Shown piece after piece: positions 1 to 64,000 of a DNA stretch of 64,000 nt. This DNA is from Thermoplasma volcanium GSS1 (GTDB lineage: Archaea > Thermoplasmatota > Thermoplasmata > Thermoplasmatales > Thermoplasmataceae). How positions within the stretch are numbered: position 1 is the first letter of the stretch; each line of letters opens with the position of its first letter. A program made the translations under genes and the position numbers. A model generated the notes under the pieces. It was not told the origin of the DNA. It made no database searches and saw only the letters and a list, made by a program, of their open reading frames with translations. The DNA lies in assembly GCF_000011185.1 (NCBI RefSeq), contig NC_002689.2:682001-746000 (forward strand), given 5' to 3'.

Positions 1-2
1 TG

Positions 3-2360
3 AGCAACCTTTACTATAACGGTCTGAACACGGGGAAAATCGAGGGAATACCTTTCCTGAATGGCTCGCTCTTCGACAGGGAGGACTATCTGACAAGAGA
101 TAAGGAAGAGGAAATATCAGAAATATTGAACGAGGCTTTTCTGCGGGCCCGAAAATTCTTTGACGATTATAATTTCACTGTAGACGAAAGCGCTCCACTA
201 GAAGTTGAGGTAAGCATAGATCCTGCGCTGATCGGAACCGTTTTTGAGAACCTTCTTCTGGAGAAGGAACGCGGGGAGAAGGGGACGTTCTACACTCCAA
301 AGGATGAGATATCCTTCATCTGCAGGCGGGCTCTGGTTCGATATCTAGGGCTTCAGGACAGATATACTCCAGACAGCAGGAGCTTGCAGGATGGCATCGA
401 TCTGTACCTGGATGAACTGAGAAAGAGCAAGAAGTTAGACGAAATCAGGAACCTGAAAGAGCGGCTTCTTAAGGTGAGGGTTGTCGACCCTGCAGTTGGA
501 TCTGGAGGATTTCTGGTTGTGATGATGCAGGAAATCGTATCCATTGTCACAGAGGCTGATTCAATTGCAGGATGGATATCAGATCCGTATGAATACAAGA
601 AGACTATATATGGAAATATTTACGGCTTTGACATAGAACCAGAAGCCGTTGAGATCGCCAGACTAAGGATGTGGCTATCCATGATTATTGACCTGGAAGT
701 CCCGGTACCGTTGCCCAACCTTGATTTCAAGATCGTAGATATTCCGGATTCCCTTGAGCTTCAGAGTGTTCAGAAGAAGATAACACCAGAGATTGAGGAA
801 GAAAGGGACCACGTCGAAAAACTGATTGAACAGTATTCCAACGAACACGATCATGAGAACAAGAAGTCCCTGAAAAAGCGCATAGAATCTCACACCGAGA
901 ATCTGAGAAAATACGGCCTGAATCCCGAGGTAATTGAGAGATACATGGTGAATCCCGCAGACATTGTTGTTATGAACCCTCCATACGTGAGGCAAGAATC
1001 AATTAAGCAGGAAAGGAAGAAATATTATGTTAGTACATACAAGTTAGACAAGAAATCAGACCTATACGTTTATTTTTTCATGAGGTCACTATGGTTACTA
1101 AAGCCAAATGGCTATGTGTCAGCAATAACATCTGACAAGTGGCTGGAAACCTCCTATGGTAAGAAACTCCAGGATTTCCTGAAGAGCAGGCTAATCGCCA
1201 TCTACGGACAAAAGAACCGATCCTTTATGGCAGATATAAACACTGTCATATCGCTCTACGGCAACGACATGCAGAATGGACCAGTAGATTTCATCTACTT
1301 AGAGAGCTATGCTTCCAAGAGCGTTGTCAGGAGGGTTTCCATGGAGAGATCAGATCTTAAGCCAGGCAAGTGGTTCTACTTGCGTTCCCCTGAAATCTTC
1401 CTCAGAGAAATAATGCCGAAGCTAAACCACAAGCTTGGAGATTTCGCAGAGGTTAAACGTGGATTCACTACTGGCGCCAACGAATTCTTCTACATGAGAG
1501 ATGTTTCCTCTCAATATGAGACAGATTATTTAGCTAATCCAAAGAAGTTTGAGGAATGGGGCGTAAGTGCGAAAAACGAGAAAGAACTTAAGGAACAAGG
1601 TCTCGTTTATATTGAGAATGAGGGTGGAGAGAGATTTGTAATAAACAGATCGGATACAAAGCCACTGGTTAGAACGACAAAGGATCTAAAGGGATACATA
1701 ATTGACAAACCTGAAAGATTGTGTTTGTACACCAAAACTCCTGGAATTATGACCAAAAAGTACATTGAATGGGGAAGAAAACAACCTGTAAACATCAGGG
1801 GCCGAAAAGAACCCGTCATAGGCTATAACAACGTGCCATCAGTATCCGGAAGGAAAAACTGGTATTCTCTTAACGATCTTGAGCCTGCAAATATAATCTT
1901 GCCGATGTACGTAATGGATAGATTCTTCATCCCATGGTCTAAAGAACCAGTTGTCTGTGACAACACTTTCTATACGTTAAAGCCTAACGTAAGAGGGATA
2001 ATAACATTTCTTAATTCCACCATATTTTACACAGCAATGGAATTATACCTGAGAAGGCTCGGTGGCGGTGTCGGTGAGGTCAAAGTGAATGATTATGAAC
2101 AGATGCCTGTGCCGGATTTAAGCAAACTGGACTTAAGCAAGATTGACGTTTCATTGAATAGGGACGTAAAAAGATATTTCGAAGAGATTGGAACCGATGA
2201 CAGGAAAAAACTGGACTCGGAAATACTGAATTTACTGGGTGTGAGTGATTTTCCAATAGATGAATTTTACAAAGAATTTATTGATCTTGTTGATGACCGT
2301 CTTATCAAGGCTGATAGAGGGCTGAAATCCCAGGAGGAGGACCATGACCAAGATAATTGA
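3..2360 (+). CDS. N6-adenine DNA methyltransferase, Eco57I/PglX-like (5' end outside window)
   Basis: This is an adenine-specific DNA methyltransferase of the Eco57I type; it would methylate host DNA for restriction or a DISARM/BREX-like defence system. The frame is open to the left edge, so the N-terminus is missing and at least 785 residues are present. Visible motifs are a FYTPKD segment near 290, the SAM-binding motif DPAVGSGGF near 485-510, a second MTase segment YGFDIEPEAVEIARLRMWL near 620-675, and the catalytic NPPY motif at 974-985. The C-terminal part should hold the target-recognition region. The next gene starts before this one stops (17 nt overlap), so the two are co-translated. 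Family and role are well supported; the exact system is inferred. Confidence 0.93.
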   Translation, partial: SNLYYNGLNTGKIEGIPFLNGSLFDREDYLTRDKEEEISEILNEAFLRARKFFDDYNFTVDESAPLEVEVSIDPALIGTVFENLLLEKERGEKGTFYTPKDEISFICRRALVRYLGLQDRYTPDSRSLQDGIDLYLDELRKSKKLDEIRNLKERLLKVRVVDPAVGSGGFLVVMMQEIVSIVTEADSIAGWISDPYEYKKTIYGNIYGFDIEPEAVEIARLRMWLSMIIDLEVPVPLPNLDFKIVDIPDSLELQSVQKKITPEIEEERDHVEKLIEQYSNEHDHENKKSLKKRIESHTENLRKYGLNPEVIERYMVNPADIVVMNPPYVRQESIKQERKKYYVSTYKLDKKSDLYVYFFMRSLWLLKPNGYVSAITSDKWLETSYGKKLQDFLKSRLIAIYGQKNRSFMADINTVISLYGNDMQNGPVDFIYLESYASKSVVRRVSMERSDLKPGKWFYLRSPEIFLREIMPKLNHKLGDFAEVKRGFTTGANEFFYMRDVSSQYETDYLANPKKFEEWGVSAKNEKELKEQGLVYIENEGGERFVINRSDTKPLVRTTKDLKGYIIDKPERLCLYTKTPGIMTKKYIEWGRKQPVNIRGRKEPVIGYNNVPSVSGRKNWYSLNDLEPANIILPMYVMDRFFIPWSKEPVVCDNTFYTLKPNVRGIITFLNSTIFYTAMELYLRRLGGGVGEVKVNDYEQMPVPDLSKLDLSKIDVSLNRDVKRYFEEIGTDDRKKLDSEILNLLGVSDFPIDEFYKEFIDLVDDRLIKADRGLKSQEEDHDQDN

Positions 2361-5300
2361 CAACTCAAAGCAGAATTTGGCAGGCGTCCTTAGGCGCGAG
2401 ATGAGCCATGTTGAGGAACTTGCCATAGCTTCGGCATACTTCAATCTTGAAGGGTACAGGAATATCCAGGAAGGATTGAAAAATAAGCCCCTAAAGCTAC
2501 TTCTAGGTAGAGAGCCTTCTGAAAGCATAAAGTTTGAGGAGGAGGCCATAAAGAACCTTGAAAGTTATGACGAAGATTTCTATTCTGAGCAGAAAGACGT
2601 TTTTGCCAGTGAAGTTTTGAACAATGAGGACGATGTCAGCTACTTCTCAGCCTTGCACAATGCCGTTGAATTTTTCAAGAGGCCAGAAGTTGAGATAAGA
2701 AGGGTTAAGGGGAGGTTCTTCCACGGTAAGGCCTACATGGGCGCACGCACATCATTTTCTAATATGGTTAGTGGCTTTGCAATTGTTGGCTCAAGCAATT
2801 TTACAGGCGGCGGACTTTCGGGAAACAGGGAACTAAACATGCTGACAACAGACAGGGAAGGTGTGACTGAGCTCATAAAATGGTTTCTGGAACTTTGGAA
2901 GGAAGACCGTTCTGTTGATTTCAAAAATGAGTTCCTCCAGTTGCTTGAAAACTATGTCACAACACACAGTCCTTACGAGGTCCTGGCAAAAGCCCTTTAC
3001 GAGGTATATGGCCCGCAGCTTGATGAAGCAAGAACAAACGGCCTCATGAAGACCCTGTTTCCTCATCAGGTCCTATCAACAATACAGGCATCAAGAATCC
3101 TCAAGACATACAACGGCGTAGTCATAGCTGATTCCACTGGGTTGGGCAAAACCAGGGTAGCAATTAACCTGGCTGTAATGGCGATAAACGACGGAAGGAA
3201 TCCTCTCCTGATTGCGCCGAAGAGCGCTCTTGAAACAACATGGAAGGATGAGATGGACAAGACGCATGTCCATATCGATTCAAAAAGGTCTGAATACCTC
3301 TCACAACACCCGGATGAGGCAATAAAGGAAATTCAGGGTAAAGATTTCATAATAGTGGATGAGGCACATTATTTCAAGTCACCAGGGTCAAACAGATATA
3401 GTGTACTACGAGATCTTATGGCTGCAGGCCAAAAACAAATTGTTCTCCTAACTGCCACGCCAATCAACAACAGTCTTATGGATCTATATTCACTCCTGTC
3501 CCTCTATCTCAGGGATGATTCGATATCAGATATCAGCCCTTCTCTCAAGGGTTACTTTTCAATGCAGCAAAAGCTCTGGAGAAATGATGAACCTGTAGAT
3601 ATTGACGCAATACTGAGAAGATTTGTGGTTAGGACGTCTAGGGAACTTGCCAAAGTGCTAAGCGAGTCAAAATTGCATTTTCCAGTGAGGAAGCTGGATA
3701 CTGACCCGGCAAATCGATATGCAACCGGAGTGGACTACGAAAAGATCGATGCGGAGTTTGACCGGTTGAGTTTCATCTACTATGAATATGCAATCGACAA
3801 ACTGGGAAAAGTGCTGAGGCTCCCTGATGGTACCCCCATAGCTTCAGGGGTGCAAGACAAGAAGAGGAAATTCCTGAAGGACCTTGTTAAGATTCTGATG
3901 AGGATAAATTTTTTCAAACGCCTTGAGAGCAGTATCCAGGCATTCAGGAAAACCATGGAAACCTTACTAAATTATATAGAAAAGAGTATGGATTATGCAA
4001 CACGTGAGGGTTATTTTATCCCGCCAAAGATGAGAGGGGTACTCACCGATATGTATGAGGATGATGAGGAGTGGGTTCCCCCTTCTCCAGATGAACTATT
4101 CTCTGGAAAGAATAGGGAAGTGCTGAAAAGATGCAAACTAAGCGGGGAGGAGAGGGAGGATTATGCTAAAAAATGTGAAATGGATATAAATGTTATCAAG
4201 GAGATACTTGGTCAGTTACCAGAAACAGATACAAAGCTGTCCCAGGTCATAGACAGAATCCAGCGGATTGAGCTGTCCGGAAAAAATGGCGTCATCCTGT
4301 TTACCCAGTACTTTGCCACTGCTGAGTATGTTTACAATCACATGAAGGAAAGAATAAAAGACAGGGTAATGCTGGCCACCGGATCCGTCTGTAGAGATAG
4401 ATTCGGTGTTTCAAAAAGAGACAAGACTCCAGTTATAAGGGACTTCATGAAAAATGGCGGGATTCTGATAAGCACTGATGTTCTTAGTGAAAGCCAGAAT
4501 CTTCAGAATGCACAGTATATCGTGAATTACGATTTCCCGTGGAACCCTGTGGTTCTGATTCAAAGAGCTGGTAGGATCGACAGGATAGGATCGGATTACG
4601 ATGAAATTTTCATTATAAATGTGATGCCCATTAATGGAGATGAGGGTGATCCAAAGAGTCTGGCGCATTTTCTCAGCGTTATGAAGAAACTGTACAAGAG
4701 GATTGATCTCATCAGTGGTACCATAGGAATAGATTCAACAACTCTTGGAGAAGAGGCCTCTCCGAAAGATTTTGGAATACAGGAAGCCATTGCCAGAAAC
4801 GATCCAAAGATACTCGATATACTTAAAGAAAAAATTCAACAGTTCTCAAAGGATCCTATTGAAACCCTTGCAGATATAATAAACAAGAAAACAGAGAAAT
4901 GGCTGAGAGATTTGCCAATTGGAATAGGCGCCTATAAGCATTCAGACAGGGATGGGCTCTTCATTCTATTTCGCAACGGTGACGATTATCACTGGGTGCT
5001 AAAGTTTTTTGACGGGAATAAGGAAATCGTGCAAAATCCAAATGAGATTATAAGCAAATTACTCGAAGGCGAAACGGAAAACAGGGGGGAAACCATTGAA
5101 TACAAGGCACTCATGGGGAATTTCAAGGAGCTCAAGTTCTGGCTGAAGAATAAACTTGAAGAAGAGCAGAAGATCCAAGAAGTACAACAGGGTAGAAAGG
5201 TCAGGGCATCAAAACAGGAGCAGGAAATATCTGCTGCACTTCAGAGCATGGGTGATGAGGGGATCTCTCTTTCAGCCAAGTTTAATGCCGCACGTGCTAA

Positions 5301-5475
5301 ACAGACCGTGGTAACCACACTTTACAATGCTATGAAGCGTGGAGGCCTTCTGGAAAAAGCCCGTGAAGTGCTTAACGCCTACGAAAGTACTGGCAAAGAA
5401 GATATAAACGAACCCGCAGATTTAGAAATAGACCTAAGGAGAGTGTGCTGGTGCCTCCTGAAGAAGGATATGTAA
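2344..5475 (+). CDS. PLD-domain SNF2-type helicase (defence-associated)
   Basis: A 1043-residue superfamily 2 ATPase with an N-terminal phospholipase-D-like domain. The PLD part carries an HGK motif at 2722-2730 and a GSSNFTGGG segment near 2790. The helicase part shows Walker A STGLGKT near 3135, the DEAH box VDEAHY near 3355, LTATPINN near 3450, and motif VI QRAGRIDRIG near 4565. A Shine-Dalgarno-like GGAGG run just before 2344 supports this start. It overlaps the upstream methyltransferase, so the pair forms one operon. Class 1 DISARM pairs a methylase with an SNF2 helicase and also uses a PLD protein; here PLD and helicase are fused. DISARM-like or related defence is inferred because further members would lie left of the window. 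Confidence 0.9.
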   Translation: MTKIIDNSKQNLAGVLRREMSHVEELAIASAYFNLEGYRNIQEGLKNKPLKLLLGREPSESIKFEEEAIKNLESYDEDFYSEQKDVFASEVLNNEDDVSYFSALHNAVEFFKRPEVEIRRVKGRFFHGKAYMGARTSFSNMVSGFAIVGSSNFTGGGLSGNRELNMLTTDREGVTELIKWFLELWKEDRSVDFKNEFLQLLENYVTTHSPYEVLAKALYEVYGPQLDEARTNGLMKTLFPHQVLSTIQASRILKTYNGVVIADSTGLGKTRVAINLAVMAINDGRNPLLIAPKSALETTWKDEMDKTHVHIDSKRSEYLSQHPDEAIKEIQGKDFIIVDEAHYFKSPGSNRYSVLRDLMAAGQKQIVLLTATPINNSLMDLYSLLSLYLRDDSISDISPSLKGYFSMQQKLWRNDEPVDIDAILRRFVVRTSRELAKVLSESKLHFPVRKLDTDPANRYATGVDYEKIDAEFDRLSFIYYEYAIDKLGKVLRLPDGTPIASGVQDKKRKFLKDLVKILMRINFFKRLESSIQAFRKTMETLLNYIEKSMDYATREGYFIPPKMRGVLTDMYEDDEEWVPPSPDELFSGKNREVLKRCKLSGEEREDYAKKCEMDINVIKEILGQLPETDTKLSQVIDRIQRIELSGKNGVILFTQYFATAEYVYNHMKERIKDRVMLATGSVCRDRFGVSKRDKTPVIRDFMKNGGILISTDVLSESQNLQNAQYIVNYDFPWNPVVLIQRAGRIDRIGSDYDEIFIINVMPINGDEGDPKSLAHFLSVMKKLYKRIDLISGTIGIDSTTLGEEASPKDFGIQEAIARNDPKILDILKEKIQQFSKDPIETLADIINKKTEKWLRDLPIGIGAYKHSDRDGLFILFRNGDDYHWVLKFFDGNKEIVQNPNEIISKLLEGETENRGETIEYKALMGNFKELKFWLKNKLEEEQKIQEVQQGRKVRASKQEQEISAALQSMGDEGISLSAKFNAARAKQTVVTTLYNAMKRGGLLEKAREVLNAYESTGKEDINEPADLEIDLRRVCWCLLKKDM

Positions 5476-5567
5476 CCTATCAACCGATACAATATGCTGA
5501 GCCTGTTCGTTACCTTTGCATCTTTTCTAAAGATTCATATTTGTTGCATTGAAATCTACAGGCAATA

Positions 5568-6074
5568 TTATCTCGGAAAAGGCGCAAAGGTATTGTCTTC
5601 AATAGTTCTTATGAAATACTGACAATCTTGTAAAAACTTCAACCATTCATTAATGTCAGAATGTTTTTTGATAATCTCAGGTTTTGAGTGCATAACTTCA
5701 TTTCGCATATTCTTTATAAACTCAATTCTGGAATCTTCGAGGTTGACGAATTTCTCAAAATGTGCTTTCTCGTTGGCATCCAGATTGGGCTTCATGATTT
5801 CTCTGAACAAAATCAGTTCCTCATCAAAGTCGAGTTCGTCAAACAAGTCAGTTTCTGTCTGTGATCTCTTCTTATTTTCGAATCGACCCTCGGCCCGATC
5901 AATTTTTATGTCTGCTCCAGGAGATTTTTTCAAATCGGTTAAGAATTTTTCACCAAAATCCAGTTTGTAAGGATTTTTAAACCTTACAAAATTTCGTATT
6001 GCTATTTCACAAAAAGCAATTTGTGTATGGATACCTATTGAAGCCAATGGGTTGTTTAGGTCCGAGTAATGCAC
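5568..6074 (-). CDS. HEPN-domain protein, possible RNase
   Basis: A 168-residue alpha-helical protein convergent with the helicase gene. Residues 124-129 read RNEVMH, an exact R-x4-H motif as in HEPN-type ribonucleases (toxin-antitoxin and abortive-infection proteins), within the segment EFIKNMRNEVMHSKP. No transmembrane segment is evident. HEPN toxins normally have a partner such as an MNT nucleotidyltransferase; none is intact here. A short same-strand coding fragment just upstream (6191-6325) may be what is left of a neighbour. RNase activity is inferred from the motif only. Confidence 0.7.
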   Translation of the reverse strand: MHYSDLNNPLASIGIHTQIAFCEIAIRNFVRFKNPYKLDFGEKFLTDLKKSPGADIKIDRAEGRFENKKRSQTETDLFDELDFDEELILFREIMKPNLDANEKAHFEKFVNLEDSRIEFIKNMRNEVMHSKPEIIKKHSDINEWLKFLQDCQYFIRTIEDNTFAPFPR

Positions 6075-6190
6075 AATTCGATTTATGCTATTCCCATTAA
6101 GAATGAAGAAGAAATCTCTCTCAGAGAAAAAAAATAACTAAGGGTTTCAAAAATACCGGTTGGCTCAGAGAGTATGTATTCAGGCGTAAC

Positions 6191-6325
6191 CTAGATTTCT
6201 TTATCATAATTTGTATCATAAAAGTTATCGATTTCCCCCTTCTTTTTAATTGGAACCCTGTCGAAACCTCTGCTTGCATGAACCTTCATTGCTTCATCAA
6301 GGGTTTCGGCCGTTACTAGTATTAT
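6191..6325 (-). pseudogene. C-terminal fragment of an unknown (CBS-like?) protein
   Basis: The minus strand reads about 44 codons without interruption to a TAG at 6191-6193, including ETLDEAMKVHASRGFDRVPI, which resembles part of a CBS domain. The frame ends upstream where the IS66 remnant begins, so the IS probably cut the gene. It lies in the same orientation as the HEPN gene 117 nt downstream and may have been its operon partner. The call is weak because the fragment is short. Confidence 0.35.
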
Positions 6326-7729
6326 GTTTCCATATCAGAAGATCATTGACGCAATGAAGAAGGCTGAGAAATGTAAGGACAGGAAGATGGATGAACTGCA
6401 GGAAGAGAATAAAAAGCTGAAGGAGCAGCTTGATGAATATAAGAAGAGACATCCCCCAGAACATAGGCGAGAAGAACGGGAAGTCCTATGAGATCATGCC
6501 ACCGCCTGCGGAAAAGTAGAAACCCGGACAGAAGAAGTGCCACAGAGTTTTCTTCTGAAAGTCACCTGACCGCATAGATCATATTGCCAGGATACCGTTG
6601 CACAGGTGCCCCATCTGCCCATCGAAACTGAGCCGAATTCAGGAGATACGTTAACGCATCATAGAGGATATACCTGTACCCAGGACAATAGTTAAGAGAT
6701 ACCTCATAGAGAGGAGATACTGCAAACACTGCAACATGATGGTTGAAACTCCCGTGGATGATGAACTTCCAAATGCCCGTCTGTCCATAAGGACAATGCT
6801 TGCTGTCATGTACCTAAAGATTGACATTAGGATGAGCGAGGAGAACGTATCCGCAACAATGAATGATATGTTCGGCATAACAATATCCGAGGGTGAGGTC
6901 TCCGACATCCTGAAATCACTAGCAGAGGCTTTCAGTGACAGATATGAGGAACTAATGAAAACAATACAGGAATCCACATACAGGCACATGGATTCCACAT
7001 CACGGAGAAATGACGGAAGGAACGAAAACCTCTGAACATTTGTCACAAGGGGTGAAGCAACATTCCGTATTGACCGGTCAAATGGACATGATGTTCACCT
7101 TGAAATTCTGGGAAAACACAACGGCACTGACATCCATGACAGGCATTCAGCCTTTGAAACCCTGGAAAAGGAGACTGGCAACGATCAGCAGTACTACTGG
7201 TCTCATATCATATCGGATGCAAAGGAATTGAAGAAGTTCTATGGTGATGATGGGAACAGGATACTGAGATCACTGAGACGGTTCTATCATGAGGCAAAAC
7301 AGGTTACATGGCAGTGGCACCATGGAAGATGTTGAGAATCTATACAACAAGCTTGTATTCCTCCTTGATTATGATTACGAACACACCAAATCCAGGAAGT
7401 TTGTTGACAACCTCCTCAAGCGCAGGAAGGAATGGTTATTCAGCTTCGTTGTTCACAAGGATGTTGAACCTACAAACAACAGGGCAGAAAGGGCACTTAA
7501 GCCTTCAGTCATATACACAAAGACAAATGGAGGAACAAGATCGGAAACAGGGGACAGGACATATGAAAAACTGACATCTGTTTCGTATACATCCAGACTC
7601 TGGAAAAGCAACATAGTCAAGGATGGACAACCGGAGATAAGGAAGTGGATGGGGAAAAAGTACATGAAAAAGATAGAGGGGAGGCTTGATAAATCAATGA
7701 AAAGGAGAGGTCAAGCTTCAGAAGACTAA
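6324..7729 (+). pseudogene. IS66-family transposase, multiply frameshifted
   Basis: The pieces read in order as an IS66 transposase: a coiled-coil start from ATG 6324 (EENKKLKEQLDEYKKRHPP), a zinc-finger-like part, the DDE core (MDSTSRRNDGRN near 6990, then a TGA at 7033-7035 where ENLW is expected), and the C-terminal signature NNRAERALKPSVIY with GGTRSETG (about 7480-7550). At least three frame changes and several stops separate them (breaks near 6490, 7030 and 7290), so it is dead. It truncates the coding fragment at 6191-6325. Confidence 0.88.
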
Positions 7730-7751
7730 CCTCTTACTCACTACGAAATAG

Positions 7752-7764
7752 TTTTTATATAATT
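7752..7764 (+). promoter_or_regulatory. TATA-like box of the GH1 gene
   Basis: The run TTTTTATATAATT lies about 22 nt before the ATG at 7781. Archaeal transcription normally starts about 25 nt after the TATA box, so the mRNA would be leaderless or nearly so. No Shine-Dalgarno sequence is visible before the ATG, which agrees. Confidence 0.5.
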
Positions 7765-7780
7765 AAGTATTGCTATTTGT

Positions 7781-9226
7781 ATGGTAGAAAACAATTTTCC
7801 AGAGGATTTCAAATTTGGTTGGTCACAGTCAGGTTTTCAATCGGAGATGGGCTATGATAACGCAATGGACGATAAAAGTGACTGGTATGTCTGGGTTCAT
7901 GATAAAGAAAACATCCAATCAGGGCTTGTAAGCGGAGACATGCCCGAAAATGGTCCGGGTTACTGGAATAACTATAAATCATTCCATGAAGCTGCACAGA
8001 ATATGGGATTAAAAATGGCAAGAATCGGAGTTGAATGGTCAAGATTATTCCCGGAACCTTTCCCGGAAAAAATAATGGCAGATGCAAAAAATAATTCCTT
8101 AGAAATAAACAATAACATTCTTTCAGAACTTGATAAATATGTCAATAAAGATGCACTCAACCATTACATTGAGATATTTAATGATATCAAAAATAGAAAT
8201 ATAGATTTAATAATTAATATGTACCACTGGCCACTTCCTGTATGGCTAAGCGATCCTGTATCTGTTAGAAAAGGAATAAAAACAGAAAGATCAGGCTGGC
8301 TGAATGACAGGATAGTTCAATTGTTTGCTTTATTCTCCTCGTATATAGTATATAAAATGGAAGATCTGGCAGTTGCATTTTCAACCATGAATGAACCTAA
8401 TGTTGTTTATGGAAATGGTTTTATAAATATCAAATCAGGTTTTCCGCCTTCCTATCTCAGTTCAGAATTTGCATCTAAAGTTAAGAACAATATATTAAAA
8501 GCACATTCTCTTGCATACGATTCTATGAAAAAAATTACGGATAAACCTGTGGGAATAATTTATGCAAACACATATTTTACGCCTTTGGATCCGGAAAAAG
8601 ATAATGATGCTATTGCTAAAGCAGACAGTGATGCGAAATGGTCATTTTTTGATCCATTAATAAAAGGAGATAAATCACTTGGAATTAATGGCAATAAACT
8701 AGATTGGATCGGAATTAATTATTATACAAGGACAATGTTAAGGAAAGACGGAGATGGCTATATTTCATTAAAAGGCTATGGTCATTCAGGTTCTCCTAAT
8801 ACTGTAACAAACGATAAAAGACCAACAAGTGATATAGGATGGGAATTCTATCCGGAGGGATTGGAATATGTAATTATGAATTACTGGAACAGGTATAAAT
8901 TGCCTATGTACGTAACAGAAAATGGCATAGCCGATAATGGGGATTATCAGAGGCCTTATTATTTAGTTTCACACATTGCAAGTGTACTGAGGGCAATAAA
9001 TAAAGGAGCCAATGTAAAGGGTTATTTGCACTGGTCCTTAGTTGATAATTATGAATGGGCATTGGGATTTAGCCCGAAATTTGGTTTAATAGGATACGAT
9101 GAAAATAAAAAACTATACTGGAGGCCAAGTGCTCTTGTTTATAAGGAAATAGCAACAAAAAATTGCATATCCCCAGAATTAAAGCACCTCGATTCAATAC
9201 CGCCTATAAATGGTTTAAGAAAATAA
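7781..9226 (+). CDS. GH1 beta-glycosidase (LacS-like)
   Basis: A 481-residue family 1 glycoside hydrolase that would hydrolyse beta-galactosides or beta-glucosides in the cytoplasm. The start MVENNFPEDFKFGWSQSGFQ matches the N-terminus of archaeal LacS/BgaS enzymes, and the length fits. The acid/base is Glu205 in TMNEPN and the nucleophile is Glu380 in VTENG; the C-terminal GYLHWSLVDNYEWALGF segment forms the sugar-binding site. There is no signal peptide. The gene is intact although IS remnants lie on both sides. Its codons are more AT-rich than those of the defence genes, which suggests separate acquisition, perhaps from a Picrophilus- or Ferroplasma-like donor (inference). Confidence 0.95.
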   Translation: MVENNFPEDFKFGWSQSGFQSEMGYDNAMDDKSDWYVWVHDKENIQSGLVSGDMPENGPGYWNNYKSFHEAAQNMGLKMARIGVEWSRLFPEPFPEKIMADAKNNSLEINNNILSELDKYVNKDALNHYIEIFNDIKNRNIDLIINMYHWPLPVWLSDPVSVRKGIKTERSGWLNDRIVQLFALFSSYIVYKMEDLAVAFSTMNEPNVVYGNGFINIKSGFPPSYLSSEFASKVKNNILKAHSLAYDSMKKITDKPVGIIYANTYFTPLDPEKDNDAIAKADSDAKWSFFDPLIKGDKSLGINGNKLDWIGINYYTRTMLRKDGDGYISLKGYGHSGSPNTVTNDKRPTSDIGWEFYPEGLEYVIMNYWNRYKLPMYVTENGIADNGDYQRPYYLVSHIASVLRAINKGANVKGYLHWSLVDNYEWALGFSPKFGLIGYDENKKLYWRPSALVYKEIATKNCISPELKHLDSIPPINGLRK

Positions 9227-9295
9227 ATTGTATAAATTTTGGTTCGTCCCACTTTCATGCGGGTAATTTTATTTAGTGATTAGATATTTTATTTC

Positions 9296-10554
9296 ATGGA
9301 TGAGTGCCAGCTATACTCTGTTCTGCTTGAACTGAAATTGCCATGGAAAGTGGGGAGAGTTTCTCTTGATTCCATGAAAAAGACTGTGGAGATATACATA
9401 ACACATGAGAAGAGTTCAAAGCTTCTCTGCCCCATGTGCAGGAAGGAGTGCATGGTCTATGATCACCTCAGGGAGAGGGTGTGGAGGGATCTTGACAGCA
9501 TTGAATTCATGAGCTTTGTTCATGCCAATCCCCAATCGCCCAAGGATATCCTGCCAGGAACATGGCGCCATAGAAGCCGTATTGCCATGGGCAGAGAAGA
9601 CATCAAGGCTCACAGCGAGATTTGAAACACGATCCATAAGAATGCTACAGAACATGGACACATTCAACTTCACCGAGATCATGAAACTGTCCTAGAAACA
9701 GGCATGGAACATACTTGAACATGCTGTTAAAAGAGGAAGGGAGAGAAATAAGGGACATCCTTCCGTTATAGGCATAGATGAGAAATCTTACAGGAAAGGG
9801 CACAAATACATCATACTTGTCTATTACGTGAATAGAAACGATGTTGAGTATATAGCGTATGACAGGAAGAAGGAATCCTTGGATGAATATTACAGGACTC
9901 TTACAGGAGAAGACCTTTCAAACATAACAGCGGTATCAATAGACATGTGGGATCCGTTCATGTCATCCACAATGGAATATGTTCCGGATGCACAATCAAA
10001 GATAGTGTTTGATCTATTCCATGTAATGAAGCATGTGAATGAATCGGTTGATACAACAAGAAAACAGGTGAATAAGGAACTGCAGAAAAGTGGAATGACC
10101 GATCTGTAGGGAACGAGATACATATGGATCTATGCACATGAAAATCTCCCGGATTAATACAGGGAAAAGTACAATGAACTGAAGAGATCCAATCTGCAGA
10201 CGGAAAGGCATACTCCATGAAGGAGAATATCAGGGGCCTCTGGAATGCCCCTTCCATTGAAAGTGCAAGAAAATACTGGGATAGCTGGTATAACTGGATC
10301 ATACATTCCTCGGTGTATGCCATGAAGGATGTTGCAGGATGATGAAGGTTCATATCAGAAACATTCTGAACTACTTCAACCATAAGATTACAAATGCAAG
10401 GGCCGAGGGTATCAATTCAAATATAGCGCTCATACAGAAAATGGCCTATGGATACAGGAATAGGGGGAATCTCAGAACGGCAATATACTTCAGATGCGGA
10501 TTTAGAGCTTTACCCGTGAACCCACCTGAAAGTCCGATGAGCCTAAATTTTTAA
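9296..10554 (+). pseudogene. ISL3-family transposase, decayed
   Basis: The N-terminus (from 9296) has the ISL3 zinc finger CPMCRKEC followed by HLRERVWRDLD. The central part has IGIDEKSYRKGHKY near 9775 and FDLFHVMKHVNE near 10010. The C-terminal part reads NYFNHKITNARAEGINSNIA near 10370. The frame is broken near 9550 and near 10200, and by in-frame stops at 9693-9695 (TAG, where W is usual before KQAW) and 10107-10109 (TAG before GTRYIW). No intact copy is present in the window. Confidence 0.85.
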
Positions 10555-10578
10555 AAACAAAAATGAATTTAAAATCAT

Positions 10579-10795
10579 ACCAGTTTCCAGTATTTAACCA
10601 TTATGCATGACTATGTCATATTTATTCTATGATTTAATTTATAATCATGTTCAGGCATGTCAATAAAATCCTTAAAAAAACACTGCAATAAAATATCAAG
10701 GGAATCAAAGGTTGAAGGAATAGGCCTAGAAAGCTATTCCAGGAAATTTAACCTATCTACACACCTATCCATATTAGCTACAGGAATAATTAACT
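10579..10795 (+). pseudogene. 5' fragment of an IS4-like element (copy A)
   Basis: The left end starts with CCAGTTTCCAGTATTTAAC and is followed, from ATG 10657, by about 45 codons related to the transposase start at 14124 (KKHCNKISRESKVEGIG, then YSRKFNLSTHLSILATGIIN). The frame stops where the next element begins at 10794, and no right half is found after that element, so a deletion accompanied or followed the insertion. Confidence 0.75.
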
Positions 10796-12024
10796 AGAGT
10801 TTTGCGTTAATTTTATTCTCTCACTAACAAATAATTCTTTCAGCCATAAAGGTTATGAATATGTCAAACATTTGTCAGCCATATGGATATACCCATATAT
10901 TCCAGTCCTGACATTCTCAGTGAACTGACAGATCCCTTCCGATCATGTTTTGGTGAGATAAGGCAGTTCAGGCACTTTGAGGATCTTATCTCATCCTTCC
11001 AAACATCTCAAAGGAGGAGTGTGGCACACCTGAACTCCACCATCATTGCTCATGTGAACCAGTCAAGCATGAACAGATTCCTCTCTTCAAATATTGACAC
11101 TGGCCTGATGTTCATGAAAATGCAGAAAGCATAAATTCAGTTGAAGATGATGGAATACTTGCAATAGACGACACCATTGCCGAGAAATCGGGAAAGAACA
11201 TTGAGGCTGCACGATTAATATTTGATCATTCCACCGGAAGGACTGTCTGGGGCATACAGTTCGCAACATGCGTCCTTTCGGGCAGATATGGCATATATCC
11301 CATATCTGCTGAGGTATACAGGAGAAAGGAGAGTCTTGACGATGGGAACGAATACCGCTCAAAGATTGATATACAGAAAGGAGTCATTGAGAAATGCCTC
11401 ATTCTAGAGCAAGGGCAACAGGAAGATCAAGATTAAGGGGAGATGGACCACCCTTGATTCCCTGTCCCTGCCATACAGTAAGTCTCAGACCATAAAACTA
11501 TCATGGAATACATACTCTGTCTGGGAGGTTAAGGGAAAGATAAAGGGCATGGGAGAGGTGAAGGTAATCATATCAGAAGGCATCAATGGTAAACGATACT
11601 ATGCAACAAACAGATCGGAATGGAACATGAAGCGAATCATGGAAACATAACTCAGGCGTAGCGATATCGAGGTTATGCACAGGGATATTAAGCGGGACGG
11701 GTTAGGTCACATCTTCCTGAGGAAGCTATGCAAGACAGAGATGCACCTCAATCTAACGTCAACAGGAATGGTGATCCTCGAAATTGGCGCCATAATGTCA
11801 ATGCGAAAATATCTCTACGCACATAAAAGGATGGGGAAACGGGAGAGATGGATCTGCTTCGAACTCCTTGAATCACTCATTTACGGGTTCAGTAAGTATG
11901 GTGATCGATTCGTTATGGCTGTGAAACAATCCATGCTGAACCCGTATAAATCAGCAAGGAATGTCCTGAAATTCAGAGATAAATTAAATCATGGAGTTGC
12001 TATATAATTAACGCAAAACTTTAG
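10794..12024 (+). mobile_element. IS701/IS4-like insertion sequence with 19-bp terminal inverted repeats
   Basis: The left end 10794-10812 (CTAGAGTTTTGCGTTAATT) and the right end 12006-12024 are inverted repeats matching at 18 of 19 positions, so the boundaries are clear. I see no convincing target-site duplication. The element holds one decayed transposase. Its right end lies 35 bp before the start codon of the GH5-like gene. Confidence 0.85.
10883..12007 (+). pseudogene. DDE transposase of the 10794-12024 element, frameshifted
   Basis: The first part (10883-11134) reads to MFMKMQKA, then the frame changes to one with LAIDDTIAEKSGKNIEA, the DD-type catalytic segment seen in IS701-like transposases. 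A third frame after 11675 reads MHRDIKRDGLGHIFLRKL and LTSTGMVILEIGA, the C-terminal core. At least three frame breaks and several stops are present (about 11130, 11410, 11650). Confidence 0.8.
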
Positions 12025-12059
12025 TTTAAATAAATAGTTTAAGGTAAATAGGGTGAATA

Positions 12060-14003
12060 ATGGAAACAGCTAAGGATTTTTACAGGAAAGGTTTCAGATT
12101 AGGGGTTAATTTTTGGCCCAGGCTTGCGAACATTAAGATGTGGAAAGAATGGAACGAACAAGAAATATTAGATGATCTTAAGGAAGCAAAAAATATTGGC
12201 TGCGATTTCCTTAGGGTGTTTATTCTTGACGAGGATTTTGTCAATGCCTATGGTGAGATAAACGTAAAGTCCATGGCATATATGACCAGATTTCTTGATA
12301 TGTGTTCATCTTTGCATCTAAAGGTATTCATAACCTTCATTGTTGGGCATATGAGCGGGAGGAACTGGGTTATACCATGGGCACCTGACAACAATATCTA
12401 TGAAAGTAAGGCCATAATGAATTTCAGCAAATTCGTGGAACATTTTGTTAACGAATATAAAACACATCCTGCAATTGAAGGATGGCTCATGAGCAACGAA
12501 ATAACTCTTGTAAAGAGACCATCATCTCCAGAACAGGCAATGGTTCTAGAATCTGTATTTTATGGGATTGTGAAGAATCTTGATCCGGATCACACAGTTT
12601 CCTCAGGAGATGTCCTATCATTTTTGCAACAACCGCCAAATATCAGGAATCACTCAGATTATGCCGGTCTTCATCTGTATTTTTACGATAACGATCTGCT
12701 AAGGCAAAGATATTCATATGGAAGCCTTCTTAATATTTTCTCAAATGATGGCTCGGTTCCTGTATTTCTTGAGGAATTTGGGTTCAGTACTAATCAGGGG
12801 ACAGAAAAATCACAGGGCGAATTTATATATTCCACCCTATGGACGGCACTTGCTAATGAATCAATGGGCGGTCTGGTATGGTGCTTTTCTGACTTTATAG
12901 GAGAGGAAGATCCACCTTATGACTGGAGACCTCTGGAGATTAATTTTGGTCTTATACGGGCTGATGGAACAAGAAAATACTCTGCAGAAAAGTTTCTCCA
13001 GTTTTCTATAGAGTTGAAAGAGTTAGAAAACATGATGTTCTTCCAAAGTTTCCAGAGAATTTACCATGAAATATCTGTTATAGTACCATTTTATGCCTAT
13101 GCGGATTATACGTCAGTTTCAGAAGCCTATAGTGATTATCTATTTAACAGAATCCCTAACCCAATTCTGACATCACTCCTTTTGTGCAAGATGGCAAGTC
13201 TGCAGCCAACAGTTTTCTACGAAAATGATCTGGAAGACCATATTAATGGAAAGAAATTACTCATAATTCCATCCGTTCCAACTATGAGGGCAACCACATG
13301 GAACAGACTATTAAAAGCCTCCGTTGACAGTGATATTCATATTATGGCATCAACGTTCAGGGGATCCGAGGGGTCAGTACCTCTAACATCATTCCATGAT
13401 TCCTTCACACATATATGGGAAAAATTATTTGGAGTAAAAACCATAACAGAACTAGGTTCTAAAGGCATCCCATACAGTGGTAACATTGAGATTATATTTA
13501 CCAAAGAGTTTGGCCCATTCAAAAAAGGGCAGCACATTAATATGCAGGCGTTCTCAAATACGTATTACTGTTATAGCATTGAAGCGACTAAAGCTCAGAT
13601 TATAGCAGTTGATAAGGATAATAGGCCTGTTTTCACTTATAATGAGGAAACTAGAGCGTATCTGTTTTCAATACCGTTTGAACTTGTTCTAACTGTAGAT
13701 GATACAGGTAAGTACTCAAAACCCTTCATGGATATATACAGAGAAATAGCAAGACGGTCAGGAATAAAATCACTCTCAACTTCGACGCATCCTGCAATTG
13801 AAGTTGCAGACTTTTCAAATGGAACAAAAAATATATGCATAACCATAAACCATTCTACAGATACAGTTCAAAGCACAATCAAATGTTATGGGATTAATCC
13901 TATGATGAAAATGGGTAACGCAAAGTATGTGAAGAATTGCAGAGAAGGGATCGTTATAATTTACCCCCCTGGCGGAGTAGCTTTGATAGAATCATCCCTA
14001 TGA
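12060..14003 (+). CDS. GH5-like (clan GH-A) glycoside hydrolase
   Basis: A 647-residue protein with an N-terminal TIM-barrel hydrolase domain of about 320 residues and a C-terminal region from about 340 to 647 that resembles the extra domains of beta-galactosidase or mannanase-like enzymes. The likely acid/base is Glu147 in SNEIT and the nucleophile Glu239 in LEEFG, both in the clan GH-A contexts. Substrate (beta-mannan, cellulose or a beta-galactoside) cannot be fixed from motifs. No signal peptide is seen, so it probably acts inside the cell. An AGGGTG run lies 5 nt before the ATG, and the preceding IS end plus the AT-rich TTTAAATAAATAG stretch would supply the promoter. Confidence 0.82.
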   Translation: METAKDFYRKGFRLGVNFWPRLANIKMWKEWNEQEILDDLKEAKNIGCDFLRVFILDEDFVNAYGEINVKSMAYMTRFLDMCSSLHLKVFITFIVGHMSGRNWVIPWAPDNNIYESKAIMNFSKFVEHFVNEYKTHPAIEGWLMSNEITLVKRPSSPEQAMVLESVFYGIVKNLDPDHTVSSGDVLSFLQQPPNIRNHSDYAGLHLYFYDNDLLRQRYSYGSLLNIFSNDGSVPVFLEEFGFSTNQGTEKSQGEFIYSTLWTALANESMGGLVWCFSDFIGEEDPPYDWRPLEINFGLIRADGTRKYSAEKFLQFSIELKELENMMFFQSFQRIYHEISVIVPFYAYADYTSVSEAYSDYLFNRIPNPILTSLLLCKMASLQPTVFYENDLEDHINGKKLLIIPSVPTMRATTWNRLLKASVDSDIHIMASTFRGSEGSVPLTSFHDSFTHIWEKLFGVKTITELGSKGIPYSGNIEIIFTKEFGPFKKGQHINMQAFSNTYYCYSIEATKAQIIAVDKDNRPVFTYNEETRAYLFSIPFELVLTVDDTGKYSKPFMDIYREIARRSGIKSLSTSTHPAIEVADFSNGTKNICITINHSTDTVQSTIKCYGINPMMKMGNAKYVKNCREGIVIIYPPGGVALIESSL

Positions 14004-14054
14004 GAGCAAAAACCTCATTAAGGATTGAGTTTCACAACCATTGTTTAAATTACA

Positions 14055-14957
14055 TACCAGTTTCCAATATATAAATATTATGCATGACCGTGTTATATTT
14101 ATTTTATGATTTAATTTTTAACAATGAAAAAGCATTTTAATAAAATCATTAAAAATAAAATTCTTAAAAAACACTGCAATAAAATATCAGAGGAATCTAA
14201 AATAGAGGGAATAGGAATGAACACATATTCTAAAAAGTTTAATTTATCAAACCATTTATTGATATTAGTTACAGGAATAATAAATAAAAAAGACCTTACA
14301 GATACAGCATATAGGAATAATATAAGCAAATCACAGTTATCAAAGCTTAATAACAACAGATCACACAATATATTTGAGAATATGTTTTACAGTATTTTAA
14401 ATGCATTCATAAAAGCACACAAATATGATGTATACAAAGATATTATTGATAAATTATTCAATATTATAACAATAGATTCTACATTTATTGAAACTTTAAT
14501 TAAAGGTTCAGGAATAGACCAGAGAGAGAAAAGAAAAAATGGAATAAAACTCCATATTTCAGCTTTAACAAATATTAAATTGCCATTAAAATCAATAATA
14601 ACACTTGCTAATATACACGATACAAAAATATTTGACGCTCTTTTAAATAATATAAAAGAATATATTTTGACAATACAATATTAACATTTGATTTAGGATA
14701 TAATGATTTAAACAGATTTAAAAAATTAAAAGAGAATAATATTAATTTTGTTTCAAGAATGAAGAAAAATGCTTCATATAAAATAATAAAAGAAGAAACA
14801 TCCAATTCTAAAATTATTGAATTTAACAATGGATTAATTCTAAGGTTAGTTACATTGGATATTGATAACAAGAAAAGGGAATTGGTGCGTACAATTTATT
14901 ATTTGGACAGTTATCAATTGGAATACATAGAAATAGAGAAATATAAATTAGAATATA
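14055..14957 (+). pseudogene. IS4-like element (copy B), truncated
   Basis: The left end CCAGTTTCCAATATATAAAT is like copy A. The transposase runs from 14124 to 14684 (YSKKFNLSNHLLILVTGIIN; catalytic-type IDSTFIETLIKGSG near 14475), then shifts frame near 14680 and continues as LTFDLGYNDLNRFKKLKEN up to about 14957, where an IS3-type gene starts. The C-terminal catalytic part is missing. It is very AT-rich compared with its neighbours. Confidence 0.8.
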
Positions 14958-16004
14958 ATGGGTGATATGATGGAGAAATTTACAGCAGATGAAAAGGCAG
15001 CAATAGCAATGGAATCATTTACAGCAATCAATATAGCAGGGCTATGCAGAAGGCATGGAGTATCTGTATCAAACTTCTATAAATGGAGGGATAAGTTTAT
15101 AGAATCAGGAAAACAGGGATTCTACGGTTCTGGAGTAAACAATGGTTATGAGAAGGAGAATGAAAACTGAAGAGATTAGTAGAAGACCAGGCTTTGGTTA
15201 TAGATGAATTAAAAAAATTACAGAGGGAGGAAATAATGGAAACAGTAAATAACCTTAGGGATAAACTGCCTGTGTCAAGTTTTCTAAAATAACAGGCAGA
15301 GATCATACATCTACTATAACAGGAAAAGTACAGTAAGGCATAGGAAATCAAGGATACTTGAAAATATAATAAATAAGGTACTGGAAACATCAGGAAAAAG
15401 GGCATCATACGGGCACAGGAGAATATGGGCTGTATTAAGGAATGAAGGAGCCAAAATAAACATAAAAACAGTACGGAGAATAATAAAATCAAGGAATTTT
15501 GCAGCTCCCATATGCAAAGCATAAGAACAGGACAAATAAGAGAAACCTGACAAAACCCTCAGACATAAACCAGCTATGGGAAACTGATATCCATTATGTT
15601 AGAACATATAATTGAATATACTACTTAATGGCTGTAAACGATTGCTTCTCTAAAAGATGGCTATCATATAATTTCTCAAGGAAATGCACAGCCAGGGACT
15701 GTGTAAAGCCAGTGGAAGATGCAATGCCATAGGGTACACTAATTTTAACTTAAACAATCTGGTACTTAGGACAGACAATAGCCCACAGTATATAGCTAAA
15801 GGCTTTAAACATACTGCAAGGCTATTGAATATACCACATGAGTACATAGTGAAACAGACACCTGACGACAATGGGGATATAGAATCATTCCACAATTCAT
15901 TGAAAACTGATTATATACGGCTAAATGACCTAGAAAGCTATGAAGATGCTAAGGAATTAATAGAATACGCATCCAATGAATACAATCCAGTTTCCAGTAC
16001 TTAA
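14958..16004 (+). pseudogene. IS3-family orfA/orfB, decayed
   Basis: OrfA at 14958-15170 is an HTH transposase_8 protein (EKFTADEKAAIAMESF, then LCRRHGVSVSNFYKWRDKF) preceded by AGAATATAATGGGTGAT. OrfB follows in pieces: a segment reading GKRASYGHRRIWAVLRNEGA near 15390, then WETDIHYVRTYN before a TGA near 15613, then LRTDNSPQYIAKGF and an integrase core with DDNGDIESFHNSLKTDY near 15865-15910. The 3' end runs into the left end of another element at about 15989. Confidence 0.85.
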
Positions 16005-16680
16005 CCTTTCTCTGGCAGTGTTATATTTATTCTTTGATGCAATCAATAGTTCATGATCAATATTCTTGAAAAGATACGGAAGGAGCAGTGTGAAAATGTA
16101 TCTGACATTACGGATGATCTGTATTCAAAGAAGTTAGATCTTCTAAAACATGCAGCTCTTCTTGTAGAGTCACTCATCTCTCCAAGGATCTGACAGACAT
16201 ATCCATAGATAGCCATGTGAGCACAGCTATCGAAGCTCGATACAGGGAGACTTTACCAGGTCTTCGTTGAGATATTCTACGATCTCGTGTACGCATACAT
16301 AATGGCACACAATTACCGTATATACAGGAGATTCCTGACATGTATATTCACTGGATATACTCGCAGAGATGGAACATCGATATCTTTTTCCGGACCATGA
16401 AAACGTACCTGAAGATCGATCACCTCATATCCCGGAAGATAAATAGTATTATGGTGCAGATCTTCACCGCCATGATTGCGTATATTGTCCTGATGATCCA
16501 GGACATGATTTCTTGCAGTATGAGCATCCCGAAAATGATAAGTCTGCCCCTGAGGATCAACGAAGCAGGCAAAGCTTCCGTCAAGGCATAGCCGGAATTG
16601 AACTGCTTGATCCTCCCCTGAGGGGAAGACACTTACTCCCTAATTTAAAGAGCATATCATGATCCATTCTCCTGAGAATA
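15989..16680 (+). pseudogene. IS4-like remnant (copy C: left end plus transposase C-terminus)
   Basis: It begins with CCAGTTTCCAGTACTTAACC, the same end as copies A and B. A short N-terminal stretch from 16051 (MINILEKIRKEQCENVSDI) is followed by a C-terminal transposase stretch at 16340-16591 containing QRWNIDIFFRTMKTYLKIDH, the YREK-like region of IS4-group enzymes. The middle is missing or unreadable. Confidence 0.7.
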
Positions 16681-16844
16681 AAATTTTCCGTGTTTTCTCA
16701 AGGAGGCTTGACCTCCATAAAATGGATCTGATCGATACCGGAAAGAGAATGCCATGCCTACGTCGCAAGTATTGAAGAAATTCCTGCAATATTCTGCATG
16801 TTATGGTTTAAATATAGGAAACAGATAAGGCATTAGCGATGTAG

Positions 16845-17210
16845 ATGGGTGCAGAGGAATATTATTACAATAAGTTTTTGGAATGGCAATCTAAGGGCAA
16901 CGGTGACTATAGAGTGTATCTTAGGAGAGTTCGCCAGCCTGGCCTCGCAGTCGAGTTCCGTCAAGATCCAAATTTTCGGACAGAAATTTGTAGTTACTTG
17001 AAGGCTTATGCTCAAGGCCAAGAAAAAGACACAATAATGTCAGTGATCAAAGGAATCACTAATCCAGATGCGGATATCTTGGAAATTATAATTGGAGCAA
17101 CCTTAGATGCTTGTTATCCCAATTCCAATATTGGGAATGCTTTGGTCGGACTAGCAATAGCGGGTTTAATTGGTGCTGCACTAATAGCTTTACTAAGTAA
17201 TAGAAAGTGA
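16845..17210 (+). CDS. Hypothetical protein with C-terminal membrane anchor
   Basis: A 121-residue protein of unknown family. The first 80 residues are soluble and charged (EEYYYNKFLEWQSKGNGDYR); the end, about residues 98-118, is a hydrophobic segment (ALVGLAIAGLIGAALIALL) followed by SNRK, so it is likely tail-anchored. The start ATG at 16845 has a weak GATG context. A second small gene follows after 5 nt, so the two are probably one transcript at the edge of the dead replicon. Confidence 0.6.
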   Translation: MGAEEYYYNKFLEWQSKGNGDYRVYLRRVRQPGLAVEFRQDPNFRTEICSYLKAYAQGQEKDTIMSVIKGITNPDADILEIIIGATLDACYPNSNIGNALVGLAIAGLIGAALIALLSNRK

Positions 17211-17215
17211 ATTAA

Positions 17216-17464
17216 ATGGTTGATCCTGGCTCATTTCTTAATCTGGTTATTGCAACATTTAAGGCTTTTCCAGAGTATCTAAAGCTAATAGTTAACCCAA
17301 TAAAAAATAAAAAATGCCACGATATAATCATGAAACATACTAATATGATCTCAGACCTTATCTCAATTATTGGTCAAACCACGAGCGACAAGTACGAAAT
17401 GTATTATAACCTCGTACTGACGCTGGAACAGACAGTTGCAATACTATCTAAAAATTGTTACTAA
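17216..17464 (+). CDS. Small hypothetical protein
   Basis: An 82-residue, mainly helical protein (NLVIATFKAFPEYLKLIV near the start, then conserved-looking NMISDLISIIGQTTSDKYEM). It begins 5 nt after the stop of the preceding membrane-anchored protein, so it is likely translated together with it. No family was recognised. Confidence 0.5.
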   Translation: MVDPGSFLNLVIATFKAFPEYLKLIVNPIKNKKCHDIIMKHTNMISDLISIIGQTTSDKYEMYYNLVLTLEQTVAILSKNCY

Positions 17465-17536
17465 ATTTGTAATTTTAGTGATGTTATTAAACACTGGATT
17501 TTAATAACATATGTGCCCCTAAATTCTATGATTTAA

Positions 17537-18142
17537 ATGACACTTGCTTTCGCTTATCTTCGAGCCAGCACACAGGAGTAGGTCAGACAGGGCTCAAATG
17601 TGCGACAAAGGGAAGCAATAAGGCAGTATGTCGAGCCCAGAGGCTATGAACTTGAATTCTTTGAAGACAAGGCCAAATCCGGTAAAAATACGCAGAGGCC
17701 AGAATTCGAAAGGATGCTGAAATCCCTTGAAGGTAGGCCAAAAGTAGTCATAGTATCCAAGGTAGACAGGTTTGCCCGCTCCTTATCAGACCTTCTGAGA
17801 ATCCTTGAATTCTTGGGCCATAATGGCACAGGATTCATCAGCATCAATGACCCAGGCATTGATACCACGACTCCCAACGGAAGGCTCCTGCTGCAAATTC
17901 TGGGCGCTTTCGAAGAATTTGAGAGAAACATGATCAATTCCTTCACTAAAGCAGGAAGGGAGAAAGCGATGAATAAAGGAGTCAAATTCGGAAGACCTGC
18001 CCTGAAGACTAGGAACGGAAGCTTCATAGACAAGAGAAAGGTCATGGAATTGAAAGGCAAAGGACTGTCAGCCAGAGCCATAGCGAAGTCCATGGAATGC
18101 TCAATAACACCGATACTAAAAATCCTGAAAGAAGACCACTAG
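17537..18142 (+). pseudogene. Serine recombinase (resolvase/invertase) with an in-frame amber codon
   Basis: ATG 17537 gives MTLAFAYLRASTQE, with the catalytic Ser11 in YLRAST; the next codon is TAG at 17579-17581, then the same frame continues VRQGSNVRQREAIRQY to 18142. The position of the stop is that of the conserved Gln of Y-x-R-x-S-x4-Q, so CAG to TAG is the simplest explanation. The rest is a complete resolvase: KVDRFARSLSDLL, NGRLLLQILGAFEEFER, and a C-terminal HTH (GKGLSARAIAKSMECS), as in Tn3-type resolvases. A GTG at 17600 could restart translation but would omit the catalytic serine. Confidence 0.88.
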
Positions 18143-18404
18143 CTTTTGAGTGAAAGAGAGAGAGCCGCCGAACGCGTCCGTGCTTTTCTTATATACATTA
18201 TAACTGATATGATGAACATAACATACCAGAAAAATGGAATTTTACTTATTTTTCTGTGACATTGTTCATGCAAAATGCTTCACTCGTTTTCTGACACTCT
18301 CTCTGGAATGCAAAATTACCATTTTACAACACTGCAATATTCGGCTCGTTCGGAAGTCTTAAGAATTTTGCGTGTCCAACAAACTGGGAGCAAAGGGTAA
18401 TGCA
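18143..18404. other. Spacer between resolvase and orc1 remnant
   Basis: No coding frame is convincing here. The stretch has a TATA-like TTTTCTTATATACATTATAAC near 18188 that could have served the replication gene downstream. Confidence 0.3.
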
Positions 18405-18679
18405 ATGTCAATGAAAGACCCCGTATCGTTTGTGGAGGCAAAGGTAAAGGAAAGGGCCAAGGGACCAGCAACATAAAGAATGCGTTGCTTTTTGACATGG
18501 ACTTCAAACCAAATCGTATTCTCATAAGAAAGGAACTTGACAAGGTTACCAACGATCTTGCAGAGTATGTGAACCTGCATCTTCCCAGGCACATAATCAT
18601 ATACGGTTCAAAGGGATCAGGCAAGACACTCAGCGCACTGATCATGGTTGAGGCCCTGAAAGAAAGCCTTCCTTACTAA
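18405..18679 (+). pseudogene. Orc1/Cdc6-type replication initiator, frameshifted N-terminal remnant
   Basis: ATG 18405 gives MSMKDPVSFVEAKVKERAKG, then the frame shifts near 18467 and continues NIKNALLFDMDFKPNRILIR and HIIIYGSKGSGKTLSALIMV, with Walker A GSKGSGKT near 18604-18627. The frame stops soon after Walker A, at 18677-18679, so Walker B, the sensors and the winged-helix domain are lost. Archaeal plasmids and chromosomes use Orc1/Cdc6 to open the origin; this lies right next to the iteron-like region, as expected for a replicon initiator. Confidence 0.82.
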
Positions 18680-18848
18680 CTAGTACATCTTAAACCCGTA
18701 TCAATAATTATAATAAACATAGTTATTTAAAGGTTCTCCTTAAAAAATGTGAAAACACCCAAAAAGAGGAAATTTTTGATAATAAACCTCTAAAATACTA
18801 ATTCCACATTAAATCTTGCGTGAATCGCTTTTCTGCCCTTAGTATTTA

Positions 18849-19516
18849 AAAGCACCTATTGATCCACATGCACGATTCACATGCGCACCCCATGACTCGC
18901 CTACCCCCGTACACTATGCAATACCCCCACACATTATCAGCACACGAGAAAGTGCCTATTGTAGAAAATGCCATGCCCCATGTGCCCTACTACTACCCCC
19001 ACTACCCCGTATACTCACATGTACCGGCATGACGAACGCGCACCATGTCGTGTTTTCCGATGTCCTTACGATGATCGCGCACACGATCATACGCACGCAT
19101 GACCGCATGTGCACACTCATAGGCACATTTCAAATGATAGGCATGTTCCAATGATCGCATTAACGATCACACCTACCCCACCGGACCTACATACCTGCCT
19201 CGTCCTCGTACAATGAACGTATTAGGCAATGGGCAAGATGACCGTCCAATGCGAGATAGTTCTTAAACCACCTACCGCAATAGGCACATTTTTGCATGGT
19301 CGTACATTGCATTTAGGTAAAGTCCCTATTCCGCTCGTACCAATAATCGTCTTTTGTTAGAATTTCATGGTCAAGGTCACGCAAGTTTAAATACCCCAAT
19401 ATGAACCATGTTGAATCACCCCCAAAGAGATTGTCCATTCCGTTTGAATTATTTCTTTCAGGTATAAATGATAACTCACATAGTAGGTTAGTTACCGCAA
19501 CTTATGCCTATCATGT
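18849..19516. repeat. Iteron-like AGTGCCTATT / AATAGGCACT repeats, origin-like region
   Basis: Related 10-mers occur on both strands: AGCACCTATT 18851, AGTGCCTATT 18951, CATAGGCACA 19119, GATAGGCATG 19135, ATTAGGCAAT 19221, AATAGGCACA 19280, AGTCCCTATT 19321, TATGCCTATC 19503. Interleaved are TACCCC boxes at 18902, 18922, 18994, 19003, 19174 and 19392. The + strand is strongly C over G here. No coding frame fits. Its place beside an Orc1/Cdc6 remnant suggests the former replication origin of the integrated element (inference). Confidence 0.55.
19071..19170. repeat. Pair of TGATCG-N6-CGATCA dyads spaced 80 bp
   Basis: The dyad at 19071-19090 is ATGATCG-CGCACA-CGATCAT (perfect 7-bp arms). A second, at 19151-19170, is ATGATCG-CATTAA-CGATCAC (6 of 7). 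Both have the same 6-bp spacer, and the starts are exactly 80 bp apart. This suggests two binding sites for one dimeric protein, for example an initiator or repressor. Confidence 0.6.
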
Positions 19517-19532
19517 CGCACATGTTAATTAA

Positions 19533-19547
19533 CTCGCGGGGGGCGAG
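19533..19547. repeat. GC-rich hairpin
   Basis: CTCGC-GGGGG-GCGAG is a perfect 5-bp inverted repeat around a G5 run. It sits at the right edge of the iteron-like region, immediately after TTAATTAA. Confidence 0.5.
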
Positions 19548-20333
19548 GCCTGTTTTCGGGAATATCAATAAGCTGCTTGGCAGGGGCTCTATCGACCTCT
19601 GGAAAAATGGCAAACAAGCAGGGTCTCAGCCTGGCGATCCATACGAAGACCGCATTTTCACCTACCTTGGCCCGAACACATAACAGAAGGATGAACACAT
19701 CCAGGCAAGAAAACTTATCTGGATGAGGCACACCCTAGAAAAGATTCCATCCAGTCAAAGGGTCATATCCAGAATGCGCACCACCCAGAATAGGCAATAT
19801 CCGTAAAAGCGGCCATTCAGCAATGAAATCGTTACGATTTTGCCTTCAGGCGAGGTGTTCAGCGCATCGGGATTCGTGAAGTTTCGTGGGTTCTTCGGAT
19901 TCTTTTTTCCGTTATCATGGGAATGCCTCTGCTGCCTTCACGAGCCATGCAAATTGATGGCACAAATTAGGTTTTTATAGAAACTGAAAGGACCTACTTC
20001 ATTCCCCCTTTTTGGTCTCAATCATAACGGCAGTTCTATAAAATTAATTATAAAAACTTACAGAAATAGCCTGTTTCAAACATCCTACGTTTAAATCAGG
20101 TTTCATCTAATGAGTAGCATGACATATATAATATAACATGGTTGTTTCCAATACCCGAATTCGCAAGGCCCTTTTGGAAGTAAAGTCTCTATCCACTATA
20201 TAAATGAAAAGGCATCATATCCGCCCTTCTGCATATGGTCTCATTCTTAGCCTGTTCCCTCCATCAAAAGGATTATTTGGACAATGATTCGGAGATATTA
20301 GTATTAATGACCAATTACTGGAAAATACTAACC
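19548..20333. other. Unassigned stretch, possibly decayed coding sequence
   Basis: A + frame from about 19545 reads VFGNINKLLGRGSIDLWKNG and DPYEDRIFTYLGPNT before a stop near 19681, then HIQARKLIWMRHTLEKIPSS; this has a protein-like composition but no recognised family. The part 19800-20333 shows no gene; it is AT-rich near 20040-20180 with TATA-like runs that could serve leftward or rightward transcripts. Confidence 0.3.
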
Positions 20334-20900
20334 TCAAGGGTCATCGGTTCCATCACAGGCTGATGGAACCGCCGTATCCCGTCCGCTGTTTTGATCTCCC
20401 TCATTTAATCGGTCGTGCAGAGCTGAATGGGCATGGGTGGTGCTGATGGGTGCAATTGATCGACTTAACTCTGTTAGATCGTATTTTGGTTCTTTTTGCT
20501 CAATTTTACTGGGGTAATTATCTGTGTTTTTTAGACGGCTTAACCGTTTGATCTTTTGATCATCTTTTAAGTTGCCCTGTCCTCTCTTGCGTACGAATGG
20601 CACTATTTCAGCGACCTTACTGAACATCTTAACGGGGAATACCAGAACGATCTCCTCGTCCGTTATGTCGATCTCCTCGCCAAGCAGCTTGCCTAACGGC
20701 CTCCAATAATTCTTATGGTCCTTCAGGTAGAGGGCCAGCTCTGTTTCATAATATTTATAAAGATGAGAGGGAATCTTGAAATACGGCAGTTCGGGTTTTG
20801 ATCCTTTCACTCTTATCATTTCTGTATAGCTCTTATCTTCAGTTTCGGAATAGTCCTCTGTCCTTTCGATCCTAAAATTTCCGAGATCCTTCAGGTTCAT
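20334..20900 (-). CDS. Hypothetical protein of the integrated element
   Basis: A 188-residue protein with a folded-looking N-terminal part to about residue 110 (KLLGEEIDITDEEIVLVFPV) and a low-complexity, polar tail. No family recognised. It starts 4 nt inside the end of the upstream Sm-like gene (ATGA-type overlap at 20897-20900), so the two are co-translated; this ties its role to that of the small RNA-binding-like protein. Confidence 0.65.
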   Translation of the reverse strand: MNLKDLGNFRIERTEDYSETEDKSYTEMIRVKGSKPELPYFKIPSHLYKYYETELALYLKDHKNYWRPLGKLLGEEIDITDEEIVLVFPVKMFSKVAEIVPFVRKRGQGNLKDDQKIKRLSRLKNTDNYPSKIEQKEPKYDLTELSRSIAPISTTHAHSALHDRLNEGDQNSGRDTAVPSACDGTDDP

Positions 20901-21127
20901 GGCATCACGCTCACTGTTACTATTGCACTCTTGGCAATTATCAAGAATCTGCCATTCGCCCCTTCGATTTCGAGGAAGTACTGGCCTGCAACCTTGAGCT
21001 TCCCAGCCTCTATGCGTCCGTTCAATAGGGAGATCGTCAGGACCTTCCCTTCCAGGCCTGTGTTTATCTCATCCGGAACAGAGAAGTTCCTGGGTTCCTG
21101 TTTCCTCTCTTGTTTATTTGGCTGCAT
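20897..21127 (-). CDS. Sm/Hfq-like small protein
   Basis: A 76-residue protein whose residues 25-73 follow the Sm fold pattern. The Sm1-like part is LLNGRIEAGKLKVAGQYFL (residues 34-52: hydrophobic-NG-x4-G-x-L-x5-Y), as in Hfq's LLNG-x4-G segment. The Sm2-like part is IIAKSAIVTV (residues 63-72), comparable to Hfq's YKHAIST. The first 18 residues are polar. If correct it would form a ring that binds RNA, or act in copy control. It overlaps the next gene by 4 nt. Fold assignment is by pattern only. Confidence 0.6.
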   Translation of the reverse strand: MQPNKQERKQEPRNFSVPDEINTGLEGKVLTISLLNGRIEAGKLKVAGQYFLEIEGANGRFLIIAKSAIVTVSVMP

Positions 21128-21224
21128 TTCTAACCCTCCTTTCTATTTCGTGCAGAATTTTCCTCAAAAATACTGGAAGTTTCTGCACTATTCTTCCTTT
21201 CCGATTCTCTTTTTTCCATTTTTC

Positions 21225-21440
21225 TCACTCTCCTATTTCTCCAATTATTCTGTTGGAGCTGTAAAATGCGCTATTATAATGCGATAGTTTAGAATTGATT
21301 TTAGCTGTGGCAGCAGCTTCGGTATGGATAATTGGCCTTGCGATATCCTCATATTGCTGGTCTGGAGGGACGTCTCCAGGATCTCTTTGGATTGGGTAGG
21401 GTTCATGAGGGGGTTCGGGCCCGTTATTCCATGGTTTCAT
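21225..21440 (-). CDS. Small hypothetical protein, proline-rich start
   Basis: 71 residues with a proline-rich, acidic N-terminus (PWNNGPEPPHEPYPIQRDPG) and a polar C-terminus. It overlaps the end of the upstream gene by 17 nt, in the same direction, so it is part of the same transcript. No family recognised. Confidence 0.5.
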   Translation of the reverse strand: MKPWNNGPEPPHEPYPIQRDPGDVPPDQQYEDIARPIIHTEAAATAKINSKLSHYNSAFYSSNRIIGEIGE

Positions 21441-21849
21441 CTATGCGACCACCTTCTTTCCCATAGATGAGTTCTTTCGCAAGCTCTTCGAAGAACATGT
21501 CTCTGTTGACTTCGGGCATGTCGGCGGGGAAGTGCCTGGAATCCGCCAGCACTGTATCGCCCTCAGGGGTGAGGATGAGCCATACCAGCGAATCCCATAA
21601 TTTCGTATCATTGTCCAGTTTCAGCGCCTTCCTGAGTTCTGGCGTCTTCTTCGCAAGAACCAGTGTTCGTGGCGGAATCATTATTAGCTCGAGGCCCTCG
21701 TTTTTCGCTGTTCCGGGCATGTAAACAATTTGCTCGAGCTTTATGATTGCGTTGTGATCCCCGGATACGACTATCCACCCGCTGAAAAAATGATCGAGTA
21801 CCCGGAGGTACGTCTCTTCAGCGTCCTTGATTTCGATCAAGGAGACCAC
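21424..21849 (-). CDS. Hypothetical protein
   Basis: A 141-residue protein with a beta-rich start (GWIVVSGDHNAIIKLEQIVYM) and an acidic C-terminal helix (EVNRDMFFEELAKELIYG). It overlaps the end of the replicase pseudogene by 13 nt. No family recognised. The frame is intact although the replicase in front is broken. Confidence 0.6.
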   Translation of the reverse strand: MVSLIEIKDAEETYLRVLDHFFSGWIVVSGDHNAIIKLEQIVYMPGTAKNEGLELIMIPPRTLVLAKKTPELRKALKLDNDTKLWDSLVWLILTPEGDTVLADSRHFPADMPEVNRDMFFEELAKELIYGKEGGRIDETME

Positions 21850-24538
21850 CCCTTTTCGATAGCAGCTTTTTTCTGGTCGTCATCTGCCAGTGTTCGAAAT
21901 TCACGTTCACTGGCCTCACTGCTGAAATTATACGCTTTTATTTGCCGAGCCTCTGAAATCGTCATGGCGACATAGGTGCCTTCTTTTAGCCTCTCGGGCT
22001 CGGGGTTAAGCCGGGGATCGCTAGTAATAATCTTTCTAAAGGTAAATTGCTGATTTTTCGGTTTATCTGTTTTTTCGTCAGGGACACCGGAATTTACGGG
22101 GTCAGGTTGTGATTCTGAGTTTTTTGAGTAGCGGTTCAGTAGCGGTTCGCCAGAAGTGCCCGCTACCGTTTTTTGTTCGCTGTTTTCTAAGGTAGATTGC
22201 TCATGGGTAACGGACGCTTGCCTATTCCCCTCATGATCTGAAACGTTTTGTTTCCACATGTCCTCCGGATAGAAACCGCTACCGTTCCTCATGGCAGATG
22301 CTCGCATCTCTGACTGGTTTTCCTGCGGTATCGTACCGTTTTTCTGATCCGCTACCGGTGTCCACGTAATTATCAGCAGATCGCGCCAGGCTTTCACCGG
22401 GGCGCTTTTTACAATTTTTTTGTTCACAGTCAGATTCGGGTATCCCAGCGCATTGAGCTCCTTGCCGAGTGTTCCGGCGTTAATGTTTTTCGCAGGGAAC
22501 CCTTTCTCGGTTGCCCATTTTACGGCGTCTTGAATGACTTCCTGTTTCGGAGTGGCCAGGTATTCCTCCATGCTGTCCTTCTCTCTCGATATGTAGCGGC
22601 GCGAATCCTTGCCCGCCTCCATAATCGTAACCCGCGCGTCCTCGATGTTTGTTAGAATTTCTCCAGCTTCATTTCTGCGGCGAAGATATGCCATGGCTGG
22701 GTTACTGCGTTCTTCCCACATCCCCTGTGCTTCCTTTAAGTCAAGTTGGCCGGTAAATTTCATTCGCTGAGCAAGGGGCGCGTAATAGTTGTCAACAACG
22801 TACGAGAAAATCGCATCAAGTTCGTCCGGGTTTTTCATTTTTTCTACTATTTGGCTGATCTTCGCTGGTGTGAGGAAATCTTCAAGACGGTTTGGAAAGT
22901 CAATAATTGCTATGATTCGGCGGTAAAAGGCTCGGAGTTCGTTTTCACGGTTAGGCAACTCGTTTACGTCCATTATCATTTTAGCGTGTGAACGCATTGT
23001 GAACGGCTGGCCGTTCTTGCGATCGACAGTAATTTTCGTGCCATCCGTTAGCCGTTTGAACCACTCGCTGGTGATTATCTCTGTGGTGCTTTCCGATATC
23101 AGGTTCGCCCACGATCAGAATAGTTCAGCGCGTTTGAATTTGTCATTTTCAAGCTCACCCAGCGTTATTTCGGATGTGTGGACGAGGAGATCCTCGATAA
23201 CGCTGTGTATGATCGATTTTCCCTCTCCTCCCTGCCCGTACAGAATTACGGCCCCGTGAATGTCATAGTTACGCATGAATGTCCACGCAATCGTTTCAAA
23301 AATCTGCGTCTTCTTGAGTTCTGCGTTTGGATCCCCCTGAAACACTGTGTCCAAAAATTAGATAAATACGTTTGGGGAGGCCCCCGGGACATAGCGCCTT
23401 GGCAGATATTCGGTGTAAAAGTAGTCCGGAGTATGCGCAGTTATCGTTTTAGTCTGCAAATTGAGCAATCCAGCCTCGATGGGTATAGTGTGTGCGGGCA
23501 GTTGCCGGACCTCGTCCAGCGGCATACCGATCAATTGGGGGTCGACAACTCGGGTCAAGTTGCAGATGCTCTCGATAGCCATTCGAATCTGCGCGGGTTT
23601 AATCGCCCCAGTTTGTTCGAGCTCGCTCTTTATAAGGCCTTCAGCGTCCTTGATCCAATGCGTTCCCGCAAACATTGACGGTGTCCCCTGGCCGGCGACA
23701 TATTCAGTCAATACATGCTGGTGAACCCTAAGGTAATCCGCGGCGCACAGATGGGGAATAAACTCTGGGCCCTTTTTTCCCTCTACAAACCATGAGCCCG
23801 GATTCAGCCCGTCGCCGTGCGGTGCTTCTTTGGATTCGTTCGGTTCCTTCCCTGTGTTGCCCTTGCTGGAATCATGGAATTTTGCGAAAGCGCTACTGGC
23901 CATTTCTTCGATTTCCTTTTCGGGATGGGCCTCTGGGTCGGGAAAACTATCGACAAGCTCCCGAGCGCCTTTGCTATCTCCTCTTCAGTTTTCCCCTTTC
24001 CGGCTAGCGATGCAGATAAATGCAGCATTTCTGCGTGGTGTGTCCCGCCGGTGTGAAAGAGGTCCCGCAAGTCCGGCGCGTCAGGGAGATCCCCAATAGT
24101 AGGAAGCGGTTTCTCCCATTCATATTTTGTGCCGCTGGGGTGATCACTGGGCGGTATCAAGGCGTATTTATTCGTGGTGTGAAACTCGAATATTCCAACA
24201 GCCGTTTGTTTGTTCGACTCATTCGGCAAATTTTTGGTGTTTCGGAAGTACCAATGAGCGCCTCGCACGCTCCTCACATTGGGCGGCCCGAAGCGTTCCC
24301 TTGCCCATTCGGTTGACTGCTCATCGTTGGTGATCAAAATTGCCAACTCACCGCGGGTGCCGATAGCAACGTCGCCGTTTTCCGGTATCTTGTACGGGTC
24401 TTTGCGGCCGGTCTAGTTTGCAGGTGGCGGAAATTTCTGGCGAGGCGGTAAAGGTAGGAGAAAATACCCCTTTTGCTGGAGTTCCTGGATTAAGTTTTTA
24501 TTGCCAGATGTGTCACTTTCTTGGGTAATATCGGACAC
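21837..24538 (-). pseudogene. PrimPol-D5 replicase (primase-polymerase/SF3 helicase), broken at four sites
   Basis: The minus strand reads as one plasmid/virus replicase. From GTG 24538 the PrimPol part runs through GYFLLPLPPRQKFPPPAN, a TAG at 24413-24415, then GDVAIGTRGELAILI and GAHWYFR. A PriCT-like segment follows (HAEMLHLSASLAGKGKTEEE), then a frame shift near 23970 to RELVDSFPDPEAHPEKEIEE. The D5_N part ends at a TAA (23358-23360); the SF3 helicase has Walker A GQGGEGKS near 23230, then a TGA at 23115-23117. After that the C-terminal 386 residues (RSHAKMIMDVNELPNRENEL onward) are open to 21837. Read through these defects, the protein has about 900 residues. It must be non-functional unless all defects are bypassed. 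Confidence 0.87.
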
Positions 24539-24546
24539 CTCCTGTA

Positions 24547-24729
24547 TTACTTTCGCCTATTTTTTGTGTTTTCAGCTTTTTCTATTTTTAGCAGGCGGTC
24601 CCATGTCCCCAGTTTTGTTATTAATTCCGAGGCGTCCAAGGTGTCCGGTTCGGACAAGATTAAAGATTTGACAGGTTCGGGCATCATCATCGCAGCGGCC
24701 TTAATGCGTGCCAACGATATTTCGGTCAT
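24547..24729 (-). CDS. Small hypothetical protein before the replicase
   Basis: A 60-residue helical protein (EISLARIKAAAMMMPEPVKS; basic C-terminus). Its start overlaps the end of the AbrB-like gene by 29 nt and its stop is 9 nt from the replicase start, so all three were one operon. No family recognised. Confidence 0.5.
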   Translation of the reverse strand: MTEISLARIKAAAMMMPEPVKSLILSEPDTLDASELITKLGTWDRLLKIEKAENTKNRRK

Positions 24730-24895
24730 TGCTGACCTCCGGCTTCGAGATCTTCAAGCTTCCATCACTTGCTATTTCCACATTCACATCCATGTACTGG
24801 CTCAGTCCGTTGGCATCGCTCCATGGCTTCGGAACGGCCACGTATAGACTACTGTTTTGCCGAATTAGTTTCCTTTTATATTTTGCAACTCTCAT
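24701..24895 (-). CDS. AbrB/SpoVT-type DNA-binding protein
   Basis: Start at ATG 24895 gives MRVAKYKRKLIRQNSSLYVA, followed by VPKPWSDANGLSQYMDVNVE and a C-terminal GSLKISKP. This is the swapped-hairpin AbrB pattern (K-x2-hydrophobic, SLY-x-hydrophobic-PK-x-W, then V-x-V and L-x-I) typical of archaeal plasmid regulators and antitoxins. An ATG 15 nt upstream (24910) is an alternative start. As first gene of the replicase operon it probably represses that operon. Confidence 0.75.
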   Translation of the reverse strand: MRVAKYKRKLIRQNSSLYVAVPKPWSDANGLSQYMDVNVEIASDGSLKISKPEVSNDRNIVGTH

Positions 24896-24992
24896 GATAA
24901 CTATAACCATAACGTAATAATAAGTTAAGGAGATTTCAAAAACGCTTACCGCTATTACTCAATAAAACCGTGTAAACCTATCTCGGAACGAA

Positions 24993-25010
24993 AAGCTTAA
25001 GCCTAAGCTT
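24993..25010. promoter_or_regulatory. Inverted repeat AAGCTTA-N4-TAAGCTT, candidate operator
   Basis: Perfect 7-bp arms at 24993-24999 and 25004-25010 lie between the leftward AbrB-like gene and the rightward winged-helix gene, about 40 bp before the latter. A dimeric regulator encoded on either side could bind here. Confidence 0.55.
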
Positions 25011-25051
25011 ATGTTTACTTCATTACGGCAGAGAAGAACAAACACTCAAAT

Positions 25052-26014
25052 TTGGACAAGCCCGGCAAGGTTAAAGGGCGAATCCTGATCGAACTGGCCC
25101 AAGCTCTGGACGACAATCCGGAGCCTATGAGCAGAGAGGAACTCAGGGAAAGAACGGGACTGTCAAGAGAGGACCTCAAATATCACTTGAAGGATTCAAG
25201 AACAGGACTTATACCGAATGGGATAGTTAAGGAAGCACAGGGAAAATTCTCAATAAGTTTCAAGAATGCGAAAAGTGTAGAGAAAGCCGTCAATTACCTC
25301 TGCACACGAAACAAGATAAGAGAATCGATAGAACAGTTTTTCGCAGAATCCTTTATGTCGGTTTTTGGCGAAGTTTATCACTGCGACATGCACGACCTGG
25401 AGCAGTTAAGCCCCGATGAATTTGAGGACTACAACCGGTTCATGGAAAAGTCAAGGGCAATAATGGACGAATGGAAAAGGCCGGATATTGACAGCAAGGC
25501 CCTTCACCTTGCCAAGAAACTATTAAGAATCAGGAGAGGCGACAAAACGCCGGGGTTCATGTTCATTTACTGGCGACTGGCATTCCACTTTTATGCGTTG
25601 GCATACTATGGGAATACGGAGAAAATGAATGCTGAAAGCCTGAGCCTTGCAGGAATGCCTGATTTTATGATGTATGATTTCGCAAACAAGATGCTTAAAG
25701 AGGATAAGAGTTTCTTCGACATTGAACTTAGGCAGGCGCTAAGGAGGGTTTTTCTTGCTGACAGTTATTGGATTTCGCCTGGTGTGAAAGTAATTCATTC
25801 TTTCGGCGCATTCAGAGACATCTCTTTTACAGAACAAGTCATGTTCCGGTATCTGCAAGTGGATTTGCAATTAAGGTCCTTACCCATAACCGAACTGGAC
25901 AAAACGCAAACCGATATCTTCAAGGCGCTAAAAGGCAAAGTACCGCTTGGCTATGAAGTGATTCATGAGGACAACCGGGAGATCATAACAAGATGGACCG
26001 GGAAAACGAAATGA
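25052..26014 (+). CDS. Winged-helix protein of the integrated element
   Basis: A 320-residue protein. Residues about 8-70 form a winged-helix domain (ILIELAQALDDNPEPMSREE, LRERTGLSREDLKYHLKD); the rest is a helical domain of unknown kind (FIYWRLAFHFYALAYYGNTE near 170). No in-frame ATG precedes the TTG at 25052, and the charged stretch KVKGRILIEL follows at once, so the TTG start is plausible. It is the last gene before the tRNA-Asp and faces the replicase operon across a perfect inverted repeat, so a regulatory role is likely. Confidence 0.65.
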   Translation: MDKPGKVKGRILIELAQALDDNPEPMSREELRERTGLSREDLKYHLKDSRTGLIPNGIVKEAQGKFSISFKNAKSVEKAVNYLCTRNKIRESIEQFFAESFMSVFGEVYHCDMHDLEQLSPDEFEDYNRFMEKSRAIMDEWKRPDIDSKALHLAKKLLRIRRGDKTPGFMFIYWRLAFHFYALAYYGNTEKMNAESLSLAGMPDFMMYDFANKMLKEDKSFFDIELRQALRRVFLADSYWISPGVKVIHSFGAFRDISFTEQVMFRYLQVDLQLRSLPITELDKTQTDIFKALKGKVPLGYEVIHEDNREIITRWTGKTK

Positions 26015-26113
26015 TTTTTATTTAGTTGCAAATTCGATTAATATATTAATAAGGGGTTAGCCTCTTTAAATACTCTTTCAGGGCAGATAAATGTATTCGC
26101 TTACGAATGAAGG

Positions 26114-26186
26114 CGCCCCGGACGGGATTTGAACCCATGTCACAGGCTCGACAGGCCTGTATGATAGGCCACTACACTACCGGGGC
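26114..26186 (-). tRNA. tRNA-Asp (GTC)
   Basis: A complete 73-nt cloverleaf on the minus strand. The acceptor GCCCCGG pairs with CCGGGGC and G73 follows. The anticodon loop is CTGTCGA (U33 present) on a CAGGC/GCCTG stem. The T loop is TTCAAAT. The 3' end of the gene faces the dead replicon, as expected when an element integrates at a tRNA 3' end. Confidence 0.95.
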
Positions 26187-26254
26187 AATGAAACTAAGAC
26201 CTAATACCTAGGTTTTACTTAAAGATTTTTTAATTTCGTTTTCACAGCATTTGA

Positions 26255-26917
26255 TTACGCCATTGTAACGTATACTTTTATTATAGTTGCATCATCAGGT
26301 TTTATACCTTTGTTTAACGCCAACCTCACTATAGTTTGCGCATCGAGTTCTCTTAAAATCGAATATAGGTCATACTCGTCTGACAGATTATCGCTCACAC
26401 CATCCGTACATATTATGAATAAATCGCCTTTCTCCAATTTTCCCTCGAAGCTGTGAACAATAACATGATTCCATCCAAAAGCTTGTTCCAAAGCGAACCT
26501 ATTACCTGTAGATGATCTCTCTGAATCGTCTATATACAATTTGTATAATTTCCCCGATCTTAGAAGTACTATCGGACTATCGCCAACATTAGCTGTTATA
26601 TATTTTTCTGTGCTTATCTTGAGGACAGAAATAGTTGTACTCATCAATGGCCGACCGCTAATGATGCCTATCGATTTTATCTCTTCGCTCAACTTTATTA
26701 TTTCCTCCACAAGCTGTTCTTTTGATTGTATTTCTTTGGCCATTTTTGAAAGATAATTTACAGCATACCTGCTTGCATCCTTTGAACCTTCGTAACTGCC
26801 CACGCCATCAGCCACAATAAATAGATCATCCGTTACTGAATACGAATCTTCATTCTCTAGGTGTAGATGTGGTACGGCACTGGAATCTGAAAAATATTCA
26901 ACTTTTATCATCTCCAT
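26255..26917 (-). CDS. PP2C-type serine/threonine phosphatase
   Basis: A 220-residue PP2C phosphatase: ENEDSYSV and FIVADGVGSYEGS (metal-binding Asp and Gly), TANVGDSPIVLL, and FIICTDGVSDNLSDEY are the usual metal and active-site segments. It would dephosphorylate proteins in the cytoplasm. Start candidates are 26917 (MEMIKVEYF) or 26911; both overlap the end of sfsA, so the two genes form an operon. Confidence 0.88.
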   Translation of the reverse strand: MEMIKVEYFSDSSAVPHLHLENEDSYSVTDDLFIVADGVGSYEGSKDASRYAVNYLSKMAKEIQSKEQLVEEIIKLSEEIKSIGIISGRPLMSTTISVLKISTEKYITANVGDSPIVLLRSGKLYKLYIDDSERSSTGNRFALEQAFGWNHVIVHSFEGKLEKGDLFIICTDGVSDNLSDEYDLYSILRELDAQTIVRLALNKGIKPDDATIIKVYVTMA

Positions 26918-27548
26918 CAAATGTAAGTATATCACCAGAATATTTGAGGTATTTACCATCGAAGCTGAACCTTTTAAAAGAAAATTTCACACCATTCTTT
27001 AGAGCCTTGTAAAATTCATCTGAAAAACGTGGATCAGTTTCCGAGTTCGGCCTAAATGAAGTAGCATCACTGAATATTAGAAAAAGTACGTATGCTCCCT
27101 TCCCTTCCTGCGCCAATCTCTCTAAAAGACGAAGGTGTTCGTATCCTCGTAGAGTTGGAGCATCTGGGAAGATTGCGACTCCGTCAATGGAAAGTGTGCA
27201 GCCTTTTACCTCTATGAATATATCATTACAAGCAAAATCCAACCTCCTATCGTCTATTTTTACTTCTGGTTTACACTCCTGACTTACGAAGTGACTAGCT
27301 ATTTGTGAATGAAGCCCAGAATCAATGAGTATATATTGATCTTCTCTTAGGCCAAATGTAATCCTATAACCTGTCTTTTTACCGCTTTTTCTCCGAACTA
27401 ATACTTTATTTCCTGTATATATTATTTCTTTAAGCCTCCCAGGATCGTGAAGATGCGCCTCTACGATCTTATCGTTTAATTTGACATTTACGAGAAACCT
27501 GTTTACGCGTTCTACAACAGTACAAGGCAACAGATCAGTAAATTCCAT
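26898..27548 (-). CDS. sfsA: SfsA family protein (DNA/RNA-binding, sugar fermentation stimulation)
   Basis: A 216-residue SfsA homologue. ATG 27548 gives MEFTDLLPCTVVERVNRFLV, the usual SfsA start, followed by HLHDPGRLKEII, LIDSGLHSQIA, and the nuclease-like core DFACNDIFIEVKGCTLSIDG with AIFPDAPTLRGYEHLRLL. A further upstream ATG at 27587 adds 13 residues that are not typical. SfsA proteins bind nucleic acid and carry a nuclease-like fold; the true cell role is unclear. It is co-transcribed with the PP2C gene. Confidence 0.92.
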   Translation of the reverse strand: MEFTDLLPCTVVERVNRFLVNVKLNDKIVEAHLHDPGRLKEIIYTGNKVLVRRKSGKKTGYRITFGLREDQYILIDSGLHSQIASHFVSQECKPEVKIDDRRLDFACNDIFIEVKGCTLSIDGVAIFPDAPTLRGYEHLRLLERLAQEGKGAYVLFLIFSDATSFRPNSETDPRFSDEFYKALKNGVKFSFKRFSFDGKYLKYSGDILTFDGDDKS

Positions 27549-27659
27549 AACTTTATAACCGATCGATCTTGTAAGAAAAGGCTCCACATTTTGTCATATG
27601 AAGCTAAGAAATAATCTTTGCCATCAGAAAATTTATTCAATAAATGCAATTCAATCTAT

Positions 27660-28526
27660 ATGAAGCAGAGGGCATTGCGTGAGGCTGTTGCAGCTATAGC
27701 AATAATTTTGGTCATTTCTATAGCACTTTTTATCATAAAGCCGGCTGTTGACTATTTTGTGTTTAAATATCTAAACTTTCTGCATCCATACATAGAGTAT
27801 ATAAACGGCGGGATCGCAGCGATATTCGTCGGCGGTGGCGGCATACTAATTCTCCGTATTATAAGAAGGAGCATAAGCCAATACTTCCTTGGAAAGTCTA
27901 ATAGATCTTTGCAGAATCTAATTGAACTATTGATCTCGTTCTTCATGTATACGCTTATCATAGCAGTTATCTTAACATCACTCGGTATAAATCTGACCGG
28001 TGCCCTTGTGGGCGGTTCTGTTGGAGCTCTGATCATTGGAATTGCCCTGCAGAATATATTTTCCAATATATTCTCTGGTTTTGCAGTTACATCAGCCGGA
28101 GCGATTAAACCAGGTGAGATCGTTTCAATGGGGTCTTGGCTTTTCGGCTCACCTATAACGGGTGAAATAGTTAAAGTATCTTATCTATTTACAGACGTAA
28201 AAAATTCAAACGGAAGGATCATAAAGGTGCCAAACTCGGCCTTTCTTGGAAATACTATATTTGAAAGGCTTAGCGGAGAAAGCGATTTTTCGTACAATGT
28301 CCAAGTAACTCTACCGTCTGATGTACCGCAATCTGCCATAGAAAAACACATCAGAGAAATAAATGCTTCACAGGATATCAGCTGGTTTCTATCAGGACTA
28401 AATGGAACGACTATGACATTTAATGTAACGATAAACGTCGAAGACATTAAGGATCTCAATGGCAAAATAAATGATGTTAACAAAATGTTTAATGAAGCAT
28501 ACTGGAGAGCAAAGAAGGAAGCCTAA
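27660..28526 (+). CDS. MscS-type mechanosensitive channel
   Basis: A 288-residue membrane protein starting at ATG 27660 (MKQRALREAVAAIAIILVIS). Three or four hydrophobic helices come first, then the MscS pore helix and beta domain: GALVGGSVGALIIGIALQNI with IFSNIFSGFAV, the Gly/Ala-rich TM3 of this family, then the soluble domain with GEIVSMG and IIKVPNSAFLGNTIFERLS. It opens on membrane tension to release solutes. It ends 4 nt over the stop of the convergent thioesterase. Confidence 0.92.
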   Translation: MKQRALREAVAAIAIILVISIALFIIKPAVDYFVFKYLNFLHPYIEYINGGIAAIFVGGGGILILRIIRRSISQYFLGKSNRSLQNLIELLISFFMYTLIIAVILTSLGINLTGALVGGSVGALIIGIALQNIFSNIFSGFAVTSAGAIKPGEIVSMGSWLFGSPITGEIVKVSYLFTDVKNSNGRIIKVPNSAFLGNTIFERLSGESDFSYNVQVTLPSDVPQSAIEKHIREINASQDISWFLSGLNGTTMTFNVTINVEDIKDLNGKINDVNKMFNEAYWRAKKEA

Positions 28527-28924
28527 TTTTCATTTTCCATTAACAAAGCCTTGATCTCGTTTGGGACAGGTGAAGGCTTACCATTGGATAAAATCACATT
28601 GATCGTTTTGCCAGTTGCATATTCTTTCCCGTCTTCATCTTCTAAACGGTATGAAAAGTCAAAACTGGTATTGCCAACCCTGGATATCCAAGTTCGAACG
28701 TAAACTACATCATAAAGCAGTATCGATTTTATGAAATCAGCCTCAGCCCTCGCAATAACGAAGTTTATTTCATCAGATTTAAATTTCCATAGAAATTTGT
28801 TTATAAAGTCTATGCGTCCAATCTCAAAATAGGTGAAGTAAATAGCGTTGTTTACATGACCGACAGTATCTAGGTCGTTATACCTTACTTGAATTTTCGT
28901 CTTGCTGTATGCAGATTCAACCAT
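28523..28924 (-). CDS. 4HBT-family acyl-CoA thioesterase
   Basis: A 133-residue hot-dog protein. VRYNDLDTVGHVNNAIYFTY carries the catalytic Asp of the 4-hydroxybenzoyl-CoA thioesterase group, followed by FEIGRIDFI. It would cleave acyl-CoA thioesters; the substrate is unknown. It ends in TAG, one of only a few uses of this stop among intact genes here. Confidence 0.88.
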   Translation of the reverse strand: MVESAYSKTKIQVRYNDLDTVGHVNNAIYFTYFEIGRIDFINKFLWKFKSDEINFVIARAEADFIKSILLYDVVYVRTWISRVGNTSFDFSYRLEDEDGKEYATGKTINVILSNGKPSPVPNEIKALLMENEN

Positions 28925-28950
28925 GCGGTCGTATCGTTTCGATAATTAAT

Positions 28951-29241
28951 TTATTTTGTTGTTTTTCCCTTGCCCGTCTTCTTCTCCGCCTGTAAAGTTT
29001 GATCCTGGTTCTTAGATTCCATTTTCTCAACAGCTTTCCCTAACTCGTTTGCGATATTATCCAGCTTCTCACTTAGGCCGGCTACAACTTCTTCCGAAAG
29101 GGAATTCATCTTCTTCTCCATTTCACTATAGTACTCCTTTATAACAGAATTGTCGGACAGTAGGTCGAGTTTTTTCTCCATATTGTCTATTTTGCTTGAT
29201 ATCTCGTTGTGTTTATCTAAAACGTCTTTTTTAAATGACAC
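28951..29241 (-). CDS. Small coiled-coil protein
   Basis: 96 residues, with heptad-like repeats throughout (EISSKIDNMEKKLDLLSDNS and EEVVAGLSEKLDNIANELGK) and a lysine-rich tail (KKTGKGKTTK). No family is assigned. It is probably structural or nucleic-acid associated because of the basic tail (inference). Confidence 0.65.
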   Translation of the reverse strand: MSFKKDVLDKHNEISSKIDNMEKKLDLLSDNSVIKEYYSEMEKKMNSLSEEVVAGLSEKLDNIANELGKAVEKMESKNQDQTLQAEKKTGKGKTTK

Positions 29242-29314
29242 AGAAATATATAGAATGGATCAGGATATAAATTTTTGCTTTTAATGAAAAAATATATAAT
29301 ATGACATATTATAA

Positions 29315-30904
29315 TTATTCTATATTAGGTATAGGAGCATTATCTACGTTGTAAGGAGAATCTAAACCAGAGATTATGCCCCACGGGAAGAAAATTGCTG
29401 CCGATATTGCCGCGACTATTAGAGTAGAATATGTGAACGGAATAAGATTGAGGGCGCCATCGCTGCCTATGTATGACATGAGTAGTATAAATGCCATATA
29501 AAGAATGTACCAGATTGAATTTAGAAAGTGCTCCTTTATTTTGTACACAATCCCGAAAACAAGCATGGCAAGTGCAAGTATAAACATAGCATATGGTACA
29601 GAGGGCCACCCGCTCCAGAATGCTATTAGGGACGAGCTAATGAATGCTATGACAGCTATTGTGGTACCTGCAGGAAGCTTGTCCTCTTTCTTTGTAGCAC
29701 CCTGCCTTCTACTTACTATCATTGCTACTGGAGTGACTGAAAACCCTAAATACCCAGCAACTACAGCATCAGTTAACAGCGCGTATATGTCTGGAACTGG
29801 AGCGGAGATGAAGGCAACAATAGCTCCGACTATAACAAAAGCAATAACAGACCAATAAGGAACTGCGTAGGTTTCACTTAGTTTTTTCATAGAGGAGGCC
29901 ATAATTTTCGATCTGGCTGTTGCTAAGAGCACCCGTGCGCCGCTACCTACATATACATATCCCGTAACGAATGGCCCCAAAATTGATACTACTAGTACTA
30001 TTATTAGCACCACATAATTATGGTATGAACTTGCGAGGAATACGAAGGGATTTTCAGTTATATTCGACTTGACATCTGCCCATGCTCCAGGCGCTATACT
30101 AATTGCGCTCCATTTTAGTCCGGCGATGAATGCTATGGAGAAGAGAATATAAATAAGTGATTGGCCTATTACAGTATATATTATAGTTCTGCCTAGAAAT
30201 CTGTTCTCTTTCGTTTCAGTTGTTTCTTCTGCATAATCGGGTACTACACGTATACCACCAAAGGCAAACATTGCAAATGGTATAGCGAATAGGATACCGC
30301 TAAAGCCAAATGGAAGAAATCCCCCTCTGTAAATATAGAAGTTATCAAATTTGAAAAATACAAACATCATGCCGAAGGCAGCAAGTAGATATACGGCTAA
30401 TTTTACGAAACCTATATAAAGCGAGTATTTTCCGAAGGCCTTGACACCAAAATAGTTTAGCGGAAGAAATAAAGCTAGTACTAGAACACCTAGGCCTGCG
30501 CCAAGCAAGGTAGGTGCACCAGATGAAGCAATGAAATGCGGATAAAGGTATTGTAAACCTTCAACGGTAGCTAGTGCTTCAATAGGTGGAATAAATATAT
30601 ACCATATGAGGTCAGCAAAGGCATTTAATGCATTTGTAAACCTTCCATGCGTATAGAGCGAGTACCTTGAAGGCCCGCCAGCCTCTGGATATGTTTTTGA
30701 TAACTCAACGAACGTAAATGAAACAAATGTGTACATGATGGCGCCTATTATCCAACCCATGATAGCCGATGGGCCGGCAACGCCTACCATAGCAACCGGG
30801 GCGAACAGAGCGCCTGTACCGACTGCCGCTATTAAACCTATAACCAACATTTGTGGAAAAGTCAGAGCTTTTTTAAGTTTTACTTCATGTTGCTGTTCTG
30901 CCAT
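29315..30904 (-). CDS. APC-family amino acid permease
   Basis: A 529-residue membrane protein with about 12-14 hydrophobic segments, starting at ATG 30904 (MAEQQHEVKLKKALTFPQML). The segment GLIAAVGTGALFAPVAMVGV matches the unwound TM1 of APC transporters, and EAGGPSRYSLYTHGRFTN the conserved loop. It would import amino acids in symport with protons, as suits an acidophile. The structured stretch 31036-31096 lies about 130 nt upstream. Confidence 0.9.
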   Translation of the reverse strand: MAEQQHEVKLKKALTFPQMLVIGLIAAVGTGALFAPVAMVGVAGPSAIMGWIIGAIMYTFVSFTFVELSKTYPEAGGPSRYSLYTHGRFTNALNAFADLIWYIFIPPIEALATVEGLQYLYPHFIASSGAPTLLGAGLGVLVLALFLPLNYFGVKAFGKYSLYIGFVKLAVYLLAAFGMMFVFFKFDNFYIYRGGFLPFGFSGILFAIPFAMFAFGGIRVVPDYAEETTETKENRFLGRTIIYTVIGQSLIYILFSIAFIAGLKWSAISIAPGAWADVKSNITENPFVFLASSYHNYVVLIIVLVVSILGPFVTGYVYVGSGARVLLATARSKIMASSMKKLSETYAVPYWSVIAFVIVGAIVAFISAPVPDIYALLTDAVVAGYLGFSVTPVAMIVSRRQGATKKEDKLPAGTTIAVIAFISSSLIAFWSGWPSVPYAMFILALAMLVFGIVYKIKEHFLNSIWYILYMAFILLMSYIGSDGALNLIPFTYSTLIVAAISAAIFFPWGIISGLDSPYNVDNAPIPNIE

Positions 30905-31035
30905 AATATCATAGAGAGATGAGCTAAAAACTATATAAAATTTAGCAAAAACAAACATAGGTTAGAATTTGTAAATATATGAGATGTAAAAATATAACGA
31001 TAGACGAATTAATACTTATGAAAAACTGATTTTTT

Positions 31036-31096
31036 CCCCAGGGAGTTTCACCCTAGGGGTGGAAACAGGTCCATTTCTACCTATTTTGTAGAAATG
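31036..31096. repeat. Two adjacent hairpins
   Basis: The first, within 31036-31067, pairs CCCCAGGG with CCCTAGGGG (alternatively GTTTCACCC with GGGGTGGAAAC). The second is a perfect 9-bp repeat, CATTTCTAC at 31072-31080 and GTAGAAATG at 31088-31096 with a 7-nt loop. They could be IS ends or a structured RNA; there is no gene between 30905 and 31264. Confidence 0.5.
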
Positions 31097-31264
31097 TTGT
31101 AAGTTATTGTATTGCAAACTTATATTTAAATCCTCGCATGAATCCCTCACAATTTTTTCAGAACTTCGATGTATATGGGGAAAATAATTAAACTATTTCC
31201 CATAGAAATTCGATACTAATAAATATTGGACCATTTTATTGGATCAGTAAATGGGCTTATCGGA

Positions 31265-31852
31265 AATGCAATTAAGGTAATCTCGAAGAAATATATAAGA
31301 TAACAAGAAATACTTGGAGAATAGGTTTTTGTTCACAAATATATGACACGTATAGAAATACGTGAATAACGGACAATTACATCCCGTTAGTAGTGGATAG
31401 GTGGATCGATCAAAAATAGCTGCTGGTAGCTAAACTTAATGGTGAAGTTGCTGGAATAATGCATATGGAGAAGCTTGAAAAGGGGGTAGTAATGCCTGGA
31501 GGTCTGAGGATGAATCCCAAATTTCGTTCAAGCTGAGTAGGAATGGCCTTTATGAAAAAATTAGTAGCTATATCCCTGATGGTACCAATTTTTTAATGGC
31601 GCAGTGTATTCATAGAATAAACCGTCAATTAATCTCGTGAATAGACTTGGTTTCGTTAAAATAGATTCTTATAACTTATTCACCTTAGAATTTAACATCC
31701 ATAAGGAAAAATCGAATTATGAATTGTCTGAGAAATGAGACATGTATACTGGTTCCAGAAAGTTCGCGTTGATCGATTGGAATTATATACCGACGAAGAT
31801 AATCAACGAAATAAAATTGGGTTGGGCTTTAACAGTTAAGATAAAACATTAA
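31265..31852 (+). pseudogene. GNAT-type acetyltransferase, decayed
   Basis: Pieces in order read NLEEIYKITRNTW (about 31280), then WIDQK, a TAG at 31417-31419, LLVAKLNGEVAGIMHMEKLE and VVMPGGLRMNPKFRSS, a stop, then in another frame DGTNFLMAQCIHRINRQLIS and in a third VNRLGFVKIDSYNLFTLEF. This is the GNAT order (beta-alpha core with a RNP-like loop and an NRLGF segment near the end). At least three frame breaks and three stops make it a pseudogene. Confidence 0.65.
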
Positions 31853-31882
31853 TATAATATTGTGATATGTTATGAAGCGATA

Positions 31883-32180
31883 AAGTTGGATTCAAGGGAG
31901 ACCTCATCTGAGTGTCCTGTATGTGGTGGTAATGTAAAGCACCCAAATTGGAATATATGTATGTGTGAAAAACTGTGATCTGGACTACGATGTGGAAAGA
32001 TTAGCTTCACTTTCTATTTCCCTTCGTAGTCTTGATCTGTGCGGATATCCGTTACTCGTAAGTGCTGTAACCTCTTTATCATCCATGATGGATGGATACC
32101 TGTACAGCATGAATCGACCTGAGATTCCTGGAGCAGGTTCTACTGAGATGGCATACGTTCCGAACAAATGTGGTGCGTAA
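31883..32180 (+). pseudogene. TnpB C-terminal zinc-ribbon remnant (IS605-like)
   Basis: The frame KLDSRETSSECPVCGGNVKH then NICMCE is broken by one extra base near 31973 and continues as CDLDYDVERLASLSISLRSL, giving a CPVC...CENC zinc ribbon and the tail typical of archaeal OrfB transposases. A short open stretch follows at about 32225-32346 (KPELIFIDQEDDDEANVFVE) with no recognised match. Confidence 0.65.
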
Positions 32181-32417
32181 CATTGCAAAACTTTTTGATA
32201 ACGGTAAAATTATTATACTCGAAACCGGAGCTGATCTTCATTGATCAGGAAGATGATGATGAAGCGAACGTCTTCGTAGAGGATGTAAATAATATGGCGA
32301 ATATCGTTGAAAATTTAAAAGAGAAGTTGCCCAGCAGATACTTTTAGGGAGGTAGGTAAAGAGCTATGTCATAACATTGGATATATTTGAAAAGGATCTG
32401 ATGAGCTAATCTCTCAG

Positions 32418-32852
32418 TTAAATTATATCGTTATGCTCTTCATAAGGTATAAATGATGCAATTATACAAGCTACATTAAGAATCAGATCTCCTAATTCGG
32501 AGAGAGAATAATACTTCCTTTTCCCGACAATGTTCGTATCTAATAAACCGGTATTTTCCATACAATTTATTATGTTTTCGCCTCGCCTGAAGTTCAGCAT
32601 GCTCCTATTTATTATTTCTGTTTTTGTCATCGGCTTGTCAATGTTTTTCATCGTTACAATAACTTGGTACCATTCCGCAAATTTATCACGTTTTAATGAA
32701 CGTGAGCGAAAGTTGTAACTTCGCCCATGTTTCATGAGAATAGTGAGGTCAACAAACGGTATAACGTCGGTATTATCGTTTCCATTTGGCTTAGATACCT
32801 TATATTTTTCTTGAACCAATTCATGATTTTCCTGAAGTACCATCCTTAACAA
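32418..32852 (-). CDS. Winged-helix protein, probable transcription regulator
   Basis: A 144-residue protein. Residues about 65-125 look like a winged helix (WYQVIVTMKNIDKPMTKTEI, then GENIINCMENTGLLDTNIVG and YYSLSELGDLIL). It is divergent from the large protease gene, with about 190 nt between the starts, so it may control it. Family not certain. Confidence 0.55.
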   Translation of the reverse strand: MLRMVLQENHELVQEKYKVSKPNGNDNTDVIPFVDLTILMKHGRSYNFRSRSLKRDKFAEWYQVIVTMKNIDKPMTKTEIINRSMLNFRRGENIINCMENTGLLDTNIVGKRKYYSLSELGDLILNVACIIASFIPYEEHNDII

Positions 32853-32987
32853 TTAACGTAACTGTGTTTTGATATAATAATGATATGAAAAATAAATACT
32901 TACCAAATGCAAGTTATAAACTTAGATGAATGATGTAGTGCAAATTCTGGCCTTTTGCGAAGCGATAAAATACTTGCGTTATACAAG

Positions 32988-33041
32988 TTATATTTATTCA
33001 TAAAGCGCATAAAGGAGGATTTCATGATATATTTTAGGTGA
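32988..33041 (+). promoter_or_regulatory. Protease leader: TATA box, strong SD and mini-ORF
   Basis: A TATA-like TTATATTTA at 32988-32996 is followed by AAAGGAGGAT at 33011-33020 and ATG at 33024. This ATG is in frame with the protease start at 33045 but encodes only MIYFR before a TGA at 33039-33041. The protease ATG itself has only a weak AGGTG in front. This arrangement suggests a leader peptide with translational coupling, or a start-region mutation. Confidence 0.5.
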
Positions 33042-33044
33042 TGT

Positions 33045-36000
33045 ATGAAAAATAACATCATTAGAATTGCCTTATTAATGGCGGTAGTCGCAGCAGCACT
33101 AATAGCCTTCTCCATCGCTGGAAGCGGAGTTAGTCCACAGTCTTCTAATTTAGCAAATGTACAGGCAGAACCCTTGGCAGCCGTATCTGGTTCGTCAATA
33201 AGCAACCCTCTTAACCTTAATCAGGCCCAGTATTCAATCGTTAATGATACTTCTGCATACAGCCCGTCTGCTCAAATTAGCGTTTTCGTTTCTCTGAAGC
33301 CACAGGGCAATTTGCAGGGCTACGTTAATTCGCTGTACGAACCCGGAAGCCCCTATTATCATCAGTTCCTTACATCATCGCAGATAGGCAACAGATTTGG
33401 TCTTGACGCACAAACTTACGGTGCGTTCGTAAGTTATTTTGAAGGGTATGGCATAAGCGTCGGAACCACTTCCACAAGGCTCAGCTTATCTCTAACAGGA
33501 TCAGTATATCAATTCGATCAGGCTTTTCATACTAGGATTCAAGCATTCCAATACAAGTATGTGTCGAATGGCATTTGGAACCCTCTATTCGGAAATAACA
33601 GCGCAGTTCCAGGATCTGTTAGCTATTCCACACCATTCTTTGCCAGCACCAGCGATTTGAAGATTCCGGAATCACTTGAACGTTACGTATCAGGTATCTC
33701 TGGGCTTAACGGAATGTTTGCACAGCCGGATCTGATGCTGCCATACGGTATGTCCCCATCCATGGCGTATGCAAGTGCACCATCGCAGGCTCCTATGTCT
33801 GCAACGACTTATTATCCATCTTTGAACGATATACAAAATATAACTTACGCTAACTATACCTGGACGTATCCTCAAAATGTTTACTTCGCCGTAGGCTATC
33901 AAACGGACCTTGGAAATTACCAGTTTATTTTCCCTAGCACTATGCATGTTCTTACTGGTGCTGAAAACCTTTGGAATGGATTATATGCCCTAAGAGAGAG
34001 CCCAGATCTCGGTCAGGGCATTACCGTGGCTGTCATAGAGGTTGGTTTTCCGATTCCATCGGACATGGCCCAGTTCTCTGAACAGGTGTTCGGCAACCAG
34101 TACCAGCTGCCTGACAGACTCACATACATTGGCATCGGGATACCTTCTCTTTATGCCGGCATTGTCGATGGCTTTGAATGGGGATGGACACTAGAAACTG
34201 AACTTGATATCGAATACATAGCTGCTATGGCACCGATGGCACACATAGACGTCGTCGCTGTTCCAAACCCAGAATTCTCTAGTTTTGATAACGCTTATCA
34301 GTTTATTGCGCAGTATCTTGTTAACAATGATCCAATATCTGCAATACCTTCTGGCAACACTATATTCGGGCCAACGTCAGGCGCAACCAACGTAACCATA
34401 ACAAGCAACTCCTACGGTGCTCCTGAATGGGAAGCAGTTTTTTCTGGATCGCCTATGTACGTTACGGTTGAAGATGAACTTCTTGAACAATTGAACATAG
34501 TTGGAGTTACGAACTTCTTTGCCTCAGGCGACGAAGGTTCCAATGGAATGGCAGCCTCGCCATCAATGCCTTCTCAATCACCATACGCTACTTCTGTGGG
34601 TGGCGGACAGGCGACTGCTGAGGAAGATGGAATCGAATTTCCGGTTACGAATGTGATCGCTAATGGAAGCCTCTACGGCATACAGATACCGATGTATGTC
34701 GCCAGTGCGACTGGATTAGGCAGTTTCACATACTGGAGTTACGGCTACGGCTTTCAGGGTACGTTTAAAGGAATAGTAGGCGGTGGCTTCGGTGAATCCG
34801 TTATGGAACAACAGCCATGGTATGAAGCTGGGCTAGATGTGTTCGAGAGCGGTGCACTTATTGATCCAATCGTTTCAGGCCCTGCTGCTTTTAACATGAC
34901 TGTATATGCGTTCGGTGCATGGAACCTATTCTATGGAGGTACGTCTTTCGCTACACCTATTACCGCTGGCGAGTGGGCGTTAATAGAGGAACAGGCTGCA
35001 ATGCTTCCTTCAGCGACACCTAAGATGGGCAACATAAATTACCTTTTGTTTGAAGCGCACAACTCGTACAATGCCAATGTGCCTGGAATAAACAACCCGT
35101 TCTTTGACATGACGAACATAGGAAAAGGCTTCAACTACGGGCCAATAAACGATTATTCTTGGTATCTGTTTAATTTGAGCATAAATGAACCCAGCGACCC
35201 GATACTGCCAGGCTGGTATGCGACAATATTTAATCCAGCCGGAGATGGATGGAACTTCCTGCAAGGCCTTGGATTCATAAACGCTGGTATAATGTCTAAG
35301 GATCTAATAGGAACAGTCTCAGAACAGGGATATTCAATACTTAACCCGCAGTTCAGCGTAACGATGGTCACCGATTCGGGTTTATCACCGTTTACAACTC
35401 TGATAGCTGGTCATACTTATACCTTTAAGATAGTGTTATCTGACGGCGGAATTGCAGGAAGTGATTATAGGATAGATGCATTCAGCGGCGGGGCTATGAC
35501 GCAAATAACCCCTAATGGAACCGGCTACTTTAGCTACACCCCTTCATACTCTGCGCTTAGCTTCATAGGTAACGCAACAGAATACGGATACTTCTATGTC
35601 ACCGTTATGAATAGCCCATCGATCTCTCCGGCCTGGGACTTCCAACAGTTCGGAGTATCACAGCCTATTGCTTCTGGACACTTGCAGTTGATCGTAACGA
35701 ATCCGGAGGGCGTTGCAGAGAATAATACAGTTGAAGTCCCAATGTTTACTACGGGTTTGACCGGATACTACAACACCTATGGGATAGGCCCTGCAGAGGT
35801 GATGCTTAATGGGCATCCGGTAGCAAGCGCCGTAGTATCTGAGATATCAGTAAACGTCAGCCAGTTCCATGAGCTGGATCCAACGATGCCCGTATCATCG
35901 TACGCACCAGGCGTAACAATAGGGCATTTCCTCACTGACGGAAGGGGAAACTTCGTGTTCTGGACTGATGCTTTACTTGCGGAGACCAACGGCACGCTCC

Positions 36001-37175
36001 TCACCCAGGTAGTGCAGTTGAGGGCAACGTACGACGGTCTTACCTCTAATACCGTTACCGTATACGTTGAACCACAGGCAGGTGACTTCATACCATCCTT
36101 CAGTTATTCGCCAGGATCGTACCTTTCCGGAACAGTGCAGTTCGCTGACATGAAATACGTGAACTACGTTAACGTTTCAATTGGAAATATGCCTGGCCAA
36201 TACGTAAACGTAAGCTATCCTCCAATAATGTTCGATAGCTATTCTAACATGCCTGTGAGCGGCGTAGTCAACGGCTATGTCCCGTTCAATTTCACAGTGC
36301 TGCCTCCACCGGGCCAGACTATTATGCTTAACATGACTGGCGAAGGTATAAATGACCTCACGGTATCTTTTTCAATCTTTGGATTCGCATTCATATCTTA
36401 TGATATACAAGTCCCAATAATATGGCACTACCAAATACCAATATCCAACGCGGGTCCGGACCCGTCATCGCACATTTCAGCATCGTCTTCGGGCCTCGTA
36501 TCTGGCAATCTCACAATTTATTACTCTAGTAGCTGGTTAAGCAGCGGCTTAAGTGGTGTCATCACACTTTATGGTCCTAAAAACGCCGTGATAGCAAGTA
36601 AAGAAGGAACAGCTGGTACTCTTACAGTTAACACAGAGAAACTTGCAGACGGATACTATTATGCAATTTTCAATGTCGCTACGAGGACAGGATTAAGCTC
36701 TACGGCTTCCTATGGATTCTTTGTCTATAATGATGTAACGAATTTGCAGAACAGCATAAGTTCGGTCCAAAAGGCTATATCTTATTCTACAGGATATCCG
36801 AACACAGAATACAATGGAAACCTAAGTGCATTAAGGTCCAAAGTATATAAACTCTCGGAAGAATATAACCAGAGTGTGTCAGATCTAAATATGATAAAGG
36901 CGGAAGCAGGCTCGCTCTACGAATCTGGATCTATAAATTCGACCCTCTATAACCTCGTGGAGAAGCAGGCCTATTCATACAATAACGAACTTGACAACCT
37001 ACACGGTGAAATTGCTTCAATGGCATCTCAGATCAACGCAATTGCTGGGAATCAGAAAGCTCTAAATAATGCTAAGCCATTTGTTCTGTCTATACCAATA
37101 ACTGTTGCCGTGATCTTAGCTATAGTGTTCGGAGTTATAGCGGCTGTGTTTATACCTAAAAGAATGAAAAAATAA
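33045..37175 (+). CDS. Membrane-anchored sedolisin (S53) protease, kumamolisin-like
   Basis: A 1376-residue secreted acid protease. Order: N-terminal signal or anchor helix (IRIALLMAVVAAALIAF), a pro-kumamolisin activation domain to about residue 250, the S53 catalytic domain, a large beta-rich region of about 500 residues, a coiled coil near 1250-1340, and a C-terminal membrane helix (ITVAVILAIVFGVIAAVF) ending KRMKK. Catalytic residues are Glu384 and Asp388 in ETELDIEY, Asp496 in FFASGDEG and Ser634 in GGTSFATP. It would degrade proteins outside the acidophilic cell while staying tethered. Length exceeds that of soluble kumamolisins because of the beta-rich tail. Confidence 0.93.
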   Translation: MKNNIIRIALLMAVVAAALIAFSIAGSGVSPQSSNLANVQAEPLAAVSGSSISNPLNLNQAQYSIVNDTSAYSPSAQISVFVSLKPQGNLQGYVNSLYEPGSPYYHQFLTSSQIGNRFGLDAQTYGAFVSYFEGYGISVGTTSTRLSLSLTGSVYQFDQAFHTRIQAFQYKYVSNGIWNPLFGNNSAVPGSVSYSTPFFASTSDLKIPESLERYVSGISGLNGMFAQPDLMLPYGMSPSMAYASAPSQAPMSATTYYPSLNDIQNITYANYTWTYPQNVYFAVGYQTDLGNYQFIFPSTMHVLTGAENLWNGLYALRESPDLGQGITVAVIEVGFPIPSDMAQFSEQVFGNQYQLPDRLTYIGIGIPSLYAGIVDGFEWGWTLETELDIEYIAAMAPMAHIDVVAVPNPEFSSFDNAYQFIAQYLVNNDPISAIPSGNTIFGPTSGATNVTITSNSYGAPEWEAVFSGSPMYVTVEDELLEQLNIVGVTNFFASGDEGSNGMAASPSMPSQSPYATSVGGGQATAEEDGIEFPVTNVIANGSLYGIQIPMYVASATGLGSFTYWSYGYGFQGTFKGIVGGGFGESVMEQQPWYEAGLDVFESGALIDPIVSGPAAFNMTVYAFGAWNLFYGGTSFATPITAGEWALIEEQAAMLPSATPKMGNINYLLFEAHNSYNANVPGINNPFFDMTNIGKGFNYGPINDYSWYLFNLSINEPSDPILPGWYATIFNPAGDGWNFLQGLGFINAGIMSKDLIGTVSEQGYSILNPQFSVTMVTDSGLSPFTTLIAGHTYTFKIVLSDGGIAGSDYRIDAFSGGAMTQITPNGTGYFSYTPSYSALSFIGNATEYGYFYVTVMNSPSISPAWDFQQFGVSQPIASGHLQLIVTNPEGVAENNTVEVPMFTTGLTGYYNTYGIGPAEVMLNGHPVASAVVSEISVNVSQFHELDPTMPVSSYAPGVTIGHFLTDGRGNFVFWTDALLAETNGTLLTQVVQLRATYDGLTSNTVTVYVEPQAGDFIPSFSYSPGSYLSGTVQFADMKYVNYVNVSIGNMPGQYVNVSYPPIMFDSYSNMPVSGVVNGYVPFNFTVLPPPGQTIMLNMTGEGINDLTVSFSIFGFAFISYDIQVPIIWHYQIPISNAGPDPSSHISASSSGLVSGNLTIYYSSSWLSSGLSGVITLYGPKNAVIASKEGTAGTLTVNTEKLADGYYYAIFNVATRTGLSSTASYGFFVYNDVTNLQNSISSVQKAISYSTGYPNTEYNGNLSALRSKVYKLSEEYNQSVSDLNMIKAEAGSLYESGSINSTLYNLVEKQAYSYNNELDNLHGEIASMASQINAIAGNQKALNNAKPFVLSIPITVAVILAIVFGVIAAVFIPKRMKK

Positions 37176-37273
37176 TTCGTAATATTTTAAAATGAATTTA
37201 TTACCAAGATTTAAATTTTTTATAAAATAATAGCGAAGAAAAGTTAATATCATACCTTCAGGCTATGTTATTT

Positions 37274-38035
37274 ATGACCTCCAGTGTGATTGTCTCTGCA
37301 GCATCGGCAGGAATAGGAAAAGGAATAGTGGCCGTCCTATTGGGATACGGATACAATATAACTGCATTTTCCAGGGATGAAAGCAAATTAAGAGCACTGA
37401 AGGAAGAGATGAAGCTTAAGTTTGGCAGAGAAATAAATACGGTTGTAGCCGATCTATCAGTTAGGAGCGATCTTGAAAATGTCGTTTCAAATCACAGAGA
37501 AAAGTACGGGTCTATCGATAACCTGGTTGTAAACTATGGAGATCCGAAAGTATCATCCTTCATTGAGATATCCGACGAGGATTGGGATTATGCGATTTCT
37601 ATGATGCTTAAATCTACAATATATCTCACCAGAGAGGCACTGCGTGACATGATAAGGACGAAACACGGCTCAATAGTGTACGTAACGTCTATGACTGTTA
37701 GGGAGCCTATTGAAGGTTTCTCCATATCCGCATCCTTACGTTCAGCTGTAATATCACTTGCGAAGACACTTACCCACGAAGTCTCACAAAACGGTATAAG
37801 AGTAAATACTATAGCACAGGGATACTTCAATACAGATAGGTTTAGAGACATTATGAAGAGGGAAATAGATTCATTATCTGGGATGAAGAGGCTTGCAGGA
37901 GAGATACCCCTCAGGAGAGTTGGCGAACCAGAGGAGATTGGGGAGCTCGTTGAGTTTCTGCTATCTTCTAGGTCATCGTATATAAATGGAGCAAATATTC
38001 CGATCGATGGGGGAATAACTAAATTCCCCCTCTAA
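37274..38035 (+). CDS. SDR-family protein with atypical active site
   Basis: A 253-residue Rossmann-fold protein of the short-chain dehydrogenase family. The ATG at 37274 puts the first beta strand (SSVIVSAASAGIGKGIV) at the N-terminus; an ATG nine bases earlier is possible. The cofactor loop is SAASAGIG rather than TG-x3-GIG. The catalytic Ser is in VTSM, but the residues 13 and 17 positions later are Ser and Arg (SASLR) in place of Tyr and Lys. This fits the BKR-like subgroup that lacks a perfect tetrad. C-terminal IPIDGGI is normal. Enzyme activity cannot be assumed. Confidence 0.88.
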   Translation: MTSSVIVSAASAGIGKGIVAVLLGYGYNITAFSRDESKLRALKEEMKLKFGREINTVVADLSVRSDLENVVSNHREKYGSIDNLVVNYGDPKVSSFIEISDEDWDYAISMMLKSTIYLTREALRDMIRTKHGSIVYVTSMTVREPIEGFSISASLRSAVISLAKTLTHEVSQNGIRVNTIAQGYFNTDRFRDIMKREIDSLSGMKRLAGEIPLRRVGEPEEIGELVEFLLSSRSSYINGANIPIDGGITKFPL

Positions 38036-38479
38036 TTCTAGCGGCATCCATTTTTATTAGAATAATGGTCCTTTAAGTATTTCAACTAATTTCAAGACAA
38101 TTAACTGTATACTATATTCCTGTATCATTATTTCCATAGCATAGTCAATTTTAATTCATTTGAATGAAAAAAGATTCTCTTTGTATTTTTCAAGCGGGCG
38201 GAGTTGCTCCAACAAGATAATATTAATTCGGAGAATGCATTCCCATTAATATTTTGGATAGCCTTGCAGCGAGCTGCAGCTGTTTTAATCAGAAAATTAC
38301 TGTTGATCGTTTATAAAGAGCTTTTTACGTTGCTAATCAATTGATGAATTTTTTCATACACAATGTTTTATCTTAACAAATGAATATAGCAAGAAGGCCC
38401 CAGCCTTGAGGGAGGGGATGAATTTGTTGATATCTCCATAAAAGAGAGTTCGCATGATCATAACATCTTAATATAAATT
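38036..38479. other. Intergenic stretch with possible IS605 end
   Basis: No gene is seen. A GC-rich motif GGCCCCAGCCTTGAGGGAGG near 38396 resembles the hairpin-forming ends of IS200/IS605 elements and precedes the tnpB remnant. Confidence 0.35.
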
Positions 38480-39670
38480 GTGATTAGTGCTCTTATAATG
38501 GGGATAGATCCCCGTAATGATCAAGCGGTCTTAATCGCAAAGCACTTCGGAAGCACTAATTTCGTATGGAATTATTTTCTTGAACAAAGGGTAAGGGAAT
38601 ACAAGGAAAATGATAAATTCCTGACTGCGTTCGATATGATGAAATGTTTAACGGCGTTAAAAAATAAATATGCATGGCTTAGTGAAGTGAATGCACAAAG
38701 CTTACAGCAAACACTAATGAAACTATATTCGACTTTTAGATCATTTTTTAAGCACAACACGGCTTTTCCTAAGTTTAAGAGTAAAAAGGATAAACAGTAT
38801 TTCATAGTACCGCAACACTTTAAATTCAAAGGGAATAGGCTCATTCTTCCGAATTTAATAAAGGCATAAAGTTCAAAGCTAAGCATAAAATACCCGAAAA
38901 CATAAGACAAATAATAATAACAAAAGATGTGGAAAGATACTGCGCTTCATTGATATATGAATTAGACGAAATATTAGAAAAAGGCAATGAAATAATAGGC
39001 ATTGATCTCGGCACAGAGGGTTTCGCAGCGCTGTCAAATGGCATACGCATCGAAGAGCCTATAAGCATAAAGAGAGAGGAGAAGAGAATTAAAAGGACAC
39101 AAAAGAAACTCGCTAAAAAGAAAAAAGACGGTAAAAAATAGCAAGAAGCATATTGCCAAGATAGAAGAGCTATACCAAAAGCTAAGGGATACTAGGAACG
39201 ACTTTACGCACAAGGTATCTACAGCGATAACCAAGTTTGCATATACCGTTGTGGTTGAAGACTTAAACATTGAGGGAATGATGCGAAACGAGCACGTAGC
39301 AAAGGGCATAACTGGCGTTTCTTGGTACGATTTTAAACAAAAGTTGAAATACAAAGCAGAGTGTGGAAATATGGAATTCATCGAGATTGGAAGGTTCGAT
39401 CCCTCCTTTGAAATATGGAGTAGGTGCGGCTGGATCGATTACAACTTAAAGCTTTCGGATAGGATATTCAGATGTGAAAATTGTGGTCTTGTAATAGATA
39501 GAGATTTAAATACGGCAATAAACATTTCCAATATGGAGTTAAAGAAAGTAGGGAAGGGCATTCCCGAATTCACGCCTGTGGATATCGCAACTGCGGCCGA
39601 TCCGACCATTCGGACTGGAACAGCCAGTAGCCGATCCATGAATCGGGAACCTCCTAAGCCTAAGCGATGA
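38480..39670 (+). pseudogene. IS605-type TnpB (RNA-guided nuclease family), frameshifted
   Basis: Three frames join into one TnpB: 38480-38869 (NFVWNYFLEQRVREYKEN, KHNTAFPKFKSKKDKQYF), about 38870-39141 (IIGIDLGTEGFAALSNGIRI) and about 39142-39670 (YTVVVEDLNIEGMMR, then RDLNTAINI). The RuvC-like catalytic residues D, E and D are all present, but the first zinc knuckle has Trp for its first Cys (IWSRCG). Breaks lie near 38867 and 39140. A hairpin CCGAT-N6-ATCGG near 39630 lies at the 3' end, where guide RNA and right-end structures normally occur. Confidence 0.85.
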
Positions 39671-39702
39671 GAGGATGTTAGGTTCTTTAGAGGCAGCAGG
39701 AT

Positions 39703-40263
39703 ATGGAAATACTTACCTATCTAATTGGTGTTCTTCTTGGACTGTCGCTCACAGCTCCACCTGGCCCAGTAAATTCTATAATATCTGTTGAAAGTGTTAG
39801 ATCAAAAATTCACGGCTCAAGCGTTGGGGCAGGCGCCATGACTGCCGACATTATTTTCTTTATCATAGTTTATAGTTTTGGAAATATAGTGCCAAAATCA
39901 GCGTTATATGCACTATATATCGTAGGATCAATTGTCATGTTCTACTTTGCTTATTCTACACTTAAGAAAAGTTCGCGCTACAAAACGAGAAGGGGCAATT
40001 ACTTTGTAGGGCTGTTAGTTGGTATATCTAACCCTTTCCAGATAATTTGGTGGGTTACGGCCGGTCTCTTCGTCGTGAACCATATGTCATTGATAGGAGT
40101 TTTTGGCCTCTTCAGCGGTGTGGTTTTATGGATAACCATTTTTCCGTTCTTTGTAAACAAATATGCAAAGCGTTACGAAAAATACGTTCGTATTGCATCA
40201 AGTGTTGTTCTCATATCTTTCGGTGTATACATACTTATCGTGGGAATCAAGGTTATTTTGTAA
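39703..40263 (+). CDS. LysE/RhtB-family exporter
   Basis: A 186-residue membrane protein with about six hydrophobic helices. The N-terminus LLGLSLTAPPGPVNSIISVE carries the Pro-rich segment typical of LysE transporters. It would export amino acids or related solutes. Start ATG 39703 follows a GCAGCAGG stretch. Confidence 0.85.
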   Translation: MEILTYLIGVLLGLSLTAPPGPVNSIISVESVRSKIHGSSVGAGAMTADIIFFIIVYSFGNIVPKSALYALYIVGSIVMFYFAYSTLKKSSRYKTRRGNYFVGLLVGISNPFQIIWWVTAGLFVVNHMSLIGVFGLFSGVVLWITIFPFFVNKYAKRYEKYVRIASSVVLISFGVYILIVGIKVIL

Positions 40264-40668
40264 TTCATAACACTAACAAGATAAAGATTTATTCGTTCTT
40301 CATGCCATTTTATTTTACTAGACCTACTTGTGAATTTATTTATTTCGTTTCAAACTCCTAATCGTTTATAATATTACCAATATACCAATCGGTTTTATCA
40401 AACGTCTATTGACGTTTGACTTTATGCCATATTTTACGTCTCTTTTGACTACTTCACTTTATAAGACTTTAATAGTTCCCTTCGAACATGCACGAACGCT
40501 CTTTGGCTATGATAAATATATAGCTTCTTCCATATACGAATCTACTTACAGTATTTCATGATTTTTTTCCATCATTTTACTTGAGGTATCAATCTATTAA
40601 ACAATCAGCAAAAAAATTAACAATATCAAACTAAGAAAAATTAAAGCCATCCATATTCATATCAACCC
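40264..40668. other. Intergenic stretch, no gene seen
   Basis: AT-rich, with no convincing frame. A direct-repeat-like pair AACGTCTATTGACGTTTGAC (near 40400) contains the palindrome AACGTC-N4-GACGTT, a possible operator. Confidence 0.3.
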
Positions 40669-41097
40669 ATGAGAGTCATAGTAGCATATGACGGCTCTCC
40701 TGGAGCCGACAAGGCTGTCGGATTCGCATTGGGCCTCAAAGATAGCATTGATAAATACTTTATTTTATACGTTTCTAGGGATATTACGGATTTAAGCGGG
40801 CAGCTTGTATATATATCGGATGAAACAGTAGAACAGCAGGAAAGGTTGGCAGATGAGATCGTCAATAAGGCAAAGTCACTGATGACCAGATCAGGTGTGG
40901 ATTATGAAGTTATGAAGGTGGACTCCAATGGAGAAGACATCTCTAAGGTTATTGTAAAGATTGCGCAAGAAAAAGGAATTGATGTTATATTTACCGGTAC
41001 TAGAAAATTGAGGGGCCTAGATAAATTTTTTCTTGGATCAATCAGTTCCGGCATTTTAGCTCTTTCCTCTTGCCCTGTAATAGTTGTACCACCGTGA
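40669..41097 (+). CDS. Universal stress protein (UspA family)
   Basis: A 142-residue Usp domain: VIVAYDGSPGADKAV at the start and the ATP-binding end GTRKLRGLDKFFLGSISSGI, which follows G-x2-G-x9-GS. The helix-strand order is complete. ATP-binding Usp proteins act in stress survival; the specific role is unknown. Confidence 0.93.
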   Translation: MRVIVAYDGSPGADKAVGFALGLKDSIDKYFILYVSRDITDLSGQLVYISDETVEQQERLADEIVNKAKSLMTRSGVDYEVMKVDSNGEDISKVIVKIAQEKGIDVIFTGTRKLRGLDKFFLGSISSGILALSSCPVIVVPP

Positions 41098-41256
41098 TTA
41101 AATAAAAGTATATTTATGAGATTATGAAAAATTGAAGATACCGGAGATCTATGAGATTTGATTGTTTCCTGCTACGCTTGAACAATTGGTAGAAATAAAT
41201 ACTTGAAGGAAACATAGTTATATTAAAGCAATGAGAAGACCCATCTAAAATGGGTA

Positions 41257-41982
41257 TTATTTGAATTGGCCTTTCTCTTTTTCTATTCTTCCCTTCTCGG
41301 AAACGACGTATATATTACAGCCGTCATCGTTACCTTCAAATATCTTATCCGCTATGTTATTGAAGAGGCCAACATCTACAACTCCTGGGATACTTTTGAT
41401 CTTTTTTTCAAGCTCATTAGTTTCCCTTATCCTTCCGAATTTCATATCAGCTATATAGTTCCCATTGTCTGTTATGAAGAGCGTCCCATCGCTGTTTTTT
41501 CTTAGATCGGTGGATGGGCATATCTTCCTGAGATTCTCTAGCGTCATCCTGTGAAGGAAAGGGACAACTTCCACTGGTAGAGGAAAGCTGCCGAAGTTTT
41601 CGTCATCTATTTTTCTACTATCAACTATAACGTACATCTCTTTGCTGTTGTATGCGACTATCTTTTCCCTCAGAAGAGCACCTCCACCGCCTTTTATGAG
41701 TGTTCCATGGAGATTAACCTGATCCGCACCATCGATTGTTAAATCTATAATCTGTTCTGGGTTTTCAGATATTTCTATACCGGCAGCTCTTGCGAGTTCT
41801 TCAGATTTCTTAGATGTACAAACACCCTTTATTTTTAAATTCTCTTCAGAAACTCTTCTACCTAGTTCCTCAATTAAATAGCGGGCCGTTGTCCCTGTGC
41901 CGATACCTATAACCATCCCTGTTTTCACATAGGATGCGGCTTCAACAGCAGCGTTTCTTTTCTGCTTCTCATAATCTGGCAT
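41257..41982 (-). CDS. rpiA: Ribose-5-phosphate isomerase A
   Basis: A 241-residue RpiA that interconverts ribose 5-phosphate and ribulose 5-phosphate in the pentose-phosphate pathway. Motifs are GIGTGTTARYLIEEL, DLTIDGADQV and KGGGGALLREKIVA (active-site Asp, Lys and Glu), with the C-terminal GVVDVGLF strand. Length is normal. The start at 41982 is the first ATG of the frame, and the family's AAVEAASYVKTGMVIGIGTG follows. Confidence 0.95.
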   Translation of the reverse strand: MPDYEKQKRNAAVEAASYVKTGMVIGIGTGTTARYLIEELGRRVSEENLKIKGVCTSKKSEELARAAGIEISENPEQIIDLTIDGADQVNLHGTLIKGGGGALLREKIVAYNSKEMYVIVDSRKIDDENFGSFPLPVEVVPFLHRMTLENLRKICPSTDLRKNSDGTLFITDNGNYIADMKFGRIRETNELEKKIKSIPGVVDVGLFNNIADKIFEGNDDGCNIYVVSEKGRIEKEKGQFK

Positions 41983-42373
41983 ATCGTAACATTGTTACTT
42001 TAAAATTAATTTATCTTTTCATCCAATAGATGGAGTCAATGTAAACAAATGTATTTCACAATTTCTACCATTTTTCCTGTCTTTGAGTCGAGTTAAGAAT
42101 AAAATTTATAAGATTCGTGAGCGCTTCGGCAACACTTTGAAAAAGCTAGATTGAAAACGGTATAACTTAATATTACATTATAAGTAAGGATTTAAATGAA
42201 TCTATACGTAATGCTTTAATTTTAATGTTCTAAATATGAACTAACTAGGATCAGATGTATGTTAAAAATAGAGCACTTGTAAATTACGCATGATCCTTTA
42301 ATAAAAGTAAATAATAATGAAAGCTGCTGAATTTTTATTTCGAAATATATGTTAAAGAATATTTTTCAGAAGC
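41983..42373. other. Intergenic stretch, no gene seen
   Basis: AT-rich sequence holding the promoter of rpiA at its left side and, at its right side, the end of the leftward permease gene. No RNA gene or frame is evident. Confidence 0.3.
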
Positions 42374-43804
42374 TTAAAAATCTGACTCGTAGCTGGTTGG
42401 CATTTTCCTCTGGCCATTTCTAAGATATACATTGATACCTATGGCAACAGCTACCATGAATATTACAGCGGTTATTATTGCTATGTTAGTGGGATATGTG
42501 GGCGGAAAGAAGCTGTAGTATATACCTATGAGCAGCAGTACGAGTGATATTGCAGGCAGTACTGCATGTTTTAGGACTGAGAATTCCCTGAACTTCTTGA
42601 ATGCCACTGGAAGCGATATATCAGTCATTATGTGGCCAATGAATAAGGCAACTGCCGATGCGGTGACAAGATACAGGAAACCGTTGAACGGCCCCATGGC
42701 CAATCCGGCAATTAGTGATACCAATATCCCAGTGAATGCTATGAATACAAGGGCTACGTGCGGTGTTTTGTATTTCCCATGAGTCTTTGCAAAGACTTTT
42801 GGTGCTATGCCATCCCTAGACATAGCGAAAAACATCCTGGCTGCGCTGTTTAATGGTGCGAGAGAACCGGTGTAAAGGCTGTTGACTGCAAAAATCATCA
42901 TTGCTATGGCCATAGGCATTCCCATATATTTTAGAGCTTCTATTATACCGGGCACTCCCTGCCCAACTGTAAGACCTGCGGCAGGATTACTTTGAGCAAA
43001 TGTGTTCATGTTACTTATTCCCCATCCTATTGTAAGTGCGTATGATGTGAGTACAAACACAACGCCAGTTACAAGGAAGCTTATCAAAAGTGCATTCCTT
43101 ATGTTCCTCTTTGGCTGTTTCGCTTCCTCTCCAAGCGACACTACTGCAGATGATCCAGACATTGAAAATATCGCAAGTATCATGCCAACAAAAACAGGTC
43201 CGAAGCCCCCGGCAGGTTTAGGAGTAAAAGGCTCTAGGGTATTGGCAGGCCCCTTTATAACGATTATTGTAAGCGATAAAATAACGAGCAAGGCTATCTG
43301 TATGATAGATGAGGCTAGACTGTACTTTGTAGAACCTTCTATACCAAGATAGGCAGGTAAAAGTACCAACAGCCCAATGGCGATAAGGACAGGTATCCAT
43401 ATCCATGCCGTTAACGTTATGCCAAAGAATATTTCGAATAGGCCAGGTATGAAAACTGCGGTTATAAACAGGATTGCGTTCGTATACGTCATATAATAGG
43501 AGAAGAATAGAACGTATCCAGAAATAGATCCGTAGTATTGACCAGCTCCATTCCTGTTGTATGTGTAGAATCCACCTGCGGAAGCAATTTTCTTTGAATA
43601 TTGATACGGTGTATTGATCCAGAACAGTACGGCAAATATTGCTATAAGATAAGCAAGCGGAAGGGAACCTAGTGCGATGCTTGCTGATCCAGTCATTGTG
43701 GCCGCAACTGCCCCTAATGGAGATATCATTGCTATTGCTTGACCAAGCAACGGCCAAAATCCGACAGCATTTGATTTTAGATGACCTGCAGATGTATCAT
43801 TCAT
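42374..43804 (-). CDS. APC-family amino acid permease
   Basis: A 476-residue transporter with about 12 membrane segments. The N-terminal ATMTGSASIALGSLPLAYLI and AGGFYTYNRNGAGQYYGSIS segments and SLGEEAKQPKRNIRNALLIS match the APC superfamily (the last is the conserved cytoplasmic loop). It differs clearly from the other permease at 29.3-30.9 kb. Substrate unknown. Confidence 0.9.
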   Translation of the reverse strand: MNDTSAGHLKSNAVGFWPLLGQAIAMISPLGAVAATMTGSASIALGSLPLAYLIAIFAVLFWINTPYQYSKKIASAGGFYTYNRNGAGQYYGSISGYVLFFSYYMTYTNAILFITAVFIPGLFEIFFGITLTAWIWIPVLIAIGLLVLLPAYLGIEGSTKYSLASSIIQIALLVILSLTIIVIKGPANTLEPFTPKPAGGFGPVFVGMILAIFSMSGSSAVVSLGEEAKQPKRNIRNALLISFLVTGVVFVLTSYALTIGWGISNMNTFAQSNPAAGLTVGQGVPGIIEALKYMGMPMAIAMMIFAVNSLYTGSLAPLNSAARMFFAMSRDGIAPKVFAKTHGKYKTPHVALVFIAFTGILVSLIAGLAMGPFNGFLYLVTASAVALFIGHIMTDISLPVAFKKFREFSVLKHAVLPAISLVLLLIGIYYSFFPPTYPTNIAIITAVIFMVAVAIGINVYLRNGQRKMPTSYESDF

Positions 43805-44108
43805 ATATTCACTATGCTTGCGGAAAATATAAAGATTTCACGCTGAATGCGTATATTAGCCTTCCGCATGAAATTATATAATTTGACAGATGCTAATTAA
43901 GCTCTTGTTAGCAAGTCGTGGAGGATTTTTTCATTTTTACATTTGTCCGCAAATTTCATGCAAGATCGGGCCTTCACCTTTTCGCTCTAAAGTCATTAAA
44001 CATGGCAAATGCTGGCAGTAAGATGTTAAAAAGTATGGTGGTGATATTATAAACTTCAATACAAAGTAAATTCATTTTGGCTATAGTTTCTGCGCCTTCT
44101 AGTTATAT

Positions 44109-44669
44109 TTAAGGATTATAAGCCATTAAAAAATCCGAGGCCAGAGAAACAAAGGTTTGGTATCTAGCCTGGCCGTAAAGCACGAATTTTATGATGTATC
44201 CTTCTTTGTTAGAAAGAAAATCTGTTACTGCCTTCAGTGCTATCACAGAAGCTTCTTCAAATGGATACCCATAGATACCGGTGCTTATGGCAGGGAACGC
44301 TATACACTTAATCCCGTGAATTTTTGCAATCTCCAATGAACGATAATAGCTACTATAAAGGGTTTCAGCGTCTTCTTCCTGGCCCCTATATATCGGACCA
44401 ACTGTATGTATAACATACTTCGCCTTTAGTTTCCCACCGGAAGTTATGTCAGCTTCACCTGGCGGCAACCCCTTAGGCCATTTCGTTCTTCTGAGTTCGG
44501 CACACTCCAGATCTATAGTTTTTCCACCTTTGAGGTGAATTGCTCCATCGACGCCTCCCCCTCCCATGAGACTAGGATTCGCTGCGTTCACTATCGCCTC
44601 ACAGTTAACATCCGTTATATCACCTTCAATTATTTCTATTAAGTTTCCCTTATAACTGAAGCTTACCAT
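44109..44669 (-). CDS. Macro-domain protein (ADP-ribose binding)
   Basis: A 186-residue macro domain. AIVNAANPSLMGGGGVDGAI carries the conserved Asn-Ala-Ala-Asn and glycine loop, and GIKCIAFPAISTGIYGYPFE the second ligand loop. Such proteins hydrolyse O-acetyl-ADP-ribose or ADP-ribosyl groups. It is probably monocistronic. Confidence 0.93.
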   Translation of the reverse strand: MVSFSYKGNLIEIIEGDITDVNCEAIVNAANPSLMGGGGVDGAIHLKGGKTIDLECAELRRTKWPKGLPPGEADITSGGKLKAKYVIHTVGPIYRGQEEDAETLYSSYYRSLEIAKIHGIKCIAFPAISTGIYGYPFEEASVIALKAVTDFLSNKEGYIIKFVLYGQARYQTFVSLASDFLMAYNP

Positions 44670-45695
44670 GTTTGTTGCACCTTATACACATTAATTATTT
44701 TATGATGTATAAATGGATTTGAGTGTTTGCTTATTAATACCTATTCTATTGACAGATCGCTATGGTTCAAAGTGTCTATACAGATCAGAAATTATCGCGG
44801 ATTATTATTCCCTCCACTTGTCTCAACATCGCCAGGAAGATCATCTGCAAACGGTCTATTTCTGAATTTTCCAGGTATGGTTGATAAAGCTAGCCTCCTA
44901 TATTTTTTATGATTCGAGCGTAGATAGATTCCTCAGACTTATTAGCTTAGTTTGCGGCAAAGATACTGAGTAAAAAGTACTTATTATTAGCGAATATAGC
45001 CCCTATAGAATAAAGCTGGCGTCTTCCATAGTGAATTTTGAAATCCACATAGTATTACTAGAGCGGTATAAGATTTTCTAATTTGACCTTTTGAAAAAGG
45101 TTTGTCCGGTCTTAGCGAATTTCATTTACACGCATTCTATTGCAGATCTAAAGTAAATATCAAGTACGTTGGTAAGGTAGCGCTTTCAATATCTATAAGA
45201 TACCATATGAGCATCTATCTCTTTTGTTCATATACCGTTAAATGCTCCATCAAACCGTACAAGGGAACGATCGTGAAGTGTTAGAAAATACAATATAGCA
45301 GCTGTTGAAAGAGGCAATCTTGCTATTTTTAATTCACATGGTTTTTGATAACTTTATTTCAGTCAAACGGCTTTACAGTACGATGTGTAATCTTCGTTTT
45401 TTTTACAGATTGTTTTTCCGCTTTTCTGCGAGGGCAAGTCTTGCATTTTTATATGTAAAGTATTTAGTCAATCATTACGGTGTCTTCAATCAGATAGATC
45501 CGCTTAAGTTTCTATTTAGAATATTGCTTTCCGTATTTCTTCCTGAGATTAATCTAAATCTTAACTAGATTATATAAGATACGGGAATTAGTTTATCAGA
45601 TGTTTAGCATGGCGAGGTCTCCAATAAATGCACAACATTCGAGACACTATGAAGTAAAATCATAGAAATTTCGTGGTTAGATCTGTTCTGGAATT
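44670..45695. other. Gene-poor AT-rich stretch
   Basis: No frame here has a recognisable protein or a good start site; the short hydrophobic frames (for instance 45305-45568) are likely chance. It sits at the left edge of the second accessory island, so it may contain old element debris that I cannot identify. Confidence 0.35.
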
Positions 45696-47015
45696 TTAGT
45701 TTTTTATATCTATTACCTCGAGCAGCTGCTTTGCCTGCGACAGCCCAAGGTATTTTCTTGTATATTTCGCGTTATTGCTATATTTATAAGTTGTCATAAA
45801 TTCACTATCAGTTATGGCCCGAAGTTCATTAAGTTTTTGATTGAATGATAATTGCAACTGTTTCAATTGTTTGAGAGACAAATATGGTTCAATAAAAACT
45901 TGTATCGGATTGGTTCTATAAGTGTTTCCCTCAACAAATATCCCATCAGTACCAAAAACGTCTTTTATATAATATAATCCAGCCCTTCCATTTTCGTTTC
46001 CTGTGTCAACAGTTCTTATAAATAATGGATTCCTTATTATTTTTTCGTAAAGCTTATCATTTACAAAAAACGATTCTTTTATGTATTCACCATTCTTATA
46101 TTCTTTTGAATTTAACAGTAGCACTTTATTATTTCCGGGGTTATTATCGATCTCCTTCTTAGTCAAATAATAAGATATTTTAAGCGTATTCTTTTCTTGT
46201 GACTTGATATAATCATCAAATTCAGTGCCTGCCCTGTAATCATTTTTATGAGATAATATGTATTCCCTTTCTTTTATTTCTCCATTTATTTTTGTAGCTT
46301 TAAATTTTATAGTGCTGTTTTTAGCAGTTGTTCTTTCAAAAAAGCATATTGCTACGTTTACACCTGTATTTTCAAAAATCTTCTTCTCGAATATTATGGC
46401 ATCATTTATTTTATACCAAGGTAAAAACTTTCTCCTAATTAAATTAGAAACTGAATGTCCAAATAAAAAATTTGAAGGAATTATGTAAACCATCTGATTT
46501 ATTTCATTTTGCAAATCATTCATTAACGCAATTTGGTATAGGTCCTGCAAACCCTTAAGTGAAGCGGTAAAATAATCAAGTTGTCCAAAATTCTCCTTAT
46601 GTTTGGCGATATATCCTATGTACAAATATGGTGGATTCGTTATATGGTAAATTGGTTTTTTTACGTTTAGAAGAGGATATTCTTTAAGTGTATCCTTTAC
46701 CTGAATGTTTTTTTCTGCTATCATTCTTGGTATCCTATATGATTCTGCATTTTTTATGGCCCTTTCGACCATTTCTTTTTGTATATCAAATAGAAATATG
46801 TTATCGCGAAAGAATTCGATTCTCTTCTCTTCTGGCACTAGATCAAGGATAGGTAGAATTAAATTGCCTTCACCGGCAAACAGATCAACCCATGTATAAC
46901 AGTTTATTTTGTCCTTGATTTTAGGCAGTATGTATTCCTTAAATATATTTACAGACGTGAGGTGTTCACCTAGTGTACGCCTTTTCATAAGAATCGATTT
47001 TTCAGTATGATGCAA
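45696..47015 (-). CDS. Orphan N6-adenine DNA methyltransferase
   Basis: A 439-residue methyltransferase. DLFAGEGNLILPILD near residue 45 is the SAM-binding motif and ITNPPYLYIGYIAKH near 130 the catalytic NPPY. The part after 300 would recognise the DNA target. No restriction endonuclease gene is next to it, so it is an orphan methylase or the protective half of a lost R-M system. The stop is TAA and the frame is intact. Confidence 0.85.
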   Translation of the reverse strand: MHHTEKSILMKRRTLGEHLTSVNIFKEYILPKIKDKINCYTWVDLFAGEGNLILPILDLVPEEKRIEFFRDNIFLFDIQKEMVERAIKNAESYRIPRMIAEKNIQVKDTLKEYPLLNVKKPIYHITNPPYLYIGYIAKHKENFGQLDYFTASLKGLQDLYQIALMNDLQNEINQMVYIIPSNFLFGHSVSNLIRRKFLPWYKINDAIIFEKKIFENTGVNVAICFFERTTAKNSTIKFKATKINGEIKEREYILSHKNDYRAGTEFDDYIKSQEKNTLKISYYLTKKEIDNNPGNNKVLLLNSKEYKNGEYIKESFFVNDKLYEKIIRNPLFIRTVDTGNENGRAGLYYIKDVFGTDGIFVEGNTYRTNPIQVFIEPYLSLKQLKQLQLSFNQKLNELRAITDSEFMTTYKYSNNAKYTRKYLGLSQAKQLLEVIDIKN

Positions 47016-47587
47016 TGTATCACCTTTTGTTGTATTTGTTATCGTTATATAGTATGAGGCGTTATATAAGCATATATTATCATGTTGACGTCTCCTTTCG
47101 TAATGTGATGAATTTTATGTATTTATGAAGGACACCTTTTCTGGAACTTGTCGATCTATTGTATATACATTTATAATATCCTTTTAATGTTCTCCAATGG
47201 TCTTTTATTTATTTCGATCGTATAAAAATAGATTATTTTCATAGCACTCTCTACAGTGTGCATGAATTGCTGTAAAATTGAGATGATCTTGTAATATTCA
47301 GAACTAACTGGAAAGAGTGAAAGAAGTAATAAGCACTTTCTTGAGAGACGAAAAAAGAGCTTATAGAATGGTATTTAAACAATAAAAAGCAATAGGCTAG
47401 GATGCAGGTATCATCATGTTCGAAAGAAAAGCAAATAAAAAAATAAAGGAAAAGAAAATTCCATAAAGCTGAATAAAAATCCAACTCAAAAGACAGCAGA
47501 CATGTTCGTTAGAAACAAATGCATTCGGAATATATCGGATAATAGAAAATGCCTTTGATTCTGTGATCCTAGAATCGTATATTGAAG
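47016..47587. other. Stretch without recognised genes
   Basis: AT-rich. A + stretch near 47400-47470 is lysine-rich but has no start or match. It could be a degraded endonuclease gene belonging to the methyltransferase, but nothing in it shows this. Confidence 0.25.
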
Positions 47588-47794
47588 ATGTATCTATACG
47601 AAATAATGAATCATCGAATTATTTGGGTTGGTGAATATTTCTCCTCTCGTATGCCGCAACTTGTATGGGGATGGGATGAAAAAGTAACATCGCCAGTTGA
47701 AATACCCATGGGATCAAAGATAAAATTTCTTTACAAAGATTCTCCGTACATTAAGGCATGTGAAGGCATCAAGTACAGGTATAAGGCTTCATAA
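47588..47794 (+). CDS. Small hypothetical protein (uncertain)
   Basis: A 68-residue frame (MYLYEIMNHRIIWVGEYFSS ... IPMGSKIKFLYKDSPYIKAC) with a protein-like composition. No family recognised. It may be a fragment of a larger decayed gene. Confidence 0.3.
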   Translation: MYLYEIMNHRIIWVGEYFSSRMPQLVWGWDEKVTSPVEIPMGSKIKFLYKDSPYIKACEGIKYRYKAS

Positions 47795-48104
47795 TTATCC
47801 ATAGGGGCTAACAGCTGTCGAAATTGAAATTCTTTCAGATAAGGTACGTACATCATCATTGAACTGGTCTTTAATAAGTGATCGCACAATAATGATCAAT
47901 ATCAATAAAAATGTATAACTGGAAAAAATATCTAAATATGGATGTAGATTAAAGTTTGACAGGATATTTTCAAAATTACAGTAATTTATGTACACTATCT
48001 CTATGAAGGTCAAGATATATTTTACATTTTGAAATGATCTTATTGGATTACCAGGTAATTTGCTACAAAAATTATATAAAATCGGATCTATAACACTTGA
48101 TATC

Positions 48105-49305
48105 ATGTATCCAACGTCTATTGATAAACGGGGAAAACTTGATTATTTCTTTTACAGATTCCTACTGTCTAAAGGGTTAACGAGCATAACCACAATGGCA
48201 TTCATCATATACTTTATGTGGATCATCGTTGTTAGATCTCATTCCGTCTTCCTTTATGGATTGATAATAACAATTTATCTCGCCGTTCAGATTGTATTCT
48301 CCATACCTATCGGTCACATGATCGACCGGATAAATAATACAGCCCTGAACTTCCTTTCAAGCTTTATTATCGTGATTAGCTATTCACTGCTGCTGTTAAA
48401 TGATAGTATTACGGCAATATATCGTAACTGCGGTATCAATTTTTGGGCAAACTCTTAAAACAGACTCCTTTTCTGCAATTATCAAGAAATTTCTCAAAGA
48501 AGAATCATACAAAAAGGCAGTATCTTTGAATTTCTTAACAGGAAGCGTAACGTCTTTAACGGGTGCAATCATAGGAGGCGTCTTCCTGATCTACTTTTCA
48601 GACTATTTCGTAGATGTCATGATTTCCGCAGTACTTATCTCACTGCTCTCTGCAATTCCAGTCATACAAAAGACCCAAAGGGTAAATGAAAATAGAAATA
48701 CTTTCTCAGGAGAAATGAAGTCTGTGGGATTATTCCTGAGGCGGATTAGTGGATTTCTATTATTAGCTTTTTTCTTGAATGGTCTTTTTATATCGATCGA
48801 CACATACTCGTCGGGGCTGTTCAACCTTGTACTAAAGGCCAATCCTGCTTATTACACTGCCTTTAACATGGCTGTACCTATCGGTATGATGGTTGGTACT
48901 CCGTTGGTTAACGTAAGGTATTTTAAAATGGAGGAGCCAGCTTTTATCTCAGGAATGATATTTATTTTTGCTCCACTATTAATAATACTTTCATTAAGCA
49001 AATTCCCTACCCTTGACATAATTGACGCTTTCACAATTGGTTTACTACTACCTTTGATCAATATACCACTAAATAGCAGACTAATAAAAATAATACCGGG
49101 AAAGATCTATGGAAAGATAAGTGCTGTCATGAGGATATTCGTTCAAGGCGCACAACCTGCAATGGGGGCATTATTTAATGTACTCGCAATTGGAATTAGC
49201 GTAAAGACGGTGTTTCTATACGTAGGATTATTAGTTATACCCCTGGCGCTCTATGGAATGAGTATAGTTCCTCGATTTTTTGTATCTTATTTTTCTGGTA
49301 TATAA
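48105..49305 (+). pseudogene. MFS-type transporter with one frameshift
   Basis: ATG 48105 gives MYPTSIDKRGKLDYFFYRFL and then four hydrophobic helices including FSIPIGHMIDRINNTALNFL, the MFS loop-2 pattern. The frame changes near 48420-48440 (from LLLLNDSIT to IVTAVSIFGQTLKTDSFSAI) and then runs on through seven or eight more helices to 49305. One indel would restore a transporter of about 400 residues. Decay is the simplest reading. Confidence 0.75.
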
Positions 49306-49810
49306 TGAAAGATTCGGCAAAATGCCCTTCAAAAGCCAGGACTGGAATGAATGCTATAGGCCTTCCCGCATATATAAGGCTCGTATGATTTCAAACGCAA
49401 TAGCTTCTTTGTATTACCTTTGCGTTGAGTCAATTACTTAATTTTGCCTGTTCTAAATGATATGGAAAGGAAGACCTACCATCTGTCATAAGCGTTAATG
49501 ATCGATATAAAATAAATTTGAACCTGCGATGAAGTCGGTTTCTGTTTACCATCATTATGTCTTGTACTAACTTTATCAGCATGGTTCTGAACTTAGTTCT
49601 ATGTCTTGTGGCGTTAGATATATAATCGATAAAATGAATAGTAAAAAAATCGCATATTAATACAGAACAAATAATGACGTACAACAGGCGCTTAATAGGT
49701 TCACATTTGAACAGCAGGAGGATATAGTTTATATCAACGAAAAAACCGTTTCTCAATAAAATCAATTGGAATATATACATAGCAGAGTACGCCTTTTTAT
49801 GACGGTAAGT
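49306..49810. other. Stretch without recognised genes
   Basis: AT-rich spacer; nothing coding was seen with confidence on either strand. Confidence 0.3.
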
Positions 49811-50301
49811 ATGAAATCGTTGTATAGGGATATATCGATAAATGGCGCCCTGTTATCGTTCATATCCTTCACAATAGTTAATTCAATTAGCTAGGCTCCG
49901 ACCATAGAATTCAATTCAAGTGTAATACCGTACAATGAGCCCCTTCCTATATATACAATAATTCAAATCTCACCTATGCTGTTGGATACGTGAACTTCAG
50001 TCGCTATGTTAACAGCGTTTCCTATGTCTATGGTGCTTTGCCAGTTATGGTATATAAGGCAGAAAATTTTGGCTATTTTGTTCCGTTTGCACTCTTCTTG
50101 ATTTTCAAGGTTAGACAGAAAACAGATTTCCCCTTCTTTAGTACATTGTTATATGGCAGTATTCAGGTCGGCCCTGTCAACTATATAAATTCGCATGAGA
50201 TCGTCTTTGCTTTTCATACTTATGGTTCGCTGTTGAACCTTACAGTACAAGTTTCATTATTTATAGCGGTTTGGGCATCAATAATTTTTCAATTTGGATA
50301 A
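49811..50301 (+). pseudogene. Membrane-protein remnant with amber codon and frameshift
   Basis: ATG 49811 gives MKSLYRDISINGALLSFISF, a signal-like start, then TAG at 49892-49894, then APTIEFNSSVIPYNEPLPIY in the same frame. Near 49970 the frame shifts to SNLTYAVGYVNFSRYVNSVS, followed by hydrophobic helices (YFVPFALFLIFKV and LNLTVQVSLFIAVWASIIF) to 50301. No family recognised. Confidence 0.45.
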
Positions 50302-50759
50302 AATCTACGCTAATTCCTTCCTGTAATATTGACCCACGTCATATCCCATCCATGAAAAAGGTTCTTTTAACTTTCTCTTTAACTTTTTTTCCTTATTAAT
50401 TTTATTGCATCGTCCAGCTTCGCTTTTCTCACATGTCTCTTTGATCTTTCAGACATTGCTTTCATCTTTATTTCAGTGGTTGCCAATACTGTCAATGAAT
50501 TTCATGTTCCTTGATAGCATTGTTTATATTGCCTACAGCAGTATGCGGGTAATAGATCCCTTGAGAGTTTTTCGTAGTACTCCAAATGTTATTTATTTAT
50601 AGAGCGTCGAATAGACCTAATCCAATCAAGATCATTTATTGCTTAAGCTAATTATAAATTTATTTCAGAAAGATGATCTCTTTGAATAAGTTGATCTTCA
50701 GTTGTTCAGGCCATGCTTTGACCTAAACATGTTGATATTTCATTATCACCATATAACCT
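50302..50759. other. Stretch without recognised genes
   Basis: Several short hydrophobic + strand frames (such as 50405-50602) could be a continuation of the preceding membrane-protein remnant, but nothing is recognisable. Confidence 0.25.
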
Positions 50760-51641
50760 TTATCGCAACTTTGCCCTGTGCCATTCAAGAAACTTTTTTG
50801 ATTCCTTTAAATCCCTATCTATCGTTGTGCTTTCCATTTCCTGGACTTCCCTCTGCAGTTTTTCGCTTCGAGAATTTTTAAGGATACTGCCAACTATTAT
50901 ACGATTGTTATCGCCTATTGAAATGAGCTTTCTGTCAAACATGCCATCGTGCAGCCTGCAAAGCAGCAAGGTATTATAAAGATTTCCGGCATCTTCCGGA
51001 AAAAGAAATACATCCTTTATGTGGGAAACAACTAACAGGTCATCGACGTCTATTCCGCATAATAGGCATCTGTGGCCATAGTATTCAAGGGCTTTCTTTC
51101 TTAATTTGCCCTGGAATAGCCTTGAATTTAAAAACGCCTTCCTGAACTTGGGATCAATGGCATCTAAATTAAGGGTTTGTTCCTTGCCGGAAGTTGATAT
51201 TACTCCAGCCGCGCTGAGTATTGTATCCAGCATCTTTTCATCCTGTATGTATTTGAAGACCTGCATTCCCTCTGAATCTATAAGGGAAAGCGGAACCAGT
51301 TTCTCGAAGATCACGAAGTCCTCCAGAATAAGGCACAGCACAGGTTCCTTTTCCCCTTTATTGTATTTGCTGAACCGTTCTTCTAGTTCCGACTTGCTGC
51401 CCATGCCGTTCATAGTACCGTATTTATCCCACATCTCGTCAACAGTCAGGAACTATTTCCTTACCAGTTCGCCCATGCCGACTATCTTCCCATCCCCGGT
51501 TTTAAAGAATAGCGGTATGTGGTCTCCGACATTCAACTGAGTTGTCCTTGTCGTCCAGAAGTTGAATTCTCCACCCCTATAATTCAATTTGAGATAATCC
51601 AGCCACCCCTTGTCCGTATGATATATGATCCCATAAACCAT
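50760..51641 (-). pseudogene. EVE/PUA-like plus HNH endonuclease, interrupted by TAG
   Basis: ATG 51641 gives MVYGIIYHTDKGWLDYLKLN and FNFWTTRTTQLNVGDHIPLF with GDGKIVGMGELVRK, a pattern like EVE/PUA-type domains that bind modified bases. A TAG follows at 51453-51455, and the same frame goes on as FLTVDEMWDKYGTMNGMGSK. The C-terminal part is an HNH nuclease: HRCLLCGIDVDDLLVVSHIK and NTLLLCRLHDGMFDRKLIS. The domain order suggests a restriction enzyme for modified DNA. Without readthrough, only the HNH half (from 51434) would be made. Confidence 0.7.
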
Positions 51642-52201
51642 AAAATCAATTCTCAATCCATTATAGCTTTTTATTTTTTGTGTTTTTGGATTGTTGGCAT
51701 TCGTTATTGTTTTTTAACTTGTTGAGTATTTTGTTCAAATGTTATTCATGCATTGCATCTATTATCTGTGGTTTTAATGTCACTTTGATATATATCATAA
51801 TGATTCTATTTAGATGTTAAATCTTTTCGCCCATAAATCATATCTGTATGGTACTAATGAGATTGTTCACATAGGATAGAAGAAAAATATAACTAAGCAA
51901 GCCTTAAAGCCTATTTCTTAAGTGTTTCACTTTTTATGGATTATTTGTTTTTCTTTAGTAAATAGATCTGTATATACTTGCAGTTTCACGATTTTCCTAT
52001 GATTTCTAACCTTATAACATGCAATATAATCTTTTCATTTTTCAAATGCATGATTTAGAATTTAACAATTTTAGCTATATACATGGAATTATATCAATGT
52101 AAAATATATTAATATAACGTTAATATACCCTCGGTTTTATAAGATAGACTATTGGGCATGTCATAAAAGATAATGTATAGTTTTGTTATAAAAATTATAT
52201 T
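51642..52201. other. AT-rich spacer of the second island
   Basis: No coding frame or RNA is recognised. It is among the most AT-rich parts of the window, with TATA-like runs near 52085-52180. Confidence 0.3.
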
Positions 52202-52328
52202 ATGCAACAAAAGGTGTAGTTTTGTTGCATTGTTTTATATACTATTTTTTTAAAGCAATCAAAAAACAATAAGAGAAAAACATTTATATTTAAAATAATG
52301 ATGCTTTTATAAGAATTGTTGCATTGTG
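52202..52328. repeat. Inverted repeat and repeated half-site before the recombinase
   Basis: ATGCAACAAAA at 52202-52212 and TTTTGTTGCAT at 52220-52230 form a perfect 11-bp inverted repeat with a 7-nt spacer (GGTGTAG). The half-site TTGTTGCATTGT is repeated at 52223-52234 and 52317-52328, the latter 23 nt before the recombinase ATG. This is a plausible core or arm binding site, or an operator for the recombinase. Confidence 0.55.
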
Positions 52329-52351
52329 AACGAATTAAGTTATAAAACTCA

Positions 52352-52942
52352 ATGGTGAAAATAAAAGATGAAACGGATCTTCCTGACCATATAACATATG
52401 ATGAATACCAGAGTCTAATTAATGAGATAATTAATAATCTTTATAATCACTATTTAAACAGTAAAATAATACCATATTTAAAAGCCAGGGATGTATTGTT
52501 AGTAAACTGCATGTGGGAATTAGGCGGAAGAATATCAGATATTTTGAATATAGAAGTTAAAGATATAGATTTTATGAATAAGTTGGTAATTTTAAAAGTT
52601 AAGAAAGGAGGAGGATTTATAAACAAAATACCAGTATCAGATAATTTATTATTAGCATTCTCTAATTTCATGAGGGAACTTAATGTAAGTAATAGAAGAT
52701 TATTTAAAATGGATAGGCAAACCGCATGGAAAAAAATAAAAGGTTATGGGAATAAAATAGGGTTAAATCTGCATCCGCATATGTTCAGGCACGGACTGGC
52801 TATATATTTATTATTGAAAGGAGTTCCTATACAGGTTATTGCAAGAAGGCTAGGCCATAAGAATGCAATGACGATATTGCAGTATCATGTTGTGATTACA
52901 CCATATATGGAACGGGAAGCATTGCGTGGCGTACTATTATAG
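52352..52942 (+). CDS. Tyrosine recombinase, compact and intact
   Basis: A 196-residue integrase consisting almost only of the catalytic domain. The active-site residues are visible: Arg in WELGGRISDILNIEV, His-x2-Arg in HPHMFRHGLAIYL, the LGHKNAMTILQYH segment with His and Tyr. It would cut and join DNA at specific sites. The upstream inverted repeat (52202-52230) is a candidate site. A second, decayed copy lies 1.1 kb downstream. The stop is TAG. Confidence 0.88.
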   Translation: MVKIKDETDLPDHITYDEYQSLINEIINNLYNHYLNSKIIPYLKARDVLLVNCMWELGGRISDILNIEVKDIDFMNKLVILKVKKGGGFINKIPVSDNLLLAFSNFMRELNVSNRRLFKMDRQTAWKKIKGYGNKIGLNLHPHMFRHGLAIYLLLKGVPIQVIARRLGHKNAMTILQYHVVITPYMEREALRGVLL

Positions 52943-53004
52943 GCTTTTATGAAAGATATTGATTCAAAGGCATTTAAATCTCAAAAAACGAGCATGAGGA
53001 CACC

Positions 53005-53976
53005 TTATGATTCTTCAGGAATTGCATCAATAATCTCTCCGCAATTGTTTATTACAATCTTGTCAACAATAAATAGCTCTCCATCCTGCACTTCTATGGG
53101 CTTTAGTTTCAGCTTCTTATTAATACTTTTCCAGTACGAAAGGTCTATCTTGGCGTGGTGGAATACTATATAAGGATTTTCTTGTTCTTGTTTATATTCT
53201 AGTTCTAACTTGAATATATGTGCATTCTCGACGTCTTGAGTGTTAAGCTGAATAAATATATAAAAACAAATAATATAAAAAATGCCAAAAATTATTAGTG
53301 TTCCTATAATTATTTCTGGCGACCTAAATAAAGAATATGAATAATATATGTAAGCTTGCAAAATAATTATCGATAGTATAATACCTACGGAGCGGACCTG
53401 AAGCCATTTGCCACCTTTTATTTCGTTTTCATTCCTCTGGTCAGTTTTACTTAGAATGATAAAATCACGATCATAGTTTTTCTCCAGTCTTTTACGTTTA
53501 CTAATTGTTGAAAGTCTAGTAAACCATGTTTTCTTGGGCTCTTTGGCATATTTAATTAAAATCTGATTATATTTCAATGTGTGATCTGGGTGTGAGACTA
53601 TGTGAAGATTTGAATAGAATTCAGAAAAAGATGTAAAATCACAGATCCTACATTTATATAATCTCAGATAAACACCTTTTCTGTTGTAATAAGACGTTCT
53701 GATAGCACGAGTGAGTCCAATATAAAGCATTATCAGAGCAATAATAAAGTAAAAGCTCAATTGAAATTCAAGTAACTGAATGTATATCAGATAACTGAAA
53801 GCACTAAAAATATTTACCATAACAATGATGGGTTGAAAGGTAAAGGTCACTACAGCAAAAAATGCTGTATACTTGAAAATGTTAAATTCTGGATTATTGT
53901 TTAAGAAGAAATTACGGTCTTTATACAGCAATTCCTCTATTATTTCTTTTTTTGTTATATATTGGTTTTCACTCAC
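53005..53976 (-). CDS. Membrane protein with a C2H2-like motif, unknown family
   Basis: A 323-residue protein with four hydrophobic segments, two near residues 30-95 (YTAFFAVVTFTFQPIIVMV and FYFIIALIMLYIGL) and two near 195-245 (VGIILSIIILQAYIYY and IIIGTLIIFGIFYIICFYI). The soluble loop after the first pair contains YKCRICDFTSFSEFYSNLHI followed by VSHPDH, a CxxC-x14-H pattern like a C2H2 zinc finger. The C-terminal part is a beta-rich domain of about 70 residues. No family recognised. It lies between an intact and a decayed recombinase copy, so it may be cargo of a mobile element. Confidence 0.7.
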   Translation of the reverse strand: MSENQYITKKEIIEELLYKDRNFFLNNNPEFNIFKYTAFFAVVTFTFQPIIVMVNIFSAFSYLIYIQLLEFQLSFYFIIALIMLYIGLTRAIRTSYYNRKGVYLRLYKCRICDFTSFSEFYSNLHIVSHPDHTLKYNQILIKYAKEPKKTWFTRLSTISKRKRLEKNYDRDFIILSKTDQRNENEIKGGKWLQVRSVGIILSIIILQAYIYYSYSLFRSPEIIIGTLIIFGIFYIICFYIFIQLNTQDVENAHIFKLELEYKQEQENPYIVFHHAKIDLSYWKSINKKLKLKPIEVQDGELFIVDKIVINNCGEIIDAIPEES

Positions 53977-54060
53977 AAAATAATAAGATAGCCATAATTA
54001 TTAATTTTTACTATCAACAATTTTAGGCTCAATAGCTCTATAAATACTCATTATTTAAAT

Positions 54061-54516
54061 AAGGAGAGGATTCCATTTCTGAAAGCTAGGGGTATGTTTG
54101 ATGGTGAACTGCATGTGGGAATTAGGCGGAAGAAATCAGATATAATAAATATAAAAAAGATGATAACAGTAATTGTAAAGAAAAGGCATAATTTTGTTAA
54201 TAAAGTCCCTATATATGATGATTTGTTACTGAATGCATCCTTATTTACAAGCAAATACAATATTAATGGAAAACTATTCAATATAAGCAGACAAAGGGCG
54301 TAGAAGATAATACATGAATATGGCCTTAAAATAGGACTGGAATTGTATCCTCATATGTTCGGGCACGTATTGGCCATATACTTATTATTGAAGGAAGTTC
54401 CGATTCAGGTAATAGCAAGAAGATTAAGCCATAAGAATACAATGACCACACTACAGTATTACTTTGTAATTACGCTGTAAATTGAAAGAGAAGCACTAAG
54501 AGTGGTGATATTTTAA
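54061..54516 (+). pseudogene. Decayed second copy of the tyrosine recombinase
   Basis: It aligns with the intact enzyme at 52352: VNKVPIYDDLLLNASLF, then a TAG at 54301-54303 where the intact copy has Trp (TAWKK against RA-stop-KII), then HMFGHVLAIYLLLKEVPIQV. The His-x2-Arg is now His-x2-Gly, and GH is SH (RRLSHKN), so activity would be lost even without the stop. The N-terminal Arg is also changed. Confidence 0.82.
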
Positions 54517-54553
54517 TTTATATGTGTAATACATGCTTCAAAAATGGGTATTA

Positions 54554-55693
54554 TCAAAGTTTTTGATTTTCCAGCAATTTGTTTAACTCCATTTTTGACT
54601 TTCTATAGTTCATTAAATCGTGTTGTTTTATGCTGTTCCTCATATTATCATACTCACTTGAAGTCATAACCGATTCATGAATCCTTGATATATATGCAGG
54701 CCTATTGTTCTTAATGTCCATATCTACATTTTGGTTTTGGAGAGTACGCCAGAAGAGACTTTTTAAATTTTCGTCATTCCCAAATATAGAATCTTCATTT
54801 TTATGTATTTCCGCATTATTAGATTTATTAGAAATTTTAGGTAAAGCCAGATTGGTTTTTTCGAATATTCGGGTATTCGGCACTTTTTTGAAATTACCGT
54901 GCCCACCATTGTATATTTCTGCAGTGATATCTGAAATTATAAAACTCGAATAATGTGGGGCAGAAACATGGCCATAAGGAGATGCAAGGTTACTGAATAT
55001 TCTTGGTATATCAGTACTTATTATTCCCTTATCAGATTCGTGAATTTTATCTAAATATTTTATAATATACTGATATGAAATATTTGCATTTAAATATGAT
55101 GAATATGTGAAACTAATAAATGGAACCAAAGTACTTTCCTGTGTAATCCAGTTAGGCAGAGAATTTTGAATTGTTTTATGGTCCTTTATATAAAATAGAG
55201 GGCTAAATACAATATTATTATTTAGAAATTTTATTGAATTATCATTCAATAATTCCGATTGAAAAATATAAAAATCAGTATTTAATTCACTTGACAGATC
55301 AAAGATAAATTTCTTAATTTTAGCGGATGTTTCAGAATCCCTATTTTTAAAAACATAGTCTTTTACATTGCCTGTTAATTTAATATAAACTGCTTTAAGG
55401 CAGTTCTTATTCTCTATCCTTATAAAATAGTCTTCTATTTTATTTTTTAATGTCGCTAAATAATCATTTGTATTTAAAATACTATTAAGTTCTTTATTAC
55501 TAATGGGTTCTTCATAAATAAATAAATTTCTTATTCTCGTTAAGGGAATGTGTGCACCTAAATGGCTTTTAGCGTTAATATCATACCTATTAACAAATCT
55601 ATTTGGTGTTTCTACATTTCCTTTATCATACTTTATATTCAATCTTGTTAAATTGTTTTCGCTTCTTTCTTCCGGTCTTATGTTTATTCCCAT
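54554..55693 (-). CDS. Unknown 379-residue protein, third gene of a tight operon
   Basis: A soluble protein with no recognised family. Notable segments: GNVETPNRFVNRYDINAKSH near the start, a region with alternating strands and helices (AVYIKLTGN; LVPFISFTYSSYLNANISY), APHYSSFIISDITAEIYNGG near 245-265, and a C-terminal ISRIHESVMTSSEYDNMRNS. The TIM-barrel-like alternation and ETP start vaguely recall tRNA-guanine transglycosylases, but no zinc site is visible, so this is only a hint. It overlaps the preceding gene by 10 nt. Confidence 0.7.
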   Translation of the reverse strand: MGINIRPEERSENNLTRLNIKYDKGNVETPNRFVNRYDINAKSHLGAHIPLTRIRNLFIYEEPISNKELNSILNTNDYLATLKNKIEDYFIRIENKNCLKAVYIKLTGNVKDYVFKNRDSETSAKIKKFIFDLSSELNTDFYIFQSELLNDNSIKFLNNNIVFSPLFYIKDHKTIQNSLPNWITQESTLVPFISFTYSSYLNANISYQYIIKYLDKIHESDKGIISTDIPRIFSNLASPYGHVSAPHYSSFIISDITAEIYNGGHGNFKKVPNTRIFEKTNLALPKISNKSNNAEIHKNEDSIFGNDENLKSLFWRTLQNQNVDMDIKNNRPAYISRIHESVMTSSEYDNMRNSIKQHDLMNYRKSKMELNKLLENQKL

Positions 55694-56181
55694 TTTAATT
55701 CAGGCACCTTAGTCTTTGTTGCATATTCAGGATAATTCCTGTATACATACCTTAATATGCCCTTTGTATCCCATTCATCCCAATCATATTTGTTTTTTCT
55801 AAGTTTTTCAAGGTCCTCATTGTTTATATTTTTACTTTTAATAACTTTATTTATGTATTCTTTCCCGCTTTCTGTGATGGCATAAGTAGCGTGGCCCTCA
55901 CCCCTGTTAAATTTTATTATTTTGCCATCATTAATTAACTTCACTACTATATCGGAAACTAGCTGGCTATAAGGCCCATACTTATCTGGATGATATAAAG
56001 CGGAAATATTAGTAAATACTTCCTTCACAGTAAGGAAAACCTGCTTTTGCATCATTGTTTTCCCTGAAATTTTACCGTAATTTAACAGTAAAAGTATAAT
56101 ATCCTCTACATTAAGTTCTTTACTATTTTCATAGTCGCTCAATAATTTATCCCAGTCTGTTTCTATTTTTACATTTATCAT
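55684..56181 (-). CDS. Winged-helix protein with KYGPYS motif (SocA/Panacea-like)
   Basis: A 165-residue protein. LLNYGKISGKTMMQKQVFLT, ISALYHPDKYGPYSQLVSDI and VKLINDGKIIKF resemble SocA-like/Panacea antitoxin-type and DUF4065 folds, where KYGPYS is conserved; a helical tail follows. The start overlaps the zinc-ribbon gene by 4 nt (ATGA). Its operon position between a zinc-ribbon protein and an unknown protein suggests a regulator or antitoxin-like part of one system (inference). Confidence 0.65.
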   Translation of the reverse strand: MINVKIETDWDKLLSDYENSKELNVEDIILLLLNYGKISGKTMMQKQVFLTVKEVFTNISALYHPDKYGPYSQLVSDIVVKLINDGKIIKFNRGEGHATYAITESGKEYINKVIKSKNINNEDLEKLRKNKYDWDEWDTKGILRYVYRNYPEYATKTKVPELKWE

Positions 56182-56714
56182 ATAGATTTGCCACCATCGT
56201 ATATTATCCTTAACAACATACCATCTTTCATTTCCATTAATATATTTATAGAGATATCCCGGTTATCTATTTTTAATTTGTGATGAAACCCAATCATGTT
56301 ATTTTTATATTTGTTGTTTCCGTTTGTAATAAAATCATTTATATTTTTCTTTATGCCTCTTTGATTTACTAAATTAGAAATTAAATTTTTTAATTTAATT
56401 TCATCAACATGAAAGTTTTTTAATAATTCCTGAAATGCATCGGGTATAATAATTTTGTATTCATAATCACCTGATATACTAATTTCTAAAGGTTCTATAT
56501 TACATAGGCAATCTATTTTTTTACATTTTTTACAATGATAGGTATCTATATATAATGTATTTTCAATTTTTCCTTCTGATGAATTATCCACACCGGCTTT
56601 AATAATATGGGATAAACCTATATGTTTTGAAGTTTTAGTTGAGTTAGTATACTTTGCTTCATACTTTACTTTTTCTAAATCGCTAGAACCGCAATATTTG
56701 CAATAATCACCCAT
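56178..56714 (-). CDS. Zinc-ribbon protein, first gene of the operon
   Basis: A 178-residue protein starting at ATG 56714, which has a GGTGAT in front (an in-frame GTG 9 nt earlier is possible). It has a CKYCGSSDLEKVKYE ribbon half and a second Cys cluster YHCKKCKKIDCLCNIEP near 66-80, followed by an alpha/beta domain (IIIPDAFQELLKNF, MLLRIIYDGG). Two Cys pairs could bind one zinc, with CLC extra. No family recognised. It is followed without a gap by the KYGPYS protein. Confidence 0.68.
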   Translation of the reverse strand: MGDYCKYCGSSDLEKVKYEAKYTNSTKTSKHIGLSHIIKAGVDNSSEGKIENTLYIDTYHCKKCKKIDCLCNIEPLEISISGDYEYKIIIPDAFQELLKNFHVDEIKLKNLISNLVNQRGIKKNINDFITNGNNKYKNNMIGFHHKLKIDNRDISINILMEMKDGMLLRIIYDGGKSI

Positions 56715-56830
56715 TTTTATCACCGGTGTTCTTTATAATTGTTTAATCATTTTATACTTAATATTTTTATTGCTCATTAGCAAATATATTACTGAATTTT
56801 TTCGATCCAACTTTTTTTCACCTCTTGTTA

Positions 56831-58145
56831 TTAACTGCTTTCTTCTATTACCTTCCTTTCCTCGGCAGTTAGTCCATATAATCTATAAATAGCTATGTCA
56901 ATTTGCGTGTCCACTCTCTTAATTTCGTCTAATATTTCATAATTTTCATCAGTCTTTTTACCATTGAACTGGTTTAGTTTTTTGTTTAATGTTATAACTT
57001 TTTCAACGAGTCCCACAATCTCATCTTGTTCAGAAATAGGTATTACTTTTATTGGAAATTTTTTAGCGTTAACAATTAGTATTTTTTGAAGAAGTGTTTT
57101 TGTTGGGTCAGGATATTTTTCTTTATGATAATAATTTATTAACTTTGTATTAAGTAAAGCGAGTATGTACGTTATTCTGAATTCATTCTAATTTTTTGAT
57201 ATTAAATTAAAAGCTATTTGCGTATTATATAATTCTTCTTCAGTATAACTGGCATATATCCTAAGTGATTTACCACTAATTATCTGCCTCACAACTATAT
57301 GCGGACTTGTAAAAATCTCTTTTCCCTAAGAACAGCTAGCCAATTTCCACAGCTTATGTATTTTTTCTTGTACCAAAATATACCCTACCGTATAATGTTC
57401 TTGCCCGATAAGAGAGGCTTAAACGTTTCATTCTTTTTAGTATCTGAATGAAAAATCCGATCGCTTATTTTCTGTTGAGACTGTCCTTTGTATTTGTCAT
57501 ATGGAGTTAATACTAATGAGAAATCACATACATCAAAAAGATTTTATGTACTACTTTTCTAAATTTTTTCCAATATGGTTTTTGACATTTTGTTTATGGA
57601 AATATTAATGGCATAATCATTAAGTTCCCATTTATTCTGATTATACTGAATAATGTTCGAACAATTATTTTCATTAATTGAATTGATTTTTGCATTTCTT
57701 GAATACAAATAAACTTCACATTCTTTTAATTTTGATCTTTCTTTACTCTTCCTATAGATCAATATAACTATTTCAATCTTAACACCGTCAAAAACATCGT
57801 CAGGAAGTCTAACAATTTTGGTTATGGTGGTCTGTTTCAATAGAAGAGTCCGTGTTTTTTGTATGATTCATTGTACAAAATAGAATTGGGAATAATAAAT
57901 CCGAAATATCCATAATTTTTTAACAAATTCGCTGCTCTTTCAACAAATGCCGAGTAGGGATTCATTCTATTCTCAACCGTGGTGTAATTACTAAAAAGAT
58001 ATTTTACAATTGTAGGGTCTAACCCTTTAATATCCACATATGGCGGATTCCCGATAACGATATAAAAACCTCCATTTTTCATTATTTCCGGAAATTCTGC
58101 TTTCCATTTGAAAGACTCATCGGAAATTGATGGGCCATCAATCAA
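56831..58145 (-). pseudogene. Type IIG-like restriction-modification enzyme, C-terminal half, decayed
   Basis: Read leftwards, the upstream part has FYIVIGNPPYVDIKGLDPTI (catalytic NPPY, near 58060) and RAANLLKNYGYFGFIIPNS, shifts frame near 57850 to KQTTITKIVRLPDDVFDGVK, and loses frame again after 57559. The end (57060-56831) is VIPISEQDEIVGLVEKVITL and YRLYGLTAEERKVIE, as in Eco57I/TaqI-type C-termini. The N-terminal nuclease and SAM-binding parts are absent, cut off where the recombinase begins. Confidence 0.82.
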
Positions 58146-58174
58146 GCTTGAAGGTAATAAATATGCATTAAAAT

Positions 58175-58317
58175 GAAAAAATTAAAGGAGCTATAACTGA
58201 AACGGATCTCAAACTTAGTAAAATCAAACATAAGTTAGCGGTAGAAAAGAATATTGATATTTCATTTGAGCGTCTGTTAGCTATGCTTGCTGACAAGTAT
58301 GAGGAGGTCAAGGCTTG
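58175..58317 (+). CDS. Small protein upstream of the recombinase (uncertain start)
   Basis: A frame of about 46 residues (GAITETDLKLSKIKHKLAVE, then SFERLLAMLADKYEEVKA) ends with TGA overlapping the recombinase ATG (ATGA-type coupling). No good start codon is seen, so it may be truncated at its front. Helical; perhaps a DNA-binding accessory protein. Confidence 0.4.
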
Positions 58318-59201
58318 ATGACTAAATTAGAGGATTTTGAAACTTATCTCATAGGTGAACTTCGCATGTCTCCAAGCACAATGAAACTTACAATGAAAAA
58401 ATGGAATACACGGAAAGAAGATGTGATATCAATGACAGAACATCTATACAGACATTTATTAGACAAGGATGGCAAAAAAAGGAAATAAAACAGCCGATGG
58501 CTATATAAAAATATTGAACAGATGGAGCAAATACAAGAGATTCCAGCCATTCAAATATTTCAGGCAATACGGAAGTTTTGGAATAAAGTATTGCACTGAA
58601 GAACAAACGAGAAATTGATGGAAACAGTTGCAAATAAGGGCTTAAGGGAAAAAGCAATGCTTTCTGTTTGTTTAACTGCGTATTAAGATTAAAGGAAGCA
58701 TGCGACTTAAAAATATCAAATATTTACGATGATACAATAAAAGTTTTAGGCAAGGGACAAAAAGAAAGATTAGTATATTTGCCTCCAGAGACAAAGGAAG
58801 CTTTGATGGATTATTTAAAGGTAAGGACTCCGGAGAAAAATTTGGAGGACCGTGATTACGTTTTTACTACTGCATCCTGGAAGAAATTGAGCTATAATTA
58901 TTTCACGAAAATATGCCATGAAATAAGCATAATGGCCGGAGTAAAATGGCATCCGCATATGGTAAGGCATACGTATGCTACTGAACTTTTCAAATCCGGA
59001 GTGAATATTTATTACGTTGCGAGATTGTTAGGCCACTAGGATTTGAGTTCAACGGAATTTTATCTGCATCCTTCTTGGGATGATGAAATAAATGCAATGA
59101 GAAAATTAAAGAAGGTCCATAATTCATTGGATTCGGATTGTACGGGCCTGCCGGGATTTGAACCCGGGTTGTCGGCTCCGAGGGCCGATGGGATATCCTG
59201 A
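58317..59201 (+). pseudogene. XerA-type tyrosine recombinase, frameshifted and amber-interrupted
   Basis: An AGGAGGT at 58301 precedes ATG 58317 (MTKLEDFETYLIGELRMSPS, a SAM-like DNA-binding start). Frames change near 58480, 58620 and 58665; pieces read KTADGYIKILNRWSKYKRFQ, then VLRLKEACDLKISNIYDDT, GKGQKERLVYLPPETKEAL and HPHMVRHTYATELF. TAG at 59037-59039 follows LLGH, and the frame then continues STEFYLHPSWDDEINAM with the Tyr. It runs on through the tRNA-Arg sequence to a TGA at 59199-59201, so the integrase C-terminus overlaps the attachment region. Confidence 0.83.
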
Positions 59202-59216
59202 CTACCTCACAGGCCC
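59143..59216 (-). tRNA. tRNA-Arg (TCG), with two unusual bases
   Basis: A 74-nt cloverleaf on the minus strand: acceptor GGGCCTG/CAGGCCC, G73, T arm CCGGG-TTCAAAT-CCCGG and anticodon stem TCGGC/GCCGA. The loop is CCTCGGA, so the anticodon is TCG, but position 33 is C instead of the nearly invariant U, and position 10 is A opposite C25. The D stem has only two Watson-Crick pairs. The 3' end faces the recombinase. Function needs proof. Confidence 0.82.
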
Positions 59217-59277
59217 GCTTTCCCTATCGTGTATTAATATTAAAACAAAGCGCAACATACAAAAGGCTTATTTTAGA

Positions 59278-60213
59278 ATGTTTGATGTAAACCCTATGCC
59301 TATAGATCCACAAGTAAGAAAATATTTAGATGCGATGTCGAAGGTAAGCGTTCCAGAACTCAACAAGACTCCAATAGAAGATCTTAGAAAGATATTCGAC
59401 ACTCCGGCCTCTGGTGCTCCTAAAGTGAAGATATCCGTAGTTGAGGATATGATCTTGGATACCGATGCAGCTAAGCTTCCTGCTAGACTATACGACGATT
59501 CTAATTCAGATTCACTTGTACTCTACTTCCATGGCGGCGGTTTCGTTTTTGGGAGTATAGAGACGCACGATTCGCTGTGCAGGCGGATAGCGAAGTATTC
59601 TGGATCGAAGGTAATATCAGTAGGCTATAGGCTAGGCCCGGAAAACAAGTTCCCTGTAGCCCAAATAGACGCGTTTAATTCTTATCTGTACGTTTTGAAA
59701 AGAAGCGAGGAATTAGGTGTGGACAGCGATAAGATAGCATTAATGGGAGACAGCGCTGGAGGGAATCTTGCAGCCGTAGCAAGCCTGATGGCGAGGGATA
59801 AAGGTATAAAGCTTCCTAGGCTGCAGGTCTTAGTATACCCATCAACGGGTCCAGATATGACTTCTAAATCGTACCTGGAGTATAGTTCGATCTATTTGAC
59901 CAAAGAGCTCTTGAACTGGTTTTCTTCCCAATACCTAAATAGCATTGAGGACGCTTTAAATCCTTACTTTTCGCCTATACTAGCCGATTTATCTGGTCTT
60001 CCAGAAGCTATTGTAGTAACAGATGAATACGATCCTTTACTGGAACAGGGCGAAACTTACTCTGCAACGCTTAGGGATAGTGGAGTGCCAGTTACATCAA
60101 TTAGGGTAAACGGCATGATACACGGATTCCTATCAAATTTCCATCTTTTCAGGGCGGCAGATGTTTCATTGATGATGATTTCAGGTGCAATTCACACCAT
60201 TTTGGAGAGTTGA
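59278..60213 (+). CDS. HSL-family esterase/lipase
   Basis: A 311-residue alpha/beta hydrolase, starting at ATG 59278 (MFDVNPMPIDPQVRKYLDAM); upstream codons run into the tRNA and are not used. Motifs are the oxyanion HGGGFVFGS, Ser159 in GDSAGGN, Asp252 in YDPL and His282 in MIHGFL. It cleaves short-chain esters in the cytoplasm. Confidence 0.94.
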   Translation: MFDVNPMPIDPQVRKYLDAMSKVSVPELNKTPIEDLRKIFDTPASGAPKVKISVVEDMILDTDAAKLPARLYDDSNSDSLVLYFHGGGFVFGSIETHDSLCRRIAKYSGSKVISVGYRLGPENKFPVAQIDAFNSYLYVLKRSEELGVDSDKIALMGDSAGGNLAAVASLMARDKGIKLPRLQVLVYPSTGPDMTSKSYLEYSSIYLTKELLNWFSSQYLNSIEDALNPYFSPILADLSGLPEAIVVTDEYDPLLEQGETYSATLRDSGVPVTSIRVNGMIHGFLSNFHLFRAADVSLMMISGAIHTILES

Positions 60214-60217
60214 AGAT

Positions 60218-60427
60218 TTAGAATAATTTTGATTGTGATCCTGAGCTGATCTCAGCTATTTCTGGTTCGAGGTCAAATATGTCGTAGATTAGCTTTTTCT
60301 TTTTGCCAATTTGATAAAAAGATTTATAGTTGAGGCATAATGTGCATTTTGTTACATAGGATGAAAGTTCGCAATTTCCTGAATTGTAGTAAATGCACTT
60401 TTCTATGTTAGCCTTATCTTTCTCCAT
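60218..60427 (-). CDS. Small cysteine-rich protein
   Basis: A 69-residue protein (MEKDKANIEKCIYYNSGNCE ... VTKCTLCLNYKSFYQI) with four cysteines spaced like a zinc site. It begins 1 nt after the end of the ROK kinase gene, so it is co-translated. No family recognised. Confidence 0.6.
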   Translation of the reverse strand: MEKDKANIEKCIYYNSGNCELSSYVTKCTLCLNYKSFYQIGKKKKLIYDIFDLEPEIAEISSGSQSKLF

Positions 60428-60428
60428 A

Positions 60429-61376
60429 TCATTCGCTCTCTTTATACAGTGGCACAGATATTGCAGCAAGATCAGATCCATTCTCTAATCCGGGCACTAT
60501 TTTGAATGGTCTGTACATGCTTTTAAATTCTTCTCTAATTGCATCATTCAGCGGATCGAAGAGATCCTTGCCTGCCTTTGATATGCCGCCTCCAATTATA
60601 ACCAATTCAGGGTCAAGTATGTTTATGATGTTCACTATGCCAACAGCTAAATAGTATATTGTTTCTTCGAGAATCAACTGTGAAAACATATCACCTTTCT
60701 TCTTTCCTTCAAATACCTTTTCAGCCGTTATCTCTGTCGGCCTTATTCTTGAGAAGAAATTCGAATCCCTCACAGCGTTAAGGTTCTCTATGACCCTCCT
60801 TGCTATAGCTTTGCCTCCTGCAAGGGCTTCTAGGCAGCCTCTTCTTCCGCATCCGCAAGTAGGGCCGTTTACCATTATAACACTATGGCCCAATTCTCCT
60901 GCCATTCCGTGGGCACCTTTATATAATTTTCCGTTTATGAATATGCCGCCTCCAATGCCCGTACTGAGCGTCATATACACAAAATTATCGACGTTCTTTC
61001 CAGATCCAAAAAGCCTTTCAGCTATAGCAGCGGCTGTAGCATCGTTTTCCAAGTAAGTTTTAGCTCCATAATACTTTTGTATTGGTTCTACGATATTGAA
61101 GTTGCTTAGCCCGAATATGTTGGGGGAAGCTATAACTACTCCCTTTTTGTTGTCTACCGGCCCGGCAAAAATTATCCCTATCATGTCTGGTTTGTCAACA
61201 CCGGCTTTTTTGAGTGCAGCATCACCCATCGTTATCATTTCTTCAATAAGCCTTTTCTTCCCAAGATGTTTGACAGTCGGCATACGCACATTTGAAAGTA
61301 TATTTCCGTTATCGTTTCCGACCACAGTTGAAATTTTCGTACCTCCAACGTCATAGCCTAGAATCTTTAATGCCAC
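60429..61376 (-). CDS. ROK-family sugar kinase (glucokinase-like)
   Basis: A 315-residue ROK kinase. DVGGTKISTVVGND is the phosphate loop, STGIGGGIFINGK and AGELGHSVI the sugar region, and CGCGRRGCLEALAGGKAI the zinc-binding ROK signature. It phosphorylates glucose or a related sugar with ATP. It is followed at once by the small cysteine-rich gene. Confidence 0.93.
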   Translation of the reverse strand: MALKILGYDVGGTKISTVVGNDNGNILSNVRMPTVKHLGKKRLIEEMITMGDAALKKAGVDKPDMIGIIFAGPVDNKKGVVIASPNIFGLSNFNIVEPIQKYYGAKTYLENDATAAAIAERLFGSGKNVDNFVYMTLSTGIGGGIFINGKLYKGAHGMAGELGHSVIMVNGPTCGCGRRGCLEALAGGKAIARRVIENLNAVRDSNFFSRIRPTEITAEKVFEGKKKGDMFSQLILEETIYYLAVGIVNIINILDPELVIIGGGISKAGKDLFDPLNDAIREEFKSMYRPFKIVPGLENGSDLAAISVPLYKESE

Positions 61377-61398
61377 GTGACTTACATTTTATCTTTGC

Positions 61399-62493
61399 TT
61401 ATAAAAGTGATCTTCCTCTTACGTTTCCGTATCGATCTATAAAGCCCCCCATCATCATGAGATCCATTAACACGAATGCAGTTAAACACTCGACGACCGG
61501 TACCGCCCTTATCGCAACGCAAGGATCATGCCTGCCCTTTACTGTTATTTCGGATTTTTCCTTGCTGATCAGGTTTATTGTATCCTGCTTCTTGTGAATC
61601 GACGGCGTTGGTTTTACTGCTATAGAAAACTTTACTGGCATGCCTGTTGTCATGCCTCCAAGTATGCCGCCATTGTGGTTTGTTTTAGTTAGAATATGGC
61701 CGTCGAGCACTGTAAACGGATCGTTTGCCTCTGAACCTTTCATTTTAGACAAAGTGAAACCATCGCCGAACTCTATAGCCTTTACGGCTGGTATCGAAAA
61801 CATAGCCCTTGATATCTCACTTTCCACAGAATTAAAAAATGGTTCTCCCACTCCAGGGGGCAAACCCTCAACTATTGTGTCGATCCTTCCTCCAATACTG
61901 TCTCCTGACTTCATTATGTCTACTAAGAGTGATGTTGCTAGAGAATTTTTTTCTGGATCTGGAATTCTCGTCTCAAAATTATATGGGTCACCTCTAATTT
62001 CATCGCAAGTAACTTCTCCAATCGACTTCATATAGCTTGTTATCTTTATTCCTAGAGAATCTAGGTAAGATTTTGCCAATGCACCTGCAGCGACCAGCGG
62101 AGCTGTCATCCGCCCGGAGAGGAAACCTCCCCCCTCGTAATTGCGGAAATCCCCATATTTTACGTATAATGTGTAATCACTGTGTCCGGGCCGCGGATTT
62201 TCTTTCAGTTCTTCATAGTAAGAGGATATGACGTTCTTGTTCTCTATGATCATAGTTATAGGGCTACCGTCCGTGAAGCCGTTGTGCATCCCAGATATTA
62301 TCTTTACAACATCCTCTTCCTTCCTTTGGGAAGTTATAATAGTATTGCCTGGCCTTCTGTATTCCATATATTTTTGTATGTAGTCGAGAGGAATTTTATA
62401 TCCAACAGGAAATCCGTCTACTAAGGATCCGACGCTTTCACCGTGGGATGAGCCAAATAGGCTTAACTTTAGTACATTGCCAAGATAAAACAT
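61399..62493 (-). CDS. aroC: Chorismate synthase
   Basis: A 364-residue enzyme making chorismate from EPSP, the last shared step of aromatic synthesis. Start [20 protein letters not shown] at 62493 fits; ATG 62499 is an alternative. Conserved segments: [53 protein letters not shown], and [20 protein letters not shown]. Confidence 0.96.
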
Positions 62494-62499
62494 GACCAC

Positions 62500-62793
62500 A
62501 TATTGCTAATATGGATTTAACTGTGATCGCCAATAGCCACAGAATATATGAGAATATGAATGTTTACGCTATATTGTCTTTGCTCTTCTATCATATTCGC
62601 ACTATGGTTTCCATTTTGCATTCTTATCGAACAATATAGTTACCGTAAAAATTGATCATATCATCCAACGATGCATTCATCATTCAATAAGCACCTCGTG
62701 GATTTAGTGTTACGAACGATATGCTTAGCTTTATGGTATTTCAATTTGCATTTAAACTAAGGATAAAAATGAGCTAACAGTTTCGGAGAATCG
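62500..62793. other. Intergenic stretch, no gene seen
   Basis: Contains the promoter of aroC on its left side and, on its right side, the end of the phosphatase gene; no other feature is evident. Confidence 0.3.
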
Positions 62794-63363
62794 TCATGAA
62801 AAGAATCTTTTGACTCTATCGCTTATCAAGAACGTGCCTATGCTAAGGACCCTTCCATTCGTAACATCAATTGCACTCATTGAAGCATTCTTTATCTCTA
62901 CGCTGTAGCAGTCATCTTCTCCCATGCCAAGCATATCGCATATTAGAGCCTTTATTGGATATGCATGGCTAACGATTATATAACTACCATCATATTCGTT
63001 GATTACCTCTCTCATGCGTTTTACATGCGATTCCCAAGGTTCCATCTTCATATCCTCTCTGCTCTTCCACGGGATCTCAGAAATGTGCATATTATTATAT
63101 GGGCCAAACCCTGATTCTCTGACTCTGTCATCAGTTAATATTTCAAGGCCACATTTATTAGCAATGATCCTAGCGGTCTGTACTGCACGGAGGATTGGGC
63201 TAGTAATGATGCCATCAAACTTGAGTTCGGCAAGTTTAGGTGCAATAAAGGTAACCTGCTCTCTACCGTATTGAGTTAATGGATACCTATCATAATCGGA
63301 TGATATTATGCCGTAGAGGTTGGTTTCGCTTTCTCCGTGCCTTACCAGTATGGCCCTATTCAT
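62794..63363 (-). CDS. Histidine phosphatase (phosphoglycerate-mutase-like)
   Basis: A 189-residue protein starting MNRAILVRHGESETN, with the catalytic His in RHGE. ITSPILRAVQTARIIA and ESGFGPYNNMHIS hold further active-site residues, and the second His is in IIVSHAYPI. It is either a cofactor-independent-type GpmB homologue or a small-molecule phosphatase; sequence does not decide. Confidence 0.9.
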   Translation of the reverse strand: MNRAILVRHGESETNLYGIISSDYDRYPLTQYGREQVTFIAPKLAELKFDGIITSPILRAVQTARIIANKCGLEILTDDRVRESGFGPYNNMHISEIPWKSREDMKMEPWESHVKRMREVINEYDGSYIIVSHAYPIKALICDMLGMGEDDCYSVEIKNASMSAIDVTNGRVLSIGTFLISDRVKRFFS

Positions 63364-63715
63364 ATGTTTTTTGAATTTTGATTTGTTATAATAAGGTTAG
63401 GGAATGCATACCATTCATTAAACAATATTTTTTAAGGTATTTGTTGGTGAGAACCATTTAATTTTCCGACTTTGCTTCGTTATTGGTCCTTACTATCAAA
63501 GCATTCTAAAGTATTAGAAAATAAAGTGCTTCTATGAATATCTGGCGCGAGCTCAAATTGGGTATCAAGCCGTTTCTTCGTATCGTTGCCTATTCTCTCT
63601 TAAAATGAAATAGATCTTCCGATTTCTAAATCTAAATAATCAGGCAGTAACCTAATCAAAGAAATTGAATAAAAATAATACGAAGCTGTTATCAATAAGG
63701 TAATAATAATTCTCC
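63364..63715. other. Intergenic stretch, no gene seen
   Basis: Divergent promoter region between the phosphatase and the DUF255 gene. No frame is convincing. Confidence 0.3.
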
Positions 63716-64000
63716 ATGGCGAATGAACTTGTGCACGAAAAAAGCCCTTACCTGCTGATGCATTCCAACGACCCAATAGACTGGATGCCGTGGTCTGAAA
63801 GAGCCTTCTCAAAGGCTGCTGCGGAAAATAGGCTTATATTTTTGAGCATTGGATACTCAACCTGCCATTGGTGCCATGTTATTCATGACGAGAGTTTCTC
63901 TGATAAGGACGTAGCTGATATATTAAATAAAAACTATGTATGCATAAAGGTTGATAGGGAGGAAAGGCCTGATCTTGACTCTTATTTTATGAACGTTTCT
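63716..64000 (+). CDS. DUF255 thioredoxin-fold protein (3' end outside window)
   Basis: Starts at ATG 63716 ([20 protein letters not shown]). The segment [20 protein letters not shown] with a CHWC thioredoxin-like motif and [15 protein letters not shown] are the start of the YyaL/SSP411 family (DUF255), usually about 650 residues. Only the first 95 residues lie in the window. The role in this archaeon is unknown. Confidence 0.9.

Follow-up and report, generated by a model that had tools for sequence, protein, structure and literature searches.

The genome of Thermoplasma volcanium GSS1 comprises a single contig of 1,584,804 bp, of which a stretch of 64,000 nucleotides (G000:C1:682001-746000; hereafter the window, whose numbering is used below) was analysed. 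Within it, three minus-strand open reading frames span 54554-56714, stop codons included. The initial annotation described these genes as intact and overlapping by 4 and 10 nt, a description borne out by the ORF coordinates: genes 1 and 2 share positions 56178-56181, and genes 2 and 3 share 55684-55693. At the local base composition, the chance of such long open frames is approximately 1e-6, 4e-6 and 4e-13 for genes 1, 2 and 3, respectively, and a GGTG-type ribosome-binding motif lies upstream of all three starts. The trio is located in an island at 52-58 kb with a G+C content of 27-29%, compared with 38.6% across the whole window. The annotation's further statement, that the island contains many defence and mobile genes, holds locally, as can be seen from the intact and degenerate integrases, methylase fragments and HNH_2 gene in the vicinity:

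56178-56714, minus strand: gene 1, ATG start, 178 aa; a zinc ribbon, CKYCG...CKKC (CxxC...CxxC), and an uncharacterised, alpha/beta-looking C-terminal part
55684-56181, minus strand: gene 2, a 165-aa KYGPYS winged helix (DKYGPYS) of the PDC-M19A / DarG C-terminal / HsdS C-terminal type
54554-55693, minus strand: gene 3, a 379-aa divergent protein, very probably of the TGT superfamily
52352-52942, plus strand: integrase (Phage_integrase, E 1.9e-22) flanking the trio
54094-54520, plus strand: degenerate tyrosine-recombinase remnant just downstream of the trio, assigned by eye; its ORF 54094-54303 resembles the integrase at 52352-52942
57559-58145, minus strand: broken Eco57I/N6 adenine methylase fragments (N6_Mtase, Eco57I-type) upstream of the trio, the remains of a restriction-modification gene
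50763-51434: HNH_2 endonuclease gene near the trio

Recurrence and genomic surroundings of the trio

A search of 390 genomes of the phylum with the single gene 3 sequence returned two relatives, each embedded in the identical trio order. Iterated profiles, combined with inspection of winged-helix loci, extended the gene 3 family to 18 genomes of Thermoplasmatota plus a single viral contig. The contig in question (L018) looks like an archaeal provirus, carrying an MCM helicase and DNA-packaging-type genes along with the trio (the host and gene names being putative). Of 20 loci in which adjacency could be judged, spread over several classes and the proviral contig, 19 have gene 3 directly next to gene 2, and in the twentieth (L119) one gene separates them; L111 and L113, where contig edges were reached, stand outside this count. 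In 13 loci the three genes follow one another tightly in this order, separated by -40 to +44 nt, and a zinc-ribbon gene 1 occupies the same position in L002, L003, L007, L009, L012 and L018. Likewise, when the winged-helix loci of 250 genomes were ranked by strength, gene 3 was found near 13 of the top 14, the exception being G275. The initial annotation had made its reading depend on the genes co-occurring elsewhere; the trio is indeed conserved as a unit in other genomes. The recurrence of gene 3 beside gene 2 excludes chance as an explanation, and the three genes almost certainly constitute one functional unit.

The distribution is patchy, covering seven of 400 genomes of the class, and a search of four further genomes from the genus detected no gene 3 relative. 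Scanning of genome contigs with the single protein yielded nothing, and an alignment scan of the same contigs recovered one already-known member. Plasmids contained no relative when queried with gene 3 or a G298-order member (an architecture described below), nor did phages when queried with the G298-order member. One genome carries a second trio copy (L032, G316:C17) in which the TGT-like gene is interrupted by an in-frame TGA and is apparently a pseudogene; the other copy (L037) is intact.

Several copies are surrounded by genes of defence or mobility: HsdR/HsdS/HsdM of a Type I restriction-modification system in L012 (HsdR and HsdS assigned by eye), SLFN_AlbA_2 and HATPase_c_3 in L013, a ResIII helicase and a resolvase in L014, Mrr_N, a nucleoside-deoxyribosyltransferase-like protein and an integrase in L015, and nSTAND3-Mrr in L017. 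Others are found in different company, namely metabolic genes in L016 and proline-biosynthesis-like genes beside L070. Beside the TGT-like gene of G270, the opposite strand encodes an AAA-type ATPase resembling OLD/Gabija-type proteins together with a 234-aa partner (L118:14-1620).

Ancestry and conserved residues of the gene 3 protein

Enzymes with the TGT fold are known for replacing guanine in tRNA and, in the case of DpdA, in DNA as well. The initial annotation had noted a weak TIM-barrel or transglycosylase-like hint in the large protein, and profile comparisons have since given this hint substance: gene 3 very probably descends from the TGT superfamily, as a remote member. Aligned with archaeal TGT in hhalign, a 13-member gene 3 profile obtained a local score of 41.5, compared with a maximum of 17.3 for shuffled controls and a score of 20.7 for the reversed control. 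None of 60 shuffled controls reached the observed score, and the gene 1 and gene 2 profiles, used as further controls, scored approximately 15. End-to-end alignment of the 13-member profile gave an E value of 4.3e-6, and a profile of 19 members gave a local score of 50.6 and a global E value of 2.3e-7. The global mode fails for profile A12 and for the queuine-type TGT profile; thus, the claim rests on the local score, its controls and whole-genome retrieval. The last of these, which we regard as the cleanest test of TGT ancestry, employed a profile of ten gene 3 members excluding the window protein (A15), run against 26 whole genomes in six frames. It retrieved the G355 member, whose own protein is in the profile, and the window protein at E 5.4e-5. 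The only two remaining matches at E<=1 fell inside genuine TGT genes of G016 and G025 (E 0.011 and 0.15), both of which had been located independently of A15.

Single-protein searches of Pfam, NCBIfam and PADLOC found nothing credible for genes 1 and 3. The Pfam TGT model (PF01702) matched the gene 3 family at best E values of 0.049 and 0.091, under its gathering cut-off, and profile searches of PDB sequences gave no credible relative. Two AlphaFold models of gene 3, both of low confidence (pLDDT 54 and 59), displayed alternating strands and helices. Foldseek searches with these models returned mostly TIM barrels, none at E<=0.001, with ArcTGT 1iq8 at rank 10 for model 1 and a cryptochrome first for model 2. 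Because of this cryptochrome match and the lack of any match at E<=0.001, structure was not counted as proof; the predicted models agree only loosely with a TIM barrel.

In the window protein, the motif ETPNR occupies residues 28-32, and SRIHESVMTSSEYDNMRNSI is the counterpart of the LHNLxxxxxEIxxxRxxI helix of TGT. P30 and D255 are invariant (19/19 members), and T29, R32, E347 and Y363 are nearly so. Through members with GFDSIT, D255 can be aligned with the TGT nucleophile strand FDSASY. The Asp of the FDS strand is the nucleophile in TGT, and from the alignment D255 would be expected to serve as the nucleophile of the gene 3 protein. The second catalytic Asp (TDSG) and the GG base-binding loop are absent from all 19 members; thus, the gene 3 protein is no standard TGT, and catalysis may have been lost or changed. 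The chance that the protein acts catalytically on a base in nucleic acid is slightly short of even.

The CxCxxC sequence followed by LHD/LHE...E...R, the TGT zinc site, is present in 9 of the 19 members. The window protein lacks the zinc cysteines, as does the archaeal TGT of the same genome (L024, G000:C1:1581464-1582432), which has EWSPLF in place of CxCxxC. Overall, gene 3 resembles ArcTGT (PF01702) in length, order of elements, a TP motif near the N terminus, the Asp aligned to the nucleophile and, in half of its members, a CxCxxC...LHN-type C-terminal zinc site. It differs in lacking the (T)DSG Asp, the GG base-binding loop and PUA domains, in falling under the Pfam cut-off and in traveling with a winged helix in mobile islands.

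The winged helix, the zinc ribbon and their other partners

The initial annotation regarded none of the three proteins as belonging to a known pair. For gene 2 this must be qualified, as DarG, the PDC-M19A candidate and some HsdS proteins are known to contain a KYGPYS winged helix, which also has a PIN partner elsewhere in Thermoplasmata. Among 12 gene 2 members scanned, profile matches were obtained to PDC-M19A in 12 (best 4.7e-12), to HsdS in eight and to DarG in six. The window protein itself matches PADLOC DarG at 3.8e-5 and covers positions 8-127 of the 294 in the PDC-M19A profile, leaving the second domain uncovered. Matches to PHROGs families of unknown function were also found, and relatives in haloarchaeal plasmids and betalipothrixviruses reside in unrelated gene contexts. 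The betalipothrixvirus protein, a related winged helix of unknown function, is encoded at L023:5926-6393 (AFV6 ORF155a).

In other Thermoplasmata, sequence comparison placed weaker winged-helix relatives directly upstream of PIN-domain genes in 11 of 16 loci, two of which were assigned by eye, leaving at least nine such pairs; Pfam confirmed two of these PIN neighbours. This recurring pair looks like a toxin-antitoxin family. The genome studied here encodes a second KYGPYS winged helix at G000:C1:143426-144478 (L115:2426-3478), directly upstream of a PIN-like gene. On a phage contig (L019:5848-7622), genes of terminase and portal type enclose a winged helix fused to what we take to be a DUF488-like domain, with a protein of 266 aa encoded after it; this is probably a PDC-M19-type unit. 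In view of the DarG, HsdS and PDC-M19A matches and the pairing with PIN and DUF488-like proteins, the winged helix seems to be a partner that can be swapped between effectors directed at nucleic acid.

Two gene architectures occur in the family. A separate first gene encodes the zinc ribbon in the Thermoplasma-type branch, whereas members of the G298-order branch have it as an N-terminal fusion to the winged helix; any first gene detected in that branch encodes a protein of 96-126 aa. The latter small proteins have weak similarity to DUF4258. In one locus (L114) the first gene matches DUF4258 at E 7.9e-5, just below the Pfam cut-off, and the zinc ribbon of this locus has a faint similarity to the MqsA/YgiT finger (E 0.004-0.01, under the cut-off). 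Toxins of the DUF4258 family belong to the RelE/ParE superfamily and also occur as fusions with MqsA (PMC11980606). Window gene 1 has no match to a toxin family, DUF4258 included. A test for homology between it and the small first genes of the G298 order found none. At L120:2879-4295, the position of the TGT-like gene, next to a small first gene and a zinc-ribbon winged helix, is taken by a small protein of membrane type.

Proposed role of the trio and alternative explanations

No description of the trio combination was found in the literature searched, from which subscription journals were mostly absent. The nearest described systems are Dpd/DpdA (PMC6884629) and a BREX-related HerA/FtsK capture system, which carries a protein that its authors call TGT and occurs in defence loci of archaea and bacteria (PMC12839542). 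The latter likewise exemplifies a TGT recruited to a defence locus; however, no PglZ, HerA or DUF6079 was seen with the trio. In Dpd, too, an enzyme of the TGT superfamily is encoded in a defence or mobile setting, but no dpdB/C or preQ0 genes were seen beside the trio at the loci inspected. Both ends of the protein have been lost from phage DpdA while its catalytic core is retained; gene 3 has the opposite pattern. Membership in Dpd was rejected, the hhalign scores of gene 3 profiles against DpdA (18.6 for A11 and 23.5 for A12) being near background.

Other known systems resemble the trio through its smaller genes. DarTG shares a KYGPYS winged helix adjoining an enzyme directed at nucleic-acid bases (an activity that is predicted for gene 3), although no trio protein has a Pfam match to the macrodomain or the DarT ADP-ribosyltransferase. 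PDC-M19, a PADLOC phage-defence candidate, shares the PDC-M19A winged helix, but in L019 this is fused to the DUF488-like domain, whereas the partner in the trio is TGT-like. As in MqsRA/DUF4258 type II toxin-antitoxin systems, the L114 zinc ribbon is joined to an HTH-type protein overlapping a small RelE-superfamily gene; however, the zinc-ribbon matches are below cut-off, the window copy has no detected DUF4258, and a third, TGT-like gene is present.

Based on the type of partner that gene 2 represents, the defence and mobile neighbours and the patchy distribution, a role in conflict, toxin-antitoxin function or defence is likely, although copies among housekeeping genes (L016 and L070) count against it. 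We regard the trio as a probable, so far undescribed system of the defence or toxin-antitoxin-like kind, with a predicted activity. From the initial proposal of an undescribed defence, toxin-antitoxin-like or DNA-modification system, the conserved unit among defence and mobile genes thus stands, with base modification reduced to one option given the loss of the base-binding motif and of the second catalytic Asp of TGT. Our best explanation, to which we give even chances, is a mobile three-gene module of toxin-antitoxin or defence type built around a repurposed TGT-like base enzyme, whose chemistry is predicted. As nucleic-acid binders, the zinc ribbon and winged helix would hold the TGT-like protein or direct it to its target, much as the C-terminal domain of DarG does for DarT. 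The TGT-like protein would then attack the N-glycosidic bond in DNA or RNA via D255, exchanging or removing a base, such that an invading element is restricted or growth is arrested once the balance is disturbed. The winged-helix/zinc-ribbon unit would thus both target and restrain the enzyme, for use against mobile elements or as an addiction module, and the first-position gene may add a RelE-type component (DUF4258 being seen in one relative only). A more far-reaching version is offered tentatively, as the less probable case: the trio may represent a new class of toxin-antitoxin or immune system in archaea. Its TGT-derived enzyme, no longer able to recognise guanine, would cut or exchange some other base of host tRNA or viral DNA, with a KYGPYS winged-helix/zinc-ribbon sensor in control.

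Alternatively, the trio could insert a 7-deazaguanine-type base at specific sites in DNA (or tRNA) as a minimal archaeal counterpart of Dpd, with the winged helix and zinc ribbon directing insertion so that the island is protected or self is marked. Since the host encodes both an archaeal TGT and QueC (E 3.7e-79), it probably has preQ0 at its disposal, and this option stays alive; the TGT ancestry, the invariant nucleophile-like Asp and the nearby restriction genes are also consistent with it. The loss of the TGT proton-relay Asp and the GG motif, together with the distance from phage DpdA and the missing dpd neighbours, makes it unlikely. Loss of catalytic motifs would be readily understood if the TGT-like protein were dead and, like QTRT2 in relation to eukaryotic TGT, acted as a scaffold for nucleic-acid binding or oligomerisation. 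The effector would then be the small first gene, encoding an RNase of the RelE/DUF4258 type that the zinc-ribbon winged helix would hold. Consistent with this are the DUF4258 match in L114, the known fusion of that family to MqsA (PMC11980606) and the L120 arrangement, in which small gene and winged helix occur without a TGT-like gene. Yet D255 and the TP motif are invariant over very divergent members, window gene 1 has no DUF4258 match, and the small first proteins of the G298 order do not align with it; we consider a scaffold a doubtful explanation. A regulatory or housekeeping operon without a conflict role, for example an accessory to tRNA modification, is the least plausible: TGT relatives do modify tRNA, and the L016 and L070 copies lie among genes of metabolism, but a very patchy family with a proviral copy and defence neighbours, absent from sister species and here set in an AT-rich island, is hard to reconcile with such a function.

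If the proposed conflict module is correct, a family retaining only the nucleophile-like Asp and accompanied by a toxin-antitoxin-type winged helix would extend TGT chemistry to a new target. It would also add a conflict system to the archaea, in Thermoplasmata and their relatives, where few have been described. Finally, the KYGPYS winged helix appears to be exchangeable among very different effectors (PIN, DUF488, DarT-type, HsdS and TGT-like) and may thus provide a handle for finding more such systems.
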